Origin: Yeosuana aromativorans
GTDB taxonomy: Bacteria > Bacteroidota > Bacteroidia > Flavobacteriales > Flavobacteriaceae
Direction of reading: 5' to 3'
Assembly: GCF_014646655.1 (NCBI RefSeq)
Contig: NZ_BMNR01000005.1
Coordinates: 280,511-344,510, forward strand
DNA length: 64,000 bases
Below, piece by piece: positions 1 to 64,000 of the stretch (position 1 is the first letter of the stretch; each line of letters starts with the position of its first letter). The translations under genes were made by a program, and so were the position numbers. Under the pieces are notes generated by a model that saw nothing but the letters and a program-made list of their open reading frames with translations, made no database searches and was not told the origin of the DNA.

Positions 1-2
1 CA

Positions 3-560
3 CTAGTAGTTTCAGGTGCCGCTGGTGCTGTAGGGAGCATTGTTGGACAAATTGGTAAAATATTGGGGTTAAACGTTATTGGTATAGCCGGCACAGATGA
101 AAAAGTGAATATGATAACCTCAGAATTTGGATTTGACCACGGTATTAACTACAATTCATCAACCAATATGAATGCAGCTATTAAAAAAGTAGCAACTAGT
201 GGTGTAGATATTTATTTTGATAATGTTGGTGGCCCTATTTCAGATGCAGTACTATTTAATATTAACAAATTTGCCAGAATGATTATTTGCGGAGCCATTT
301 CGGTATATAACAATACAGAATTACCCCAAAGTGTAAGTGTACAGCCATTTTTAATAAAAAACAGTGCATTAATGCAAGGTTTTATTATATCAAATTTTTC
401 TGAGAAATTTCCGGAAGCTATAAATCAATTAGCCACATGGTTAGCTGATGGAAAATTAACCTATACCGAGACAATTGTTGAAGGTTTTGAAAATATTCCA
501 AAAGCATTCATTGATTTATTTGACGGAAAAAATAAAGGGAAAATGATTGTTAGAATCTAA
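3..560 (+). CDS. NADP-dependent oxidoreductase, MDR superfamily (5' truncated by window)
   Basis: The reading frame is open from base 3 and the true start lies upstream of the window; 185 C-terminal residues are present. It opens with VVSGAAGAVGS, the glycine-rich nucleotide-binding loop of zinc-independent medium-chain reductases, and carries the FDNVGG motif about 75 residues later. This places it with the CurA / prostaglandin reductase / leukotriene B4 dehydrogenase-like enzymes, which reduce activated double bonds with NADPH in the cytoplasm. The physiological substrate cannot be read from the sequence. It converges with the next gene, with 14 bases between stops. Confidence 0.9.
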   Translation, partial: LVVSGAAGAVGSIVGQIGKILGLNVIGIAGTDEKVNMITSEFGFDHGINYNSSTNMNAAIKKVATSGVDIYFDNVGGPISDAVLFNINKFARMIICGAISVYNNTELPQSVSVQPFLIKNSALMQGFIISNFSEKFPEAINQLATWLADGKLTYTETIVEGFENIPKAFIDLFDGKNKGKMIVRI

Positions 561-574
561 ACAAAGTAAACCTA

Positions 575-1204
575 TTACTGTTCCTCTGGGCTATTTTCGG
601 TCAGTACTATATCTTTGGTAGCCACATACATGCCGTCCTTTTGTTGTTCCAATCTGAGCATGCTTTGTACTGCCTTTGCTCGGCAAGCCAATGTTAGGTC
701 TGGTATTAGCGGATCATCATTAAAAAAGAATGCATTTAATTCGTATTCTGGTTTGCCAGGTTGTTTAATGATGCGATGGATTTGTTTTAATTCCTTGGTA
801 TGCATGTATTTGCCAGGCATGAATGTATAAAAGGTATAATGACCATCAGTGTCGGTTTTTATCCAGCCACGATGATATACATAACGCTTACGTAAATCAT
901 CACGTTTCATTTCATAATTACCATTCTCATCAGGTTGATAGATGTACAGAATCACATCACTGGCAGGTGTGACACCATCTGGTTCGAAAATGGTTCCTGA
1001 AATTTTTAGTTTATTGGGTTTTGATGCAAAATCAGGAATGGTATCAACGTTATTCAATTGAGATTCTGAATAATCATAAATAGGACTACGTTTTTTATAA
1101 TTAAACGGAATGGTTTCTGAAGCATCGGCTGTTTCTTGAGCCAAAAGGATGGTATTTGAACTTATCAAACAGACCAGACTAAAAAGAGTTACTAGATTTT
1201 TCAT
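575..1204 (-). CDS. Secreted intradiol ring-cleavage dioxygenase-like protein
   Basis: 209 residues with a typical signal peptide (about residues 1-22, ending near LLAQ), so exported. The rest matches the beta-sandwich fold of intradiol dioxygenases: an early KISGTIFEPDG strand, then YQPDENGNY, then GWIKTDTDGHYTFYTFMPG, the usual T-D-x-x-G-x-Y-x-F-x-T-x-x-P-G signature. Catalytic members bind Fe(III) with two Tyr and two His. Here a Tyr and one His (QIHRII) can be placed, but the usual H-x-H pair is not obvious, so catalysis is uncertain. Such proteins are common in Bacteroidota and mostly uncharacterised. Confidence 0.75.
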   Translation of the reverse strand: MKNLVTLFSLVCLISSNTILLAQETADASETIPFNYKKRSPIYDYSESQLNNVDTIPDFASKPNKLKISGTIFEPDGVTPASDVILYIYQPDENGNYEMKRDDLRKRYVYHRGWIKTDTDGHYTFYTFMPGKYMHTKELKQIHRIIKQPGKPEYELNAFFFNDDPLIPDLTLACRAKAVQSMLRLEQQKDGMYVATKDIVLTENSPEEQ

Positions 1205-1330
1205 GGGGCTAATCTTATTAATTCGTTTAAAATTAAATCATTATGCCCGTTAAAGAATTAAAAATCTTATGAACGCAGGATTTTTTCGTTAAAATGATGA
1301 CAACGACAAAAATCATCGATAAAAATAACA

Positions 1331-1876
1331 CTAAGAAGTCAATATAATTTTTTGTTCCCAGTCCCAAGTTTTACTTGGCTCTCTAGATGTCAAAATTAAA
1401 TGATTGACTTCAAAGGTGTTTGCATATCCCATTTTACTAAAAAAGTCAAAACTAGCTTCCAAAGTTGCTTTATCAAAAGTTTTGGAAATTGTTATATGTG
1501 GTGTTTTACTAATTTTAAGTAAACTGCTTTTGAAGTGCAGATCACGTACCCAAATAGTTTTAAGTTGTTCATGGATTAAGTTTATTTCTTTAGTCACGGG
1601 AACATCTAAAAACAGTAGTTTTGGAAAGACCTTAAACCCTTCAATACTTAGATTAAACGTTTTATTATAAGCTAATTGAGTAAAAAAATTAATTAATTTA
1701 TCATGATATTGGTAATCCATATCAAATTGTGCCAAGGTGATGTGTGGGTTCGAATTAGATAGTGGATGATTTCCGTACTTAGTGATAAATTGCTTCTTGA
1801 AACCAAAAATATCATCATAAGTTGAATTTGTAGGAACAATTCTGATATTGTATGTTTTTATTATGGACATATTCAT
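1331..1876 (-). CDS. 2H phosphoesterase / 2'-5' RNA ligase (LigT-like) family protein
   Basis: 181 residues, cytoplasmic, no signal peptide. Two H-x-T/S motifs define the 2H superfamily: PHITLAQF near residue 45 and PHITISKTF near residue 126. These two histidines form the catalytic pair in LigT, CPDase and AKAP7-like enzymes, which act on 2'-5' or cyclic phosphodiester bonds in RNA or small nucleotides. The substrate is not predictable. The start at 1876 gives MNMS; a start two codons later is equally possible. It stands alone between two intergenic gaps. Confidence 0.8.
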   Translation of the reverse strand: MNMSIIKTYNIRIVPTNSTYDDIFGFKKQFITKYGNHPLSNSNPHITLAQFDMDYQYHDKLINFFTQLAYNKTFNLSIEGFKVFPKLLFLDVPVTKEINLIHEQLKTIWVRDLHFKSSLLKISKTPHITISKTFDKATLEASFDFFSKMGYANTFEVNHLILTSREPSKTWDWEQKIILTS

Positions 1877-1956
1877 TTGGTGAAAAGCTGAAAAAATTAT
1901 TGAAATCTGTTTTTAAACTAACAATACAACTGAACTCAATAGTTATTCAAAACCAA

Positions 1957-3075
1957 TTAACCAGCCAACGAAACGCCTATTAACGTTCCAATACCATAAG
2001 TAATGGCTGCGGCCAACAGACCAAATAACACTTGCCTAAAACCAGAATACCAAACACTTTTTCCTGTAAACAAGGTAATGGCAGCTCCTATTAAAAACAA
2101 TCCGAAGGCACTTAAAATGGTGCTAGAAATAATGGCATTTAAACCACCGGAAAAAAAGAACGGTATCACAGGAATAATAGCGCCAATTGCAAATAAAATA
2201 AAGGAGGCCACAGCGGCTTCCATAGCTGAACCTTGCAAGTCCTCTTTATTGATTCCCAATTCCTCTTTTACCAACACTTCATGGGCATGTTCCTTATTTT
2301 TCATGATATCATGGGCCATTTGTTTGGCTTGCTCTTTGGGAATGCCCTTAGCCTGATAGATCAATGCCAGCTCTTTCTTCTCGCCTTCCGGGTTGACCTC
2401 CAGCTCTTCCATTTCCAATTCCATTTGGTTTTCATATAATTCCTGGGAACTTTTTACTGAAATCCACTCCCCTAATGACATGGATAATGCGCCTGCCAGC
2501 AATCCAGCAATACCGGCCAACAATACCTCGTTTTGGCCACTGGTAGCACCAGCAATACCCATGACCAAACTAAAATTGGATACCAGTCCATCATTGCCGC
2601 CCAGTACGGCTGCTCTTAAGGCGTTTCCGCCAACAGAACGGTGCCTTTTTTCAAAACGGGACAAATTGGAACCTGAAATTTTATGCTTGTTATTGTCCAG
2701 AATATTTTTAAGGATTTCAACATGAGCCGTATCAGACAATGATGCATTTGTATTTGTTGTTTTTCTGGCTGAAATGATGGAGGACGCTATACTGCGTTCG
2801 GTATCCATTAAGACCCCCAATACATAATCATATCCTAATAGTTTTCCTATAATTTTTAAGGTTTTGGCTCGATTGGAAGGCTTTGGCAATTTTTCTATCG
2901 GTATGTTATGGCTTTTCATAAAAGCCAAGGCATGGCCCTGCTCTATGCCGCTCATTTCCTTGAAAATATCGGCTACATTATCATCGAGTTCGTTTTGGGC
3001 TAAAATGCCATATAAATAACTGGCATCTACCTCTGTTTGAATATTTTTTAGTGGATTCATAATTAGTGATTTCAA
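1957..3075 (-). CDS. Ferritin-like (erythrin) domain fused to VIT1/CCC1 Fe/Mn transporter
   Basis: 372 residues. Residues 1-135 resemble a short rubrerythrin-type four-helix domain, with E-x6-Y and E-x2-H motifs (TEVDASYLYGILAQNE; SGIEQGHALAF). Residues 145-372 are a VIT1/CCC1 integral membrane domain starting RSVGGNALRAAVLGGNDGLVSNFSL, with about five membrane helices and a long polar, Glu/Met-rich loop (MELEMEELEVNPEGEK) that binds metal in plant VIT1. The same architecture is known from MbfA-type iron exporters in alphaproteobacteria. Likely role: export or sequestration of Fe(II)/Mn(II), with the ferritin-like domain sensing or oxidising the metal. Monocistronic on the minus strand, upstream in transcription order of nothing obvious. 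Confidence 0.85.
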   Translation of the reverse strand: MKSLIMNPLKNIQTEVDASYLYGILAQNELDDNVADIFKEMSGIEQGHALAFMKSHNIPIEKLPKPSNRAKTLKIIGKLLGYDYVLGVLMDTERSIASSIISARKTTNTNASLSDTAHVEILKNILDNNKHKISGSNLSRFEKRHRSVGGNALRAAVLGGNDGLVSNFSLVMGIAGATSGQNEVLLAGIAGLLAGALSMSLGEWISVKSSQELYENQMELEMEELEVNPEGEKKELALIYQAKGIPKEQAKQMAHDIMKNKEHAHEVLVKEELGINKEDLQGSAMEAAVASFILFAIGAIIPVIPFFFSGGLNAIISSTILSAFGLFLIGAAITLFTGKSVWYSGFRQVLFGLLAAAITYGIGTLIGVSLAG

Positions 3076-3172
3076 AATGAAATTGTAAACTCACTAAGTT
3101 AGAATAAATCATGCGTTTATTTGCTGACTAAAGTCACATTATATCAACAAATGGATATTTAAATCCAAGCGT

Positions 3173-3856
3173 TTACTTTTTAAGAAATTTCTTGATATGA
3201 TCGTTGGAACCATAAACCACTAGAATATCATCAACATTCAACATATCGTTAGGATGTGCCAAACCTTGTACTTTTGTAATGTTTCTAGTTTTGCCTATGA
3301 TGCTTTTTTCTTCGCTATTGGATATGGTGGTCAATACCAACAAGTTGTAATTCTCACGAATGCCGATTTCCTTAATGGTTTTACCGGCGTATTTTTCTGG
3401 TAAATTAACCTCAACAATACTATAGTCATCACTCAACTCAAACGAATCCACAACACCTTTTAAACACAGCTTTTTTGCCCATCGTTCTGCTGATTCCTCT
3501 TCGGGGTGCACAATTTCATCCACACCAATAGCGTGCAATACTTTTTCATGCAAAGGCTCAATGGCCCTGCTAATTAACCGCTTAACCTGAAAATTTTTAA
3601 ACAACGCTGTGGCCATGACATTGGCACCTTTATTTTCCCCAATGGCAATAATAACCATATCGGTATCTGCCAAGGGCAATCCAGACACGGTAAATTCATC
3701 GGTGGCATCCATACAAATGGTGTGTGATATTTTTTCTTTGTAGACATCAACACGGTTCATATCGGTATCAATACCAATGACTTCATTTCCTTTTTCCGTC
3801 AATTTTTTGGCCAATGAGGCTCCAAAATTCCCTAAACCAACAATGATATATTTCAT
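3173..3856 (-). CDS. ktrA: Potassium uptake regulatory subunit, TrkA/KtrA family (RCK)
   Basis: 227 residues. The N-terminus is a Rossmann fold, MKYIIVGLGNFG with a GxGxxG loop at 7-12 and an acidic residue after strand 2 (GIDTD), which binds NAD(H) or ATP. Residues about 140-227 form an RCK-C (TrkA-C) domain. A single RCK-N/RCK-C pair is the KtrA arrangement rather than the double TrkA one. It is the cytoplasmic gating ring for the membrane subunit encoded 7 bases upstream in the same operon. Confidence 0.9.
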   Translation of the reverse strand: MKYIIVGLGNFGASLAKKLTEKGNEVIGIDTDMNRVDVYKEKISHTICMDATDEFTVSGLPLADTDMVIIAIGENKGANVMATALFKNFQVKRLISRAIEPLHEKVLHAIGVDEIVHPEEESAERWAKKLCLKGVVDSFELSDDYSIVEVNLPEKYAGKTIKEIGIRENYNLLVLTTISNSEEKSIIGKTRNITKVQGLAHPNDMLNVDDILVVYGSNDHIKKFLKK

Positions 3857-3863
3857 CTTTTCT

Positions 3864-5633
3864 TTAATTTATTGTAATTTCCTCTTTTGGATATCGATAG
3901 TTTTGTTGTTTTACTTTTTTGAATACAGCAATCAATATAGACAACATACTAACCCTTCCCACAAACATGACAACTATGATAACCAATTTGCTCAACGCAC
4001 TTAGTTTTGCTGTGATACCAAGACTTAAACCAACCGTACTATAGGCCGAAAAACATTCAAAAGCAATGTTTAACAAGCTCTTGTCGCTATCAAAAATTGA
4101 AATGAGCATGACAGCCAAGCCTATTACCAATAAGGACAAAGCAATGACCGCAAAAGCCCTTCTAACGGAGACATCGGCTATTTCACGTCGGAATATTTCA
4201 ATTTTTGCCTTTCCTCGTGCTAAGCTAATAAAGTTTAAGATAGCTACTGCAAAGGTATTGGTTTTTATACCACCACCGGTAGATGCTGGAGATGCCCCAA
4301 CCCACATCAATAGAAAAATCATCATGATAGTGGAAAAGTTTAAAGCTGACATATCTATTGTGTTAAACCCAGCCGTTCTAGGTGTGGCCGCTCCAAATAA
4401 GGCTGTTATGAATTTACCAAATCCGTGATGGGTTGCTAGCGTATTGTTGTATTCATTAATATAAAAAATAATTGTACCAAATACGGTTAATGATATGGTA
4501 GTTACCAATGCAATCCGGCTGTTTAGGTTGAGAACCCATGGGATATATTCTTTCTTTTTGTGTCCGAAATAAAATAACCGCTTAGTAAAGTAATACTTTA
4601 GATACTTTAAAATGTTAACTACAATTGGGAAGCCCAATCCGCCCAAAATCAAGGTCAGCACAATAACAGTTTGTAGGTAATAATTATATTTAAAACCCTC
4701 CTCATATAGATTGTTTGGCAGTGTTGAAAAACCTGCGTTACAAAATGCCGATATGGAATGGAAAACCGAAAAGAACAAGCGTTCTGAAAACGATTCAAAC
4801 AGTGCTTTATTTAAACTGGTAAATATCAATATGGCCGATGTTAATTCAATAAAAAAGGTAATGGCCAGAATCCTTTTTAAGGTAGAGAATACCTCACCTA
4901 GTTTATCACCAGTAACATCGCTTAATGTCAGCTGGTTTTCATAGGTTGATCCACCTTTAAAAAAATAACTGAAATAACTGGCAAATGTTAAAATACCCAA
5001 GCCCCCTATCTGTATCAAACACAAAATAATAGTTTGGCCAAACAAGGTAAAGTAGCTACCTGTGTCTACCACTATCAATCCAGTCACACAGACAGCGCTG
5101 GTTGAAGTAAACAAGGCGTTTAAAAATGAAATATCAGTATACGTTGCATTAGGCAACATGAGCAAAAAGGCACCAGCTAAAATGATTGACAAGAAACTTA
5201 TAATAAATAACTGTGCCGGGTTTAAGACCGTTCGCTTAAAATTAATGTTCTGTTCAGAAAATTCACGGGTAAAGGTCAGTATGATAACAAACTTTACCCA
5301 ATTATCATTGTACAAAAATGAGAGATGGTGATGGGCTTCTTCAGAAAAGAAATGAATGTACAAAACAAGCAAGGTGATAAAAATACTCACAATATCAAAT
5401 GCCAATACACTGTTTTTGATTTTCTTTTCCTTTGTGGTATACCGCAATACAGAAGTTAATACTCCCAGTAATAATATTACAAAATAACAGGCATTCAGCA
5501 CGCGTTGCACTCCCGGTGATTGCTCAAAACCGTAATCAAATATAAAAAGAAAGAGTCCTAGTAAGCTCAGTATAAAAACCAATCGATACAATTGTTTTAA
5601 AACAAATTGAAACGATATTTTAGTTATTCCCAA
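3864..5633 (-). CDS. Potassium transporter membrane subunit, TrkH/KtrB family
   Basis: 589 residues with many hydrophobic segments. From about residue 135 on it follows the TrkH/KtrB fold: repeated selectivity-loop regions such as STSAVCVTGL, FCNAGFSTL, RTAGFNTID and SAYSTVGLSLG, each with the conserved Gly. It is longer than typical KtrB (about 450 residues) because of roughly 130 extra N-terminal residues with three or four predicted membrane helices. Together with the RCK protein downstream it should form a Na+- or H+-coupled K+ uptake system. First gene of a two-gene minus-strand operon. Confidence 0.9.
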   Translation of the reverse strand: MGITKISFQFVLKQLYRLVFILSLLGLFLFIFDYGFEQSPGVQRVLNACYFVILLLGVLTSVLRYTTKEKKIKNSVLAFDIVSIFITLLVLYIHFFSEEAHHHLSFLYNDNWVKFVIILTFTREFSEQNINFKRTVLNPAQLFIISFLSIILAGAFLLMLPNATYTDISFLNALFTSTSAVCVTGLIVVDTGSYFTLFGQTIILCLIQIGGLGILTFASYFSYFFKGGSTYENQLTLSDVTGDKLGEVFSTLKRILAITFFIELTSAILIFTSLNKALFESFSERLFFSVFHSISAFCNAGFSTLPNNLYEEGFKYNYYLQTVIVLTLILGGLGFPIVVNILKYLKYYFTKRLFYFGHKKKEYIPWVLNLNSRIALVTTISLTVFGTIIFYINEYNNTLATHHGFGKFITALFGAATPRTAGFNTIDMSALNFSTIMMIFLLMWVGASPASTGGGIKTNTFAVAILNFISLARGKAKIEIFRREIADVSVRRAFAVIALSLLVIGLAVMLISIFDSDKSLLNIAFECFSAYSTVGLSLGITAKLSALSKLVIIVVMFVGRVSMLSILIAVFKKVKQQNYRYPKEEITIN

Positions 5634-5823
5634 CGTAATAAAGTAATTTTTTTGTAAAAATAAGTTTTATACAGCAAATGCTTCAAGTTTTCAATAAAAA
5701 ATATTAATACACACGCAACTATCCATCTACCAATTTGTTCATTTTAAGCTATTAAAATCTAGTCTATAAATTATTTTAACTTTTTTTTAACATCAGTTTT
5801 ATTCAACATATTTTCATAATTAA

Positions 5824-5858
5824 TACTTTTGTTAACCATTTGGTTAAACTAATTAGTT
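5824..5858 (+). promoter_or_regulatory. -7 box with two palindromes: candidate TetR operator of the efflux operon
   Basis: TACTTTTG at 5824-5831 fits the Bacteroidota -7 consensus TAnnTTTG. No TTG lies at the expected distance upstream. Directly after it is a perfect 16-bp inverted repeat (TTAACCA-TT-TGGTTAA, 5832-5847), abutting a perfect 12-bp palindrome (AACTAATTAGTT, 5847-5858) that ends four bases before the tetR start codon. The placement between promoter and start is typical of autorepression by TetR proteins. Binding is inferred, not shown. Confidence 0.6.
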
Positions 5859-5862
5859 AATA

Positions 5863-6474
5863 ATGAAAACACCCAAAGACCAAAACACGGAACAGAATAT
5901 ATTACAAGCTGCAAAAAGTGTCTTTCAGCGTAAAGGTATGGATGGGGCCAGGATGCAAGAAATAGCTGATGAAGCTGGAATTAACAAAGCCTTGCTCCAT
6001 TATTATTACAGAAGCAAACAATTGCTTTTTGAAGCCGTTTTTAAAAGTGCCTTTTCTCTGTTGGCTCCGCAACTAAACAAAATATTGAATGATGAATCTT
6101 CCTTAGAGGATAAAATCAAAAACTTTACAAGCAATTATATTTCGTTCATCAGCAAACATCCTTACTTGCCAAATTTTGTGATTCAGGAAATTAACAGAAA
6201 CCCGGAATTTATATTGAACATGAAAGGGAACATAGGGTTTCCAAATTTAGAAACCTTTAAAAAACAAGTGGATGATGAAGTGAACAAAAAACATATAAAA
6301 CCGATTAAAGCAGAGCAACTGTTTATCAATATTTTATCATTAAGTGTCTTTCCTTTTATTGGGGCTCCATTACTCAAAGCTATTGGCAATATCGATGACG
6401 CTCAATTTAAGGTATTGGTTGAAGAACGAAAAACACATGTCGCTCAATTTATCATCAACTCCATTAAAGCATGA
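5863..6474 (+). CDS. TetR/AcrR family transcriptional regulator
   Basis: 203 residues. The first 55 residues are a TetR-type helix-turn-helix: QNILQAAKSVFQRKGMDGARMQEIADEAGINKALLHYYYRSKQLLFEAVF is the region, with the G-x4-I-A-x-x-A-G-I-x-x-x-L-x-Y-Y spacing. The C-terminal half is a divergent ligand-binding helical domain. It is the first gene of an eight-gene export operon, with tolC starting four bases after its stop, so it most likely represses its own operon through the palindromes at 5832-5858. The layout resembles E. coli cecR with ybhGFSR. The inducer is unknown. Confidence 0.92.
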   Translation: MKTPKDQNTEQNILQAAKSVFQRKGMDGARMQEIADEAGINKALLHYYYRSKQLLFEAVFKSAFSLLAPQLNKILNDESSLEDKIKNFTSNYISFISKHPYLPNFVIQEINRNPEFILNMKGNIGFPNLETFKKQVDDEVNKKHIKPIKAEQLFINILSLSVFPFIGAPLLKAIGNIDDAQFKVLVEERKTHVAQFIINSIKA

Positions 6475-6478
6475 TGTC

Positions 6479-7729
6479 ATGAAATACAGTGTTATTTATA
6501 TTACTTTGCTTCTATCATTTAGTGCATTTGCCCAAGAGCAACTATCATTGGAAGATTGCTACCAGCTGGTTGATAAAAATTATCCATTGGCAAAACAGCA
6601 ATCCTTGTTAGAAAATCAAAACGCTTATGATTTAGAGGCTATCAAGACCCAAGCTTTGCCACAACTCAGTTTGGCTGCACAGGCCACTTATCAGTCAGAA
6701 GTTACGCAAGTACCCATACCCAATATGGGAATTGAGCCATTAAACAAGGATCAATATCGAGCTACCGCAACCATTAATCAATTGATTTACAATGGCAATC
6801 GCATTGAAGCGTCATTAAATGCCCAAAAAACAAACTTAAAAACCCAACAAAAACAAGTTGAAGTGAGTTTGTACCAACTTAAAAAACAGGTTAACCAAAT
6901 CTATTTTTCCATTCTATTGTTGCAAGAAAAAAACGCTTTGCTAGAGGCCAAACAAGAACAGCTAACAACTCGTATTAAAGAGGTGAAATCTGGGATAGAA
7001 TATGGCACAGTTTTACCGGCATCGGATAAAGTGCTCGAGGCCGAATTAATAAAAATCCAACAACAGCTTTTAGATAATAACTATAACAAAAACAGTTTAT
7101 TTGAAACCTTATCATTACTCACTGGATCTGACTTAAACCCAAAAATATCCTTAGAGAATCCTGAGCTTACTGCACCTTTGCAAGCAGGTATTTCCCGTCC
7201 AGAATTGGAATTGTTCCAACTTAAAAAAGAACAAATACAAGCAAATGAACAACTGCTTTCCAAAAATAATTATCCCAAACTTTCAGGATTTGCAACAGGC
7301 GGTTATGGCAATCCAGGTTTGAACATGTTGGATAATTCGTTTCAAGGATTTTATACCGTTGGATTGCAATTGAACTGGAAGGTTTTTGATTGGAATTCAA
7401 ACAAAAAAGAACGGCAATCCCTTTTGGTAAAAAACGATATTATTGATACAGAAACAGAGGTTTTTAATTTAAAAACCAACATGGAGCTGAGACAACAAGA
7501 ATCAGACATGCAAAAAATAAACGAGTTGATTGCAACCGATAACCAAATCATCAAGTTAAGGCAAGGCGTTTTAAAAGCCGCAGAATCACAATTAAAAAAC
7601 GGCGTGATTACCGCTTCTGCTTACATTACGGAATTGACCAATTTATTTGAAGATGAAACCAATTTAAAAACACATACCATACAGTTATTACTTGTAAAAG
7701 CCAATTACAACATCACTAAAGGACAATAA
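6479..7729 (+). CDS. TolC family outer membrane efflux protein
   Basis: 416 residues from the ATG at 6479. This start is chosen because it begins a clean signal peptide (MKYSVIYITLLLSFSAFAQ); an upstream in-frame extension would run back through tetR. The body consists of long amphipathic coiled-coil helices broken by beta strands (for example TINQLIYNGN and VGLQLNWKVFDW), the duplicated outer membrane factor pattern. It should form the outer membrane channel for the HlyD/ABC-2 exporter encoded immediately downstream. Confidence 0.92.
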   Translation: MKYSVIYITLLLSFSAFAQEQLSLEDCYQLVDKNYPLAKQQSLLENQNAYDLEAIKTQALPQLSLAAQATYQSEVTQVPIPNMGIEPLNKDQYRATATINQLIYNGNRIEASLNAQKTNLKTQQKQVEVSLYQLKKQVNQIYFSILLLQEKNALLEAKQEQLTTRIKEVKSGIEYGTVLPASDKVLEAELIKIQQQLLDNNYNKNSLFETLSLLTGSDLNPKISLENPELTAPLQAGISRPELELFQLKKEQIQANEQLLSKNNYPKLSGFATGGYGNPGLNMLDNSFQGFYTVGLQLNWKVFDWNSNKKERQSLLVKNDIIDTETEVFNLKTNMELRQQESDMQKINELIATDNQIIKLRQGVLKAAESQLKNGVITASAYITELTNLFEDETNLKTHTIQLLLVKANYNITKGQ

Positions 7730-7732
7730 ACC

Positions 7733-8626
7733 ATGAAGACACACATACACATTATATCCATTTTAAGCATCGTATCCACTACCCTTTTATCTTGTGGTAA
7801 CAGCAATGACAGAGCTGATGGCTATGGCAATTTTGAAGCCACAGAAATTATGGTTTCTGCTGAGAACAACGGAAAACTAGAAGCATTCAATATACAGGAA
7901 GGCCAACTACTTGAAAAAGATGCTTTTGTTGGGTATATTGACACCATTCCGTTATCCTTAAAACGCGAGCAATTAGACGTTTCAAAAACCACAACCATAT
8001 CAAAATCAAAAGGTGTTTTGTCGCAAATCAGTGTTTTAAGAGCACAGTTGGAGACTGCTAAAAAGAACCGAGAACGCATTGAAAATTTATTAAAGGATAA
8101 CGCAGCGACCCAAAAACAACTGGATGACATCAATGGTGAAATTGATGTTTTAAACCAAAAAATAATCAGCATAGAAACCCAAAACACACCAATTGTCAAT
8201 GAATTGAAAAACATTGATATTCAAATCAAACAAATTGAAGACCAGATCCAAAAAAGCAAAATCATCAACCCCATTCAAGGAACTGTTTTAGTAAAATATG
8301 CAGAACCTAAAGAAATCACATCATTTGGCAAGCCATTGTACAAAATAGCTGATTTAAACACCATGCAATTGCGCGTTTACATTAGCGAAACCCAACTTGC
8401 CAATATTAAAATTGGTCAAGAGGTTACCGTTAAAATTGATACAGATACATCCATAAAATCCTATAAGGGAACTATTACATGGATTGCTTCGGAAGCTGAA
8501 TTTACACCCAAAATCATTCAAACAAAAGAAGAACGCGTTGCTTTGGTGTATGCCGTAAAAATCGACGTTAAAAATGACGGTGCCCTTAAAATAGGCATGC
8601 CAGCTGAAATGTGGATTGACAATTAA
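7733..8626 (+). CDS. HlyD/MFP family periplasmic adaptor lipoprotein
   Basis: 297 residues. The N-terminal signal ends in a lipobox LLSC with Cys21, so it is probably anchored as a lipoprotein. A split biotinyl-lipoyl-like domain (about 35-75 and 180-215) flanks a long coiled coil (85-180) and is followed by a beta-barrel domain (QEVTVKIDTD onwards). This is the membrane fusion protein of a tripartite exporter, comparable to YbhG. It lies three bases after tolC. Confidence 0.9.
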   Translation: MKTHIHIISILSIVSTTLLSCGNSNDRADGYGNFEATEIMVSAENNGKLEAFNIQEGQLLEKDAFVGYIDTIPLSLKREQLDVSKTTTISKSKGVLSQISVLRAQLETAKKNRERIENLLKDNAATQKQLDDINGEIDVLNQKIISIETQNTPIVNELKNIDIQIKQIEDQIQKSKIINPIQGTVLVKYAEPKEITSFGKPLYKIADLNTMQLRVYISETQLANIKIGQEVTVKIDTDTSIKSYKGTITWIASEAEFTPKIIQTKEERVALVYAVKIDVKNDGALKIGMPAEMWIDN

Positions 8627-8656
8627 ATAACTCTAAATAATTAAAATACCAGTATT

Positions 8657-9118
8657 ATGGAAGACAAACATATTTATAATGTGAACATAGCTTGGACACA
8701 AGACCGAAAAGGAATGATGTGTTCACCAGAATTGCACAAAGCAGATAATAACGACATGAACTGCATTGAAGTTGCTACACCACCACAGTTTTCAAGTGGT
8801 ATGCCCAATATTTGGTCGCCAGAACATTTGTTCACTGCAGCCGTTAGCAGTTGCTTAATGACTACTTTTTTGGCAGTTGCTGAATATTCAAAATTTGAAT
8901 TCGTAAGTTTTAAATGTGGTGCCAAAGGTGTTTTGGATAAAGTGGATGGAAAATTTGTGATGACCGAAGTATTACTGTTTCCTGAGGTTACTATTTCCGA
9001 AGAAAGCCAGCGGGATCGTGCTTTACGGATTTTGGAAAAATCAGAAAAAGCGTGTTTGATCTCCAATTCCATTACATCAAAAGTAACCATGGAACCAAAA
9101 ATCATCGTTCAAAATTAA
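8657..9118 (+). CDS. OsmC/Ohr family protein
   Basis: 153 residues with the OsmC fold. The two redox cysteines can be placed: one in SSCLMTTFLAVAE (about residue 72) and one in KACLISNSI (about residue 137). OsmC/Ohr proteins reduce organic hydroperoxides using thiols in the cytoplasm. It is inside an export operon, between the adaptor and the first ATPase gene, which suggests that the exported or inducing compound is an oxidant or reactive lipid. An intergenic gap of 30 bases precedes it. Confidence 0.88.
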   Translation: MEDKHIYNVNIAWTQDRKGMMCSPELHKADNNDMNCIEVATPPQFSSGMPNIWSPEHLFTAAVSSCLMTTFLAVAEYSKFEFVSFKCGAKGVLDKVDGKFVMTEVLLFPEVTISEESQRDRALRILEKSEKACLISNSITSKVTMEPKIIVQN

Positions 9119-9124
9119 GACACA

Positions 9125-10027
9125 TTGAGTATTTCGGTTAGTCATATCAATAAGTCATACAAAGACATCAGGGCTCTTCAAGACGTCTCTTTTGAAGTGA
9201 AAAAAGGAGAAATATTTGGTCTTATTGGTCCTGATGGTGCAGGCAAGACAACCTTATTCAGAATATTGGCAACCTTATTGATTGCAGATTCTGGCCAAGC
9301 TTCCGTAGCTGGACATGATGTTGTAAAAGATTATAAAACCATTCGAAATTGTGTAGGTTACATGCCGGGTAAGTTTTCATTGTACCAAGACTTAACGGTT
9401 GAAGAAAACCTGGAGTTTTTTGCCACAATTTTCAAAACAACCATTAAAGAAAACTATCACTTAATTGAAGACATTTACAAACAAATTGAACCGTTTAAAA
9501 CCAGAAGAGCAGGAAAATTATCAGGTGGTATGAAACAAAAATTGGCTTTATGCTGTGCGTTGATTCATAAACCAGAGGTTTTGTTTTTAGACGAACCCAC
9601 AACTGGTGTGGATCCTGTATCCAGAAAAGAATTCTGGGATATGTTAAAACGATTGCAGCAAAAGGGCATCACTATTTTAGTCTCCACGCCTTATATGGAT
9701 GAAGCCTCACTGTGTGACCGAATTGCCTTTATTCAAGATGGAAAAATCCTTGAGATTGATTCTCCAGAAGCAATAGTGAAACATTTTACAAAAACCATTT
9801 ACAATTTAAGCGCCAACAATATGTATAAGCTCATTGAAAGTCTAAAGACCTATGAGCATGCGCATAGTGTCTATCCGTTTGGTGAATTTGTGCACTATAC
9901 AGATACTAGAGATGTATTTGATATAGATGAATTGCAACACTATTTGAAAAATATCGGGCTTAACGATATTACAATTGAAATTGCAAAACCTACCATAGAG
10001 GACACGTTTATGGCCTTAGCAAAATAA
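9125..10027 (+). CDS. ABC transporter ATP-binding protein (first of two)
   Basis: 300 residues. Start codon is TTG at 9125: the only stop-free start after the osmC stop in this frame, placing SISVSHINKSY directly at the N-terminus as in homologous NBDs. Walker A is GPDGAGKTT, the signature LSGGMKQK, and Walker B VLFLDEPT followed by the TGVDP D-loop. A C-terminal extension of about 80 residues follows the NBD. It corresponds to the N-terminal half of E. coli YbhF, here a separate protein. Confidence 0.92.
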   Translation: MSISVSHINKSYKDIRALQDVSFEVKKGEIFGLIGPDGAGKTTLFRILATLLIADSGQASVAGHDVVKDYKTIRNCVGYMPGKFSLYQDLTVEENLEFFATIFKTTIKENYHLIEDIYKQIEPFKTRRAGKLSGGMKQKLALCCALIHKPEVLFLDEPTTGVDPVSRKEFWDMLKRLQQKGITILVSTPYMDEASLCDRIAFIQDGKILEIDSPEAIVKHFTKTIYNLSANNMYKLIESLKTYEHAHSVYPFGEFVHYTDTRDVFDIDELQHYLKNIGLNDITIEIAKPTIEDTFMALAK

Positions 10028-10031
10028 TGTA

Positions 10032-10754
10032 ATGGAACGTGTTATAGAAGTTGAGAGTTTAACAAAAAAATTTGGAGCCTTTACGGCTGTGGATTCCATA
10101 TCGTTCCATGTAAAAAAAGGCGAGATTTTTGGATTTTTGGGTGCCAACGGAGCTGGAAAAACAACCGCCATGAAAATGCTCATTGGAATTTCACATCCAA
10201 CATCGGGCAAAGCTACCGTTGCAGGTTTTGATGTGTTTACAGAAGCCGAATCCATCAAAAAGAATATTGGCTACATGAGCCAAAAATTTGCTTTGTATGA
10301 CGATTTAACAGTTAAGGAAAACATTACGTTTTATGGAGGTATTTATGGATTATCACGCGCCAAAATAAAAATAAAAACCCAACAACTCATTGAGGAATTG
10401 GGACTTGAGGATATTGCAAACAATATGGTTGGCTCGTTGCCCTTGGGATGGAAACAAAAACTAGCCTTTTCGGTTGCACTATTACACAATCCGAAAATAG
10501 TGTTTCTTGATGAACCCACAGGAGGCGTTGACCCCATAACCAGACGTCAGTTTTGGGAAATGATCTATAAAACGGCCAATCAGGGAACGACCATTTTTGT
10601 AACCACCCATTATATGGATGAAGCTGAATATTGTGACCGCGTTTCCATTATGGTCAATGGGAATATTGAAGCGTTGGATACGCCAAAAAATCTCAAAAAA
10701 CAATTTAGTGCCCACAGTATGAACGATGTGTTTTTAAAATTAGCCAGAGGATGA
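10032..10754 (+). CDS. ABC transporter ATP-binding protein (second of two)
   Basis: 240 residues. Walker A is GANGAGKTT and Walker B IVFLDEPTGGVDP. The usual LSGG signature is replaced by SLPLGWKQKL, so the two ATP sites formed with the preceding NBD are probably asymmetric. It begins five bases after the first NBD and overlaps the next permease gene by four bases. It corresponds to the C-terminal half of YbhF. Confidence 0.92.
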   Translation: MERVIEVESLTKKFGAFTAVDSISFHVKKGEIFGFLGANGAGKTTAMKMLIGISHPTSGKATVAGFDVFTEAESIKKNIGYMSQKFALYDDLTVKENITFYGGIYGLSRAKIKIKTQQLIEELGLEDIANNMVGSLPLGWKQKLAFSVALLHNPKIVFLDEPTGGVDPITRRQFWEMIYKTANQGTTIFVTTHYMDEAEYCDRVSIMVNGNIEALDTPKNLKKQFSAHSMNDVFLKLARG

Positions 10755-11857
10755 AGTTGTTTTTAGGATTTATAAAAAAAGAGTTTTACCATATTCTAAG
10801 GGATCGGCGTTCCTTGTTTATTTTATTTGGTATGCCCATCGTTCAAATTTTGCTTTTTGGATTTGCCATTACCAATGAAATCAACAATGTTAACATTGCT
10901 ATTTTAGACCATTCTAAAGACGTTACCACAAAAAAAATAATTGATAACATTTCGGCTTCAAAATACTTTAGCATCAATGCCTTTATTCAACAAGAAAACG
11001 ATATTGAATCGGTATTTAAAAAAGGGCAAACCAAAGCAGTGATTAGTTTTGAAAAAGACTTCAATCAACATTTGATAAAAAATGGACAAGCCACCGTTCA
11101 GATTATCACAGATGCAACAGACCCCAATACGGCGAATACCATATCCAATTATGTCAATGCCATCATTCAATCGCAGGTTAAGGAATTAAATAAAGGAATA
11201 GACAAAGGGTATCAAATTATTCCACAAACCCGTATGGTTTATAATCCAGAACTAAAGAGTGTATTCATGTTTGTACCGGGAATTATGACAGTTATTTTGA
11301 TGTTGGTATCCGCCATGATGACCTCCATTTCCATAACCCGCGAAAAAGAATTGGGAACCATGGAAGTCATTTTGGTGTCGCCATTAAAACCATTACAGGT
11401 TATTGCCGGTAAAGTAGTGCCTTACATTGCGCTTTCGGTGATCAACGCTACGGTTATAATTCTATTAAGCCTCTTTGTTTTTAAAATGCCTATACAAGGA
11501 AGCTTAATTTTACTGGCGTTTGAAACGGTTTTGTTTATTGTTACGGCTTTGGCTTTGGGCATTTTGATATCAACTATAGCGGCAACCCAACAAACCGCCA
11601 TGATGATATCGCTTATGGGGCTTATGCTGCCCGTAATCATATTATCCGGGTTTATTTTTCCTATTTCCAGTATGCCGCTTGTGTTGCAAATAATCAGCAA
11701 CATCATTCCTGCCAAATGGTTTATTATTATTTTGAAAGCCATTATGCTAAAAGGTGTTGGCTTTTCATTTATTTGGAAGGAAACTCTTATACTATTGGGA
11801 ATGACGGTGTTTTTTATAGCATTAAGCATTAAAAAATATAAAATACGATTGGAATAA
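10751..11857 (+). CDS. ABC-2 type permease (YbhS/YbhR-like), first
   Basis: 368 residues. One N-terminal membrane helix (RSLFILFGMPIVQILLFGFAI) is followed by a periplasmic domain of about 150 residues and five C-terminal helices with the ABC-2 motif REKELGTMEVILVSPL. This is the usual DrrB/YbhS layout for export of hydrophobic compounds. ATGA overlap with the upstream ATPase gene and one-base overlap with the next permease indicate translational coupling. Confidence 0.92.
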   Translation: MKLFLGFIKKEFYHILRDRRSLFILFGMPIVQILLFGFAITNEINNVNIAILDHSKDVTTKKIIDNISASKYFSINAFIQQENDIESVFKKGQTKAVISFEKDFNQHLIKNGQATVQIITDATDPNTANTISNYVNAIIQSQVKELNKGIDKGYQIIPQTRMVYNPELKSVFMFVPGIMTVILMLVSAMMTSISITREKELGTMEVILVSPLKPLQVIAGKVVPYIALSVINATVIILLSLFVFKMPIQGSLILLAFETVLFIVTALALGILISTIAATQQTAMMISLMGLMLPVIILSGFIFPISSMPLVLQIISNIIPAKWFIIILKAIMLKGVGFSFIWKETLILLGMTVFFIALSIKKYKIRLE

Positions 11858-12978
11858 TGAAGATATTGGGTTTTATCATACAAAAAGAGTTTAAGCAAAT
11901 CTTCAGGAACAAAGGCATGCTCCCCATTATTTTTGTCATGCCCATTGTACAACTTCTTATTCTGTCCAATGCCGCAACTTTTGATATTAAAAATATCAAA
12001 TTCTCATATATTGACCATGACCATACTCCAACATCAAGAGCACTGATAGAACAATTTGATGCCTCAACGTATTTTAATGTTGTTACAGATTTTCCCTCGG
12101 AAAACAAAGCGCAATCAGCCATGCTAAAAGGAGATGTAGATGTTGTTTTGGAAATACCCAATCATTTTGAGCGTAATTTGGTAAAAGGAAAAAACATACC
12201 ATTAGGCGTAACAATCAACGCTATTGACGGTGCAGCCGCGGGTGTTGAAAATGTCTACATTACACAAATCCTGCAACGGTTTAACAAAGCCATTCAGTTG
12301 AACGTATTTCAGCCAACTAATGCATTGTCAAAGCCTGTTAACATCCTAACCATTCCATCGTTTTGGTATAATAAAACCCTAAATTATAAAACTTACATGG
12401 TGCCGGGTATATTGGTGTTACTGGTAACCATGATTACCCTGTTTTTGTCAGGAATGAACATTGTTCGTGAAAAAGAAATAGGGACTTTAGAACAAATAAA
12501 TGTAACGCCCATTAGAAAGAGAGAATTCATTATTGGGAAGTTATTCCCGTTTTGGGTTCTAGGGTTAGCTATTTTAAGTATCGGGTTGATAATTGCCAAG
12601 TTTGTGTTTAATGTACCCATTGTGGGCAATCTTGGTTTGATGTATTTATACACATCAATCTATATTTTGGTCATTTTAGGCATCGGTCTTTTTATATCAA
12701 ATTTCACCGATACGCAACAGCAAGCTATGTTTATATCGTGGTTTTTCATGGTCATATTCATTTTGATGAGTGGTTTGTTCACCCCTATAGAGAGTATGCC
12801 AAAATGGGCTCAATTAATTACGGAATTCAACCCCATAAAATATTTTGTTGAAGTGATGCGAATGGTCATGTTAAAGGGCTCGTTATTAAACGATATCTTA
12901 CCACAACTATTAAAAACCCTTCTTTATGCCTTTGTAATGAACGGATTGGCAGTTTGGAAGTATAGAAAGACAACTTAG
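11857..12978 (+). CDS. ABC-2 type permease (YbhS/YbhR-like), second
   Basis: 373 residues, a divergent paralogue of the preceding permease with the same topology: N-terminal helix (GMLPIIFVMPIVQLLILSN), periplasmic domain, then five helices beginning at YMVPGILVLLVTM with REKEIGTLEQINVTPI. The two probably form a heterodimeric channel. Last gene of the export operon; a short A/T-rich stem follows. Confidence 0.92.
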   Translation: MKILGFIIQKEFKQIFRNKGMLPIIFVMPIVQLLILSNAATFDIKNIKFSYIDHDHTPTSRALIEQFDASTYFNVVTDFPSENKAQSAMLKGDVDVVLEIPNHFERNLVKGKNIPLGVTINAIDGAAAGVENVYITQILQRFNKAIQLNVFQPTNALSKPVNILTIPSFWYNKTLNYKTYMVPGILVLLVTMITLFLSGMNIVREKEIGTLEQINVTPIRKREFIIGKLFPFWVLGLAILSIGLIIAKFVFNVPIVGNLGLMYLYTSIYILVILGIGLFISNFTDTQQQAMFISWFFMVIFILMSGLFTPIESMPKWAQLITEFNPIKYFVEVMRMVMLKGSLLNDILPQLLKTLLYAFVMNGLAVWKYRKTT

Positions 12979-12979
12979 T

Positions 12980-13005
12980 AATAAATCTTTTAAATTTATT
13001 TTTTT
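12980..13005 (+). terminator. Weak A/T-rich stem-loop after the export operon
   Basis: AATAAAT (12980-12986) pairs with ATTTATT (12994-13000) across a seven-base loop and is followed by five more T. No G-C pairs, so strength is doubtful. It overlaps the 3' end of the convergent gene at 12996. Confidence 0.35.
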
Positions 13006-13694
13006 ACACGGATTTGTTTCATAATATCTTCCATCATTTCAACTTGCACTTGTTGAATATTCAATAGTTCCTGTTGCTGATGAATAATTAAATGATCAAT
13101 TTTTTCATGGAGCATTCTAATTTCAAGTTCGGATTTTAGGTTGACCATATAATCTTGTTTGGAACGCTCTCTGTCTTTCTCTTCTTGCCTGTTTTGGCTC
13201 ATCATAATAACTGGTGCTTGTAATGCAGCCAAACATGACAAAATAAGATTTAAAAGAATAAATGGGTACGGATCAAACCCCTTATTTAAAAGAAAATAGA
13301 CATTTGATGAAATCCAAATTAAAATAAAAAGACCAAACAAAATAATAAACGACCAACTTCCACCAAACGAAGCTATGTTATCAGCTAAACGTTGTCCAAA
13401 TGTAAAATTATTATTATCAATTGGTTCTTTTTTATTGATAACTTCTTCGTTTTCAATTGTTTTTAAAACATCTTGTTCTAAAACACTCAACTCGCCTACT
13501 TCATCAATTAAATAATTGGCAATATATTTTTGTCTATATTGATTCAGTTCCGAAATTGAAATAGCACTTTTTAAATTAAAATCAGGGTGGTCTTTCTTGA
13601 TCAATTCAAAAATGGATTTTCTAATTGATTTTGCTAAAACCCTTTCACTGTACTGAAACTCATTTTTTGAAATTTCACTTATAAATGTTTTCAT
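12996..13694 (-). CDS. DUF1003 family membrane protein
   Basis: 232 residues. The middle matches DUF1003: GQRLADNIASFGGSWSFIILFG, a second helix ending FILLNLILSCLAALQAPVIMMSQNRQ, and a charged region DRERSKQDYMVNLKSELEIRMLHEKIDHL. Two membrane helices and a C-terminal coiled coil are expected. Function of the family is unknown. It converges on the export operon. Confidence 0.88.
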   Translation of the reverse strand: MKTFISEISKNEFQYSERVLAKSIRKSIFELIKKDHPDFNLKSAISISELNQYRQKYIANYLIDEVGELSVLEQDVLKTIENEEVINKKEPIDNNNFTFGQRLADNIASFGGSWSFIILFGLFILIWISSNVYFLLNKGFDPYPFILLNLILSCLAALQAPVIMMSQNRQEEKDRERSKQDYMVNLKSELEIRMLHEKIDHLIIHQQQELLNIQQVQVEMMEDIMKQIRVKK

Positions 13695-13796
13695 TATAAA
13701 AGATTTTTATTATAAAAGTACAATTAAATCCATCTCAATTTGTAATATTGATTAATTACAAATACTTTTGAAATACTTGCTTTACAAAAACTTGCA

Positions 13797-15527
13797 ATGA
13801 AGAAAAAACTTAATGAACTTGAAGCGACTGCCATTTGTGGAAATGATATCAGTTCATCATGTTTGTATGTATCTGCACTTGCCATAGTGTATGCTGGACA
13901 GTATGCATGGATTTCATTATTGATGGTATCATTGATCCTATTTTTATTCCGAAGGATTTACGGCGAAGTGGTTGGTGCATTACCGTTAAATGGAGGTGCT
14001 TATAATGCCTTACTGAACACAACCAAAAAATCAACGGCCTCCTTTGCCGCATCGTTAACAGTGCTTTCATACATGGCAACGGCGGTTATTTCGGCTAGTG
14101 AAGCCATCAAATATGCACACAGTCTATGGCATGAAATACCTATTGTGTATGCAACAATTGCATTGTTGTTGGTTTTTATGGGACTGGTCATTTTAGGTAT
14201 TGGTGAATCTTCAAAGGTAGCTATTGCTATCTTCTTATTTCATTTAACCTCACTCGTTATCCTATGCGCTTTCTGTATATATTTTCTGTTTAGTAATGGA
14301 TTTGATGTTTTAATCAGCAACTTTAAATCTCCCATTGAAGGCAGTATAGCAACGGCTCTGTTTTTTGGATTTGCGGCGGCCATGCTGGGCATTAGTGGAT
14401 TTGAAAGTTCGGCTAATTACGTAGAGGAACAAAAAAAGGGCGTCTTTCCAAAAACCCTAAAAAACATGTGGATTATTGTTACCATTTTTAATCCGCTATT
14501 AGCATTTTTAGCTTTGTCTATCATACCGTTATCCACAATTAATGCGAACGAGGAAACCCTATTGTCATTTATGGGGAATTTAACAGGCGGCAATTGGTTA
14601 TCCTATGTAGTTTCCATTGATGCTGCCTTAGTGCTAAGTGGTGCTGTTTTAACATCGTATGTGGGTGTTGGTGGTTTGGTGGAACGTATGGCCTTGGATA
14701 GGATTTTACCTAAAGAGCTATTAATAAAGAACAAAAGAGGAAGTTCTTACTTAATTTTTATTACGTTTTTCTTTTTGGCCGTTTCAGTATTGTTAATCAC
14801 TAAAGGCGATCTAAAAGCATTAGCTGGCGTTTACACCATTGCGTTTTTGGGTGTCATGGCTCTATTTGGAGTAGGAAATCTACTTTTGAAAATTAAAAGA
14901 AGTCGATTGCCTCGTCCTGAAACAGCCAGTTATCCAGCAGTATTAATTGCTATCATAGGCATATTTTTAGCTTTATTAGGGAATGTTATTTTAAATCCTG
15001 GATATTTGGCCATCTTTTTGGAATATCTGGTTCCCACCATTTTAGTGGTTGGGTTTATGCTTTACCGTACACCAATTTTAAAAGGAATTTTACTGTTTCT
15101 AGACTATATAACACCTTCAGACAAACTGTTTTTTCAAAAAACAAAACGCAAAATAAATGTAGCCATACGGAAAATCAATTCCCAAGAATTTGTGTTTTTT
15201 ACTAAAGGAGACAATGTAGAAGGCATTAATAAAGTACTGCAATATATTTCGGCAAATGAAGAAACCAGACGGTTAAAAATAGTTAATATCATTAGCAAAG
15301 GGGAAAAAGTAACCGATAGACTTAAAACTGATATTGAGGTATTGGACAGAGCCTATCCAAAAGTTGTCATTGAATTTATAGAAGAAGCGGGCAACTTTGG
15401 TCCTGAAAAAATTAAGGAATTATCCAAGCGTTGGAATATCCCCGTTAATTTTATGTTTATAGGACATCCGGGAAACAAATTTCCATACAAATTACATGAA
15501 CTAGGAGAAGTACGGTTAATTATTTAG
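13797..15527 (+). CDS. APC superfamily amino acid permease with C-terminal cytoplasmic domain
   Basis: 576 residues. About 12 membrane helices (residues 15-440) follow the APC pattern; the first lacks a long polar N-terminus and contains ATAICGNDISSSCLYVSALA, comparable to the G-x-G loop in TM1 of the family, and FGFAAAMLGISGFESSANYVEEQ matches TM6. A soluble C-terminal domain of about 130 residues (after 445) has alternating beta/alpha segments of unknown function. Substrate cannot be inferred. The 3' end overlaps the convergent EamA gene by 12 bases. Confidence 0.85.
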   Translation: MKKKLNELEATAICGNDISSSCLYVSALAIVYAGQYAWISLLMVSLILFLFRRIYGEVVGALPLNGGAYNALLNTTKKSTASFAASLTVLSYMATAVISASEAIKYAHSLWHEIPIVYATIALLLVFMGLVILGIGESSKVAIAIFLFHLTSLVILCAFCIYFLFSNGFDVLISNFKSPIEGSIATALFFGFAAAMLGISGFESSANYVEEQKKGVFPKTLKNMWIIVTIFNPLLAFLALSIIPLSTINANEETLLSFMGNLTGGNWLSYVVSIDAALVLSGAVLTSYVGVGGLVERMALDRILPKELLIKNKRGSSYLIFITFFFLAVSVLLITKGDLKALAGVYTIAFLGVMALFGVGNLLLKIKRSRLPRPETASYPAVLIAIIGIFLALLGNVILNPGYLAIFLEYLVPTILVVGFMLYRTPILKGILLFLDYITPSDKLFFQKTKRKINVAIRKINSQEFVFFTKGDNVEGINKVLQYISANEETRRLKIVNIISKGEKVTDRLKTDIEVLDRAYPKVVIEFIEEAGNFGPEKIKELSKRWNIPVNFMFIGHPGNKFPYKLHELGEVRLII

Positions 15528-16364
15528 CTTCTTTTCCTTGTACCAAACATTTAAAATCAATCCGCCGATAATCAGGGCTATTCCTAGGATACTCCAGAAG
15601 GTGTAAACTTCACCAAACCAGAATATTCCAAGCAATAAGGTAAAAATAACCTCAATATATTTTAATGGAGCCACTTGGCTAGTAGCTGCCGTTTGAAAAG
15701 CCTTGGTCATGTATATCTGACCAAAATAACCAAATACACCTAAACTGAACAGGAAAATCCATTCCACGCCATTGGGCGTTGTCCAGTTTCCAATGGATAA
15801 CAAACCGCCCACCATGGTAGCAATGACCATAAAATAATTGACAATGACAACCGGGTGGTCACGCTTTCCAATTTTGCTAATAATAACAAATACAAAACCA
15901 CTCAAAACAGATGCCATTAAGACCAACACGAGGCCATAAGTGCTAACATTTCTATCCAATCCTTTTAATACTAATACGCCTGAAAAAGCCATGAGAAAGA
16001 ACAGCCATTGGATAGGCTTAATTTTTTCCTTTAAAAATAAAACAGCAAAAATAGCCGCAAAAATTGGAGCTATGTAACGTAATGATACAGCGGTACCAAC
16101 CGATAAGTATTTGATGGACATAAAAAACAAGGTCATGGAACTTACACCAACCAAACCCCGTAACACCAATAGTTTTCGGTTGTTTCCTAAAATAGGAATC
16201 TTGTTTTTTAAAAGAAATCCAAAGGTAAAAAATAAAGAACTTGCCGACCTGAAAAATACAATTTGAAAGGCATTGACATTTACCAAGTACTTTACCGTAG
16301 CATTCATGCACGCAAAAGCCATAGTACTTAAAATCATGTATTTTATGGCTTTTTTTATTTCCAA
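15516..16364 (-). CDS. EamA/DMT family transporter
   Basis: 282 residues with ten hydrophobic segments in two EamA repeats (about 1-135 and 145-275). Motifs such as NATVKYLV, FFRSASSLFFTFGF and VAPLKYIEVIFTLLLGIFWFGE are typical of drug/metabolite exporters in the inner membrane. First gene downstream of the agmatine pathway genes on the same strand with 32 bases between, but the cargo is unknown. Confidence 0.88.
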   Translation of the reverse strand: MEIKKAIKYMILSTMAFACMNATVKYLVNVNAFQIVFFRSASSLFFTFGFLLKNKIPILGNNRKLLVLRGLVGVSSMTLFFMSIKYLSVGTAVSLRYIAPIFAAIFAVLFLKEKIKPIQWLFFLMAFSGVLVLKGLDRNVSTYGLVLVLMASVLSGFVFVIISKIGKRDHPVVIVNYFMVIATMVGGLLSIGNWTTPNGVEWIFLFSLGVFGYFGQIYMTKAFQTAATSQVAPLKYIEVIFTLLLGIFWFGEVYTFWSILGIALIIGGLILNVWYKEKKLNN

Positions 16365-16396
16365 TAGATGGATTTTATGCTTTAAGTTTTAAGAAT

Positions 16397-17425
16397 TTAT
16401 TCAGGGATTTGCTGACTTAAACAATGTAAGGTACCAAAGCCCCATATTAAATCAATGGCACTTATCCCAATGATTTCCCTATTTGGAAAACAATCCGCAA
16501 TAATATTTAAAGCCATTCTATCATGAACATCGTTAAAGGTTGGCACTAATACGTAGTTGTTAATGATCAAGAAATTAGCATAGCTTGCTGGAATGGTAAC
16601 ACCATCAAATTCCAGTTTTTTAGGCATGGGTAATTCAACAATATTAGGTGACTTACCGGTTTCTAATACCGACGTTTTAAGTCGCTTGAAATTATCTTGC
16701 AACGCTTTATAGTTGGCACTTTTTTTGTCAGTTTCAACAACCGTAATAATGGTGTCTTCATTTACAAAACGACATAAATCATCTATATGTCCATGGGTAT
16801 CATCACCAATTATACCGTCACCAAGCCAAATCACATTGGTAACACCAAGATATTCCTTAAAAACGGCTTCGTAATCTGCTTTTGTAAAACCACTATTTCT
16901 AACCTGTATAGTTGGATGCAATAAGCATTCTTCTGAAGTTAATAAGGTGCCTGTTCCATTCACATCTATAGCACCACCTTCCAAAACCACGGGTTTGCCT
17001 TTATACATCACTTGGACTAAAGGAATGTTTAAGTGATTCGCTACTTTTGAAGGAACATGCTTATCCAACTGAAAGTTGGTGTACTTAGCCCAGCCATTAA
17101 AATTGAAGTTTAATGCCTCTCGTTTCGTTCCATTTTTAACAATGATGGGGCCAGAATCACGCATCCAGCTCCTATTGGTCTTATGAATAATGAATGATAT
17201 GTTTGAAATATTCACATGCGCCGTAACCAACATGTCATGAACTTTCTTTTTTAGCTTATCATCAGCAACTACTAAAAAAACGGTTTCAATACTAGCTACT
17301 TTTTTAATAAATTCCACAAAAGCCCATTGAATGGCTCCGTATTTTCCGGGCCAATCCTTACCATTATGTGGAAAACAAAGAAAGATACCTTGTTGCTTTT
17401 CCCATTCTGCTGGAAACCGTCTCAT
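16397..17425 (-). CDS. aguA: Agmatine deiminase
   Basis: 342 residues. Agmatine + H2O gives N-carbamoylputrescine + NH3. Members of the guanidino-modifying superfamily: WMRDSGPIIV (substrate Asp region), LEGGAIDVNGTGTLLTSEECLL, GDDTHGHIDDLCRF (catalytic His and Asp) and the C-terminal nucleophile Cys in GTLHCLSQQIPE. Its start codon overlaps the stop of the amidase gene by one base (ATGA-like coupling), forming a two-step operon to putrescine. No arginine decarboxylase is in the window. Confidence 0.95.
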   Translation of the reverse strand: MRRFPAEWEKQQGIFLCFPHNGKDWPGKYGAIQWAFVEFIKKVASIETVFLVVADDKLKKKVHDMLVTAHVNISNISFIIHKTNRSWMRDSGPIIVKNGTKREALNFNFNGWAKYTNFQLDKHVPSKVANHLNIPLVQVMYKGKPVVLEGGAIDVNGTGTLLTSEECLLHPTIQVRNSGFTKADYEAVFKEYLGVTNVIWLGDGIIGDDTHGHIDDLCRFVNEDTIITVVETDKKSANYKALQDNFKRLKTSVLETGKSPNIVELPMPKKLEFDGVTIPASYANFLIINNYVLVPTFNDVHDRMALNIIADCFPNREIIGISAIDLIWGFGTLHCLSQQIPE

Positions 17426-18312
17426 TAATCTATAGCCCGTTTAGTGATGTCGCCAAAAGCATCTACTCGCCTATCCCTGAAAAACGGCCAATTTTGACGC
17501 ACATTTTCCTGTAAATCCAAGTCCACTTCAGCAATTAAAATTTCTTCTTTATCATGGGAAGCCTGCGCCAAGATTTCACCTTGAGGACCTGCAATAAATG
17601 AGGCTCCCCAAAATTCAATGCCATCTGTATTAGGTAAATATTGTTCCAATCCAATGCGGTTGGCTGCTGCCACATACACACCATTGGCCACTGCGTGCCC
17701 TTTCATGACATTAATCCAAGCGCCATATTGATTAACACCATATTCTGCTTTTTCCTTGGGGTGCCAACCAATAGCTGTGGGATAAAACAACACGTCGGCT
17801 CCTTTTAACGCCGTTAATCTGGCTGCTTCTGGATACCATTGATCCCAACAAATTAATACACCAATATTCCCCTTTTTGGTTTTATTGCTTTTAAAGCCTA
17901 AATCGCCTGGTGTAAAATAAAACTTCTCATAAAAATGAGGATCATCAGGAATGTGCATCTTGCGGTACAAACCAGCCTCTGAACCATCCGTATCTAAAAT
18001 GTAAGCACTGTTATGGTAAATACCAGCCATTCGTTTTTCAAAAAATGGCACCACAATCACAACGCCCAATTCCTTGGCTAAATCACTAAAGGCGTTAAAT
18101 GATGTACTATAAAGCGGCTCGGCATAAGCAAAATTGTCAACATCTTCGCTTTGGCAAAAATAATGACTGCTGTAAAGCTCTGGCAACGAAATGACTTCGG
18201 CTCCCATTTTAGCAGCATCTTTTACCCAACTCAAACATTTTTTCAAGTTGTTTTCTGGCTTATCATTTAAATTAAGCTGAATAACAGCAATTTTGTATGT
18301 TCTTTGTCCCAT
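17425..18312 (-). CDS. aguB: N-carbamoylputrescine amidase (nitrilase superfamily)
   Basis: 295 residues. Hydrolyses N-carbamoylputrescine to putrescine, CO2 and NH3. The nitrilase-type Glu-Lys-Cys triad is visible: Glu in LPELYSSHYFCQ, Lys in YRKMHIPDD and Cys in GVLICWDQWYPEAARL. Length is standard. First gene of the aguB-aguA pair; a promoter with -33 and -7 elements is found 19-50 bases upstream. Confidence 0.95.
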   Translation of the reverse strand: MGQRTYKIAVIQLNLNDKPENNLKKCLSWVKDAAKMGAEVISLPELYSSHYFCQSEDVDNFAYAEPLYSTSFNAFSDLAKELGVVIVVPFFEKRMAGIYHNSAYILDTDGSEAGLYRKMHIPDDPHFYEKFYFTPGDLGFKSNKTKKGNIGVLICWDQWYPEAARLTALKGADVLFYPTAIGWHPKEKAEYGVNQYGAWINVMKGHAVANGVYVAAANRIGLEQYLPNTDGIEFWGASFIAGPQGEILAQASHDKEEILIAEVDLDLQENVRQNWPFFRDRRVDAFGDITKRAID

Positions 18313-18330
18313 GTTGTATGTTTAGGTATA

Positions 18331-18362
18331 CAAAAATAAGTATTTAGATGTGAGAGCCACAA
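18331..18362 (-). promoter_or_regulatory. Predicted promoter of aguBA
   Basis: On the minus strand TTG (18362-18360), 21 bases, then TATTTTTG (18338-18331), matching the Bacteroidota consensus TTG-N17-23-TAnnTTTG. It lies just before the aguB start at 18312. Confidence 0.55.
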
Positions 18363-18412
18363 ATTTTTAAGGATTTTACAAACAAGCACCCTATGTCTAG
18401 TTTATAATACCA

Positions 18413-19327
18413 TCAAACCACTTTAGTTCTCCTGAAGGATGTTCTTGTGGTATTAATAAAGTAAACGCCTGTAAGCAATATAACCGTAGCAATTACAGAT
18501 TGTGTTGTGATGCGCTCTTCCAGAAAATACCATCCTAGAAACAACGCTATAATAGGGTTTACATAGGTTGACGTTGCTACTTTTTCTGGCGATACAACCT
18601 TTAGCAAATAATTAAATGACGTAAATGCTATGATACTTCCAAAAAAGATGAGCAAAAGCATGGATCCTTGTACCTTGGGCGACCAATTTAATGGTGAGGA
18701 CCATGTTTCGCCAAAACAAAAGCTAGCTATTGCCAACATGATGCCTCCCGTTAGCATTTGGTATCCTGTGTTGACAAAGTAATTAGAGGGTAAATCTGCT
18801 TTGCCAACAAACAAACTGCCATAGGACCAACTGAGCATACAAACAAATATCATTAGCATACCAATGATGCTTCCTTCATTATTGATGATTTGTTTTTGAC
18901 TAACCAAAAGATAAATTCCTATTACACCCAAAACGATACCAACTATGGACATGGGTTGTATTTTTTTGCCATGGAGCAGTCGCATCATAATCAGGACTAC
19001 CAACGGTTGAGCCGATATTTCCAAAGCGGCAAATCCACTATCAACATATTTTAATGCCCAAACAACAACGCCATTGCCAAAACTGAGAAATAAAAACCCT
19101 GCAATGATCGTGTTTTTAAGCTGGGACAACGTAATAGCTAAACTGATTCGCATGAGTTTTGCAATCAAAAATATAATCAAACCTGCACTGACAAAACGAA
19201 TGGAGGCCAATTTAAATGGCGGTAAGTCTGTTACGGCAATTTTATTCAGTAGATAGGTTGAGCCCCAAATAACATAAATTGCAAAAAAGGCCAACACAAT
19301 CAATATGGTTTTGCGAGAAGCGCTCAT
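18413..19327 (-). CDS. EamA/DMT family transporter
   Basis: 304 residues, ten hydrophobic segments in two EamA repeats. IYVIWGSTYLLNKIAVTDLPPFKLASIRFVSAG is the conserved first helix pair (WGSxY and the P-x-x-x-A-x-x-R-F motif). Resembles YedA/RhaT-like exporters. Not a close paralogue of the EamA protein at 15.5 kb. Monocistronic as far as seen. Confidence 0.9.
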   Translation of the reverse strand: MSASRKTILIVLAFFAIYVIWGSTYLLNKIAVTDLPPFKLASIRFVSAGLIIFLIAKLMRISLAITLSQLKNTIIAGFLFLSFGNGVVVWALKYVDSGFAALEISAQPLVVLIMMRLLHGKKIQPMSIVGIVLGVIGIYLLVSQKQIINNEGSIIGMLMIFVCMLSWSYGSLFVGKADLPSNYFVNTGYQMLTGGIMLAIASFCFGETWSSPLNWSPKVQGSMLLLIFFGSIIAFTSFNYLLKVVSPEKVATSTYVNPIIALFLGWYFLEERITTQSVIATVILLTGVYFINTTRTSFRRTKVV

Positions 19328-19383
19328 ATTTATAATTTCAAAAAAATCGATAAAATAATTGGAACAACCTGCTTGGTGACACT

Positions 19384-20130
19384 CTAAACATTATTGAAAA
19401 GTTCCGTTACAATAGTAGTGTCCAATGATAAGCGTTCGCCTGTTTGTCCTTTTTTATTATACTCCAATTTATTAACAACATAGCGCATTACTTCCTTTCT
19501 AGCAACATCACGTTCATTACCTTTAACAACAATCCAAGGCGCATGTGGTTTGGCTGTTTTTTTAAACATAGCTTCTTTATAAAACGTGAACTCTTTCCAT
19601 TTTGATTGCGCCTCAACATCCACACTGCTCAATTTCCATTGCTTCAATGGATTATGCACACGTTCTTCCAATCGCCGCTTTTGTTCTTCAGCATCAATGG
19701 AAAACCAAAATTTAAATAAGTGAATACCGTCTTGAACCAACATTTTTTCTAAAGAAACGACTTGTCTATTAAATAAGTTATATTGCTTTTTGGAGCAAAA
19801 TCCCATTACGGGCTCCACAACCGCCCTATTGTACCAGCTTCTATCAAAAAGCACGATTTCTCCTGGTCCGGGCAAATGTTCTATATAGCGTTGGAAATAC
19901 CACTGACCAGCCTCTCTTTCGGTTGGTTTTGAAAGAGCTACTACTTTAAAAAGCCTTGGATTTAAAAAACGAATGAACCGCATAATAGCACCACCTTTTC
20001 CGGCTGTATCGCGCCCTTCAAATAAAATAAGTACACGTTGATTGGTTTCTTTGATATGTTGCTGTAACCAAACCAATTCGGTTTGTAAATTAAGATACTC
20101 TTCGTCTTGCTCCAGCAGGTGTAAAGCCAC
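19384..20130 (-). CDS. ppk2: Polyphosphate kinase 2 (PPK2) family protein
   Basis: 248 residues. Walker A FEGRDTAGKGG (39-47), lid and Walker B region FDRSWYNRAVVEPVMGF, and the C-terminal PHAPWIVVKGNERDVARKE motif define PPK2. These enzymes transfer phosphate between polyphosphate and nucleotides, usually making GTP/ATP from the diphosphate. Length fits single-domain class I/III PPK2. Cytoplasmic; it follows the cold-shock gene by 33 bases on the same strand and may be cotranscribed. Confidence 0.92.
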   Translation of the reverse strand: MALHLLEQDEEYLNLQTELVWLQQHIKETNQRVLILFEGRDTAGKGGAIMRFIRFLNPRLFKVVALSKPTEREAGQWYFQRYIEHLPGPGEIVLFDRSWYNRAVVEPVMGFCSKKQYNLFNRQVVSLEKMLVQDGIHLFKFWFSIDAEEQKRRLEERVHNPLKQWKLSSVDVEAQSKWKEFTFYKEAMFKKTAKPHAPWIVVKGNERDVARKEVMRYVVNKLEYNKKGQTGERLSLDTTIVTELFNNV

Positions 20131-20163
20131 TTTTTAAACTATTTATAATTGATGGGGAATCTT

Positions 20164-20613
20164 CTAGACCTTTTTCACGCGAACCGCATTCATGCCTTTT
20201 TGCCCACGTTCCAGTTCATACTGAACTTTATCGTTTTCCTGAATATCTTCAAGCAAGCCACTTACATGAACAAAATATTTTTCTTGGTTTTCTGCATCAA
20301 TGATGAAACCAAATCCTTTTGAAGAATCAAAAAAGGATACTTTCCCTTTTCTTGTAGGATCCTCTTCTTCTCGTTCTTCTTTTTTGGGAATGCCTATCTC
20401 TATGCTTTCTGCTTCCACTTTTACTTTCATGGAAGGATCTGGCGGGGTGTCCGTTAAATTACCATTGTAATCTACATAAGCAAATTGAATACCTTGTGGG
20501 TTTTCTTTGGCCTCTGCTTTTCTAGCTTCTTTTTTCTTTTGTTTTTCCTCTCTTTTCTTTAGACGCTTTTTTTCTTTTTCAATTTTGTTAAATGTGACTT
20601 GTGATTTTGCCAT
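20164..20613 (-). CDS. Cold-shock-domain protein with charged N-terminal extension
   Basis: 149 residues. The last 65 residues are a CspA-type OB fold: KGKVSFFDSSKGFGFIID contains RNP1 (KGFGFI), and YFVHVSGL is the RNP2 region. The first 45 residues are a Lys/Glu-rich helix (KKRLKKREEKQKKKE region), likely to bind RNA or form a coiled coil. Such extended Csp proteins are common in Bacteroidota. Likely RNA chaperone. Its leader contains palindromic and repeated sequences (see findings). Confidence 0.88.
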   Translation of the reverse strand: MAKSQVTFNKIEKEKKRLKKREEKQKKKEARKAEAKENPQGIQFAYVDYNGNLTDTPPDPSMKVKVEAESIEIGIPKKEEREEEDPTRKGKVSFFDSSKGFGFIIDAENQEKYFVHVSGLLEDIQENDKVQYELERGQKGMNAVRVKKV

Positions 20614-20657
20614 TACTGATTATTTCCTGTTTTTAAGTTACTGTGATTAATTGAAGA

Positions 20658-20762
20658 TAATGTAATTTTTATTAAAATCTTGTACAAGAAACTCTTTGGT
20701 ATTGAAAATTGTATAAAAATTGCCTTAACTTGCTTATTGCGTAAAGGTAATGTAATTTTTAT
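20658..20762. repeat. 15-bp direct repeat pair and palindrome in the csp leader
   Basis: TAATGTAATTTTTAT occurs at 20658-20672 and again at 20748-20762, exactly 90 bases apart. Between them TCTTGTACAAGA (20678-20689) is a perfect 12-bp palindrome. The segment lies between the helicase stop and the cold-shock gene start (both minus strand). No real protein gene is supported here. Confidence 0.6.
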
Positions 20763-20802
20763 GTATGAAAAAATAAAAAATAAGAGTGTAAATATGAAAT
20801 CC

Positions 20803-22353
20803 TTAATCTTTAGGAGCATATCCGTGTATGGATTCAAAAATTTCATCAAAGTTTGCCCTTAGATAGGCATTCAATTTTTTTCGATATTCCCCTTTAAGCC
20901 ATTCCACAAAGTTAAAGGTACTTTTGCTGATGCATTTTGTGTAACGATTAATCCTGAAATCAATATCATCACCCAGTTTTTTAGCCAACGCCAACGCATC
21001 ATAGACATCTTCACTGTTTTCTATGCATATTTTGGCATGTTGCGCAATGGAACGTTCTAAAACCACTTTAGAGGATTCCCCATTTCTAATGGAATCCACG
21101 TAGGTTTCATGAACATTAAAGGTCACATCTTCAGATTTTGAAAACTCTGCGCGCAATTCATCGGGCATTTCATACCTAAAATTGCTCTCAAGCTCTTCAT
21201 CACTTAATAAGGAGTCTAAATAATAGTTAGGAGACCTAAATATGCGTTGCCAATCTAAATTATCACCCCACGGTCCAAAACGATGGAAATTGTTACCCAA
21301 ATCAATAACATCAAATGTTTTTTTGTTTTTCAAGATCCTGGAACCACGACCTATCATTTGATAATACAAGGTTAGGGATTTGGTTGCTCGGTTCAAAATA
21401 ATACTTTCCACGGTTGGTTCATCAAATCCTGTGGTTAATATACTGACAGATGTTAAAATGGCATCGGGTGTTTTTTTAAACCACTTTAAGATAAGTGCCC
21501 GTTCTTTTTTGGTGTTGGTATTGTCTAAGTGCGCAATTGGATATCCAGCAGCTCTAAACGTGTCATAGACATGCAAGGATGTATTGATACCATTATTGAA
21601 AATCAGTGTTTTTTTGCCTTTTGAACGTTCTTCATATGCATTCAAAAGTTTGGTAAGCATGTCGTTATCAGTATACAAATCCTCTGATGATTTGACTGTA
21701 TAATCACCATTGGCACCAACAACTAAGGAAGTTAAACCAACATTATAGGTAAACATTTCCGCACGAGCCAAAAACCCGTTTTGTATTAATGACTCAATGC
21801 TTTCACCAACAATCAATTCATCATAATTGTCGGTCATTGGCAATTCAATATTAGAACTTAAAGGTGTTGCAGTTACCCCAAGGATGAAAGACTTACTAAA
21901 AAATTTAAACAGTTTAGTAAACGAATTATAATGGGCTTCATCAATGATTACCAAACCAATATCAGAAATATCCAATTTATCGTCATTCAAGCGATTGTTC
22001 AAAGTTTCCACCATAGCCACAAAGCAGCTGTACTCGCCTTGGTCGCTCAAATTGGCTTTGCTATCCACCACTTTATTGACAACCCCAAACTCAGTAAGAA
22101 CCGCTGAGGTTTGCTTGCAAAGCTCAATGCGGTGCGTCATTACTAATACCTTCTTATTGTGATGTTTTAAATACTGTCTAACAATTTCAGAAAATATGAC
22201 GGTCTTACCACCGCCTGTTGGTAACTGATAGAGCAAATGATAGTCATCTGGCGCTTCTTCAAAACGTTTAAATATTTTGCTAATAGCCCCTTTTTGGTAA
22301 CTATATAAATCCTTACCTACTTTACGATCTTCTAAATCTGATTTTTTTGACAT
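20803..22353 (-). CDS. DEAH-box superfamily 2 helicase
   Basis: 516 residues. Motif I is PTGGGKT, motif II IIDEAH, motif III GVTATP, and motif VI QMIGRGSR. The order and spacing match SSL2/RadD-like SF2 helicases, with a C-terminal region of about 130 residues of unknown fold. E. coli RadD-like proteins act in DNA repair, but the assignment to RadD is only by general layout. It precedes the cold-shock gene by 189 bases. No nuclease or methylase partner is nearby, so a restriction role is unlikely. Confidence 0.88.
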   Translation of the reverse strand: MSKKSDLEDRKVGKDLYSYQKGAISKIFKRFEEAPDDYHLLYQLPTGGGKTVIFSEIVRQYLKHHNKKVLVMTHRIELCKQTSAVLTEFGVVNKVVDSKANLSDQGEYSCFVAMVETLNNRLNDDKLDISDIGLVIIDEAHYNSFTKLFKFFSKSFILGVTATPLSSNIELPMTDNYDELIVGESIESLIQNGFLARAEMFTYNVGLTSLVVGANGDYTVKSSEDLYTDNDMLTKLLNAYEERSKGKKTLIFNNGINTSLHVYDTFRAAGYPIAHLDNTNTKKERALILKWFKKTPDAILTSVSILTTGFDEPTVESIILNRATKSLTLYYQMIGRGSRILKNKKTFDVIDLGNNFHRFGPWGDNLDWQRIFRSPNYYLDSLLSDEELESNFRYEMPDELRAEFSKSEDVTFNVHETYVDSIRNGESSKVVLERSIAQHAKICIENSEDVYDALALAKKLGDDIDFRINRYTKCISKSTFNFVEWLKGEYRKKLNAYLRANFDEIFESIHGYAPKD

Positions 22354-22511
22354 CCCTTAATCTTGACAGGGTGCAAAAATAACACCTTTAAAGGGTTTTT
22401 GACGAATGATTGCTTTTAATTTTTTAATAAAATTCAAATAAAACTATATGATGATTTCATTATAGTGGGTAAAATAATTCCTATTTTTACAGTCAAAACC
22501 ATTAAAAAATC

Positions 22512-23525
22512 ATGGACATAAACGACAAAAGCAAAACAAAATCATATATAGCGGCAACTGACAGATACGGACACATGGTGTATAACCGATCCGGTAAAAG
22601 CGGCGTGCTTTTGCCCGCTATATCATTGGGTTTATGGCATAACTTTGGTTTTGTTGACAATATCCATAATGCACGTGAAGTGTTGCGATGTGCATTTGAT
22701 TTGGGAATCACGCATTTTGACTTGGCCAATAATTACGGACCGCCTTTCGGATCAGCAGAAGAGAATTTTGGCACTATTTTTAAAGCTGATTTTAAACCGT
22801 ATAGAGATGAACTTTTTATAGCATCAAAAGCGGGATATGATATGTGGCCCGGTCCCTATGGAAATTTTGGCTCCAGAAAATATTTAATCGCCAGTTTGGA
22901 TCAAAGCCTAAAACGCATGGGATTGGATTATGTAGATATTTTTTACCATCATAGGCCAGATCCGGATACACCTTTAGAGGAAACCATGGGAGCTTTGGCA
23001 GATATTGTTAGGCAAGGCAAGGCGTTGTATGTTGGCATATCCAACTATCAACCTGAAGAAACCCAGCAAGCAGCAGATATTCTCAAGCGTTTGAATGTTC
23101 CTTTTATACTGCATCAAGCACGCTATTCCATGTTAGATCGTTGGGTTGAGGATGGGCTTTTAAGCACCTTGGAACAAAACGGCGTTGGCTGTATTGCTTT
23201 TTCTCCATTAGCACAGGGTATGCTTACGGACAAATACCTGAATGGCATTCCAAAAGATTCCAGAGCCGCTAAAGATTTCACCTATTTGGATGTGGAAACG
23301 GTTCATTCAAATCTAGAGAAAGTAAAGCAGTTATCATCTATAGCACAACAACGTGGGCAAAAACTATCACAAATGGCTATTGCATGGATTTTAAGACAGC
23401 CACAAGTTGCATCGGTACTGATTGGTGCTAGTTCTGCCAGGCAATTGATTGAAAATGTTCAATCCATAGATAATTTGGAATTCAGTCCAGAAGAATTAAA
23501 ACAGATTGAAACGATAATATCTTAA
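22512..23525 (+). CDS. Aldo/keto reductase (YghZ-like, L-glyceraldehyde 3-phosphate reductase group)
   Basis: 337 residues. AKR TIM barrel with catalytic Asp-Tyr-Lys-His: FDLANNYGPPFGSAE (Asp, Tyr), IASKAGY (Lys) and IFYHHRPDPDTPLEET (His). C-terminal SVLIGASSARQLIENV binds NADPH. Closest known group is AKR14 (YghZ), which reduces L-glyceraldehyde 3-phosphate and other aldehydes. Standard length. Converges with the next gene. Confidence 0.9.
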   Translation: MDINDKSKTKSYIAATDRYGHMVYNRSGKSGVLLPAISLGLWHNFGFVDNIHNAREVLRCAFDLGITHFDLANNYGPPFGSAEENFGTIFKADFKPYRDELFIASKAGYDMWPGPYGNFGSRKYLIASLDQSLKRMGLDYVDIFYHHRPDPDTPLEETMGALADIVRQGKALYVGISNYQPEETQQAADILKRLNVPFILHQARYSMLDRWVEDGLLSTLEQNGVGCIAFSPLAQGMLTDKYLNGIPKDSRAAKDFTYLDVETVHSNLEKVKQLSSIAQQRGQKLSQMAIAWILRQPQVASVLIGASSARQLIENVQSIDNLEFSPEELKQIETIIS

Positions 23526-23533
23526 TTTATTGG

Positions 23534-24208
23534 CTATTCTTTTACTATAATAATGGTGGCTTTAACTCCTGTTGCCAAATTCCATCTGTTTGAAGATACT
23601 AAGTTGCCCATGTCATCAACTACTTGGAACTCTGCCGTATTTGGCCCAGATTCTCCTTGGTTTAAGGCTACAAAATCTATTTTATTGAATCCTTTTTGCA
23701 AGTTGAGTTTTATGCCTTTAAACCCGCCAGTTAAATAGACACTGGATTGAATTACGTCATCATTTAATCGAACCTGAATTAAATCGCCATCAACTTCGCC
23801 AAAATCACGATAGACAACATTTACAAATTTAGAATTGCTTTTAAAATCACCGAAATACTGATCGGTTGTACTGCCATTACGTTGTTCAACCTCTTGTGGA
23901 GATAGTTTTGTGCTTTCTAAATTTTTATTGACTTGCTTTTCATACAATTCTCCTGGATTGCCAAAGGTTTCTCCAAACATAGAGAATTCCTTTTTTGGCT
24001 CGTTTACATTTGAATTGGACTTAGGAATGGTCATTCCGTTAAATGAGTTGTTTTGGTTTGGTTTTGAAGGAAGCAGTTTAAACGTATCGGCGGAATCTTT
24101 CTTGCTTTCTACTGCTGGAATAGATCTGGATTTATTTTGACTATCAATTTGTGCATGAGCTGCTATTGAAATCAAGATAAATATATAGTATATAAAATTA
24201 AATTTCAT
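23534..24208 (-). CDS. Secreted protein of unknown function
   Basis: 224 residues with a signal peptide (about 1-19, FIYYIFILISIAAHAQ). Residues 20-120 are low complexity, rich in Asn, Ser and Lys. Residues 125-224 look like a compact beta domain (VVYRDFGEVDGDLIQVRLND; INLQKGFNKIDFVALNQGESGPNTAEFQVVDD is the region), reminiscent of secreted accessory proteins in flavobacteria. It is transcribed away from the small-peptide array starting 294 bases further on; TATCTTTG on the minus strand (24275-24268) is a possible -7 box. Confidence 0.75.
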   Translation of the reverse strand: MKFNFIYYIFILISIAAHAQIDSQNKSRSIPAVESKKDSADTFKLLPSKPNQNNSFNGMTIPKSNSNVNEPKKEFSMFGETFGNPGELYEKQVNKNLESTKLSPQEVEQRNGSTTDQYFGDFKSNSKFVNVVYRDFGEVDGDLIQVRLNDDVIQSSVYLTGGFKGIKLNLQKGFNKIDFVALNQGESGPNTAEFQVVDDMGNLVSSNRWNLATGVKATIIIVKE

Positions 24209-24501
24209 TTCCTTTAAAAATTACATAAACGATTCTAAGGCCAATTTATTTTTAATGGTTTATTGACCAAAGATATTTTATTATCACAAGTAGTTCTATA
24301 CTCTGTACATGTTTTTTGATTCATTTAACAAAAACCGTTCCTATTATTTGTTGTTATTGGTGATTTGCTAACTCCTCTCCTATTTGTTTCATCATAAATA
24401 TGTTAAAAATTGTTAATTTATTATTATGTTATACATAGTACTGTAACAAATTTAATTCTTGGTCGTCTATAAAGTATAAAACAATCAAAAACATAGAAAC
24501 C
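24209..24501. other. Intergenic region upstream of the small-peptide array
   Basis: A/T-rich, divergent between the secreted protein gene and the array. No open frame of note and no exact TTG-N17-23-TAnnTTTG promoter on the plus strand; the array must be transcribed from here, so its promoter is non-consensus or I missed it. The first CAATCAAAAA element (24482-24491) lies at its end. Confidence 0.5.
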
Positions 24502-24588
24502 ATGAGAACATTAGACAGTAACAAATTAACAGAATCATTAAAAAATTCTAAAAGCCATCTTTGGAATTGTAAAAGACGCTTTAGATAA
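24502..24588 (+). CDS. Small basic peptide, array copy 1 (28 aa)
   Basis: 28 codons, ATG to TAA. Begins MRTLDSNKL and ends SHLWNCKRRFR. Shares 15 of 28 residues with copy 3; at seven of these 15 positions (T3, S6, N7, L13, S18, N22, R26) the codons differ only synonymously, which argues for selection on the protein. It is the most divergent of the three 28-residue copies and the only one with a cysteine. No signal peptide or membrane segment. Family unknown to me. Upstream element CAATCAAAAA ends ten bases before the ATG. Confidence 0.75.
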   Translation: MRTLDSNKLTESLKNSKSHLWNCKRRFR

Positions 24589-24631
24589 GTATCACAAAAA
24601 AATAATCATCAATCAAAAAAAACAAACAATC

Positions 24632-24718
24632 ATGAAAACTTTAAACAGCAATGAATTATCAGGAACTTTAAGTACATCTAAAAGTTACAATTGGAACACA
24701 AAAAGACGTTACAGATAA
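24632..24718 (+). CDS. Small basic peptide, array copy 2 (28 aa)
   Basis: 28 codons. Begins MKTLNSNELSGTLS and ends SYNWNTKRRYR. 23 of 28 residues match copy 3. Its ATG is exactly 130 bases after that of copy 1, with a 43-base spacer. Strongly basic C-terminus with an invariant Trp-Asn. The CAATCAAAAA element is at 24610-24619. Confidence 0.8.
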   Translation: MKTLNSNELSGTLSTSKSYNWNTKRRYR

Positions 24719-24761
24719 CTTTTTAATTACAAATTATTCAACAATCAAAAAATAAACTATT

Positions 24762-24848
24762 ATGAGAACTTTAAACAGCAATGAATTTTCAGGAACCTTG
24801 AGTCCTGCTAAAAGTTACAATTGGAACAGCAAAAGACGTTACAGATAA
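24762..24848 (+). CDS. Small basic peptide, array copy 3 (28 aa)
   Basis: 28 codons. Begins MRTLNSNEFSGTLS and ends SYNWNSKRRYR. Again exactly 130 bases after copy 2 with a 43-base spacer. Against copy 2 there are two synonymous (T12, L13) and five replacement changes (positions 2, 9, 15, 16, 23), all outside the conserved N-terminal box and the W-N-x-K-R-R-Y-R tail. The CAATCAAAAA element is at 24742-24751, ten bases before the ATG. Confidence 0.8.
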   Translation: MRTLNSNEFSGTLSPAKSYNWNSKRRYR

Positions 24849-24883
24849 GTAGCGTCTTTAAAACCATCATCAATCAAAAAACA

Positions 24884-25018
24884 ATGAGAACAATCAACAA
24901 CATATCAAAACGAATAAACCGCTTAACTACAGAAAATTTTTCTGTGAACAAACGAATCATAAACTTCAATAACTCCATTGAAGCTCTATGGGTAGGATCT
25001 AAACGGTATGCTCATTAA
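24884..25018 (+). CDS. Small basic peptide related to the array (44 aa)
   Basis: 44 codons from ATG at 24884; a longer TTG-initiated frame would overlap copy 3 and lacks support. It shares the MRT start and a tail LWVGSKRYAH that echoes W-N-S-K-R-R-Y of the shorter copies. Middle part is rich in Asn, Arg and Ile. The same CAATCAAAAA element precedes it (24871-24880), only three bases before the ATG. It is the last gene before a strong terminator and may be a longer family member. Confidence 0.7.
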   Translation: MRTINNISKRINRLTTENFSVNKRIINFNNSIEALWVGSKRYAH

Positions 25019-25063
25019 CCTTTAACTTAAAACTTACAAGAACATGCAGCTAAAAAATTAATC

Positions 25064-25096
25064 GAGTCTAGAAACCAATTTCTAGACTTTTTTTAT
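25064..25096 (+). terminator. Strong intrinsic terminator after the small-peptide array
   Basis: GTCTAGAAA (25066-25074) pairs perfectly with TTTCTAGAC (25079-25087) across the loop CCAA, followed by a run of seven T. It closes the array transcript and overlaps the 3' end of the convergent gene. Confidence 0.85.
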
Positions 25097-25503
25097 TGTA
25101 GTGTATCTTTTGGCACCCCGTAATCAATATAAATCTTTTTCCACCCCCAATCTTTTGCTGCTTTGACATCTATGCCCATATAAATATCTATATGGTTTCT
25201 TTTACGGCTGTGCATTTTGTCCTTCACAAAATAGACGCCTTCAAATCCTTTTATTTTAACAGGTGTATTGTATTTTAAGCCTTTCTTCAATAAATCACTT
25301 GACACGGCTATGTATTTCATACCCGGTTTTAAACTATCACCAAATGCGGTAATACTTGGATTGGAATCTGTTTGACTTTTAAGCGAATTGTATGCCGTTG
25401 CGGTTACTTTAATGGTATGCCAGGTATAATTTCGCTCAAATTCATCATGTTTGTCCTTACAACTAAAAGTCAACAAAATAACACATAATATATAAAGCCT
25501 CAT
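25093..25503 (-). CDS. 3D-domain lipoprotein
   Basis: 136 residues from the ATG at 25503 (25509 also possible). This start gives a lipoprotein signal, MRLYILCVILLTFSC. The frame stays open upstream but only by crossing the hsp20 terminator, so the longer form is rejected. The mature part is a 3D (Asp-Asp-Asp) double-psi beta-barrel: VTATAYNS, an Asp in FGDSLKPGMKYIAVS, and VKDKM plus HIDIYMG with the other Asp residues. Related domains occur in lytic transglycosylases (MltA) and YabE-like cell wall proteins; this one is the bare domain, as in many Bacteroidota. Confidence 0.85.
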   Translation of the reverse strand: MRLYILCVILLTFSCKDKHDEFERNYTWHTIKVTATAYNSLKSQTDSNPSITAFGDSLKPGMKYIAVSSDLLKKGLKYNTPVKIKGFEGVYFVKDKMHSRKRNHIDIYMGIDVKAAKDWGWKKIYIDYGVPKDTLQ

Positions 25504-25584
25504 GTTCATGTTGAAGAATTTTAAATTTAAAGATACAATTTTAATCGAAAAAGAAATCTCCAAGATTCTACTTCGGGATATGAT

Positions 25585-25617
25585 AAAAAAAAGAGAGTTT
25601 TTAGCTCTCTTTTTTTT
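25585..25617 (-). terminator. Intrinsic terminator after hsp20
   Basis: A run of eight A plus GAGAG (25585-25597) pairs with CTCTC plus T run (25605-25617) across a seven-base loop. On the minus strand it follows the hsp20 stop by 13 bases with a U tract. It can act in both directions. Confidence 0.85.
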
Positions 25618-25630
25618 AAAATTTCTTTTT

Positions 25631-26110
25631 TTAAGAGATTTTAATATTCTTAAGTGGTTTTTTCTTGGCTTCATCTCGTTTTGGAAGCATAATCTTCATG
25701 ATACCATCTTTATAGGATGCTGAAATTTTATCAGTATCAACAGATTCTGGTATTGAGAACGTACGCTTGAACGAAGAATATCCAAATTCCCTACGTGTGT
25801 AATTTTCAGTATCCTCATTTTGTTCTGTTTCCTTTTCAACACCTATTGACAATAGATTATTATCCACATTGATATCAAAATCAGATTTATCTAATCCAGG
25901 AACTGCCATTTCTACCACAAATTCATTGGCGCCATCAATGACATTTACCGCTGGTAAAGTTATACCAGTATTGAAATTAGACATAAATTCATTTCCAAAA
26001 CTTTTACCTAGAAAATCATCAAACCATGAAGGTAAGCTTGGTAACGAAGCTAAATTATAGTCATGGTTTCTTTTGTTACCGTTTTTAATTGTTGGAATTA
26101 AAGTGCTCAT
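25631..26110 (-). CDS. Small heat shock protein, Hsp20/alpha-crystallin family
   Basis: 159 residues. The alpha-crystallin domain spans about 45-145: PAVNVIDGANEFVVEMAVPGLDKSDFDINV is the start, and FGYSSFKRTFSIPESVDTDKISASYKDGIMKIMLPKRDEA contains the A-x-x-x-G-[IL] motif (YKDGIMKIMLP). ATP-independent holdase chaperone in the cytoplasm. Upstream lies a sigma-54-like promoter and two phased inverted repeats (see findings). Confidence 0.95.
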   Translation of the reverse strand: MSTLIPTIKNGNKRNHDYNLASLPSLPSWFDDFLGKSFGNEFMSNFNTGITLPAVNVIDGANEFVVEMAVPGLDKSDFDINVDNNLLSIGVEKETEQNEDTENYTRREFGYSSFKRTFSIPESVDTDKISASYKDGIMKIMLPKRDEAKKKPLKNIKIS

Positions 26111-26157
26111 AACTAAATATTTTAAAAGTTAAACATTCAATTTTTAATTGATATTAT

Positions 26158-26220
26158 GCAAATAAAATACCAATTAAAAACACCTGAATTTTTTTCAGTT
26201 CAATCTGACATTTTTTCAGA
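26158..26220 (-). promoter_or_regulatory. Candidate sigma-54-type promoter and paired inverted repeats before hsp20
   Basis: On the minus strand TTGGTATTTTATTTGCA (26174-26158) has the GG-N10-GC spacing of RpoN promoters. Upstream of it are two 15-bp imperfect inverted repeats, CTGAATTTTTTTCAG (26185-26199) and CTGACATTTTTTCAG (26206-26220), 13 of 15 identical and 21 bp apart. They may bind a dimeric activator or repressor. Prediction only. Confidence 0.45.
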
Positions 26221-26248
26221 TTAAGACACTAGTTAACAAGTGTTTAAC

Positions 26249-28267
26249 TTAATATTCCAATAAACTTTTTAATTCCGATTCAAATGTGTTCTTAGGAAGA
26301 TATTGTTCTTCCAATTGTTTTAAAAACGGTATCGGTGTTTCCAAACTGGCAACGCGTTTTACAGGAGCATCTAAATATTCAAAACAATGTTCCATGATAA
26401 GTGCCGAAATGTCACTGCCAATACCTCCAAACAACGAATCTTCCTGTAGAATTATGGCACGACCTGTTTTTTTAACCGAGGTATAAATGGTTTCTGTGTC
26501 CAACGGCTGCAGAGTTCGCAAATCTATGACATCGGCTTGTATGTCCAAATTATTATCTAATGTTTCTAATGCCCAATGCACTGCTGCCCCATAACTAATA
26601 ATGGTTACATCATCTCCTTTCCTTAGTACAGAAGCTTTACCAAATGGTAAGGTGTAATAATCTATTGGAACCTCTTGGCGAATGCTTCTATACAATCCTT
26701 TATGCTCAAAAAATAAAACAGGGTTTGGGTCATTGATAGCTGTTGCCAATAACCCTTTAGCATCATATGGAAACGCAGGATACACCACTTTTAATCCGGG
26801 TGTTTTGGTAAACCAGGCTTCATTAGTTTGTGAATGAAATGGTCCAGCGCCAACACCGGCACCACAAGGCATTCTGATAACAACATCGGCTTGTTGTCCC
26901 CACCTGTAATGTGATTTTGCCAAATAATTTACAATGGGATTAAACCCTGAGGATACAAAATCCGCAAATTGCATTTCAACAACACTTTTCATCCCTGCAA
27001 TGGAAAGCCCCATGGCAACTTCTACAATTGCCGATTCACAAATGGGCGTATTTCTAACACGTTCTTTGCCAAATTGTTTAACAAATCCTTCGGTTATTTT
27101 AAAAGCCCCTCCGTATTCTGCAATATCTTGTCCCATGATAACCAGATCATGATGACGCTCCATGCTTTGCTTCAACCCATCAGAAATAGCATCTATCAAT
27201 CGTAATTGGTTTGTTTCTGGTTTTTTTTCAATTTCCTGATATTCAAATGATTTATATACATCATTTAATTCGTTTGTTTTATCAGGAACAATATCGTCTT
27301 CATCAAAAGCAATCTTTAAATGTGTATTGATTTCGCTTATTATATCTTCCTTAATAGCTATCTCTAACGATTCATTCAAGACCCCTTGATCCTTTAAAAA
27401 AGTTTGGAAATTTATAACCGGGTCTTTAGATGCCCAAGTATCCATAAGCTCCTGCGGAATGTATTTAGTACCACTGGCTTCTTCATGGCCACGCATTCTA
27501 AAGGTTTTAAATTCCAATAAAATAGGTCTTGGTGATTGCCGCATACTGTCCGCAATGGCTGTTACCCTTGTAAAAACTTCAAGAATATTATTGCCGTCAA
27601 TAATATGGCTTTCCATGCCATATCCAATACCTTTATCGGCAATATGTTCACAACGATATTGTTCATTTGTTGGTGTAGACAGCCCATATCCGTTATTCTC
27701 TATACAAAACAGGACGGGCAGCTGCCATACAGATGCAACATTCAACGCTTCATGAAAATCACCTTCACTAGTTCCGCCTTCACCAGAAAACACAGCTGTC
27801 ACTTGATTTTTATTTTTTAAATTACTGGCTAGAGCAATGCCGTCAGCTACGCCAAGTTGAGGTCCCAAATGGGAAATCATACCAATGATTTTGAATTCTT
27901 GTGTACCAAAATGAAATGACCGGTCACGACCTTTTGTAAATCCAGACGCTTTTCCTTGCCATTGTGCAAATAATCTGGAGAGCGGAATCTCCCTAGTTGT
28001 GAATACTCCCAAATTACGGTGCATGGGCAAAATATATTCATCCATGTTCATCGCCATGGTAACACCAACAGAAATAGCTTCTTGACCAATGCCTGAAAAC
28101 CATTTGCTTATTTTTCCTTGACGCAATAAAACAAGCATTTTTTCCTCTATCAATCTAGGTTTTAAAAGATTTTTATACAGCAGTATTAAGGTATCATTAT
28201 CAATATCTTGAGTGTTATACTGTATTGTGTGTAACGCGATTGGAGAACTCATATTCTGGATTTTCAA
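26249..28267 (-). CDS. 2-oxoacid (branched-chain) dehydrogenase E1, alpha and beta subunits fused
   Basis: 672 residues. Residues about 20-330 are E1-alpha (ThDP-binding GEGGTSEGDFHEALNVASVWQLP region, with the GDG-like motif and Asn of ENNGYG). Residues about 350-672 are E1-beta (TPICESAIVEVAMGLSIAG, GPFHSQTNEAWF). It decarboxylates 2-oxoisovalerate-type or related 2-oxoacids and passes the acyl group to an E2 lipoyl protein. Single-chain E1 is common in Bacteroidota. No E2 or E3 gene is in the window, so the partners are elsewhere. CAAATATA on the plus strand (28275-28282) is a -7 box (TATATTTG) on the minus strand. Confidence 0.92.
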   Translation of the reverse strand: MKIQNMSSPIALHTIQYNTQDIDNDTLILLYKNLLKPRLIEEKMLVLLRQGKISKWFSGIGQEAISVGVTMAMNMDEYILPMHRNLGVFTTREIPLSRLFAQWQGKASGFTKGRDRSFHFGTQEFKIIGMISHLGPQLGVADGIALASNLKNKNQVTAVFSGEGGTSEGDFHEALNVASVWQLPVLFCIENNGYGLSTPTNEQYRCEHIADKGIGYGMESHIIDGNNILEVFTRVTAIADSMRQSPRPILLEFKTFRMRGHEEASGTKYIPQELMDTWASKDPVINFQTFLKDQGVLNESLEIAIKEDIISEINTHLKIAFDEDDIVPDKTNELNDVYKSFEYQEIEKKPETNQLRLIDAISDGLKQSMERHHDLVIMGQDIAEYGGAFKITEGFVKQFGKERVRNTPICESAIVEVAMGLSIAGMKSVVEMQFADFVSSGFNPIVNYLAKSHYRWGQQADVVIRMPCGAGVGAGPFHSQTNEAWFTKTPGLKVVYPAFPYDAKGLLATAINDPNPVLFFEHKGLYRSIRQEVPIDYYTLPFGKASVLRKGDDVTIISYGAAVHWALETLDNNLDIQADVIDLRTLQPLDTETIYTSVKKTGRAIILQEDSLFGGIGSDISALIMEHCFEYLDAPVKRVASLETPIPFLKQLEEQYLPKNTFESELKSLLEY

Positions 28268-28328
28268 ACTGACTCAAATATACCACAAATTGATTATTTG
28301 TAGTAAAAAGTTACATAAAATACAATGT

Positions 28329-28357
28329 TTGAACATGATTATGTTTTTGTACATTTG
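28329..28357 (+). promoter_or_regulatory. Predicted promoter of the 2OG-Fe(II) oxygenase gene
   Basis: TTG (28329-28331), 18 bases, then TACATTTG (28350-28357). Full match to the Bacteroidota consensus, 28 bases before the ATG at 28385. It is divergent from the E1 promoter. Confidence 0.7.
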
Positions 28358-28384
28358 TATTGATAGACTTCTAAAAACAAACTT

Positions 28385-29335
28385 ATGAATCATATTCCAA
28401 GTGTTAATTTATCTGATTTTATTTCTGGTGATGAAAACAAAAAACAGAAATTTGTTGAAGAAATAGGCAAAGCTTATGAAGATATAGGCTTTGTTGCCTT
28501 AAAAGGTCATTTTTTAAATGATGCCCTAGTAGAAAAATTATACACAGAAGTTAAAAAGTTTTTTAGTTTACCCCTTGAAACCAAACAGAAGTATGAAATA
28601 CCCGGAATTGGTGGGCAGCGCGGTTATGTGTCATTTGGAAAAGAAAGTGCCAAAGGCAAAAAAGAAGGGGATCTCAAAGAATTTTGGCATTTTGGACAAT
28701 ATGTTGAAAATGATCCAAAGTTAGAAGCTGAGTATCCAAAAAACGTAATCGTTGAAGAGTTACCGGAATTCAATACAGTAGGAAAAGAAGCCTATAGAAT
28801 GCTTGAGAAAACTGCTAAATACGTTTTACGTGCCTTAGCCTTACATTTAAAATTGGAAGAAACCTACTTTGATAACTATATTCATAACGGCAATTCCATT
28901 CTAAGACCTATTCACTATCCTCCAATTACCGAAGAACCCAAAGAAGCCGTGCGAGCGGCAGCTCATGGTGACATTAACTTGATAACGCTTTTAATGGGTG
29001 CTCAAGGACGTGGGTTGCAAGTGAAAAACAATAAAGGCGAATGGATTGATGCCATTGCCGAGCCTGACGAATTAATGATTAATGTTGGTGATATGCTCTC
29101 AAGGCATACCAATAACAAGTTGAAATCCACCATCCACCAGGTTATCAATCCACCTCGTGAACTTTGGGGTACATCACGCTATTCCATTCCGTTTTTTATG
29201 CACCCCATTAGTGATATGAAATTGGACGTGCTTGATAGTTGTATTGATAATGATAATCCTAAACAATATGACGATATTACCGCAGGTGAGTTTTTGAATG
29301 AGCGTTTAATCGAGCTTGGACTCATAAAAAAGTGA
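28385..29335 (+). CDS. Isopenicillin N synthase-like 2-oxoglutarate/Fe(II) oxygenase
   Basis: 316 residues. DIOX-N domain at 5-110 and the double-stranded beta-helix domain at 170-290. Iron ligands are His and Asp in AAHGDINLITLL and the distal His in KSTIHQVINPP; the R-x-S 2-oxoglutarate site is TSRYSIPFF. Members of this family desaturate, hydroxylate or form ethylene; the substrate here is unknown. Cytoplasmic, with its own promoter, followed by the SUI1 gene at 28 bases. Confidence 0.9.
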   Translation: MNHIPSVNLSDFISGDENKKQKFVEEIGKAYEDIGFVALKGHFLNDALVEKLYTEVKKFFSLPLETKQKYEIPGIGGQRGYVSFGKESAKGKKEGDLKEFWHFGQYVENDPKLEAEYPKNVIVEELPEFNTVGKEAYRMLEKTAKYVLRALALHLKLEETYFDNYIHNGNSILRPIHYPPITEEPKEAVRAAAHGDINLITLLMGAQGRGLQVKNNKGEWIDAIAEPDELMINVGDMLSRHTNNKLKSTIHQVINPPRELWGTSRYSIPFFMHPISDMKLDVLDSCIDNDNPKQYDDITAGEFLNERLIELGLIKK

Positions 29336-29363
29336 TGTAATCCCAAAAAAAGCAAACAGCCAT

Positions 29364-29690
29364 ATGGATTTGCAAGACCAGTTAAAAAAACTATTTCCGG
29401 AGCACACTTCAGAAGAAACGTCCAATGAAAGTGATGACCATTCTATTTGGATGCAGGATGATCCCATTTTATGCAAATATGAAAAACGAAAAGGCAAACC
29501 CATTACGATATTAGAGGGTTACACAGGAGCTAATGAAGACTTTAAAGCCTTGGCAAAAGAAATCAAAACAACACTGAGTGTTGGCGGAAGCTTTAAAGAC
29601 GATAAAATAATTATTCAAGGGGATTACCGAGATAAAATTATGCAACTATTAAAAGACAAAGGATTTGCCGTCAAACGTGTGGGAGGTTAA
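29364..29690 (+). CDS. SUI1/eIF1-like translation factor (YciH family)
   Basis: 108 residues. The C-terminal 75 residues are a SUI1 domain: RKGKPITILEGYTG, LAKEIKTTLSVGGSFKD (basic loop and GGS) and IIIQGDYRDKIMQLLKDKGF. Bacterial SUI1 homologues resemble eIF1 and can discriminate start-codon complexes in vitro. A short acidic N-terminus precedes. Followed by the DUF1835 gene with a three-base gap. Confidence 0.9.
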   Translation: MDLQDQLKKLFPEHTSEETSNESDDHSIWMQDDPILCKYEKRKGKPITILEGYTGANEDFKALAKEIKTTLSVGGSFKDDKIIIQGDYRDKIMQLLKDKGFAVKRVGG

Positions 29691-29693
29691 TCT

Positions 29694-30635
29694 ATGGATG
29701 CGCATCCACTTCATATTACCAACGGAAGCAGTTTAACCACCATCTTAAAAGATCTTGATTTTACTGGCGATATCCTTACATGGGAAGAAATGCTCTGTGA
29801 AGGACCGACCATCTACAATATAAATTCAGACGAGTTTTTAAAAATCCGAGCGTCGTTTTTCAACTCATATTATAATGTCGATTTAAACATTAAGGAAATA
29901 AAAGACGACCTAGATATACTTAATCACACAGAAAACTATACCGAAATCATTCTTTGGTTTGAATATGATTTGTTTTGCCACATTAATATGATTGCTGTCA
30001 TAGCCTTGCTACATCAAAAAAAAATAGACTTACCACTTTATTTGGTTTGCAGTGGCAGAATTGAAGGCGAAAAAAGCTTAAAAGGCTTATCAGAACTGAC
30101 AGAAAACCAATTAAATAATCATTTTAAAAACAAAGTAAGGCTCACTAAAAACGATATAGATTTAGCCATTTCAATCTGGGATATTTATTGTGGCAAAGAC
30201 CATAACCTTTTAAAACCCTACATTGTTAAGCGTTCCAATTTTGAATATTTAAGCAGTTGCCTAAAAGCACATTTAGAACGTTTTCCTGATTCAAAATCAG
30301 GGCTCAACGTCTTGGAAACCAATATTCTTGAGATCATTAAAGAGAAAGACATAAAATCAGAGAACCATCTATTGGGTTACGCATTAAACTATCAGGGCTA
30401 TTATGGTTATGGTGACATCCAATTTACAAGAATCATCAAATGCCTGAGAATATTTTTTTCAGAAGATGAAAAAGGGATATCCCTTAACAGGAAAGGTCAT
30501 GAAGCCTTATTGGGACAGCATAATTTTTCTTTGGAAATCAATAATGCCATTGAATTTGGGGGCGTCAATAAATTGGACTTTCAATTCAGCAAAAAACAAA
30601 ATAAACTTATTAAAACCATATTAAATGCCTATTAA
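29694..30635 (+). CDS. DUF1835 domain protein
   Basis: 313 residues, cytoplasmic. The N-terminus matches DUF1835: HITNGSSLTTILKDL and ILTWEEMLCEGPT, with an Asp/Glu-rich core (WFEYDLFCHINMIAVI). Function of the family is unknown. It overlaps the nucleoside phosphorylase gene by 11 bases, which suggests coupling. Confidence 0.8.
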   Translation: MDAHPLHITNGSSLTTILKDLDFTGDILTWEEMLCEGPTIYNINSDEFLKIRASFFNSYYNVDLNIKEIKDDLDILNHTENYTEIILWFEYDLFCHINMIAVIALLHQKKIDLPLYLVCSGRIEGEKSLKGLSELTENQLNNHFKNKVRLTKNDIDLAISIWDIYCGKDHNLLKPYIVKRSNFEYLSSCLKAHLERFPDSKSGLNVLETNILEIIKEKDIKSENHLLGYALNYQGYYGYGDIQFTRIIKCLRIFFSEDEKGISLNRKGHEALLGQHNFSLEINNAIEFGGVNKLDFQFSKKQNKLIKTILNAY

Positions 30636-31488
30636 AGAATCTGAACTTATTTTAAATCCTAATGGTAGTGTTTATCATTTGAATTTAAAACCTGAAAACA
30701 TAGCGCAAAACGTCATTTTTGTTGGTGACCAAGACCGGGTAGAGAAAATAACAAAACATTTTGACACCATAGAATTCAAAATCCAAAAACGTGAATTCAA
30801 AACCCAAACAGGAACTTATAACGGTAAGAGAATAACCGTTATTTCAACTGGCATTGGCCCTGATAACATTGATATTGTTCTAAATGAACTGGATGCCTTG
30901 GTCAATATCGATTTAACTACCAGGCAACCCAAAGATAACCTGACCAGCTTAAACATTTTAAGAGTTGGCACATCAGGTTCGTTACAAGATGATATTCCTG
31001 TTGATTCATTTGTTTTGAGTACACATGGGTTAGATTTAAACGCCATGCTTCATGCATATCAGATAGATGCTGTATGCAACCCTGATATTGAACAGGCGTT
31101 TGTTAAACATACCAACTGGAACCCAGATAAAGGACGACCTCTCATTATAGGAAATAGTAAATCCATACAAGAAAAGTTTGAAAGCAATCAAGTATTTAAA
31201 GGTATTACCGCAACTGCTGGAGGCTTTTATGGACCTCAAGGTCGTGTGTTGCGATTACCGTTACAAGACCCAGAATTAAACCATAAAATTGATTCATTCA
31301 ACTTTAAAGGCAATAGAATTTCAAATCTTGAAATGGAAACATCGGTTATTTATGGACTTTCAAAACTGTTGGGCCATAATGCCTTATCGCTTAACGCCAT
31401 AATAGCCAATAGGGCTAACGGGACTTTTAGCAAAAACCCTGGGTTGGCAGTTGAGAATCTTATTAAATATGCTTTGGAGCGTATTTAA
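30625..31488 (+). CDS. Nucleoside phosphorylase (uridine phosphorylase-like)
   Basis: 287 residues. PNP/UDP superfamily: VIFVGDQDRVEKITKHFD (phosphate-binding GDxxR), ISTGIGPDNIDIVLNELDA, RVGTSGSLQDDIPVDSFVL, and NLEMETSVIYGLSKLLG (the M-E-T substrate motif). It should cleave a nucleoside with phosphate to ribose 1-phosphate and a base. Substrate specificity is not certain. Confidence 0.9.
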   Translation: MPIKESELILNPNGSVYHLNLKPENIAQNVIFVGDQDRVEKITKHFDTIEFKIQKREFKTQTGTYNGKRITVISTGIGPDNIDIVLNELDALVNIDLTTRQPKDNLTSLNILRVGTSGSLQDDIPVDSFVLSTHGLDLNAMLHAYQIDAVCNPDIEQAFVKHTNWNPDKGRPLIIGNSKSIQEKFESNQVFKGITATAGGFYGPQGRVLRLPLQDPELNHKIDSFNFKGNRISNLEMETSVIYGLSKLLGHNALSLNAIIANRANGTFSKNPGLAVENLIKYALERI

Positions 31489-31506
31489 CAAAAACAATTG
31501 AACTGA

Positions 31507-32361
31507 ATGATAAAAATCAATATAGGCGGTGTGCCAGAACACTTTAATCTGGCTTGGTATTTAACGCTCAAAAATGGCGAATACAAAGAAAAAGGAATCC
31601 ATTTAAGATGGTATGATTATCCGGGGGGAACTGGTGTTATGTGTGAGGCTCTTAGGAATAAGGATATTGATATAGCCGTTATTCTTACAGAAGGTATTAT
31701 AAAAGACATTATAGAAGGAAACAATAGTAAAATTGTGCAAACTTTTGTACAATCGCCTTTGGTTTGGGGCATTCATGTTGCTCATGATTCCCATTATAAA
31801 ACCATTTCAGATTTAAAAGGAACTAAAGCAGCCATCAGTCGATATGGTTCTGGCTCACACTTAATGACCTACATTAATGCCAAAAACAATCATTGGAATT
31901 TGGAAAATGACCTTGATTTTGAAACCATTACAGATTTGAACGGTGCTGTTGAGGGTTTGACCAATGGTAAAGCTGATTATTTTCTTTGGGAAAAATTCAT
32001 GACAAAACCTTTGGTAGATAATGGCACGTTTAGATGCATAGGCTACTGCCCTACACCTTGGCCTTGTTTTGTCATAGCAGTACGTGAAGAATTTCTTAGG
32101 ACCAATTCAGAGGATGTAAAAACCATTCTTAACATTATTAATAAAACTACTTTAGAATTTAAACTTATCCCAGATATTGACAAAACCATAGCCAATCGTT
32201 ATGGACAAAAAATAGAAGATGTTCAAGATTGGTTGCTCATCACGGAGTGGTCTCAGCATATTATGGATGAACAAACGGTTTTAAACATTCAAAAACAGCT
32301 TTTTGATTTAAAAATCATTCCTGAAATTGTAAATTACAACAGCCTGGTTCAAATCATATAA
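31507..32361 (+). CDS. Cytoplasmic periplasmic-binding-protein-like (Ca3427/NMT1-like) protein
   Basis: 284 residues, no signal peptide, so probably cytoplasmic. It begins KINIGGVPEHFNLAWYLTL and contains GIHLRWYDYPGGTGVMCEAL and DIDIAVILTEGI, the pattern of the PBP-II group that includes Candida Ca3427 and is related to THI5/NMT1 and SsuA. Ligand and role are unknown; no ABC permease or ATPase is adjacent. Its stop is directly next to that of hutH on the other strand (32361/32362). Confidence 0.75.
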   Translation: MIKINIGGVPEHFNLAWYLTLKNGEYKEKGIHLRWYDYPGGTGVMCEALRNKDIDIAVILTEGIIKDIIEGNNSKIVQTFVQSPLVWGIHVAHDSHYKTISDLKGTKAAISRYGSGSHLMTYINAKNNHWNLENDLDFETITDLNGAVEGLTNGKADYFLWEKFMTKPLVDNGTFRCIGYCPTPWPCFVIAVREEFLRTNSEDVKTILNIINKTTLEFKLIPDIDKTIANRYGQKIEDVQDWLLITEWSQHIMDEQTVLNIQKQLFDLKIIPEIVNYNSLVQII

Positions 32362-33870
32362 TTAAAACAATTCATTGCAATCTATATCCAACGATTGAAT
32401 AAAATCCACAGAAGCCATTATATCATCGTGTAAAACCCTGTCATCTGTAACAAATGACACCTCTTGCCTATACACTTTTAAAAGCGCCTCAATAAATTGT
32501 GATGACTTTAAGGGCTCCCTAAAAAACAAGGCCTGCGAGGCATTGAACAGTTCTATGGCCAAAATACGTTCTACATTATTGACCAAACTATACGCCTGTG
32601 TGGCTGCATTGGCTCCCATACTAACGTGATCTTCCTGTCCGTTTGATGACACAATGGAATCCACACTAGCGGGTGTAGCCAATTGTTTATTGGCACTTAC
32701 AATACTTGCCGCTGTATATTGCGGAATCATAAACCCGGAATTCAAACCAGGGTTATTTACTAAGAACACAGGTAATCCACGTAAACCTGATACCAATTGA
32801 AAGGTTCTTCGCTCTGAAATATTTCCAAGCTCCGCCATGGCAATCTTCAAATAATCAAAAGCTAATGCCAAAGGTTGTCCATGAAAGTTGCCTCCAGAAA
32901 TAATCTCATCTTCTTTAATAAAAATATTAGGATTGTCTGTAACCGAATTGATTTCGGTTAAAAACGTTTTGCTAACAAAATTAATGGTATCCTTACTGGC
33001 GCCATGCACTTGTGGCATACATCTAAATGAGTAAGGGTCTTGTACATGCTTCTTTTTTTGCTTGATCAATACACTATCCGTTAAAAACTCCCGTATTCTT
33101 TTGGCCGTTTGCAATTGACCATTATGGGGCCTTACCAAATGCACCAGCTCATTGAAAGGCTCAATACGGCCGTCAAAAGCATCCAAAGACATACTGCCTA
33201 TCAAATCAGCCAAATAAGATAATTTATAAGATTTCAATAATAAATAAATCCCATAAGCGCTCATAAATTGCGTTCCGTTCAAAAGCGCCAATCCTTCTTT
33301 TGACAATAACCGTATGGGGGACCAATTAAATTCATTTAAAACATCTGTAACAGATTGCTCTTTACCATTGCGCACAACGTTGCCTTTTCCTATTAAAGGT
33401 AATGACAAGTGAGCCAAAGGTGCTAAATCACCAGAGGCACCCAATGAGCCTTGTGTATAGACAATGGGCAAAATATCATTATTGTAAAAATCAATTAATT
33501 GCTGCACGGTCTCAAGCTGAACACCACTGTGACCATAACTTAATGATTGAATCTTAAAAAGCATCATCAACTTTACAATATCATCAGGAACACGCTCGCC
33601 AGTACCACAAGCATGGGACATCACTAAATTCTCTTGCAAAATAGTCAGATTTTCTTTGGATATCTTAACATTGTATAAAGCTCCAAAACCCGTGTTAATA
33701 CCGTATATAGGCTTGTTTTGAGATTTAAGCTTTGAATCTAAATAAGCTCTACAATTATTGATTTTTTCTTCAGACTCCTTAGAAAGTTTAAGTACTTTTT
33801 GTTCAGAAATAATACTGCTTATAGTCGCCAGATCAAGAATTTCTGAAGAGATTATATGACAATTGCTCAT
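32362..33870 (-). CDS. hutH: Histidine ammonia-lyase
   Basis: 502 residues. Converts L-histidine to urocanate and NH3. The Ala-Ser-Gly (145-147) of GSLGASGDLAPLAHL forms the MIO electrophile. YGINTGFG near 56-63 holds the catalytic Tyr, and SSNGQEDHVSMGANAA the C-terminal Glu-Asp-His region. Usual length for HutH. No other hut gene is in the window. Confidence 0.95.
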   Translation of the reverse strand: MSNCHIISSEILDLATISSIISEQKVLKLSKESEEKINNCRAYLDSKLKSQNKPIYGINTGFGALYNVKISKENLTILQENLVMSHACGTGERVPDDIVKLMMLFKIQSLSYGHSGVQLETVQQLIDFYNNDILPIVYTQGSLGASGDLAPLAHLSLPLIGKGNVVRNGKEQSVTDVLNEFNWSPIRLLSKEGLALLNGTQFMSAYGIYLLLKSYKLSYLADLIGSMSLDAFDGRIEPFNELVHLVRPHNGQLQTAKRIREFLTDSVLIKQKKKHVQDPYSFRCMPQVHGASKDTINFVSKTFLTEINSVTDNPNIFIKEDEIISGGNFHGQPLALAFDYLKIAMAELGNISERRTFQLVSGLRGLPVFLVNNPGLNSGFMIPQYTAASIVSANKQLATPASVDSIVSSNGQEDHVSMGANAATQAYSLVNNVERILAIELFNASQALFFREPLKSSQFIEALLKVYRQEVSFVTDDRVLHDDIMASVDFIQSLDIDCNELF

Positions 33871-33995
33871 TCAATTATAATTTAATTCAAAAGTCTACAT
33901 TCAAACCAAAATACACAAACAAATGTTAATAATTAATACGTTTTCCTACCAAAAAAATATAATTTTTTTACATTTACGGCCATAAACTGAGGAAA

Positions 33996-35027
33996 ATGAA
34001 AAAAACGATAATTTTATTAAGCGCATTAGGATTATTAGCTTGCAAAAAAGAAACCAGGGATTACGCAACACTTTCTGGAAAAATAGTTAATAAAAACAGT
34101 GATTCCATTTTGATAAGAACCCGTGATTACTCTAAAACCATTGATGTAAATTCTGATGGAACTTTTAGGGATACTTTGAAAGTAGAACCCGGTGTTTACA
34201 ACTTATTTGACGGTAAAGAATCCACCTACTTGTTCTTAAAAAATGGTTATGATATTGATCTAACTTTAGATACAAAAGAATTTGACGAATCAATTAAATA
34301 TACTGGAATTGGTGCTGAAAACAGTAATTTTTTGGCAAAAAAATCATTGATGGAAGAACAACTTTTGGACCAAGATAAATTAGCAGATCTTGATTTGGAT
34401 GGTTTAAAAGCAGAATTGCAATCCGTTAAAAATAAACTGAATGAATTTTATAACAGTCAAAAAAACATTGATACCCTTTTAATAAACAGTGCCAATAAAA
34501 ATTTGGAGCCCATGTTAAACATGTACCAAAAATATTTTGAAGGCGGCATTGCATTAAGAGAAGAATTGAAACAAGGTACTAAATCACCAACATTTGAGGA
34601 TTATGAAAATTTTGACGGTAGTAAAACGTCATTAAAAGATTTAGCAGGCAAATATGTTTATGTAGATGTCTGGGCAACTTGGTGCGGTCCTTGCAAAGCT
34701 GAAATTCCCTTTTTGAAAAAAGTAGAAGAACAATACCATGATAAAAATATCCAATTTGTAAGCATCTCAATTGATGATGACCGGTCACACGGCGGCTCTT
34801 GGGATAAAGCCAAAGCGGATTGGAAAGCTATGGTCAAGGATAAAGAATTGGGAGGTATGCAATTATTTGCGCCTAATGGATGGCAATCAGAATTTGTAGA
34901 AGCTTATAAAATACAAGGCATCCCAAGATTTTTATTGATAGGCCCTGATGGTACTATTGTAAATCCGGATGCCCCAAGACCTTCAAGCATTAAACTTATT
35001 GAACTTTTTGATAGTTTAGAAATATAA
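33996..35027 (+). CDS. TlpA-like thioredoxin-fold lipoprotein with DUF4369-type N-terminal region
   Basis: 343 residues. Lipoprotein signal ending LLACKKE. Residues 25-190 look like the DUF4369-type domain common in Bacteroidota TlpA proteins. Residues 200-340 are an AhpC/TSA-thioredoxin domain with W-A-T-W-C-G-P-C-K (CxxC) and the cis-Pro region IQGIPRF. Likely a periplasmic thiol-disulfide reductase. A terminator follows at 35041. Confidence 0.9.
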   Translation: MKKTIILLSALGLLACKKETRDYATLSGKIVNKNSDSILIRTRDYSKTIDVNSDGTFRDTLKVEPGVYNLFDGKESTYLFLKNGYDIDLTLDTKEFDESIKYTGIGAENSNFLAKKSLMEEQLLDQDKLADLDLDGLKAELQSVKNKLNEFYNSQKNIDTLLINSANKNLEPMLNMYQKYFEGGIALREELKQGTKSPTFEDYENFDGSKTSLKDLAGKYVYVDVWATWCGPCKAEIPFLKKVEEQYHDKNIQFVSISIDDDRSHGGSWDKAKADWKAMVKDKELGGMQLFAPNGWQSEFVEAYKIQGIPRFLLIGPDGTIVNPDAPRPSSIKLIELFDSLEI

Positions 35028-35040
35028 AACTGACAAATAA

Positions 35041-35068
35041 AAAAAGCTGCAAAAAGCAGCTTTTTTTA
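35041..35068. terminator. Bidirectional terminator between the TlpA-like gene and nnrE/D
   Basis: A5-GCTGC (35041-35050), loop AAAAA, GCAGC-T7 (35056-35067). It is a simple symmetric hairpin between convergent genes, giving a U tract on both strands. Confidence 0.85.
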
Positions 35069-35069
35069 T

Positions 35070-36623
35070 TTAACTCTCTTTCTTGTTTTCAGTATTGTCT
35101 TCAACTGGTTCCGGTTGTTTGAATAAATCCAAATAAGCGGCACCAAAATATTCTATAACATGACTGGCTATTAAACTTTGGTAGCCATAATCCTCAACAG
35201 CAATATCGGCCGATTTTCCATGTAAATAGACCCCAAAAACAGTAGCTGATAAAGCATCGTATCCTTGGGAAATCAAGCCAGTTATAATACCGGTCAACAC
35301 ATCGCCACTGCCCGCCGTAGCCAAACCTGGATTTCCAGTTGAATTTATATAGAGCATATTGCCATAAACCGTTATGCTATGGGCACCCTTAATAACAAGG
35401 ATAACATCATGTTTTTTTGAGAAAGCCTTAGCCTTTTCTAATTTATCAAAATCATCAGACCACTTCCCTATCAATCGTTCCAACTCTTTGGGGTGTGGTG
35501 TTAAAACCGTCTGTTTTGGTAACAACTTTAAAAACGATTGGTTTTTTGCCAATATATTAATGCCATCGGCATCAATAACAAGTGGTGTATTGTTATGCTT
35601 TAAAAAATTCTCCAAAGCACTTATAGTTTTATAATCGGTTCCCATACCAACGCCTACTGCTATTACCGAAGGTGCTATTTCAAAATGAATATCAGTAATA
35701 TGGTTTTCGTCATTGTCCGTTATTACCATAGCTTCTGGAAATGAAGCCTGTAATGCCGTGTACCCACATTTTGGAATATAGGATGTTACTAATCCACAGC
35801 CTGAAGACAAAGCCGCCCTACTAGCTAAGATAACAGCACCTATTTTGCCATAGCTGCCACCAACAACCAAGCAATGCCCAAAATGTCCTTTATGTGAAAA
35901 CGGATCTCTTGGTTTGTAAATAGGCAAAACCTCATATTTTCCAATAATTACGGCATCCGTTTGTGTTGTCTGCATAAATTCAGCATCCAAACCGATATCC
36001 AAAACTTCCCATTGTTTGGTGAATTGTGCAGTTTCAGGCAGAAAAAAGACCAGTTTTGGACAGGTAAAACTTAAGGTGTAGGATGCATTAACAATACCCG
36101 ATTCATGCTCAGGTGTCTTATCAAGATATAATCCAGAGGGAATATCTATCGACAAGGTAAATGCGTTAGACGTTTTAAAATGGCGGAACAACGCTTGTAC
36201 CCAATTGGCGACAGGTCTGTTTAAGCCCACACCAAAAACAGCATCAACTATAATGTCGTCTTGGGCAATCATTGGAAAATCTTCTTCACTTTCCATAAGT
36301 ATTGGCCAATCTTTGGTCACATTTTTAATTCGATCATAATTAATCAAAAAATCCTTTGATCGCTTATGACTATAATTGACCACATAGGTTTTTACAGAAT
36401 ACCCAGCTAAAATCAAATGCCGCGCCAACACCAATCCATCGCCTCCATTGTTTCCAATGCCACAAAATACGTGAATAGGTACTTGGGCACCTTGCATCCT
36501 TAAATGCATCCAATTGAAAATTTGTTCACCGGCACGCTCCATTAAATCAGTAGAATGAATGCCTTGGCGCTCTGTGGTTAGTTTGTCGCCTTCATAAATT
36601 TGTTCTTTGGAAAATATTTTCAT
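35070..36623 (-). CDS. nnrD: Bifunctional NAD(P)HX epimerase / ADP- or ATP-dependent NAD(P)HX dehydratase
   Basis: 517 residues. NnrE (YjeF-N) domain about 1-215 with GIGNNGGDGLVLARHL. NnrD (carbohydrate kinase-like) domain about 230-505 with VVGGSYGKIGAVILASRAAL, ANGD-like VIDADGINIL, LTPHPKE and GSGDVLTGIITGL. It repairs hydrated NADH/NADPH. The fused form is usual. An acidic tail follows residue 500. Confidence 0.95.
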   Translation of the reverse strand: MKIFSKEQIYEGDKLTTERQGIHSTDLMERAGEQIFNWMHLRMQGAQVPIHVFCGIGNNGGDGLVLARHLILAGYSVKTYVVNYSHKRSKDFLINYDRIKNVTKDWPILMESEEDFPMIAQDDIIVDAVFGVGLNRPVANWVQALFRHFKTSNAFTLSIDIPSGLYLDKTPEHESGIVNASYTLSFTCPKLVFFLPETAQFTKQWEVLDIGLDAEFMQTTQTDAVIIGKYEVLPIYKPRDPFSHKGHFGHCLVVGGSYGKIGAVILASRAALSSGCGLVTSYIPKCGYTALQASFPEAMVITDNDENHITDIHFEIAPSVIAVGVGMGTDYKTISALENFLKHNNTPLVIDADGINILAKNQSFLKLLPKQTVLTPHPKELERLIGKWSDDFDKLEKAKAFSKKHDVILVIKGAHSITVYGNMLYINSTGNPGLATAGSGDVLTGIITGLISQGYDALSATVFGVYLHGKSADIAVEDYGYQSLIASHVIEYFGAAYLDLFKQPEPVEDNTENKKES

Positions 36624-36724
36624 CTCTTCTAAAGGATTATTAATTTTTTCAAAACCATGTGCTATTTATACTTTTTATGAGATAAAATATACTGCTGGCT
36701 AAGAATTTTGTAAAAATCTATGTT

Positions 36725-36758
36725 TTGTTTTTTTATTAGCTTAAAAGTAATACTTTTG
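36725..36758 (+). promoter_or_regulatory. Predicted promoter of the thr operon
   Basis: TTG (36725-36727), 23 bases, then TACTTTTG (36751-36758). It matches TTG-N17-23-TAnnTTTG and lies 18 bases before the leader peptide start. Confidence 0.65.
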
Positions 36759-36776
36759 GAATGTTTATAACAAAAA

Positions 36777-36884
36777 ATGAAACATTTAGAACAACATACA
36801 ACCTTGTTTTTTTCTTTTTTAGATAAAGGAACTATGTCTTTTTTTGGAACAACTACTGGTATTACAACCCCTTGGGGTTGTTAA
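36777..36884 (+). CDS. Thr/Ile-rich leader peptide upstream of thrA
   Basis: 35 codons, ATG 36777 to TAA 36884. It contains nine Thr or Ile residues, with Thr-Thr at 8-9, then Thr19, and a run FGTTTGITTPWGC at the C-terminus. Such a peptide before aspartokinase/homoserine dehydrogenase is typical of attenuation, where ribosome stalling at Thr or Ile codons reads out end-product supply. A stem ACAACCCC-TT-GGGGTTGT (36864-36881) overlaps the last Thr codons and the stop. Confidence 0.75.
   Translation: MKHLEQHTTLFFSFLDKGTMSFFGTTTGITTPWGC
36864..36881 (+). promoter_or_regulatory. Hairpin overlapping the leader peptide's last codons
   Basis: ACAACCCC and GGGGTTGT are perfect complements around TT; in RNA the loop would open to four or more bases. 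It lies over the ITTPWGC codons, so a stalled ribosome would melt it. No U run follows directly, so the control may be by pausing or another pairing rather than a classic terminator. Confidence 0.6.
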
Positions 36885-36966
36885 TTATATATTCTTCAGG
36901 CAATTTTTGTGAATTTTACGCTCACAAACCCAAAACATATTTTTTCAATTCTCAATTCATTAACTA

Positions 36967-39411
36967 ATGAAGGTTTTAAAATTTGGCGGAACATCCGTAG
37001 GTTCTGCAAAAAACATAAATAATGTCATAGACATCTTAATAGCAAATTCTAAAAGCAATTCTATTATTTGCACTGTGTCTGCTGTTGGTGGCATCACTGA
37101 CAAACTACTGTTGGCTGGTAATTTGTCTAAAAATAAAGATATTCTGTATGAAGACATGTTTCATACCATCAAAAATAGTCATATTGGGATTATTGAAGAA
37201 TTAATCCCAAAAGACAATCAACATGTTATTGAAGAAGTCTCCAAAAAACTAGACGATTTAAAAAACCTATTGGATGGTATTTTCCTGATTAACGAATTAT
37301 CTCCTAAAACGTCTGATAAATTGGTGAGTTTTGGTGAGTTATTGTCTTCTTACATCATTGCTGAAACCATGAAAAGCAGAGGGTTGTCAGCTGCACTTAA
37401 AAATTCACAGGAACTAATTGTAACCAATTCAAATTTCACCAAAGCAGAAGTGGATTATGCAGTTACCAATAAAAACATCCAAGAATATTTTAAAAACGCT
37501 AAGCAGAAAATAACAATCATTCCAGGGTTTATTTCCAAGTCAAAATCTGGTGAACAAACAACCCTTGGGCGAGGCGGATCGGATTTTACGGCAGCCATCG
37601 TTGCAGCGGCATTACAAGTGGAACAATTGGAAATATGGACCGATGTAAGCGGCATGTTTACCACCAACCCCAAGTTGGTAAAACAAGCCTACCCCATTGA
37701 AAAATTATCCTATCAGGAAGCTATGGAATTATCTCATTTTGGTGCTAAAGTACTCTATCCACCAACCGTGCAACCTGTGTTGGATTTGAACATCCCCATT
37801 CATATAAAAAACACATTGGAGCCAGAGGCCAAAGGTACCATTATCTCTAAAGATGTAAATGGAACCACCTCCCCTGTAAAAGGAATCAGCAACATCAACA
37901 ATATTGCATTATTGACACTCCAAGGCAATGGTATGGTTGGTATTCCTGGGTTTTCAAAACGATTGTTTGAAACCTTGGCACAAGAGAAAATCAATGTCAT
38001 CCTGATTACTCAGGCTTCGTCTGAGCATTCTATTTGTTTGGGTATTGATGAACAGGATGCCGCTGTTGCAAAGACAGCTATTGATGCGACGTTTGAAAAT
38101 GAAATTGCCATTCACAAAATTGACCCGTTGATTGTTGAAACCGGACTATCCATCATCGCGCTTGTTGGAGATAACATGAAAAACCATCAAGGAATCAGTG
38201 GTAAAATGTTTAGTGCCTTAGGGAAAAATAATATTAATATCAGGGCCATCGCACAAGGCGCTTCCGAAAAAAACATATCAGCCGTCATATTGCAAAGTGA
38301 CGTCAAGAAAGCTTTGAATACGCTTCACGAACAGTTTTTTGAAACCAAAACCAAACAACTCAACGTGTTTATTACCGGCGTTGGAAACGTTGGTGAAAAA
38401 TTGGTGGAACAAATCAAACAACAAAAAAAGTACCTAAAGGAAAACCTGAAAATCAATTTACGCGTAACGGGTTTATCCAATTCACGAACTATGGTGTTTA
38501 ACGATGAAGGTATTGATTTGAATACTTGGAAAGATCAGTTGCAAGCTGGCGAAAAAGCGTCTCTGGAAGGATTTTTCAATACTGTAAAACAGATGAACCT
38601 ACGCAACAGTATTTTTGTAGATGTAACAGCCAATAGTGAGGTAGCCAACTTGTATGCCGATTATTTAAGACAAAGCATTGGTGTCGTGGCCTGTAATAAA
38701 ATTGCGTGTTCCAGTAATTTTGAAAATTACAGTTTATTAAAACGTTTGTCGTTAAAATACAACGCTCCGTTTTTATTTGAAACCAATGTGGGTGCAGGAT
38801 TACCAATTATTGATACCTTGAATAATTTAATAGCATCAGGCGATAAGGTTACTTCGGTACAAGCGGTTTTATCGGGAAGCTTGAATTTTGTGTTCAATAA
38901 TTTTGATGATACGACCAAGTTTTATGATGTGGTTAAACAAGCAGCTGCCGAAGGCTATACCGAACCAGACCCGCGCATTGATTTGAGTGGTGTGGATGTG
39001 GCCAGAAAAATCTTGATTTTGGCCAGGGAAAGCGGTATGGAATTGAATTTAGAGGATATCATAAACACCCCGTTTTTATCAGAATCAGGCCTAAAAAGTA
39101 ACACGGTCGATGATTTTTACCAAACGCTTATAAAAGACGAAAGCCACTACCAAGGTTTGTATGCTTCAGCTAAAGCAAAAAACTGTCAGTTAAAATATGT
39201 AGCTGAATTGAACAACGGCAAAGCACAAGTTGGGCTAAAGGAAATCCCTGAAGGCCATCCGTTTTACAACCTTAAAGGAAAAGATAATATTGTAATGTTT
39301 TACACGCATCGTTATCCAGAGCAACCCATGATTATTAAAGGTGCCGGCGCTGGAGCCGATGTAACCGCCTCTGGATTATTTGCGGACATCATACGAATAG
39401 GAAACAATTAA
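36967..39411 (+). CDS. thrA: Bifunctional aspartate kinase / homoserine dehydrogenase
   Basis: 814 residues. Aspartokinase domain 1-290 (MKVLKFGGTSVGSAKNI; GRGGSDFTAAIVAAAL), two ACT-type regulatory segments about 300-445, and homoserine dehydrogenase from about 455 (FITGVGNVGEKLVEQI NAD-binding loop; GSLNFVFN; GAGAGADVTASGLFADI at the end). Catalyses the first and third steps from aspartate to Thr. Two ACT segments suggest feedback control. First structural gene of thrABC. Confidence 0.96.
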   Translation: MKVLKFGGTSVGSAKNINNVIDILIANSKSNSIICTVSAVGGITDKLLLAGNLSKNKDILYEDMFHTIKNSHIGIIEELIPKDNQHVIEEVSKKLDDLKNLLDGIFLINELSPKTSDKLVSFGELLSSYIIAETMKSRGLSAALKNSQELIVTNSNFTKAEVDYAVTNKNIQEYFKNAKQKITIIPGFISKSKSGEQTTLGRGGSDFTAAIVAAALQVEQLEIWTDVSGMFTTNPKLVKQAYPIEKLSYQEAMELSHFGAKVLYPPTVQPVLDLNIPIHIKNTLEPEAKGTIISKDVNGTTSPVKGISNINNIALLTLQGNGMVGIPGFSKRLFETLAQEKINVILITQASSEHSICLGIDEQDAAVAKTAIDATFENEIAIHKIDPLIVETGLSIIALVGDNMKNHQGISGKMFSALGKNNINIRAIAQGASEKNISAVILQSDVKKALNTLHEQFFETKTKQLNVFITGVGNVGEKLVEQIKQQKKYLKENLKINLRVTGLSNSRTMVFNDEGIDLNTWKDQLQAGEKASLEGFFNTVKQMNLRNSIFVDVTANSEVANLYADYLRQSIGVVACNKIACSSNFENYSLLKRLSLKYNAPFLFETNVGAGLPIIDTLNNLIASGDKVTSVQAVLSGSLNFVFNNFDDTTKFYDVVKQAAAEGYTEPDPRIDLSGVDVARKILILARESGMELNLEDIINTPFLSESGLKSNTVDDFYQTLIKDESHYQGLYASAKAKNCQLKYVAELNNGKAQVGLKEIPEGHPFYNLKGKDNIVMFYTHRYPEQPMIIKGAGAGADVTASGLFADIIRIGNN

Positions 39412-39419
39412 AAAGCAAC

Positions 39420-39504
39420 GGTCATTACGAGGAGTCAAACGACGAAGTAATCTATTAAATTAATAGATTGCCACAGCAAATTAAAAATTTGCTTCGCAAT
39501 GACA
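39420..39504. repeat. Palindromic intergenic repeat, copy 1 (thrA-thrB gap)
   Basis: About 85 bases filling the thrA-thrB gap. It starts TCATTACGAGGAG and ends TCGCAATGAC. Internal perfect inverted repeats: AATCTATTAA-A-TTAATAGATT (39449-39469) and AGCAAATT-AAA-AATTTGCT (39475-39493). The ends also pair (TCATTACGA with TCGCAATGA, one mismatch). It ends 16 bases before the thrB ATG. Confidence 0.8.
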
Positions 39505-39520
39505 CAAACAATTGGATTTA

Positions 39521-40450
39521 ATGAAAAACGAAATAAAAATATTTTCACCTGCAACGGTAGCCAATGTGGCCTGTGGTTTTGATGTCTTGGGATTTTGTTT
39601 GGATGGCATTGGTGATGAAATGATTGTTAGAAAGACAGACAAAAAGGGTATTTACATCACCAAAATAAAAGGGTTTGATTTACCCTATGAAACAGAAAAA
39701 AATGTAGCAGGTGTATCCGCATTAGCGCTTATTGAAGATGCCAAACCTAATTGCGGATTTGAAATAGAAATCTGTAAGAACATCAAACCAGGCAGTGGTA
39801 TTGGCAGCAGTGCCGCCAGCGCCGCCGGTAGTGTGTTTGCTATCAATGAATTACTTGGAAAGCCTTACAACCAAACACAACTTACCTATTTTGCCATGAA
39901 GGGCGAAGCCATTGCCAGTAAATGTGAACATGCTGATAATTTGGCTCCAGCTATTTTTGGTGGATTTACCTTGGTAAAAAGCATCAATCCGTTGGAAATA
40001 TTACAAATTCCAACTCCTGATGCGCTGTACGCAACCATCATTCACCCTCAAATTGAAGTAAAAACCTCTGAAGCAAGAGCTATTTTACCAACCGAAATTC
40101 CGTTGCAACATGCCATTACACAATGGGCCAATTTGGGTAGTTTGGTTCATGCATTGCACACCAATGACTATGATTTAATTAGTAGATCCTTACATGATGT
40201 AGTCATTGAACCGTATAGAAGTCAGTTGATTCCTCACTTTAAGGAAGTAAAAAAAGCGGCCTTGGGTGCAGGGTCTTTGGGTTGTGGTATTTCTGGTTCT
40301 GGACCATCAATTTTTAATTTAAGTAAAGGTATTGAAACTGCTAAAAATGTTGAAGTTGCAATAAGAAATATTTATAAAAATACAGCTATTAATTTTGATA
40401 CATACGTCTGTAAAATCAATACACAAGGCATGAAAATTTTAAATGTATAG
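39521..40450 (+). CDS. thrB: Homoserine kinase
   Basis: 309 residues from the ATG at 39521. A TTG at 39512 is in frame but lies close to the repeat and would only add MDL. GHMP kinase: FSPATVANVACGFDVLGF at the N-terminus, the ATP loop PGSGIGSSAASAAG, and GISGSGPSIF near the C-terminus. Phosphorylates homoserine. It is flanked by two copies of one palindromic repeat. Confidence 0.95.
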   Translation: MKNEIKIFSPATVANVACGFDVLGFCLDGIGDEMIVRKTDKKGIYITKIKGFDLPYETEKNVAGVSALALIEDAKPNCGFEIEICKNIKPGSGIGSSAASAAGSVFAINELLGKPYNQTQLTYFAMKGEAIASKCEHADNLAPAIFGGFTLVKSINPLEILQIPTPDALYATIIHPQIEVKTSEARAILPTEIPLQHAITQWANLGSLVHALHTNDYDLISRSLHDVVIEPYRSQLIPHFKEVKKAALGAGSLGCGISGSGPSIFNLSKGIETAKNVEVAIRNIYKNTAINFDTYVCKINTQGMKILNV

Positions 40451-40451
40451 C

Positions 40452-40540
40452 TGTCAAAACGAGGAGTGAAACAACGTGGTAATCTCATTTAAATTAATAC
40501 AGATAGCCACAACAAATTATAAATTTGTTTCGCAATGACA
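40452..40540. repeat. Palindromic intergenic repeat, copy 2 (thrB-thrC gap)
   Basis: About 89 bases starting one base after the thrB stop and ending 22 bases before the thrC ATG. It is related to copy 1 along most of its length: CGAGGAGTGAAACAACG, GGTAATCT, AAATTAAT, GCCACAACAAATTATAAATTTGT, TCGCAATGACA. ACAAATT-AT-AATTTGT is a perfect inverted repeat in it. Confidence 0.8.
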
Positions 40541-40561
40541 AAATGAACAAATTAACTTAGA

Positions 40562-41863
40562 ATGAACTATTACTCATTAAACCATAAAGCACCAAACACA
40601 ACCTTTAAAAATGCTGTCATTAAAGGATTGGCACCAGACAAAGGGTTGTATTTCCCTGAAAGTATAACACCGTTACCAAAAGCTTTTTTTGATAATATCG
40701 ATTCGTTATCAAATACCGAAATTGCTTTTGAAGCTATTAAACAATTTGTGTCTCCTGATATCCCTGTATCCGTTTTAAAAACCATTGTTGAAGAAACCTT
40801 GTCGTTTGATTTTCCTGTTGTTACGTTAAGTGACCATATTTCAACTTTAGAACTGTTTCACGGACCAACCATGGCATTTAAGGATGTTGGAGCCCGCTTT
40901 ATGGCACGCTGTTTAGGGCATTTCAATCAAAACAATGACAAAGAAGTTACTGTTTTAGTTGCTACTTCAGGTGATACCGGGGGTGCCGTTGCCAATGGTT
41001 TTTTAGGAGTTAAGGGTGTCAACGTAGTCATTCTCTACCCTAGCGGAAAAGTCAGTGATATCCAGGAAAAACAACTGACTACCTTAGGTCAAAATATCAA
41101 AGCTCTGGAAGTTAATGGTACATTTGACGATTGCCAAGCTATGGTCAAAACCGCCTTTTTGGATGAAGCCTTAACCAGTAAGATGCAATTAACATCAGCA
41201 AACTCCATAAATGTAGCGCGTTGGTTGCCCCAATTGTTCTATTTTATGTTTGCTTATAAGCAATTACATAACCAATATAAAAATATTGTGTTTTCAGTAC
41301 CTAGCGGAAACTTCGGAAATATTTGCGCCGGTATGATGGCCCAACAGTTAGGATTGCCAATCAATCATTTTGTAGCTTCAAATAATGCCAACAATGTAGT
41401 AACCCGCTATTTGATTTCACAGCTTTACGAACCCAAACCGTCTGTACAAACTATTAGTAACGCCATGGATGTGGGTGCGCCAAGTAATTTTATAAGAATT
41501 CAGGAAATTTATAAAAACAAATTTGAAAACCTAAAAGACAATCTGTCTTCATATAGTTTTTCAGATGATGAAACCAAAACTGCCATGTTGGACATCCACA
41601 ATAAATACAACTATGTGGCTGATCCGCATGGTGCCGTGGGATATTTAGGCTGTCAAGCCTTTTTAAAAGAACACCCTGATTCACATTGTGTGTTTTTGGA
41701 AACCGCCCATCCCACCAAGTTTTTGGATGTGGTTGAAGCTGTTATTAAAGAGAAACAACCTCTTCCTGAACAAATACAATCCGTTATGGATAAGAAAAAG
41801 GAATCGGTTGTTATTTCAACTTATGAGGATTTAAAGGCATTTTTAATTGACAGAAAGAAATAG
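40562..41863 (+). CDS. thrC: Threonine synthase
   Basis: 433 residues. PLP enzyme converting O-phosphohomoserine to threonine. The PLP Lys is in FHGPTMAFKDVGARF. ATSGDTGGAVANGFLG and SVPSGNFGNICAG are the phosphate/PLP loops. Third gene of thrABC. Confidence 0.96.
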   Translation: MNYYSLNHKAPNTTFKNAVIKGLAPDKGLYFPESITPLPKAFFDNIDSLSNTEIAFEAIKQFVSPDIPVSVLKTIVEETLSFDFPVVTLSDHISTLELFHGPTMAFKDVGARFMARCLGHFNQNNDKEVTVLVATSGDTGGAVANGFLGVKGVNVVILYPSGKVSDIQEKQLTTLGQNIKALEVNGTFDDCQAMVKTAFLDEALTSKMQLTSANSINVARWLPQLFYFMFAYKQLHNQYKNIVFSVPSGNFGNICAGMMAQQLGLPINHFVASNNANNVVTRYLISQLYEPKPSVQTISNAMDVGAPSNFIRIQEIYKNKFENLKDNLSSYSFSDDETKTAMLDIHNKYNYVADPHGAVGYLGCQAFLKEHPDSHCVFLETAHPTKFLDVVEAVIKEKQPLPEQIQSVMDKKKESVVISTYEDLKAFLIDRKK

Positions 41864-41867
41864 ATTC

Positions 41868-42392
41868 ATGAAATACAAAATTAAATATGTATTAATAATT
41901 GCGTGTTTAGTACTAGCGTGTTCTTCCAAAAACGACAATTGTAAAAAAGAAATAATTGTTCAGTATGAAACCACTATAACAAACCCTTCAGGAACAATAT
42001 ATATTCCTGAAGTTGTTCAGGAAGTCCCCTGTGATTATCCTGAACCTGATGATGCGAGCCCAATATCTGAATCTGGAATGCTTGAGAATTTTACTTATGA
42101 AGTTATAAATTTCACATTTACACCAGACACGGGACATAATACCAATCGTTTGCAATTTGAAATAAAGCTTAACAATTTAAACGACTTTAAGGTCTATGGA
42201 ACACCTATGCTCACCACCGTTGCTGATGGCCTTCAAGTAAAAGGAAGCTATTCAAACAATGCATCTTCCCCATGCAATTCAATTGATGCCAACTCCAGTT
42301 GCACGTTAGTATTTGATCACGAAGACTCATTAGATTTAGGTATTGTAAACTCCATAGAATTAATCAATGTAGAGTATTTTGTTGGCAACTGA
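41868..42392 (+). CDS. Lipoprotein of unknown function
   Basis: 174 residues from ATG 41868, four bases after the thrC stop. This start gives a lipoprotein signal (MKYKIKYVLIIACLVLACSS, lipobox VLAC); upstream extension runs into thrC. Mature part has several Asp/Ser/Cys-rich, beta-like stretches and paired cysteines (CDYPEPDD; SPCNSIDANSSCTL). No domain recognised. Confidence 0.75.
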   Translation: MKYKIKYVLIIACLVLACSSKNDNCKKEIIVQYETTITNPSGTIYIPEVVQEVPCDYPEPDDASPISESGMLENFTYEVINFTFTPDTGHNTNRLQFEIKLNNLNDFKVYGTPMLTTVADGLQVKGSYSNNASSPCNSIDANSSCTLVFDHEDSLDLGIVNSIELINVEYFVGN

Positions 42393-42412
42393 TTTTTACA
42401 AAATTTAAGTAA

Positions 42413-42652
42413 TTGACTACAATAGATTGGATTGGTTTTTTAGGCGTCTTTCAAATTTTGCTGGCTTATGTATTGAATGTCACTGGAAAAGCCTCCAATA
42501 AGAGCTTGATTTTCATAATACTCAATCTTACCGGAGCCACCATGGCTTGCATAGCCTCCATCTTATTGAATTATTGGCCGTTTATCATTTTGGAAGGGGT
42601 TTGGGCACTGGTTTCTTTATATTCGCTAATTTCCTATTTCAAAAGACATTAG
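42413..42652 (+). CDS. Small membrane protein, CBU_0592-like family
   Basis: 79 residues, start TTG at 42413. Three hydrophobic helices: WIGFLGVFQILLAYVLNVTG, FIILNLTGATMACIASILL, and WPFIILEGVWALVSLYSLI. The G-W/ILE-G-V-W-A pattern is typical of this short inner membrane family, function unknown. No ATG lies in a useful position. Confidence 0.7.
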   Translation: MTTIDWIGFLGVFQILLAYVLNVTGKASNKSLIFIILNLTGATMACIASILLNYWPFIILEGVWALVSLYSLISYFKRH

Positions 42653-42705
42653 ATAACCTTTGTTGAAAAAAAAATGATACCTTCGTTTAACTGCTGATAT
42701 GAAAC

Positions 42706-43371
42706 ATGAAAACGACTCATATCAAGATAGTTACCAAATATTTGAGAAATACATTATACATACTCGCTTCGATATTAATTTTTAGCTCTTGCGTTGAAAA
42801 GACTAAAACAATTGGATTAAATAAATCAAAATTCTATTATCCTAGTAAAAGTGATTTTGAAAATGATTCTACTATCACTCAAATCACTCTTGATTCTCTA
42901 AAAAACTTCAATGAATTAGTTGACAAAATTGACAAAATTGTTTGCACTGATAGTATTCCTGTTATAAATTTTGAAAATACTCAATCTGAATTTAAAATTA
43001 TGCCTATGAATTCCTGTTCTTCAGAAATGGCATGTTTTAGACCATTTTTAGTGACTATATCACCAGATTCAATTAGAATAGATTACCATAAAAAAATTGG
43101 AATTGAGAATCTGTTCACGGCATTAGAACTAAATCTTTTGAACAAAGATAAAAATCCTTTACATGGAGATTCCCCTGCAAAAACCATTTTTGAGGTACAA
43201 GTTGATTCTATTTATAATATTAAAAAAACAAGTGATTTACTGGTTAAAATAGTCAATTCATATAACGAACTAAACAAAAAAAACAAAGACAGTTTATTTT
43301 TAAAGATTTGGTTTTCCAAGCGCAAGAGTTACCCTCCACCACCTCATTCGGAATTTGAGAAGTCGGAATAA
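42706..43371 (+). CDS. Predicted lipoprotein, orphan
   Basis: 221 residues. Signal ends ILIFSSCVEK (lipobox-like S-S-C). The rest is rich in Lys, Asn, Ser and Ile with no recognised domain; three Cys in MNSCSSEMACF are close together. A possible cassette-type orphan because a structured repeat follows at once. I cannot name a family. Confidence 0.65.
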   Translation: MKTTHIKIVTKYLRNTLYILASILIFSSCVEKTKTIGLNKSKFYYPSKSDFENDSTITQITLDSLKNFNELVDKIDKIVCTDSIPVINFENTQSEFKIMPMNSCSSEMACFRPFLVTISPDSIRIDYHKKIGIENLFTALELNLLNKDKNPLHGDSPAKTIFEVQVDSIYNIKKTSDLLVKIVNSYNELNKKNKDSLFLKIWFSKRKSYPPPPHSEFEKSE

Positions 43372-43377
43372 AAAACA

Positions 43378-43512
43378 TTTCGTAACACCTTATAAAATTA
43401 ATTGCTAGTGTGAGCCTGCTTACGAAAATCCTCTAGGATTTTCTATTCGGTTTGCAATTGCCAAATTAGGTGCTTAGACAACGCAACTAATCTTAAACAA
43501 CAACGCTAAACA
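43378..43512. repeat. Structured repeat-like element after the orphan lipoprotein gene
   Basis: About 135 bases with no open frame. Centre is a perfect hairpin GAAAATCC-TCTA-GGATTTTC (43424-43443). Flanking segments are also partly complementary: AATTGC (43410 region) with GCAATT (43454 region), and CACCT with AGGTG. It resembles, from memory, repeats that separate gene cassettes in flavobacterial genomes. Not verified. Confidence 0.5.
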
Positions 43513-43526
43513 TACCCTCAAAAACT

Positions 43527-45011
43527 CTAATCCAAATCGGGCAATTGTAAACTTCCCAACGGACTGGTGTCTTTCATTAAGGCTTCAATATCTTCAGATT
43601 TTCTGGGAGCTTCCGCAGATAACACTATGGGGCCATTTTCAGTAATTAACACATCATCTTCAATCCTAACAGCAATGCCCCACCATTTTTTATCACAGGG
43701 ACTGCCTTCAGGGATGTAAATGCCTGGCTCCACGGTTATGACCATATTGGGTTTAAAAGCGCCTCGTAAATTGGTGTCGTGAACGTCCAATCCAATGTGA
43801 TGTGACGTACCATGCGGAAAGTAACGTCTGGCTTCGTCATCATTTTTGGCAATGCCCAACGCTATTAATCCTTCATAAACAACATTTCTGGCAGCTGTAT
43901 CGGTTGAACCTGAATTATTTCCAATAACAGCTGCGGCAATTCCAGCTTCTTGTGCATTATATACCAAATCGTAAATGCGTTTTTGTTCTGGATTGAATGT
44001 TCCGTTTGCAGGAATGGTTCTGGTTACATCTGCCGTGTATCCATGATATTCGGCGCCTAAATCCATTAACACCAAATCGTTGTCCACTTTTATCTTGGAA
44101 TTTTCGATATAATGCAATACACAACCGTTATTGCCCGCACCCACAATACTGGGATACCCTTCATACTCACTGCCATATTTTTTAAACACATACTCATGAA
44201 TGCCTTGTATTTCTGCTTCAGACATACCGACATGCATGGCTTTCATAACCTCGCGTTGTCCCATGGCCGAAATCCGAACCGCTTTGGTCAGCAATACCAT
44301 TTCATCATCGGTTTTTATTTCCCTCAATCCCGCCATGAGTTTTGTTAGGGTTTCATTGTCAACCGTTACTGTTTTTTCTTGCAGCATATTGGTGTTTTGA
44401 TTTAATTCCACGTCCATTTTATCACCGCTAACAACGGTGGTTTCGGTATAATTGATTTGTGATTTAAAGGCTTGTATTAAATCATATAAATCAGCATCAT
44501 CACGCTTGGAATCTCGGTAATCATTTTTGAACTCGTCAAATAAAACAGCATCAAATGTTGTGAAGTTAAGTCCTTTTTTAATAAAATCCTCTCCATTAAA
44601 AGCCATCTTAAAACCTAGTCTTTGCTCAGCACCCTCAATCCCCAATCGCTTGCCGGTCCATTGTTCTGCCAGTTCATTTTTCTTTTGCACATAAAGTAGT
44701 TCATTGTAGGATTCCCCATGTTCATCGGTTTGATCATCTGAAAAAATGACAAGCACGGCATTGGGCTCTTTGTAGCCTGTTAAATAATAAAAATCAGGAT
44801 CTTGATGATACACATAATTGACATCGTTGGCCCGGTTTCTTTCAGCATTGGCAAAAAATACCGCAACCGTATTTTTGGGCATCTTGGCTCTTAGCGCGTC
44901 CCTCCTGCCTTTATGGAATTCTGATGATAAATAATCTGTTGGCAATCCATTCTGGGCATTCATTGAAATGGACAGAAATAAAAAACAAAGGAGTTGGACG
45001 GTTGTTTTCAT
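43527..45011 (-). CDS. Secreted Xaa-Pro aminopeptidase (M24 family)
   Basis: 494 residues. Signal peptide (LLCFLFLSISMNAQ). M24 pita-bread fold: metal ligands Asp in DLGAEYHGYTADVTRTIP, His in GTSHHIGLDVHD, Glu in VITVEPGIYIP and Glu in VRIEDDVLIT. N-terminal AMP-N domain (RRDALRAKMPKNTVAVFFAN). Removes N-terminal residues before Pro, probably in the periplasm. Convergent with the orphan lipoprotein region. Confidence 0.92.
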   Translation of the reverse strand: MKTTVQLLCFLFLSISMNAQNGLPTDYLSSEFHKGRRDALRAKMPKNTVAVFFANAERNRANDVNYVYHQDPDFYYLTGYKEPNAVLVIFSDDQTDEHGESYNELLYVQKKNELAEQWTGKRLGIEGAEQRLGFKMAFNGEDFIKKGLNFTTFDAVLFDEFKNDYRDSKRDDADLYDLIQAFKSQINYTETTVVSGDKMDVELNQNTNMLQEKTVTVDNETLTKLMAGLREIKTDDEMVLLTKAVRISAMGQREVMKAMHVGMSEAEIQGIHEYVFKKYGSEYEGYPSIVGAGNNGCVLHYIENSKIKVDNDLVLMDLGAEYHGYTADVTRTIPANGTFNPEQKRIYDLVYNAQEAGIAAAVIGNNSGSTDTAARNVVYEGLIALGIAKNDDEARRYFPHGTSHHIGLDVHDTNLRGAFKPNMVITVEPGIYIPEGSPCDKKWWGIAVRIEDDVLITENGPIVLSAEAPRKSEDIEALMKDTSPLGSLQLPDLD

Positions 45012-45162
45012 AAAAAAGGATTTTAAATATTCTGAAAAATAGCAATAATAATTAAAAACACGTTTAAAGATTTAAAAATTGCATTGTTTTATTAATAATG
45101 AACCAACTAAATATTGATTTTTATTCTTGTCATTCCGTAAAAATAAATCTATAATTTTTATA

Positions 45163-45170
45163 TACATTTG
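45163..45170 (+). promoter_or_regulatory. -7 box of gcvT
   Basis: TACATTTG, exact match to TAnnTTTG, 48 bases before the gcvT ATG. No TTG at the right distance. Confidence 0.5.
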
Positions 45171-45218
45171 CGCAACAATCTACGTTTAATTTTAAAATCC
45201 GCTGCACGGAAAACATCT

Positions 45219-46301
45219 ATGAAAGATACTGCTTTATCATCAACACATGAGGCCTTGGGAGCAAAAATGGTTCCCTTTGCCGGTTTTAATATGCCTGTTC
45301 AATACGAAGGCGTAAACGCTGAACATGAAACTGTTAGAAACGGTGTAGGTGTGTTTGATGTGTCTCATATGGGTGAGTTTTTGATAGAAGGGCCAAACGC
45401 CTTGGATTTGATTCAAAAAGTGACCAGCAATGATGCTTCAAAATTAACCATTGGCAAAGCTCAATATAGTTGTTTACCCAATGACGATGGCGGCATTGTC
45501 GACGATTTGATTGTTTACAAAATAAAAGACGAGCAGTATCTATTGGTTGTTAATGCCAGTAATATTGAAAAAGACTGGAACTGGATCCAATCTAAAAACG
45601 ATGTGGGTGCCACCATGAGAAACCTATCAGATGATTGTTCCTTATTGGCCATTCAAGGTCCAAAAGCCGTTGAGGCCATGCAATCGTTGTCCAGTCATGA
45701 TTTGGCCGCCATTCCATTTTACAATTTCATTGTTGGCGATTTTGCAGGTATAGAGCATGTGATTATTTCGGCAACCGGTTATACTGGTAGCGGTGGTTTT
45801 GAAATTTACTGTAAAAACAGCGAAGTGCAACAAGTTTGGGACAAGGTGTTTGAAGCTGGGGCTTCTTACGGTATCAAACCCATTGGCTTAGCTGCCAGGG
45901 ACACCTTACGCTTGGAAATGGGCTACTGTTTATATGGCAATGATATTGATGATACTACGTCACCTATTGAAGCTGGTTTGGGGTGGATTACCAAGTTCAG
46001 TAAAACATTCACGAATTCTGAAGCGTTGCAAACTGAAAAACAAAACGGTCCAAAACGCAAACTCATCGCTTTTGAATTGGATGAAAGAGGTATTCCACGT
46101 CATGGTTATGATATTGTGGATGCTGATGGAACTAAAATTGGAAATGTCACCTCCGGAACCATGTCGCCATCATTAGGAAAAGGTATTGGTTTAGGCTATG
46201 TCCCTACATCATTTGCCGACGTTGGAAGTAAAATCTATATCCAAATTCGTAAAAACGCCATTCCGGCAACCGTGGTTAAATTACCGTTTTATAAAAGCTG
46301 A
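45219..46301 (+). CDS. gcvT: Glycine cleavage system aminomethyltransferase (T protein)
   Basis: 360 residues from the ATG at 45219; this start gives the usual N-terminus ([22 protein letters not shown]). Folate-dependent release of NH3 from the aminomethyl-lipoyl H protein. Motifs: DVSHMGEF (catalytic Asp region), [37 protein letters not shown]. GcvH and GcvP are not in the window. Confidence 0.95.
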
Positions 46302-46334
46302 AATTAAAGGCTCAAATGCCGTATTGAACAGATT

Positions 46335-47165
46335 TTGGAGACAGAGAGCAAACACAGAATATTAATTTTAGGAGCCAGTGGTTTTTTGGGAGGTTCACTT
46401 TACAAAGAGCTTTGCTCCTATTTTAAAACTTTTGGAACCTATTATACAGATAATCCTACCTTAAGTAAAAACAAGCACTTTTTTCAATACAATCTGGAAG
46501 AAGATGACGTGTTTGAAATTCTTAATATTGTTAAACCAACCATCATAATTTCATCTTTGAGAGGCGATTTTTCAGCCCAAGTGATTGTTCACAAACATCT
46601 TTCAGAATATATTTCCGATACCAATTGTAAACTGATCTTTTTGTCATCAGCCAATGTGTTTGATGCTTACAGCAAATATCCCAGTTATGAGCATGACAAA
46701 ACCTTAAGCCATAGCATTTACGGGCATTTCAAAATAAAAATTGAAAACATGCTCTTACGATTGCCCAAAAAGAAAGTAGTAATCATACGATTGCCCATGG
46801 TTTTTGGGACACAATCCCCAAGAGTAAACAAAATAGCACAAAGCCTAAAGGAACACATCCCTATTGAAGTGTTTCCTAACTTAATAATGAACGTAACCAC
46901 AGACTCCAAAGTGTCACAACAAATCCATTACATCATTAACAGGAACAAGGTTGGGGTTTTTCACCTAGGCAGTAATGATTTGGTTCACCATGATGATTTT
47001 ATCAAAGAAATCATTGAGTCCATGGGCATTAAAAAAGCTATCCTAAAAAACGTTTTTACAACAAATGATGACCGGTATTTAGCCGTATTGCCAAAAGATA
47101 ATCTGTTGCCCAAACATCTGCAATTGATGAGCCATGAAATTGTAGAAGAATTGAAATATAATTGA
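46335..47165 (+). CDS. NAD(P)-dependent SDR protein, dTDP-4-dehydrorhamnose reductase-like
   Basis: 276 residues, start TTG at 46335 (no suitable ATG). HRILILGASGFLGGSLY is the GxxGxxG loop; IFLSSANVFD is the active-site Ser/Thr region; SIYGHFKIKIENMLL carries Y-x-x-x-K. RmlD-type extended SDR acting on a nucleotide sugar or similar. Substrate unknown. 33 bases after gcvT. Confidence 0.8.
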   Translation: METESKHRILILGASGFLGGSLYKELCSYFKTFGTYYTDNPTLSKNKHFFQYNLEEDDVFEILNIVKPTIIISSLRGDFSAQVIVHKHLSEYISDTNCKLIFLSSANVFDAYSKYPSYEHDKTLSHSIYGHFKIKIENMLLRLPKKKVVIIRLPMVFGTQSPRVNKIAQSLKEHIPIEVFPNLIMNVTTDSKVSQQIHYIINRNKVGVFHLGSNDLVHHDDFIKEIIESMGIKKAILKNVFTTNDDRYLAVLPKDNLLPKHLQLMSHEIVEELKYN

Positions 47166-47222
47166 TTTTGAAATTTCAAATCATTAAATTAGTGGAAATA
47201 CATAATCTAAAACCTAAAAACT

Positions 47223-47516
47223 ATGAGTAAACTATCAGAACAAGATATAGAAAAACGATTATTACGATTCCCCGATTGGGAATATTATGACGATGCCATT
47301 CACGCAGAATTTGAATTTGAAAACTTCAAAGATTGCTTTAGTGCCATGAGCCGGATTGCATTTGAGTGTGAAGCCTTAAACCATCATCCAGATTGGTCCA
47401 ATGTTTACAATGTTTTGACTATTTCCTTATCAACACACTCCGCTCATGGCGTAACCGATTTGGATTTTAAACTGGCTGAGGCCATTGAAAGCATTGTTGA
47501 GCCTGAAGAGGATTAA
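47223..47516 (+). CDS. 4a-hydroxytetrahydrobiopterin dehydratase
   Basis: 97 residues. Pterin-4a-carbinolamine dehydratase: FKDCFSAMSRIAFECEALNHHPDWSNVYNVL with the H-H-P-x-W core and the later H (STHSAHGVTDLD). It dehydrates the 4a-hydroxy pterin made by aromatic amino acid hydroxylases. 57 bases after the SDR gene. Confidence 0.92.
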   Translation: MSKLSEQDIEKRLLRFPDWEYYDDAIHAEFEFENFKDCFSAMSRIAFECEALNHHPDWSNVYNVLTISLSTHSAHGVTDLDFKLAEAIESIVEPEED

Positions 47517-47664
47517 AAAGCACTTATTTGCGGTTATGGCTTGCAAGTGTTGGCTGTGTAAGATTATTATGATTTATAGTCATTTCAATATATAGAATTT
47601 ATTAAATTTGCTGCCGTTACAAAAACATTTTTGACCTTAAACTTTTTAACTTTAAACTAAAATT

Positions 47665-48384
47665 ATGGGAAGAGCTTTTGAATTTAGAAAAGCACGTAAA
47701 ATGAAACGTTGGTCTGCCATGAGTAAAGCGTTTACACGTATTGGCAAGGATATTGTTATGGCCGTAAAAGATGGTGGTCCAGACCCAGATAGCAATGCGC
47801 GCCTAAGAGCTGTTATACAAAACGCCAAGGCTGTAAATATGCCCAAGGATAACGTAGAACGTGCCATAAAGAGAGCAAGTGATAAAAGTCTTGGGGATTA
47901 CAAAGAAGTGATTTTTGAAGGTTATGCGCCGCACGGAATAGCCATTTTGGTGGAAACTGCAACAGATAACAACACCAGAACCGTTGCCAACGTGAGAAGT
48001 TATTTCAATAAATGTGATGGCAGTTTAGGAACTTCTGGATCTGTGGTGTTCATGTTTGACCACACTTGTAACTTTAGAATCAATGCTGAAGGCTTGGATC
48101 CAGAGGAAATTGAATTGGAATTTATTGATTACGGTGCTGAAGAAGTGTTTGCTGATGAAGATGGCATTTTGATTTACGCACCTTTTGAAAGTTTTGGAGC
48201 CATTCAAGCGGCCCTTGAAGAAAAAGGGATTGAAATTTTATCATCCGGTTTTGAGCGCATCCCTCAAGTCACCAAAAAATTGTCTCCCGAAGAAGCTGCT
48301 GATGTTGAAAAACTGCTTGAAAAACTGGAAGAAGATGATGATGTACAGAACGTCTATCACACTATGGAAGAAACTGAGGATTAA
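47665..48384 (+). CDS. YebC/PmpR (TACO1) family protein
   Basis: 239 residues, full length. MGRAFEFRKARKMKRWSAMSKAFTRIGKDI, KDGGPDPDSNARLRAVIQNAKAVNMPKDNVERAIKRA (conserved N-terminal domain), and DHTCNFRINAEG plus GAEEVFADEDG in the other two domains. Known as a transcription regulator or, in YebC2, as a translation factor relieving stalls at polyprolines. Terminator follows. Confidence 0.93.
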   Translation: MGRAFEFRKARKMKRWSAMSKAFTRIGKDIVMAVKDGGPDPDSNARLRAVIQNAKAVNMPKDNVERAIKRASDKSLGDYKEVIFEGYAPHGIAILVETATDNNTRTVANVRSYFNKCDGSLGTSGSVVFMFDHTCNFRINAEGLDPEEIELEFIDYGAEEVFADEDGILIYAPFESFGAIQAALEEKGIEILSSGFERIPQVTKKLSPEEAADVEKLLEKLEEDDDVQNVYHTMEETED

Positions 48385-48410
48385 ATATATCTCATTTTAA
48401 AACATATAAT

Positions 48411-48437
48411 AAGAGAGCCTAAAAGCTCTCTTTTTTA
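48411..48437 (+). terminator. Intrinsic terminator after yebC
   Basis: AAGAGAGC (48411-48418), loop CTAAAA, GCTCTCTT (48425-48432), then further T. Good G-C content for this genome. Confidence 0.85.
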
Positions 48438-48507
48438 TTGCATACAATGCAATTGCCATGAAACAACGAGCGCCTTTTACAAACAATTTCTTATGACTTT
48501 TGTCATA
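48437..48507. promoter_or_regulatory. Two perfect inverted repeats upstream of the PQQ-like gene
   Basis: ATTGCAT-ACA-ATGCAAT (48437-48453) and TATGAC-TTTT-GTCATA (48492-48507). They lie between the yebC terminator and the ATG at 48562. Possible operator sites for the downstream gene; no -7 box matches TAnnTTTG exactly. Confidence 0.45.
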
Positions 48508-48561
48508 GGAAATTGATGTTTTTAATCCTAACTTTAGAAGTTATCCTTAAGTTAAAAAGAA

Positions 48562-50139
48562 ATGAAAAATAACATAACCATTCTGATTTCACTTTTCATT
48601 GCTCTAAATTCTTTTTCCCAGAATATTTCTACTGAGGTTTTAAACAAAACCAAAATAGTTGGCAAAAACCTAATTCAACAAAAAGATATTGTAGCCAATG
48701 AATTTGTATTCAACGAACGGATCTATCGTTCTTATGTTGATTCGCTTACTGGTTATGCCACCTTACAGTTAAGAAAATTAAGTAAAAACGGTAAAGTATT
48801 GAGTTTAAAGGGTCTTGTTGTTGTTTATGACTTGAAAAACAAATCCGTGAAGTGGACTAAAAAAATTGATTATTCCATGTCTAGTATTCAACAATATGGT
48901 GATATCCTTATTTTATCCAAAGGAAATAAAATTATCCGTTTGAATATTGAAAATGGTGACCCCATGTGGGATATTAAAAATGATTTATATTATGTTAATA
49001 TAAACAAAAAAATAGGTGTCGGATATGCCTATAATGGATTGACAGGTTCTATTCATACTCTTGAAGGCATCAACCTAAACACAGGTGAAAGCCTTTGGCA
49101 AAAGGAGTTAAAGAGAGATTATGGCTGGAACAAAATAATAAAAACTGATGCTTCTAATTTACTGATTGTGGCTGGTGGAATGCATTCCTTAAACATTGAG
49201 ACTGGTTCTGGATGGGATTATGAAACCAAAACAGGAAAAAAGGACTATACCGAAACTATTGCTAAAAATGTGGGCGGCCTTGTGCTAGGAGCTTTAACTG
49301 GAACCTATGTTGTATCGTCTGGTTCAAACTTAGTCAGGGATGTCTTATCAAATACAATTATGGATAGTACCAATATTTATATGGCTTCAAAAGAAAAACT
49401 TGCTTGTATTAATAAAAGTGATGGAACTGTGACATGGTCTTATCAACTACCTGATGAGTCAACTAGTAAATCATCACTCATCGTTAGGGATAGCAGCTTG
49501 GTTTTAATCAATAAAGGCTATGCATTCTGGAGAGACAAAACCATTGATTTTGGAGACCCTTTTATTCTTGAGGTGAATAAACTTACCGGAGCTGAAATAG
49601 CATTTAAGAATTTGATGGAGAAAGACAATCCTATTGTTGATTATAAGGTGAAAAACGATAGTCTTTTGCTTTTGTTTGGTGATAAAATTACATGCTTTTC
49701 ATTACAAGATAAAGCGATAAAATATACCAAAACATTTGACAGTGAAACTTACGGAAACTTAACTTTTTTTAGCGGTGACCGATTATATACTAAAAATACT
49801 GATCCTGAGTTACACTACAACTTGCTTTCAGATTCAACACATTATTTTGTTCAAACGAGTAAAGGAAAAACCTTAAAATTAGACAAGGACTTCAATGAAT
49901 TAAAAACATTTGATTTTGATAATTTGTACCTCATTCAAAACACTATAAATGGTCATAAATTTATCAATCAAGATAACAGCACTATAATTTTAGATTCCAA
50001 CAACAAACCGATAGGTGAATTAAGTCTTTCATTTTATTTCCGTATCATCAATAACACAATATACGAAACCAATGAAAATAGTCTGCTGGAAATTGATTTG
50101 AACCAACTACTCAATACTGATAATTCTGATGAATTCTAG
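48562..50139 (+). CDS. Secreted PQQ-like beta-propeller protein
   Basis: 525 residues with a signal peptide (ILISLFIALNSFSQ). Repeated units containing INLNTGESLWQKEL and CINKSDGTVTWSYQL are tryptophan-docking, PQQ-like blades. Enzymatic PQQ ligands are not clear, so it is more likely a propeller scaffold. A hydrophobic Gly-rich stretch (GGLVLGALTGTYVVSSGS) in the middle is unusual. Function unknown. Confidence 0.8.
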   Translation: MKNNITILISLFIALNSFSQNISTEVLNKTKIVGKNLIQQKDIVANEFVFNERIYRSYVDSLTGYATLQLRKLSKNGKVLSLKGLVVVYDLKNKSVKWTKKIDYSMSSIQQYGDILILSKGNKIIRLNIENGDPMWDIKNDLYYVNINKKIGVGYAYNGLTGSIHTLEGINLNTGESLWQKELKRDYGWNKIIKTDASNLLIVAGGMHSLNIETGSGWDYETKTGKKDYTETIAKNVGGLVLGALTGTYVVSSGSNLVRDVLSNTIMDSTNIYMASKEKLACINKSDGTVTWSYQLPDESTSKSSLIVRDSSLVLINKGYAFWRDKTIDFGDPFILEVNKLTGAEIAFKNLMEKDNPIVDYKVKNDSLLLLFGDKITCFSLQDKAIKYTKTFDSETYGNLTFFSGDRLYTKNTDPELHYNLLSDSTHYFVQTSKGKTLKLDKDFNELKTFDFDNLYLIQNTINGHKFINQDNSTIILDSNNKPIGELSLSFYFRIINNTIYETNENSLLEIDLNQLLNTDNSDEF

Positions 50140-50187
50140 TTTCTTTGTTTTTATTTTAATGTGAAGTAAACAAATCCTAATTAATAT

Positions 50188-50195
50188 TAACTTTG
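50188..50195 (+). promoter_or_regulatory. -7 box of the M1 peptidase gene
   Basis: TAACTTTG matches TAnnTTTG, 20 bases before the ATG at 50216. No -33 TTG at normal distance. Confidence 0.45.
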
Positions 50196-50215
50196 TTGTT
50201 TATCATCATTTCATA

Positions 50216-51841
50216 ATGAAAAATATGCAACTTAAAAAAAACTTTCTTGTAGCCAGTTTATTTTTAACCTTGTCATTTCTTACGCTCCATGCTCAAAACA
50301 ATAACAAACGCTCGGCATCCATTGATATCATTAACTATACATTTAAATTGACGCTGTCAGATAGTTCCAATGTAATAAATGGAATGGCCGATGTTACCGT
50401 TAAGTTTAAGAAACCAACAACCGTCTTCAGTCTAGATTTTGTTGAAAAGCAATCAGATGGAACAGGCATGAGTGTTTCATCTGTTTTAGAAGGTGGAAAG
50501 CAAATTCCCTTCACACAAGAAAACAACCAATTACAACTTAACATAATACCAGCCAAACCCGAAGATATCAAAACGTATACAATCGCTTACCAAGGCATTC
50601 CTCAAGATGGTTTGATTATCTCTAAAAACAAATATGGCGACCGGACATTTTTTGGTGATAACTGGCCCGATAGAGCAAAAAACTGGCTGCCCGTTGTTGA
50701 CCATCCATCTGACAAAGCAACTGTAGAATGGGACATTATAGCACCACCCTATTATCAAACTATTGCAAATGGCATTCTTATTGAGAAAACCAATTTAAAT
50801 AATAATCAAACTCTAACCCGTTGGAAAATGGAAGAACCGATTCCAACAAAAGTCATGGTTATAGGCGTTGCCCGTTTTGCTACAGAATATCTTAAAGAGG
50901 TCAATAATATTCCTATATCATCATGGGTATATCCACAGGATAGGGATAATGGATTTAAAGATTATGCTGCTGCTGTTCCTATTTTAGAGTTTATGATAAG
51001 CCACGTTGGCCCCTATCCGTTTGAAAAACTGGCCAATGTGCAATCAAAAACACGGTATGGTGGAATGGAAAATGCAGGAAATATTTTTTATAATGAAAAC
51101 TCTGTTACTGGTAATGGCGATCATGAAGATACTATTGCCCATGAAATAGCTCACCAATGGTTTGGAGACTCAGCATCTGAACTAAATTGGTATCATGTTT
51201 GGCTAAGTGAAGGATTTGCTACCTATTTTGAAAATTTATTTTTTGAAAATCAATATGGGCGTGATTCCTTTGTTAAAAAAATGAAAGCCGACAGAGAAAA
51301 GGCATTACGATATGCCAAGCAGAGTCAGGCTCCTATAGTTGATACTACCGTTACCAATTATTTAATGCTACTAAATCCTAACTCTTATGAAAAAGGAAGT
51401 TGGGTTTTGCATATGATTAGAAAGGAATTAGGAGATGATTTGTTTTGGAAATGTATGCAAACATACTATAATACCTATAAATACGGTAATGCCTTGACAC
51501 AAGATTTAGAGCATGTTATTGAAAGGGTTTCCGGTAAAAATTTCAGCACTTTTTTCAAACAATGGGTTTTTGAATCCGGTCACCCAAAATTAGATGTTGC
51601 ATGGCAATTTCAAGCAAATACGTTATCATTAGACGTCAAACAAATACAAAACAATCAATTTAACTTTCCTTTGGATGTAAAAATCAATTACGCTGATGGA
51701 ACAAATGACATAACAACTATTCAAGTTTCTGAAAAATCACAGCATATAAATATCACCAGCAAAAAGAATGTTTCATCAATAGAATTGGATCCAAACACGT
51801 GGTTGTTTTTTGAACAAATGTCACTAAAACAAAAGATATAA
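50216..51841 (+). CDS. M1 family metallopeptidase (aminopeptidase N-like)
   Basis: 541 residues with a signal peptide (ASLFLTLSFLTLHAQ). Exopeptidase motif GGMENAG near 282-288 and the zinc site HEIAHQWFGD (309 onwards) with the third ligand Glu in WLSEGFATYFE. Shorter than classical M1 proteins (about 850 residues), as it lacks the C-terminal ARM-like domain. Likely periplasmic. A terminator-like inverted repeat, TTAACGT-TTT-ACGTTAA (51876-51892), follows. Confidence 0.92.
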   Translation: MKNMQLKKNFLVASLFLTLSFLTLHAQNNNKRSASIDIINYTFKLTLSDSSNVINGMADVTVKFKKPTTVFSLDFVEKQSDGTGMSVSSVLEGGKQIPFTQENNQLQLNIIPAKPEDIKTYTIAYQGIPQDGLIISKNKYGDRTFFGDNWPDRAKNWLPVVDHPSDKATVEWDIIAPPYYQTIANGILIEKTNLNNNQTLTRWKMEEPIPTKVMVIGVARFATEYLKEVNNIPISSWVYPQDRDNGFKDYAAAVPILEFMISHVGPYPFEKLANVQSKTRYGGMENAGNIFYNENSVTGNGDHEDTIAHEIAHQWFGDSASELNWYHVWLSEGFATYFENLFFENQYGRDSFVKKMKADREKALRYAKQSQAPIVDTTVTNYLMLLNPNSYEKGSWVLHMIRKELGDDLFWKCMQTYYNTYKYGNALTQDLEHVIERVSGKNFSTFFKQWVFESGHPKLDVAWQFQANTLSLDVKQIQNNQFNFPLDVKINYADGTNDITTIQVSEKSQHINITSKKNVSSIELDPNTWLFFEQMSLKQKI

Positions 51842-51875
51842 CAAGTAGTTTGTAATACTATTTAATCATTGTTTT

Positions 51876-51892
51876 TTAACGTTTTACGTTAA
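51876..51892. repeat. 17-bp inverted repeat downstream of the M1 peptidase gene
   Basis: TTAACGT and ACGTTAA around TTT. No T run after it; may be an operator for the next operon or a weak terminator. Confidence 0.35.
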
Positions 51893-51958
51893 GAGACATG
51901 ACTTGGAAATCATTTATAAAAATATGTTTGCAGATGTCAATCATATTAAAAAATGATA

Positions 51959-51966
51959 TATTTTTG
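51959..51966 (+). promoter_or_regulatory. -7 box of the amidoligase operon
   Basis: TATTTTTG, exact consensus, 32 bases before the ATG at 51999. Confidence 0.45.
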
Positions 51967-51998
51967 ATTAAAATTTATCCCGCTATGCAGCGTCTCTA

Positions 51999-53444
51999 AT
52001 GAACAAATATATTGTTGTCAATCAACCTGAAAAATGGAGTTTTTCGATTGAGAATATCAAAGTCATCTCCTCACAAGAGTATCTAACAAACCCAACATAC
52101 GCCTTACTTAAAAAAGCTAGAATATTTAATCTTTGTAAGGATTATTCTTACCAATCAAAAGGATATTACGTCTCACTTTTGGCCGAGGCCAGAGGGCATT
52201 TGGTTATTCCCAATGTAAAAAACCTAGTTGACTTAAAAACCCGTAGGCTGGTAAGACTGGTCTCTGACGAATTTGATGATGTAATCCAACAAAGTTTAAA
52301 AAACATTAAATCACAGGAATTTACCCTAAGTATTTATTTTGGACAAAATGTGGCTCAAAAATACAAGGAGCTAAGCAGCCTTTTTTATAAGCATTTTCAA
52401 GTTCCTTTTTTACGGGTCAAGTTTGTCCATACAACCAAATGGAATATTCAGAGCATCAAGGTAATTTCAGAATCAGAAATACCTGAAGAGCACATGAGCA
52501 GTGTTCACGTATTTGCCAACCAATACTTTTCAAAAAAGCGTTATGATACCCTTAAAATCACAAATTCGGACTTTGATCTGGCCATTTTGGTCAATCCTAA
52601 TGATCCCGCTCCGCCAAGCAATCCTAAGGCCTTAAAGAAATTTATTGAGGTTGCTGAAAAATTGAATATTTATGCGGAAATTATTGAGCCTAAAGATTTA
52701 TCACGGCTATCGTCATTTGATGCCCTTTTTATAAGACAGAGCACCGAAGTTAATAACGAAGCCTATGCATTTGCAAGAAAAGCACAGCAAGAAGGCATTG
52801 CTATTATAGATTATCCTGATGCTATTTTAAAATGCTGTAACAAAGTCTATATGGCCGAAGCACTTCAAAATGCCAATATCAATACTCCAAAAACCGCTAT
52901 TGTTCATAAGGACAATAAGCAACAGGTTCTTGAACACATTGGATTACCGTGTGTTTTAAAAGCACCCGATTCAACGTTTTCGTTTGGCGTGAAAAAAGCT
53001 AAAACCAAAGAAGAATTCCACTTAATGGTAACTCAAATGCTTAAAGAGTCTGACCTTATTATTGCTCAAGAATTTTGTCCATCTACGTATGATTGGCGCA
53101 TTGGAATCATTGATGACAAACCCTTCTTTGCTTGTAAATACTATATGGCGAAAGGCCATTGGCAAATCTATAATTGGAATGCTAAGAAAAAGGACGATCA
53201 AGATGGCAATGCCGATTGTTTGCCCATAGAAAAAGTTCCCAAAAAAGTGCTTTCTATGGCTTTGAAATCGGCTAAACTCATGGGGAAAGGGCTTTATGGC
53301 ATTGATATTAAAGTAATTGATAATGTTCCGATGGTTATTGAAATCAATGATAACCCAAATATTGACTTTGGTGTTGAGGACCGATATTATGGAGAGGCAG
53401 TTTATATGGAAGTACTCAATGCTTTTAAGAAACGATTGGAGTAA
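51999..53444 (+). CDS. RimK-like ATP-grasp protein with RLAN N-terminal domain
   Basis: 481 residues. Residues 1-170 fit the RLAN (RimK-like ATP-grasp N-terminal) region: SYQSKGYYVSLLAEARGHLVIP and AQKYKELSSLFYKHF. Residues 195-480 are an ATP-grasp ligase: DALFIRQSTEVNNEAYAFARKAQQEG, then MAEALQNANINTPKTAIV, CVLKAPDSTFSFGV, and VPMVIEINDNPNID with the Mg-binding Glu/Asn residues. Predicted to form an amide or peptide bond between a carboxylate and an amino acid. First gene of a three-gene operon; the next gene starts one base after its stop. Confidence 0.88.
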   Translation: MNKYIVVNQPEKWSFSIENIKVISSQEYLTNPTYALLKKARIFNLCKDYSYQSKGYYVSLLAEARGHLVIPNVKNLVDLKTRRLVRLVSDEFDDVIQQSLKNIKSQEFTLSIYFGQNVAQKYKELSSLFYKHFQVPFLRVKFVHTTKWNIQSIKVISESEIPEEHMSSVHVFANQYFSKKRYDTLKITNSDFDLAILVNPNDPAPPSNPKALKKFIEVAEKLNIYAEIIEPKDLSRLSSFDALFIRQSTEVNNEAYAFARKAQQEGIAIIDYPDAILKCCNKVYMAEALQNANINTPKTAIVHKDNKQQVLEHIGLPCVLKAPDSTFSFGVKKAKTKEEFHLMVTQMLKESDLIIAQEFCPSTYDWRIGIIDDKPFFACKYYMAKGHWQIYNWNAKKKDDQDGNADCLPIEKVPKKVLSMALKSAKLMGKGLYGIDIKVIDNVPMVIEINDNPNIDFGVEDRYYGEAVYMEVLNAFKKRLE

Positions 53445-53445
53445 C

Positions 53446-54669
53446 ATGAAAAAATATCATTTGTTTGAGGTTTTTGGGATTGAACTGGAATATATGCTTG
53501 TTCAAAACTCCAATTTAAAAGTTGCTCCCATTGTGGATACACTTTTAACCAAAAAAAATGGAAAATTAACTTCTGATATAGACAATGGAGACATTGCTTG
53601 GAGCAATGAACTAGTGGCACACGTTGTTGAGCTTAAAACCAACGGGCCGACGAATAATTTAGAATGTTTATCAGAAAGTTTTCATAAAAATATTATCGAA
53701 ATTAATGCTCTGTTAAAACCATTACAAGCCTGTTTATTGCCTACAGCGGCTCATCCGTTAATGAATCCGTTGACTGATACGCAATTATGGAAACATGAAT
53801 ACAATGAAATTTATGAGCTTTATAACCGGATTTTCAATTGTAAAGGACATGGTTGGAGCAATGTTCAAAGCACCCATATCAATTTGCCTTTTTATGACGA
53901 TAAGGAATTTGAAAAGTTACATGCGGCCATTCGGATTCTTCTGCCTTTAATTCCGGGTTTATGCGCTAGCTCTCCCATACTTGAAAGCAAAAAAACGGGG
54001 TTTAAGGACACTCGATTGGAATATTATAAAACCAATCAGAAAAAAATACCCGAAATGACAGGCTCTGTTATTCCAGAACGGGTATTTACCAAAGCCGACT
54101 ATTACGCTACTATTTTTGAACCCATAAAAAAGGCCGTCAAGCCGTTTGACCATGACAATATTTTAGATCATCATTTTCTGAATTCAAGAGGTGCCATAGC
54201 ACGCTTTGATAGAAATGCCATTGAAATAAGGTTGGTTGACATTCAAGAATGTCCCAAAGCAGATATGGCTATTTGCAACTTAATTATTGAAATATTAAAG
54301 TTATTGGTCAACAAAAAACTATCAAAACTTCAATTACAAAAAAAATGGCTTAAACAAGACTTACTCAACATTTTAAATCCCATTATAAAAGATGCCGAAA
54401 CATTTAAAGTTTCAAACATGGAATATCTTGAATTGTTTGGTATCAATGAATCTATGAGTGTGCAAAATATCTGGAGACACTTGTATGAGCTTGTTAAAAC
54501 CAATTTGCCTAACCCATATCAAGAAGCTATTGAACATATTTTGATTGAAGGCACATTAGCCACACGAATACTAAACGCCATCGGCAAAGATTACTCAGAA
54601 AAAAATATCACAAAAGTGTATTTGCAATTGGCCAACTGTTTACAAGAAAACAAACTGTTTATACCATGA
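53446..54669 (+). CDS. Glutamate-cysteine ligase-like (GCS2) protein
   Basis: 407 residues from ATG 53446, one base after the preceding stop; a longer frame would overlap the ATP-grasp gene. It starts LFEVFGIELEYMLVQ, the GCS2 Gly-x-Glu-x-Glu metal-binding opening; NVQSTHINLPFYDDKEFEK matches the middle H-x-N motif. COOH-NH2 ligase of the glutamine-synthetase fold; does not need to be true GshA. Predicted second ligase in a peptide-forming pathway. Overlaps the next gene by four bases. Confidence 0.88.
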   Translation: MKKYHLFEVFGIELEYMLVQNSNLKVAPIVDTLLTKKNGKLTSDIDNGDIAWSNELVAHVVELKTNGPTNNLECLSESFHKNIIEINALLKPLQACLLPTAAHPLMNPLTDTQLWKHEYNEIYELYNRIFNCKGHGWSNVQSTHINLPFYDDKEFEKLHAAIRILLPLIPGLCASSPILESKKTGFKDTRLEYYKTNQKKIPEMTGSVIPERVFTKADYYATIFEPIKKAVKPFDHDNILDHHFLNSRGAIARFDRNAIEIRLVDIQECPKADMAICNLIIEILKLLVNKKLSKLQLQKKWLKQDLLNILNPIIKDAETFKVSNMEYLELFGINESMSVQNIWRHLYELVKTNLPNPYQEAIEHILIEGTLATRILNAIGKDYSEKNITKVYLQLANCLQENKLFIP

Positions 54670-55349
54670 AACTGGTGCTAACTTGTGAGCACGGAGGCAA
54701 TGTTGTTCCAAAAGAATATGTTTCGTTATTTAAAAATAATACAGCGGTTTTAAAAACACATAGAAGTTTTGATTTGGGAGCCTTTGATGTTTTCAATGAG
54801 TTAAAAGCACTTTCTAATTTTTCAAAATCCAATACAATTAGTCGATTGCTTATTGAACTCAATCGGTCTTTGCATCACAAGCATTTATTTTCAGAATTTT
54901 CAAAAAACTTGTCAATAACTGAAAAACAATACCTAATCGATCAATATTACTTACCATACAGGAATGATATTGAAAACATAATCAAAAGTTATATTGAACA
55001 AGGTGAAACGGTGATACACCTTTCTGTGCACAGCTTCACTCCTATTTTAAACAATGTAAAAAGGAACTGCGATATTGGCTTGCTCTATGATTCTACAAAC
55101 AAGATTGAAAAACAGTTTTGCAAGCAACTTAAAAATAGCATTAAAAAGCTAAATCCTGATTTAAACGTCAGATACAATTACCCCTATTTAGGAAAAGCTG
55201 ACGGATTTACTACGTATTTAAGAAAGCGGTTTCCAGAAAATTATCTTGGAATTGAATTGGAAATCAATCAAAAGTTTTCAAATAACAATAAAATAGATTC
55301 ATCAATTAAACAAACTTTGTTTGCCGCATTAAGCCAAGTAATTGATTAA
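54666..55349 (+). CDS. N-formylglutamate amidohydrolase-like protein
   Basis: 227 residues. Starts LVLTCEHGGNVVPKEY (zinc-binding His/Glu region), then HRSFDLGAFDVFNEL and ELNRSLHH; VIHLSVHSFTP holds another ligand. It matches the FGase/HutG family, which belongs to the zinc peptidase-like fold. In this operon it probably trims or releases the ligated product rather than working in histidine degradation. Last gene of the operon; stops convergently against the NYN gene with two bases between. Confidence 0.88.
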   Translation: MKLVLTCEHGGNVVPKEYVSLFKNNTAVLKTHRSFDLGAFDVFNELKALSNFSKSNTISRLLIELNRSLHHKHLFSEFSKNLSITEKQYLIDQYYLPYRNDIENIIKSYIEQGETVIHLSVHSFTPILNNVKRNCDIGLLYDSTNKIEKQFCKQLKNSIKKLNPDLNVRYNYPYLGKADGFTTYLRKRFPENYLGIELEINQKFSNNNKIDSSIKQTLFAALSQVID

Positions 55350-55351
55350 AC

Positions 55352-56077
55352 TTATTTGTTTTTAACGTATATCAGTTTAAAGCGACCATTGCTTTGGTCC
55401 CGTTGTTCCATTTCAAACATATCCAAAGATTTAAACAATGGGGTGAGTTTTTCAAAACCAAAGTTTCTGGCATCAAAATTTGGCTGTTTTTTTAAAATCA
55501 ACGACCCAACATCACCCAAAAATGCCCAACCATCATCATCGGCGGCATCAGAGACTGAGTTTTTCAGCATCCTAATTACCTTAGGTGTAATATTATATAA
55601 ATTGGCTTTTTCAGATTTTTTACCTTCTACCTTCTCATCATATGTTTTTAAGATTTCAAGATAAATAAACTTATCACAAGCAACGATAAACGGATCAGGC
55701 GTTTTCTTTTCGCCAATGCCATAAACCTGTAAACCAGCCTCGCGCAACCTGGTTGCCAGCTTTGTAAAATCGCTATCGGATGATGCCAAACAAAACGCAT
55801 CTACTTTGTTTGAATATAAAATATCCATGGCATCAATAATCATGGCTGAATCGGTAGCATTTTTTCCTGTCGTGTAACTATATTGTTGTATGGGGCTGAT
55901 AGCGTTTTCTAGCAGTACACTTTTCCATTTTGCCAAATGAGGTTTGGTCCAGTCGCCATAAATTCGCTTGATGGTTGGCGTACCATATTTAGCAATTTCC
56001 TGCATCATCTCAGTTATGTACTTTGATGGAATATTATCGCCATCAATTAAAACGGCTATTTTGGTGTCTTTTATCAT
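55352..56077 (-). CDS. NYN domain protein with C-terminal OST-HTH/LOTUS-like region
   Basis: 241 residues from ATG 56077, chosen because KIAVLIDGDNIPS begins the NYN fold; an upstream start adds a hydrophobic stretch of doubtful value. Acidic residues for metal binding: DGDN near 11-14, TDSAMIIDAMDIL, and LASSDSDFTKLATRL. PIN-like nuclease fold as in LabA/YaiE, probably acting on RNA. Residues 160-240 resemble a LOTUS domain (FLGDVGSLILKKQPNFDARNFGFEKLTPLF). Confidence 0.85.
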   Translation of the reverse strand: MIKDTKIAVLIDGDNIPSKYITEMMQEIAKYGTPTIKRIYGDWTKPHLAKWKSVLLENAISPIQQYSYTTGKNATDSAMIIDAMDILYSNKVDAFCLASSDSDFTKLATRLREAGLQVYGIGEKKTPDPFIVACDKFIYLEILKTYDEKVEGKKSEKANLYNITPKVIRMLKNSVSDAADDDGWAFLGDVGSLILKKQPNFDARNFGFEKLTPLFKSLDMFEMEQRDQSNGRFKLIYVKNK

Positions 56078-56242
56078 AGTTGATAAAGGTACTGAAAAAA
56101 CAAGTATGCTTTTAAATCCTATCATAGATTTAAATCAATATTTTTAAAAGCACTTTTAACATTTTGACATAAAAAAATATGTTTATAATAATTACTTTTA
56201 GAACGACTAATTCATATTAATATAAATAATCGTTTAAATCCA

Positions 56243-58843
56243 ATGAAACAATCACATTCAAAAAGCATCAGGTTGCTAAGTGTTGCTTGTGTTTTATTAG
56301 CCATGCTAATGTTCCAGCAGACACATGCACAAAAGAGGAACAAAAAAGACAAAGAAAATTCATCTAAAGAAGTAACCGCTACACCAAAAAAAGACAAAGA
56401 AAAAACCATCAAAGACCTCGTTAAATCCAGTAAAGAAATTGATGGATTGTTCAAAATTTATCAAGATACCATTACTGGTTCTATACAAATGCTCATATCA
56501 GAAGATCAAATTGGAAAAGAGTATATTTATTTTAGCCAAATTGCAGATGGTGTTTTAGATGTTGGCAGAAACAGAGGGTCTTACAGAGGTTCTAAGGTGT
56601 TTAAAATAAATAAATACTTTAACAATATAGAGTTTGTAACTCAAAATACCTCGTTTTATTTTGATCCCAACAATCCATTATCAAAATCAAAAGATGCCAA
56701 CGTTAGCGAAGGCAATATGGCCAGTTTAGAAATTGAAGCACAGGATAAAGAAAAAGGTCTCTATTTAATCAAAGCAGGCAATATATTTTTGAGTGAAACC
56801 TTATCCCAAATAAAACCAGCATCAAGACCAGGTGCTTCAAGTAACGAATTCAAACTTGGAAATTTGGACAAAGCAAAAACCAAAATAAATTCAATTAAAA
56901 ACTATCCAGAAAACACCAATCTTGAAGTTGAATATGTTTACTCTTCACCATCAGTTTCAAACGGTGGTTCAAATGCTTTAGCAGACAGCAGAAATGTGAG
57001 CATTAAAGTGTATCACACGCTAATGGCAATGCCAGAAGATGACTATCAGCCAAGATTTGATGATCCTAGGGTTGGTTATTTTACTACTGAAGTCAATGAT
57101 CAGACATCTACAAGTTCTACACCTTACCGAGACTTAATACACAGATGGAATTTAGTAAAGAAAGATCCAGAAGCAGCTATCTCTGAACCTGTAAAGCCTA
57201 TTACATGGTGGATAGAAAACTCAACCCCATTGGAATGGCGGGAAACCATAAAAAATGCTGTGTTACAATGGAATGTTGCTTTTGAAAAAGCGGGCTTTAA
57301 AAATGCTATGGAAGTTAAAGTACAACCTGATGATGCCACATGGGATGCAGGGGATATTAGATATAATGTATTGCGATGGACATCATCTCCCACACCTCCA
57401 TTTGGAGGCTATGGACCAAGTTTTGTGAACCCAAGAACAGGTGAGATTTTAGGGGCAGATATTATGCTTGAATTTGCCCATTTCACAAACAGAGTGTTCT
57501 ATGACAAAATATATGACTTAGCATCATCAGTTGAAGAACCAGTTGACAATTCCAACAACTATAAATCAGATCAAATGTATTGCTCTTTAGGACAACGATT
57601 ACAAAATGAGACTATGTTTGCCAGTGCTGTAGCATCAGCTACAGGAGCTACTGATTTTGAAATGGAGCGCCTTAAAAAAGAATCCATGATGGCGCTTATT
57701 ATGCATGAAGTTGGGCATACATTAGGGCTCAACCATAACATGAAAGCCAGTTATTTATATTCACCAGAACAGTTGGCAGATGCTGATTTCATTAAAGGAA
57801 AATGTTTAACAGCCTCTGTGATGGATTATGCCGCTTTAAATATCACACGAGATAGAAGCAAACAAGGGCAATATGATGATGTTGCCGTTGGGCCATATGA
57901 TATTTGGGCTATTCAGCTGGGTTACACGCCATTTAAATCTGAAGATGAACGCCAAGCTTTATTAAACGAATCTACAAAACCAGAGCATATTTTTGGCAAT
58001 GACGCTGATGATATGCGTTCACCAGGTAAAGCCATAGACCCAAGAGTAAATGTTTCTGACCAATCAAATGATCAAATAAAATGGGCCATTGACAGAATTG
58101 AATTGTCAAATGATTTAATGAAGGATGCCAAAGCTAAGTTTACTAAAAATGGGCAATCCTATCAAGAGCTTCGTCGCGTTTATTATTTATTGAGTGGACA
58201 ACAAGGTTCTGCCGCAAATACCATTTCAAGATTTATTGGTGGTGTTTATGTTGATCGTGCTATGGCAGGTCAAGAAGGTGCTACACAACCCTATACTCCA
58301 GTAAGCTTAAAGGACCAAAAACGAGCCATGGCTGCACTAAGTAAATATGTGTTTGCCCCTAATGCGTTTGATGCACCAAATGATTTATATAACTATCTAG
58401 CCATGCAGCGAAGAGGGCAAGAATTTTTCAGAGGTCCAGAAGATCCTAAAATACACAGTCAGGTTTTGGCATACCAAAAGAATGTGTTGAACCATTTGTT
58501 GCACTACAATACACTACAAAGAATAACAGATTCTGAATTGTACGGTAATGAATATAGCTTATCGTCTTTCATGACTGACTTGAACAATGCCATTTTTAAA
58601 ACAGATATAAATGGCAATGTTAATTCTTTTAGGCAAAATCTTCAATTGGAATATACCAATATGCTTATTGACATGCTAACTGGTAAGCAATCTGACAAAT
58701 ATGATTTTAATGCAAAATCCATGGCGTTGTATAATTTGAAAACTATTAGAACGATGGCCATTCCGTCAGGTAATATAAGTTCAAAAGCACACAAAGAACA
58801 TTTAAGAACACTAATTGACAATGCATTAAAAGAAATCAAATAA
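56243..58843 (+). CDS. Secreted zinc-dependent metalloprotease (DUF5117/DUF5118-type)
   Basis: 866 residues with signal peptide (SVACVLLAMLMFQQTHAQ). A Lys-rich linker (30-65) is followed by the conserved N-terminal domains (KVFKINKYFNNIEFV) and a metzincin-like catalytic core with HEVGHTLGLNHN (His488, Glu489, His492, His498). The Met-turn-like SVMDYAALN lies about 40 residues later. Common in Bacteroidota; substrate unknown, probably extracellular protein. Terminator at 58862. Confidence 0.92.
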   Translation: MKQSHSKSIRLLSVACVLLAMLMFQQTHAQKRNKKDKENSSKEVTATPKKDKEKTIKDLVKSSKEIDGLFKIYQDTITGSIQMLISEDQIGKEYIYFSQIADGVLDVGRNRGSYRGSKVFKINKYFNNIEFVTQNTSFYFDPNNPLSKSKDANVSEGNMASLEIEAQDKEKGLYLIKAGNIFLSETLSQIKPASRPGASSNEFKLGNLDKAKTKINSIKNYPENTNLEVEYVYSSPSVSNGGSNALADSRNVSIKVYHTLMAMPEDDYQPRFDDPRVGYFTTEVNDQTSTSSTPYRDLIHRWNLVKKDPEAAISEPVKPITWWIENSTPLEWRETIKNAVLQWNVAFEKAGFKNAMEVKVQPDDATWDAGDIRYNVLRWTSSPTPPFGGYGPSFVNPRTGEILGADIMLEFAHFTNRVFYDKIYDLASSVEEPVDNSNNYKSDQMYCSLGQRLQNETMFASAVASATGATDFEMERLKKESMMALIMHEVGHTLGLNHNMKASYLYSPEQLADADFIKGKCLTASVMDYAALNITRDRSKQGQYDDVAVGPYDIWAIQLGYTPFKSEDERQALLNESTKPEHIFGNDADDMRSPGKAIDPRVNVSDQSNDQIKWAIDRIELSNDLMKDAKAKFTKNGQSYQELRRVYYLLSGQQGSAANTISRFIGGVYVDRAMAGQEGATQPYTPVSLKDQKRAMAALSKYVFAPNAFDAPNDLYNYLAMQRRGQEFFRGPEDPKIHSQVLAYQKNVLNHLLHYNTLQRITDSELYGNEYSLSSFMTDLNNAIFKTDINGNVNSFRQNLQLEYTNMLIDMLTGKQSDKYDFNAKSMALYNLKTIRTMAIPSGNISSKAHKEHLRTLIDNALKEIK

Positions 58844-58861
58844 AATTTTTCATTAAAACTT

Positions 58862-58893
58862 AAAAAAGCTACTTGAATCAAGTAGCTTTTTTT
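58862..58893 (+). terminator. Intrinsic terminator after the metalloprotease gene
   Basis: A6-GCTACTTGA (58862-58876) pairs with TCAAGTAGC-T7 (58878-58893). Nearly perfect long stem, U tract on both strands. Confidence 0.9.
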
Positions 58894-59005
58894 ATAGGAT
58901 TAGTTTGTGTTTCTTTTTAGTGACATGCATGTGTTTACTGTATGTTTCACAAACTAATACATACTGTAAAGTTCAAATTTCATGCCATGATTTAATATGT
59001 AAATG

Positions 59006-59554
59006 CTAGGAATATTCGGGAATTTTACCTTTTACGCCTTCATAAAATTTATGAATATATTCAAAGTCCTTTTTTATGTCATCTGTAGGATAAAATGGCT
59101 CTGATATACGGTTTTGTTTATTTTCAAAATCCAGTGTAAACATAATGATAGGTACTTTGGCTTCCTTGGCTATGTAATAAAATCCTGTGCGCCATTCATT
59201 TACTTTTTTACGTGTTCCTTCTGGTGACATGGCCATTCTAAATTCGTCACGTTCCTTGAAAAGCTTAGCAATGGCCTGTACTTTATTTCCTTTATTATAT
59301 CGGTCAATTGGTGCACCTCCCAACATTCTGAAAAACCAACCTATTGGAAACACAAACAATTCTTTTTTACCTACAAAATTGGTTTTTACCTTTAAAACAG
59401 AACGCAGTAAAACACCAATATAAAAGTCATGCCAGCTAGTGTGAGGTGCGGCTATGATTACTGCTTTTTTTATCGTACTTTTTGAAATATCAGTATTGCC
59501 CACAACCTTCCATCCTAAAATCTTAAAATAGATAAATTTGGCCAACCATTGCAT
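59006..59554 (-). CDS. Lysophospholipid / 1-acyl-glycerol-3-phosphate acyltransferase (PlsC family)
   Basis: 182 residues. Acyltransferase motifs: H-x4-D in APHTSWHDFYIG, GAPIDR, and MSPEGTRKKV (motif III). Short form, membrane-associated. It lies one base after the KdnB-like gene and so shares its transcript; in this setting it may act in lipid A or outer lipid synthesis, but this is inference. Confidence 0.88.
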   Translation of the reverse strand: MQWLAKFIYFKILGWKVVGNTDISKSTIKKAVIIAAPHTSWHDFYIGVLLRSVLKVKTNFVGKKELFVFPIGWFFRMLGGAPIDRYNKGNKVQAIAKLFKERDEFRMAMSPEGTRKKVNEWRTGFYYIAKEAKVPIIMFTLDFENKQNRISEPFYPTDDIKKDFEYIHKFYEGVKGKIPEYS

Positions 59555-59555
59555 G

Positions 59556-60638
59556 CTACATTTTTTGATAAAGTGATTTTAGCTTATCCCTTGTGATGAG
59601 CTTTTTCCAGTTTTTCCCAATTGCATTTTCCCAGAGAGGTTCTAAACTCAAAGAGATATTGATCATAGTGTCAAACTGTGAGTCATCTAAGTTAGCACAA
59701 ATTCCTTTAGGTAATTGGATGTTGTGCTTCTTTTTCATCTGCTTAAAAAGTTTGACGTCTTCAGGATAAAACTCTTCCAAGTGATCAAATACAATACAAT
59801 TGCCAATACCATGTTTGGTTCCCAACAAATAAGATAAACCATAACTCATAGCGTGGGCAACACCTACTTGTGAATAAGCTATGCTCATACCGCCATGCCA
59901 AGACGCCATCATAAGTTTATCTTGAGACTCGGAAACCGACAAATCATTGTTCAAAAAGATTTCTTTACAAAGGTCAAAGGCTTTTTCTCCATGACTTTGG
60001 CTGAAAGCATTTAAATAAGTACCATTTAAGGACTCTACACAATGGATAAAACAATCCATCCCTGTGTAAAACCATTGGTGTGTTGGAACATCTTTTGTGA
60101 GTTCCGGATCTAATACAACCTGATCAAAAGGCGTGAAATCTGAATTAATACCCAGTTTCATTTCTGGACCTGTTAAGACCGTTGTTCTGGAAACTTCTGC
60201 TCCCGTCCCTGATATGGTAGGAATTCCAACATGATAGATTGCTGGATTTTTAACCAAATCCCAACCCTGATAATCTTTTGCCTCACCTTCATTGGTCAGC
60301 ATGATAGCCACGGCCTTTGCTAAATCCAAAATGGTTCCACCACCAATGCCAATGATACCTGAAGTGCCTTGTCGTGATGTTAAAATGATATCTTCAACCA
60401 AACTATCAACCTGGCCTGTTTTTGGTTCCTCTTTTGCAGATATGTAGATAACCCTATCGTCATAGGATAATGGTATTCTTGATGTCAACCATGCATTTCC
60501 TTTAAAAACATCATCAACCAAAAACACAAAAGGGGCATTAACATTTAATCGCTTTGGGGCTATTATTTCATTTAATTGATTGAAACTACCTCTGCCAAAA
60601 ATCACCCTTGGCACCATGGGAAAGTTTTTATAACTCAT
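59556..60638 (-). CDS. Iron-containing alcohol dehydrogenase, KdnB-like (Kdo 8-oxidase)
   Basis: 360 residues. Group III dehydrogenase: GIGGGTILDLAKAVAIM (NAD loop), TISGTGAEVSRTTVLTG, and metal-binding regions around DCFIHCVESLNGTYLN, HAMSYGLSYLLGTKHGIGN. The N-terminus (FPMVPRVIFGRGSFNQL) and core match what I recall of KdnB from Shewanella, which oxidises C8 of Kdo to an aldehyde for 8-amino-Kdo. The kdsB gene two genes upstream supports this. The partner aminotransferase KdnA is not in the window. Confidence 0.75.
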   Translation of the reverse strand: MSYKNFPMVPRVIFGRGSFNQLNEIIAPKRLNVNAPFVFLVDDVFKGNAWLTSRIPLSYDDRVIYISAKEEPKTGQVDSLVEDIILTSRQGTSGIIGIGGGTILDLAKAVAIMLTNEGEAKDYQGWDLVKNPAIYHVGIPTISGTGAEVSRTTVLTGPEMKLGINSDFTPFDQVVLDPELTKDVPTHQWFYTGMDCFIHCVESLNGTYLNAFSQSHGEKAFDLCKEIFLNNDLSVSESQDKLMMASWHGGMSIAYSQVGVAHAMSYGLSYLLGTKHGIGNCIVFDHLEEFYPEDVKLFKQMKKKHNIQLPKGICANLDDSQFDTMINISLSLEPLWENAIGKNWKKLITRDKLKSLYQKM

Positions 60639-60765
60639 TTAATAAATTTTCATTTAAAACAGTAAAAATAGTATTATTATAATTTCTATTAAGTTAAAAC
60701 GTAGTGAAATTTTATGGAAAATATCAATAAACCATCTATCAAACTTGGGTATTTAAACATTTGTT

Positions 60766-61470
60766 CTAATTCAAAATGTTCAACAATTCCCTTAAGCTTG
60801 CAATGGTTTTATAGGTTTTACCATTGGTTTCTTTTTCTGTAACCTGCTCGTGTGCCCATGTTGTATGAAACGGAACGTGAACAGCGTGAGCCTTTAAATG
60901 AACCAGTGGCAAAATATCGGATTTTAGAGAATTTCCTATCATTAAAAATTCAGACGGATGTATATCCAAATGGTTTAATAGTTTGGAATAATTGGCTTGT
61001 TGCTTATCGCTCATCACTTCTATATGGTGAAAATAATCCGTTAACCCCGATTTTTCCAATTTGCGCTCTTGATCCAATAAATCGCCTTTGGTTGCTAAAA
61101 TCAACCGATAGCGTTTTGATAACTTCTTTAAGACTTCTTCTACGCCATCTAAAAGCTCAACCGGTTTTTCAAGCATGTTTTTACCAATCTCCAAAATGGA
61201 TTGAATGGTTTGTTGCGACACATTATAATTGGAAATTTCCAACGCCATTTCAACCATGGATAACACAAAAGCTTTAATACCATATCCGTATATAGGAAGG
61301 TTTTTCATCTCCATTTTAAACAACTCCTGGTCCGTTTTATTGGGTGTTTCATATTCTGACATGAGATTGCAGAAGGCTATTTCAGCTTCACGAAAATATG
61401 TTTCATTGACCCAGAGCGTGTCATCTGCATCAAAACCAATTACCTTTATCTTACTGTAATCTATTTCCAT
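60766..61470 (-). CDS. HAD family hydrolase
   Basis: 234 residues. FDADDTLW is the nucleophile motif; LILATKGD is motif II and [14 protein letters not shown] motif IV. A cap domain lies between motifs I and II. Resembles the YjjG type of small-molecule phosphatases. It overlaps kdsB by ten bases, suggesting a link with sugar acid metabolism, but it is longer and of different type from KdsC. Confidence 0.82.
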
Positions 61471-62189
61471 AGCTTTTTGGCAAGTTCCAAATCTTCTGGT
61501 GTATCAATTTCAACGCCCTGTACATCTGTTTCTACCATTTTTATGCGTTTACCATATTCTAGGTAACGGATGCACTCAATTTTTTCTGAAGCCTCTAGTT
61601 TCAACATGGGTAAGTGATAAAAGTCTAAAATAGCCTCTTTCCTGAATGCATAAATGCCTTTGTGCTTGTAATATGGTGCATCAACAGTTTTGTCTCTTGG
61701 ATAAGGAATGGGACTTCTGGAAAAGTACAAGGCAAAATTATCTTTATCCACAATAACCTTAACGGTGTTAGGGTTGCTTATTTCGTCCCAATCTGAAATA
61801 GAAACCATCAAAGACGCTAGGTCAATTTGCTTGTCATGGTCATCCTTAAAAACCTCAATGAGCTTTTTTAGGGATTCCTTTTCGGTAAAAGGTTCATCTC
61901 CTTGCACATTGATAACTATGTCAATATCCAAAAATTCCACAGCCTCTGCTATTCTGTCACTACCACACTCATGTTCCTTTTTACTCATGATGGCCTTTCC
62001 ACCATTATTGACTATTTCATCATAAATAATTGAGCTATCGGTAACTACAAATACATCATCAAATAACTGCGTTGCAACGGTAGCTTGATAAGTTCTTAAA
62101 ATGACGCTTTTTCCTGCAAGGTCTTGCATTAATTTTCCTGGAAAGCGTGATGCACTATAGCGTGCTGGTATCATAGAGATTATCTTCAT
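61461..62189 (-). CDS. kdsB: 3-deoxy-manno-octulosonate cytidylyltransferase (CMP-Kdo synthetase)
   Basis: 242 residues from the ATG at 62189; a TTG at 62192 would add one residue. [22 protein letters not shown] is the CTP-binding region, then [15 protein letters not shown] and [17 protein letters not shown] [15 protein letters not shown]. Activates Kdo (or 8-amino-Kdo) as the CMP sugar for lipid A core. First gene of the kdsB-HAD-kdnB-plsC group. Confidence 0.94.
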
Positions 62190-62260
62190 CAACGTACTAA
62201 ATCAATTGAACACCAAAAATATAATAATTATTATTGATACAACCTTAGAATGGCTAAAAT

Positions 62261-63685
62261 CTAATTCTCAAAAAAATCGTCTTTAAAACCAATTAAGTAG
62301 AGTTTTTCCTTGGCACGGGTAATGGCTGTATAAAGCCAGCGTAAATACTCTTTATCAATACCATTTGGCAAATACGGCTGTTCTACAAAAACCGTATGCC
62401 ATTGACCACCTTGTGATTTATGACAGGTTATAGCATAGGAAAATTTGACCTGCAAGGAATTGAAATACTTGTTGTTCTTTACTTTTAAAAACTTTCTGTA
62501 ATTGCTGGATTCTGATTCATAATCTTTCATGACCTCTTGGTATAATCTGTTAGAATCATCATAAGATAGCGATGGTGATTCAGATTCTATGGTATTCAAC
62601 AATAAAACCGTTTCAAAAGGGCGCATTCTAGGGTAATCTACCATACGCACTTTTACTTCGGCAAAACGGAATCCATATAAATCCAAAATATTAAAAATCT
62701 CCAGAACTTCAATAATATCGCCATTGGCAATAAATCCGGCTTCGGTTGTTGGCTTTATCCAAAAGTAATTGTTCTTGACAACCATAATGTAATCACCGGG
62801 CGTCAATTCGTTTTCATTAAATAAAATTCTATCGCGAATATTTTTGTTGTATAAATTGGCCCGTTTATTACTGCGGACTATGATGGCTGTCTCTTCGTTT
62901 CCTAAATTGCTATAAGCATCATTTATAGCATCCATAACTTCTTGACCGTCAATCAACCTAACAATATCCTTAAAATCACTGAGTTCAAACTTAAACGTAT
63001 CACAAAACGTGCTGGATAGTGCTTCTCGCAAAACTGTTGCATTGGCCAATATCCCAGAATCCATTTCTTGCCTCACCACTTCATCCAACTCTATTTTTGT
63101 AACTTCTTTGTTATAATTAAGATTGAGTGTATCTTCATTTAAAGCAGGGCTCAAGTCTAATTTTACTGGTGGCAATTGCGCCGTATCACCTATTAAAATC
63201 AGTTTACATTGATGTCCTGAATACACATATTGCATTAAATCATCCAATAGTGATCCTTTTTCAAAAAGTTTTGATTCACCAGGTGTATCCGGTATCATAG
63301 AAGCTTCGTCAACAATAAACAAGGTGTTTTTATGTTTGTTGGGTTGCAATACAAATTTCACACCTCCACTTTTTTCTTTTTTGGGGAAATAAATTTTTTT
63401 ATGAATTGTAAAAGCCTCTTTTCCTGAATAATTGGATATCACTTTGGCAGCACGTCCTGTTGGTGCCATTAAAACGGCACTCATTCTGGCTTTCCATAAA
63501 TTGGTTACAATAGTGCTGATAATGGTTGTTTTACCTGTTCCGGCATAGCCTTTTAATAGAAAAAGTGCATTTGCCTTACCATTAAAAATGAATTCTGATA
63601 ATTGATGAAGTACAATATTTTGTTTTGGGGTGGGTTCAAATGGAAATTGCTGTTTTAAAAGTGAATAGAATTCTGAAGCAGTCAT
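62261..63685 (-). CDS. RecD-like ATP-dependent DNA helicase (SF1)
   Basis: 474 residues. Walker A GYAGTGKTT (46-54), motif II VDEAS, motif III-like LIGDTAQLPPV, and C-terminal CHKSQGGQWHTVFVEQ plus YTAITRAKEKLYLIG (UvrD-C2 domain). Shorter than RecD2 because it lacks the N-terminal extension; typical AAA_30/UvrD-C helicase of Bacteroidota. Ends at 63685; it diverges from the next gene. Confidence 0.93.
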   Translation of the reverse strand: MTASEFYSLLKQQFPFEPTPKQNIVLHQLSEFIFNGKANALFLLKGYAGTGKTTIISTIVTNLWKARMSAVLMAPTGRAAKVISNYSGKEAFTIHKKIYFPKKEKSGGVKFVLQPNKHKNTLFIVDEASMIPDTPGESKLFEKGSLLDDLMQYVYSGHQCKLILIGDTAQLPPVKLDLSPALNEDTLNLNYNKEVTKIELDEVVRQEMDSGILANATVLREALSSTFCDTFKFELSDFKDIVRLIDGQEVMDAINDAYSNLGNEETAIIVRSNKRANLYNKNIRDRILFNENELTPGDYIMVVKNNYFWIKPTTEAGFIANGDIIEVLEIFNILDLYGFRFAEVKVRMVDYPRMRPFETVLLLNTIESESPSLSYDDSNRLYQEVMKDYESESSNYRKFLKVKNNKYFNSLQVKFSYAITCHKSQGGQWHTVFVEQPYLPNGIDKEYLRWLYTAITRAKEKLYLIGFKDDFFEN

Positions 63686-63765
63686 TTATTGTATTAAAAT
63701 TATAAATTATTCAAAGATAGAAATGATTTTTACGCACATTGGTTTTTACGATTAAAAAAAAATTG

Positions 63766-63773
63766 TAGATTTG
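63766..63773 (+). promoter_or_regulatory. -7 box of the last gene
   Basis: TAGATTTG matches TAnnTTTG, 40 bases before the ATG at 63813. A TTG lies 24 bases further upstream (63739-63741), slightly beyond the normal spacing. Confidence 0.45.
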
Positions 63774-63812
63774 TGAACACCATTAATTAATATTATTAAT
63801 AAATAACTTACT

Positions 63813-64000
63813 ATGTTTAAAATAATCATCATTGCAGTTGTTGTAGTTCTGCTTACAATTGGCTTAGTAAAGCTGGTTGACAAATTTATCTCACCAAAAT
63901 TTAAGCCCGTTTTAATAATATTACTTTGGGTGCTGATTGCGTTTTTGGGCTACCAAACTTTTCAATCCATTTATGCCCCCATTCAATTTAACAAAATTAA
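63813..64000 (+). CDS. Small membrane protein, truncated at window end
   Basis: ATG 63813, still open at 64000 (62 codons seen). Two hydrophobic segments: IIIIAVVVVLLTIGLVKLVD and VLIILLWVLIAFLGYQTF. The sequence ends YAPIQFNK, which in flavobacterial homologues I recall leads into a charged coiled-coil region. Function unknown. Confidence 0.75.
   Translation, partial: MFKIIIIAVVVVLLTIGLVKLVDKFISPKFKPVLIILLWVLIAFLGYQTFQSIYAPIQFNKI

Follow-up and report, generated by a model that had tools for sequence, protein, structure and literature searches.

What do four tiny genes standing in tandem do in a flavobacterium, and what turns them on? The question is raised by an array in Yeosuana aromativorans, which was analyzed within a 64-kb window (the whole stretch of 64,000 nucleotides, to which the positions below refer). 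The ORF coordinates agree with the arrangement described in an earlier note on this DNA: three 28-codon genes start 130 bp apart, with two spacers of 43 bases each between them, and the spacer between the third copy and the subsequent 44-codon ORF is 35 bases long (Table 1). At the DNA level, the array is a direct-repeat family (D1) of three 102-nt copies with spacings of 130 and 130. We coined the name S28 for the family of 28-residue basic microproteins and T44 for the 44-residue partner. The strong terminator thought to close the array was recovered as an intrinsic-terminator-like hairpin; the terminator scan found two sites, one per strand at the same place, vs 0.2 expected. The three S28 genes and the T44 gene likely belong to one predicted operon. 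In the window, Rfam yielded no family at the gathering score, no tRNA was found, and a scan for E. coli-type sigma-70 promoters detected 8 sites (6.5 expected), none of them on the plus strand. A spacer motif, ATCATCAATCAAAAAA, or its close forms, is found ahead of the ORFs (24599–24620, 24731–24752 and 24860–24881), and a similar motif precedes at least one other gene of the same genome (L216); perhaps, it is a general translation-start feature.

Table 1. Features of the array and its control region (window positions)
Feature	Position	Strand	Basis
Direct repeat TGTTAA-N4-TGTTAA	24401..24416	+	read in sequence
Palindromic operator-like site TATTATGTTATACATAGTA, likely PadR site (putative)	24422..24440	.	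upstream comparison
-35 box TGTAAC, ECF-type promoter	24442..24447	+	GTAAC-N16-CGTC in 93/100 upstreams
-10 box CGTCTA, ECF-type promoter	24464..24469	+	upstream comparison
AGTATA box by the expected transcription start	24473..24478	+	in 61 of the 93 upstreams with ECF boxes
S28 copy 1, 28 aa, MRTLDSNKLTESLKNSKSHLWNCKRRFR	24502..24588	+	ORF list, conservation
S28 copy 2, 28 aa	24632..24718	+	ORF list, conservation
S28 copy 3, 28 aa	24762..24848	+	ORF list, conservation
Predicted hairpin; 5' arm = KRRY codons of copy 3, stop codon in loop	24832..24859	+	-14.1 kcal/mol (L001)
T44, 44 aa, ends WVGSKRYAH	24884..25018	+	ORF; 66 proteins at E <= 0.001, itself included
Intrinsic-terminator-like hairpin, operon end	25064..25089	+	terminator scan

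S28 is a conserved protein family of Flavobacteriaceae

A search with a single query (E <= 0.05) identifies S28 matches in 116 of 397 Flavobacteriaceae genomes and 77 of 237 genera, so that the ORFs of the array cannot be attributed to chance. Among the matches listed, 27 or 28 of the 28 S28 residues are covered, and the matching ORFs are often side by side. At E <= 0.01, the S28 profile finds matches in 12 of 296 genomes of the order and 8 of 296 genomes of the phylum, samples that were drawn evenly and include members of Flavobacteriaceae; outside the family, these two samples contain no full-span match (positions 1–28). The best outside match, G922 (E 1.1e-4, positions 3–26), was taken for chance because its frame lacks both a methionine start and the ECF boxes described below. 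Inside the family, the partial match L041 is a real short form of 19 residues, and short S28 forms are therefore under-counted. Internally shortened proteins (19–20 residues), in which the MRTLN start and the WNxKRR tail are both retained, are also found at L053 9448–9510 and L028 1407.

The claim that these genes code for proteins and are under selection at the protein level is borne out. Copies 1 and 3 of the array differ in codon at 7 of their 15 identical residues, exactly as counted before, and for 154 coding sequences the pooled dN is 0.278 and dS 1.031 (dN/dS 0.27). Thus, both developments that would have spoken against the claim, namely, a lack of homologues with a conserved reading frame and a dN/dS near 1, were checked and the opposite was found. 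Excluding the hairpin arm discussed below, dN is 0.325 and dS 1.061; among close pairs (1049 pairs with 80–97% identity, which are not independent), pN/pS is 0.305. In an alignment of 155 distinct coding sequences (142 distinct proteins) from the fetched loci, W21, N22 and R25 are invariant, with the qualification that the rows were collected through their similarity to queries containing W, which favors W and like residues, and the invariance of M1 is set by row selection, a methionine having been required at this position. Synonymous codon changes are observed at T3, N22, R26 and Y27, and the N-terminal half of the protein is conserved as well.

As the earlier note supposed, the peptides belong to no described family as far as the searches go: all four lack a Pfam or NCBIfam match at E <= 1, and in PHROGs, with copy 3 and T44 as queries, there is none for copy 3 and the best E for T44 is 0.042. 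No description of an S28 or T44 family was found in the titles and abstract openings of the best-ranked open-licence PubMed Central matches, and the motifs MRTL and KRRYR do not occur in the main text, as available, of a peptide survey of marine biofilm bacteria (PMC11683478).

The control region: an ECF-type promoter and a palindrome shared with a padR operon

The control region is a new part of this system that the earlier note did not cover. Upstream of the S28 genes, the pattern GTAAC-N16-CGTC is found in 93 of 100 distinct sequences, compared to 0 of 100 for the reversed control, and the spacer is 16 nt long in 93 of 93, where 14–18 were allowed (the 100 rows differ in the last 60 nt and include related genomes, and the L028 row begins inside its array). 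We take the TGTAAC and CGTC boxes to resemble ECF-type promoters. In the remaining 7 of 100 upstreams, the boxes are missing within 170 nt: in L093 they are further up, in L113 CGTC is replaced by AGTC, and L046, L068, L082, L096 and L123 lack them.

In the Y. aromativorans genome, TGTAAC-N16-CGTC has 12 exact sites, and the reversed control has 7. Among the 12 are those at the array, a solo S28 gene, a gene for a DUF4870 protein and a gene for an ECF sigma factor. At the DUF4870 gene (L174 4096–4497, G000:C7:59100), which is paralogous to the gene that opens the padR operon discussed below, the upstream form is TGTAAC-N16-CGTCTATTAAGTATAA. The ECF sigma gene is followed by genes for a 158-residue protein without a Pfam match and for a DUF4252 protein. 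Of 46 genomes, 45 have this DUF4252-linked ECF sigma factor, and the same promoter form precedes its gene in 29 of 30 fetched upstreams, so that the gene looks autoregulated. This factor likely, although not certainly, transcribes the array; the reservation comes from another of the 20 sigma-region-2 loci of this genome, L217, which has a version with a 17-nt spacer, TGTAAC-N17-CGTC, nearby. The DUF4252-linked ECF gene also occurs in genomes that show no S28.

Immediately upstream of the promoter lies a palindrome, TAYTWTG-N5-CAWAGTA, which is exact in 73 of 100 S28 upstreams (reversed control, 0 of 100); a slightly wider pattern, with up to 2 mismatches, recovers 87 of 100. In all 72 upstreams that contain both exact forms, the palindrome ends 2 nt before GTAAC. 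Within the Y. aromativorans genome, the combination of the palindrome and the -35 box (up to 3 mismatches) has no site other than the array and the solo S28 gene (reversed control, 0). The palindrome itself is shared with an operon of the order DUF4870 – PadR – PspC/LiaI-LiaF-TM/Toast-rack (Pfam matches PF09685, PF03551, and PF04024 + PF22571 + PF22744), followed in Y. aromativorans by a DUF2807 gene. Each of the 32 genomes tried has the PadR gene, including genomes that show no S28, and all 30 padR loci carry the palindrome upstream with at most 1 mismatch to the wider pattern (reversed control, 2 of 30). A GTTAA direct repeat stands ahead of the exact palindrome in 65 of 100 S28 upstreams (78 of 100 when 2 mismatches in the palindrome are allowed) and ahead of the palindrome in 26 of 30 padR loci, its period differing by about one base between the two sets.

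A similar palindrome, TACTTTG-N5-CAAAGTA, precedes another type of operon (L159–L161, L163 and L169–L171; GTTAA repeat in 0 of 7), so that a different regulator could bind. Most of these operons encode a winged-helix-like regulator and some a CreD-like protein, as named by reading. PadR-PspC-Toastrack systems, which combine HAAS-PadR with PspC-LiaI-LiaF-TM-Toastrack proteins, are described in the available text of PMC11237479 as envelope-stress signalling. Given that both the palindrome and the GTTAA repeat are common to the array and the padR operon, the array most likely belongs to this PadR/PspC envelope-stress response; we infer its control by PadR and by the ECF factor from the DNA.

T44, the second small gene and the predicted stop-codon hairpin

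The 44-codon gene is located where the earlier note had placed it, but its description as a relative of the 28-codon genes has less support than the note implies: a profile-profile comparison of T44 and S28 gives P = 0.043 and a probability of 1.2%, and the likeness comes down to a common W..KRY tail and the MRT/MKT start. The proteins that match T44, where named at all, are hypothetical or uncharacterized, the exceptions being stray labels, e.g., ‘Ribosomal protein L32’ or ‘Transposase’. For 32 coding sequences, dN is 0.400 and dS 1.607. The N-terminal 27 residues are predicted to be amphipathic (mean z 1.26 in 37 sequences, 26 of them above 1), and the AlphaFold2 model (mean pLDDT 70) consists of two helices; this model has zero matches in PDB at E <= 10. 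No T44 gene was found in plasmids.

The pairing of S28 with a second small gene is recurrent and is absent from the earlier note. Among 99 loci, 91 have a second small ORF after the last S28, which matches the T44 profile in 60 (some with low scores, from 13 bits) and is another small ORF in 31, and the other 8 have none; some same-genome loci drawn from two collections are included both here and in the 85 synteny loci considered below. The second ORFs other than T44 include acidic forms of 22–25 residues (MKALSKIIDTSHSxNDDLETLR type) and basic forms of 44–45 residues. By a plain ORF rule, a second ORF is present in 89 of 99 loci vs 33 of 99 after shuffling, which implies that some of the 31, e.g., L071, may be due to chance.

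The earlier note also does not mention a predicted hairpin in which the KRRY codons of the last S28 pair with the bases just past the stop codon. Among the 28-residue copies, to which this count is restricted (137 of 158), at least 10 of 12 pairs can form in 35 of the 55 that stand last before T44, in 5 of the 53 non-last ones and in 0 of the 29 that stand last where T44 was not detected. In the same order, the mean folding energies for all 158 copies are -9.6, -3.1 and -3.9 kcal/mol; by a looser measure (a minimum of 6 downstream pairs among the last 18 bases), the same groups give 47 of 60, 25 of 59 and 16 of 39, a smaller contrast. The arms of a given hairpin pair better with each other than with swapped arms (9.53 vs 9.02). 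In the strong-hairpin set, which includes only 7 distinct arms, the gain is small (11.2 vs 11.03) and 0 of 1000 swaps reached the value of the own arms. Non-last copies show the same gain (6.92 vs 6.56), so that relatedness explains a part of the swapped-arm result. We infer that the hairpin might be a device that lowers the level of T44 relative to S28.

Genomic context and orphan S28 copies

Comparison of 85 longer loci indicates that the array mostly keeps its neighborhood, given that homologues of the neighbors are found in most of these loci. A homologue of the divergent lipoprotein-like gene is present in 66 of the 85, and in 44 loci its start lies no more than 700 nt upstream of the array; the other kept neighbors are a dehydrogenase (55), a helicase (55) and another lipoprotein (52). 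In the window, the divergent gene occupies positions 23534–24208 and encodes a 224-residue lipoprotein-like protein without a Pfam match. The neighbors of the array that are kept in other loci were read as an aldo-keto reductase, lipoproteins, a helicase, a dehydrogenase and an oxygenase, in agreement with the previous statement that no RiPP enzyme is adjacent.

Solo S28 genes are embedded in different operons. In Y. aromativorans, such a gene (L130 2913–7726; G000:C2, about 87900–92740) has the same palindrome and ECF promoter, is followed by a 42-residue ORF and heads an operon for HlyD-type, ABC ATPase and MacB/FtsX proteins. L123, from a second genus, repeats this order of S28 and exporter genes next to a gene for a sigma-54 activator and lacks the ECF boxes; these two genera account for the only MacA/MacB-type exporters next to S28, in 2 of 85 loci. 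In three genera (L041, L068 and L090), S28, once in the 19-residue form, is part of a TetR – DUF1348 – S28 – alpha/beta hydrolase run, with CMD preceding the hydrolase in two of them. The genes directly after the solo S28 of L082 encode a histidine kinase and a response regulator (Pfam run), and in L096, a similar pair comes after S28 with one gene between (by reading); neither locus has the ECF promoter. In both L082 and L096, the solo S28 stands after a HemB-like gene, by reading. The recurrence of S28 in stress- or export-type operons favors a role as a trans-acting helper.

Functional prediction

The mean charge of S28 is +5.7 and that of T44 is +6.1, and no signal peptide is apparent in S28 by eye. 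Tandem copies raise dosage, from which S28 would be expected to work stoichiometrically rather than as an enzyme; taken with the basic charge, the lack of a signal peptide by eye and the regulon, this dosage suggests a binder that acts stoichiometrically in the cytoplasm. The scenario that we favor over RNA-binding, leader-ORF and RiPP roles is that S28 and T44 are membrane-proximal effectors of the envelope-stress response that are made in bulk and likely bind an anionic partner at the inner membrane, a proposal that we consider to fall a little short of probable. Under this scenario, the array would be switched on by envelope stress: PadR would repress it until the PspC protein senses stress, and the DUF4252-linked ECF sigma factor would transcribe it. 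The hairpin would lower T44 relative to S28, acting either as a leaky terminator or through an mRNA end held open by terminating ribosomes. S28 and T44, likely produced in bulk under envelope stress, would act inside the cell by binding their anionic partner, and the predicted amphipathic N-terminal helix of T44 could hold this protein at the membrane. That S28 has a membrane target is a guess drawn from the regulon. Counting against the membrane-effector reading are the acidic second ORFs of 22–25 residues, the absence of a predicted amphipathic helix in S28 (mean z -0.76, 141 sequences), the presence of PadR and the ECF factor in genomes where no S28 was found, and the five orphans without the promoter.

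The same charges, along with the invariant W and the Arg-rich C-terminus of S28 and its low mean hydrophobicity (0.06), would also fit stress-induced microproteins that bind RNA or the ribosome, in which case the promoter sets only the timing; the orphan copies in unlike operons suit such a general cytoplasmic target. The replacement of T44 by acidic partners in a part of the loci speaks against this possibility, as does the lack of similarity of S28 and T44 to any Pfam or NCBIfam family and, for T44, of a match between its profile and solved structures better than E 0.76. On balance, we regard RNA or ribosome binding as rather unlikely.

Alternatively, S28 might be a cis-acting leader ORF, the translation of which to the C-terminus and stop codon governs the hairpin and hence the next gene, be it T44, an exporter or a CMD protein. 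The hairpin that spans the stop codon where the last S28 precedes T44, in which both arms show some changes, the C-terminal conservation that adjoins the stop and the solo S28 genes at the head of two exporter operons are all in line with this mechanism. However, the N-terminal half of S28 is conserved too, the rarity of the strong hairpin among non-last copies (5 of 53) is accompanied by a dN/dS of about 0.30 (dN 0.289, dS 0.974; 60 coding sequences), and no last copy without a detected T44 has it; we consider the leader ORF an unlikely explanation.

Quite unlikely, in our assessment, is the possibility that S28 and T44 are feedback ligands of PadR, PspC or the ECF/anti-sigma pair that tune their own stress response: the palindrome common to the array and padR and the promoter form common to the array and the ECF gene could be accounted for in this way, but the tandem copies suggest a bulk need, both regulators are present in genomes where S28 was not detected, and there are orphan S28 copies without the promoter. 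A precursor of an exported modified or antimicrobial peptide, roles that had been entertained for these tandem, basic, short peptides and to which the MacA/MacB-type exporter after solo S28 in two genera might be added, gains no support and is very improbable, given that no signal peptide is seen by eye, the GG pair looked for as a double-glycine leader site is absent from 141 S28 proteins, no modification enzyme is found among the conserved neighbors (by reading) or the orphan neighbors (Pfam), the exporter accompanies S28 in so few loci, and a variable core peptide would not be expected to show such strong residue conservation between genera.

Extending the membrane-proximal stress role, we tentatively put forward, as possible, a broader picture: S28 and T44 would be dedicated effectors of an uncharacterized flavobacterial envelope-stress response in which a PadR/PspC sensor and an ECF sigma factor are integrated at one promoter, copy number and the stop-codon hairpin fix a high S28:T44 ratio, and the microprotein has been repeatedly recruited into exporter and detoxification operons. 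Regardless of its function, S28 is a conserved family of 28 residues that has no entry in the libraries searched and is preceded by a promoter with a box spacing that is constant in 93 of 93 upstreams. Through the putative links of this promoter, two poorly understood regulators, PadR/PspC and the DUF4252-linked ECF sigma factor, would be connected to a concrete output, which makes the role of the response directly testable. The array also offers a natural example in which microprotein genes in tandem are combined with a predicted hairpin at the stop codon.

Comparison with known systems

By description only, S28 is reminiscent of Sra and RMF, small basic ribosome-associated stress proteins, in being short, basic and stress-linked; it differs from them in being shorter still and tandemly repeated. 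The likeness to the HAAS-PadR/PspC systems consists in the palindrome-sharing operon, which encodes PadR and a PspC/LiaI-LiaF-TM/Toast-rack protein; S28 and T44 lie outside this operon, and the available text of PMC11237479 names no microprotein targets. The PG_0214 to PG_0216 run of Porphyromonas gingivalis, which, according to the accessible part of PMC10101095, is 8- to 11-fold up in ‘HPS’ (the second condition) in strain FLL361, resembles the run found here in gene order, on which the comparison is based: an ECF sigma factor, a small protein without a Pfam match and a DUF4252 protein. The link to small peptides is absent from that part of PMC10101095. Finally, the SM6 ECF motif of Flavobacterium psychrophilum, which the accessible part of PMC9723704 ties to T9SS genes and low nutrients, in distinction from the array, contains a CGT box, so that SM6 and the S28 array have in common CGT in the -10 box of a flavobacterial ECF-type promoter.
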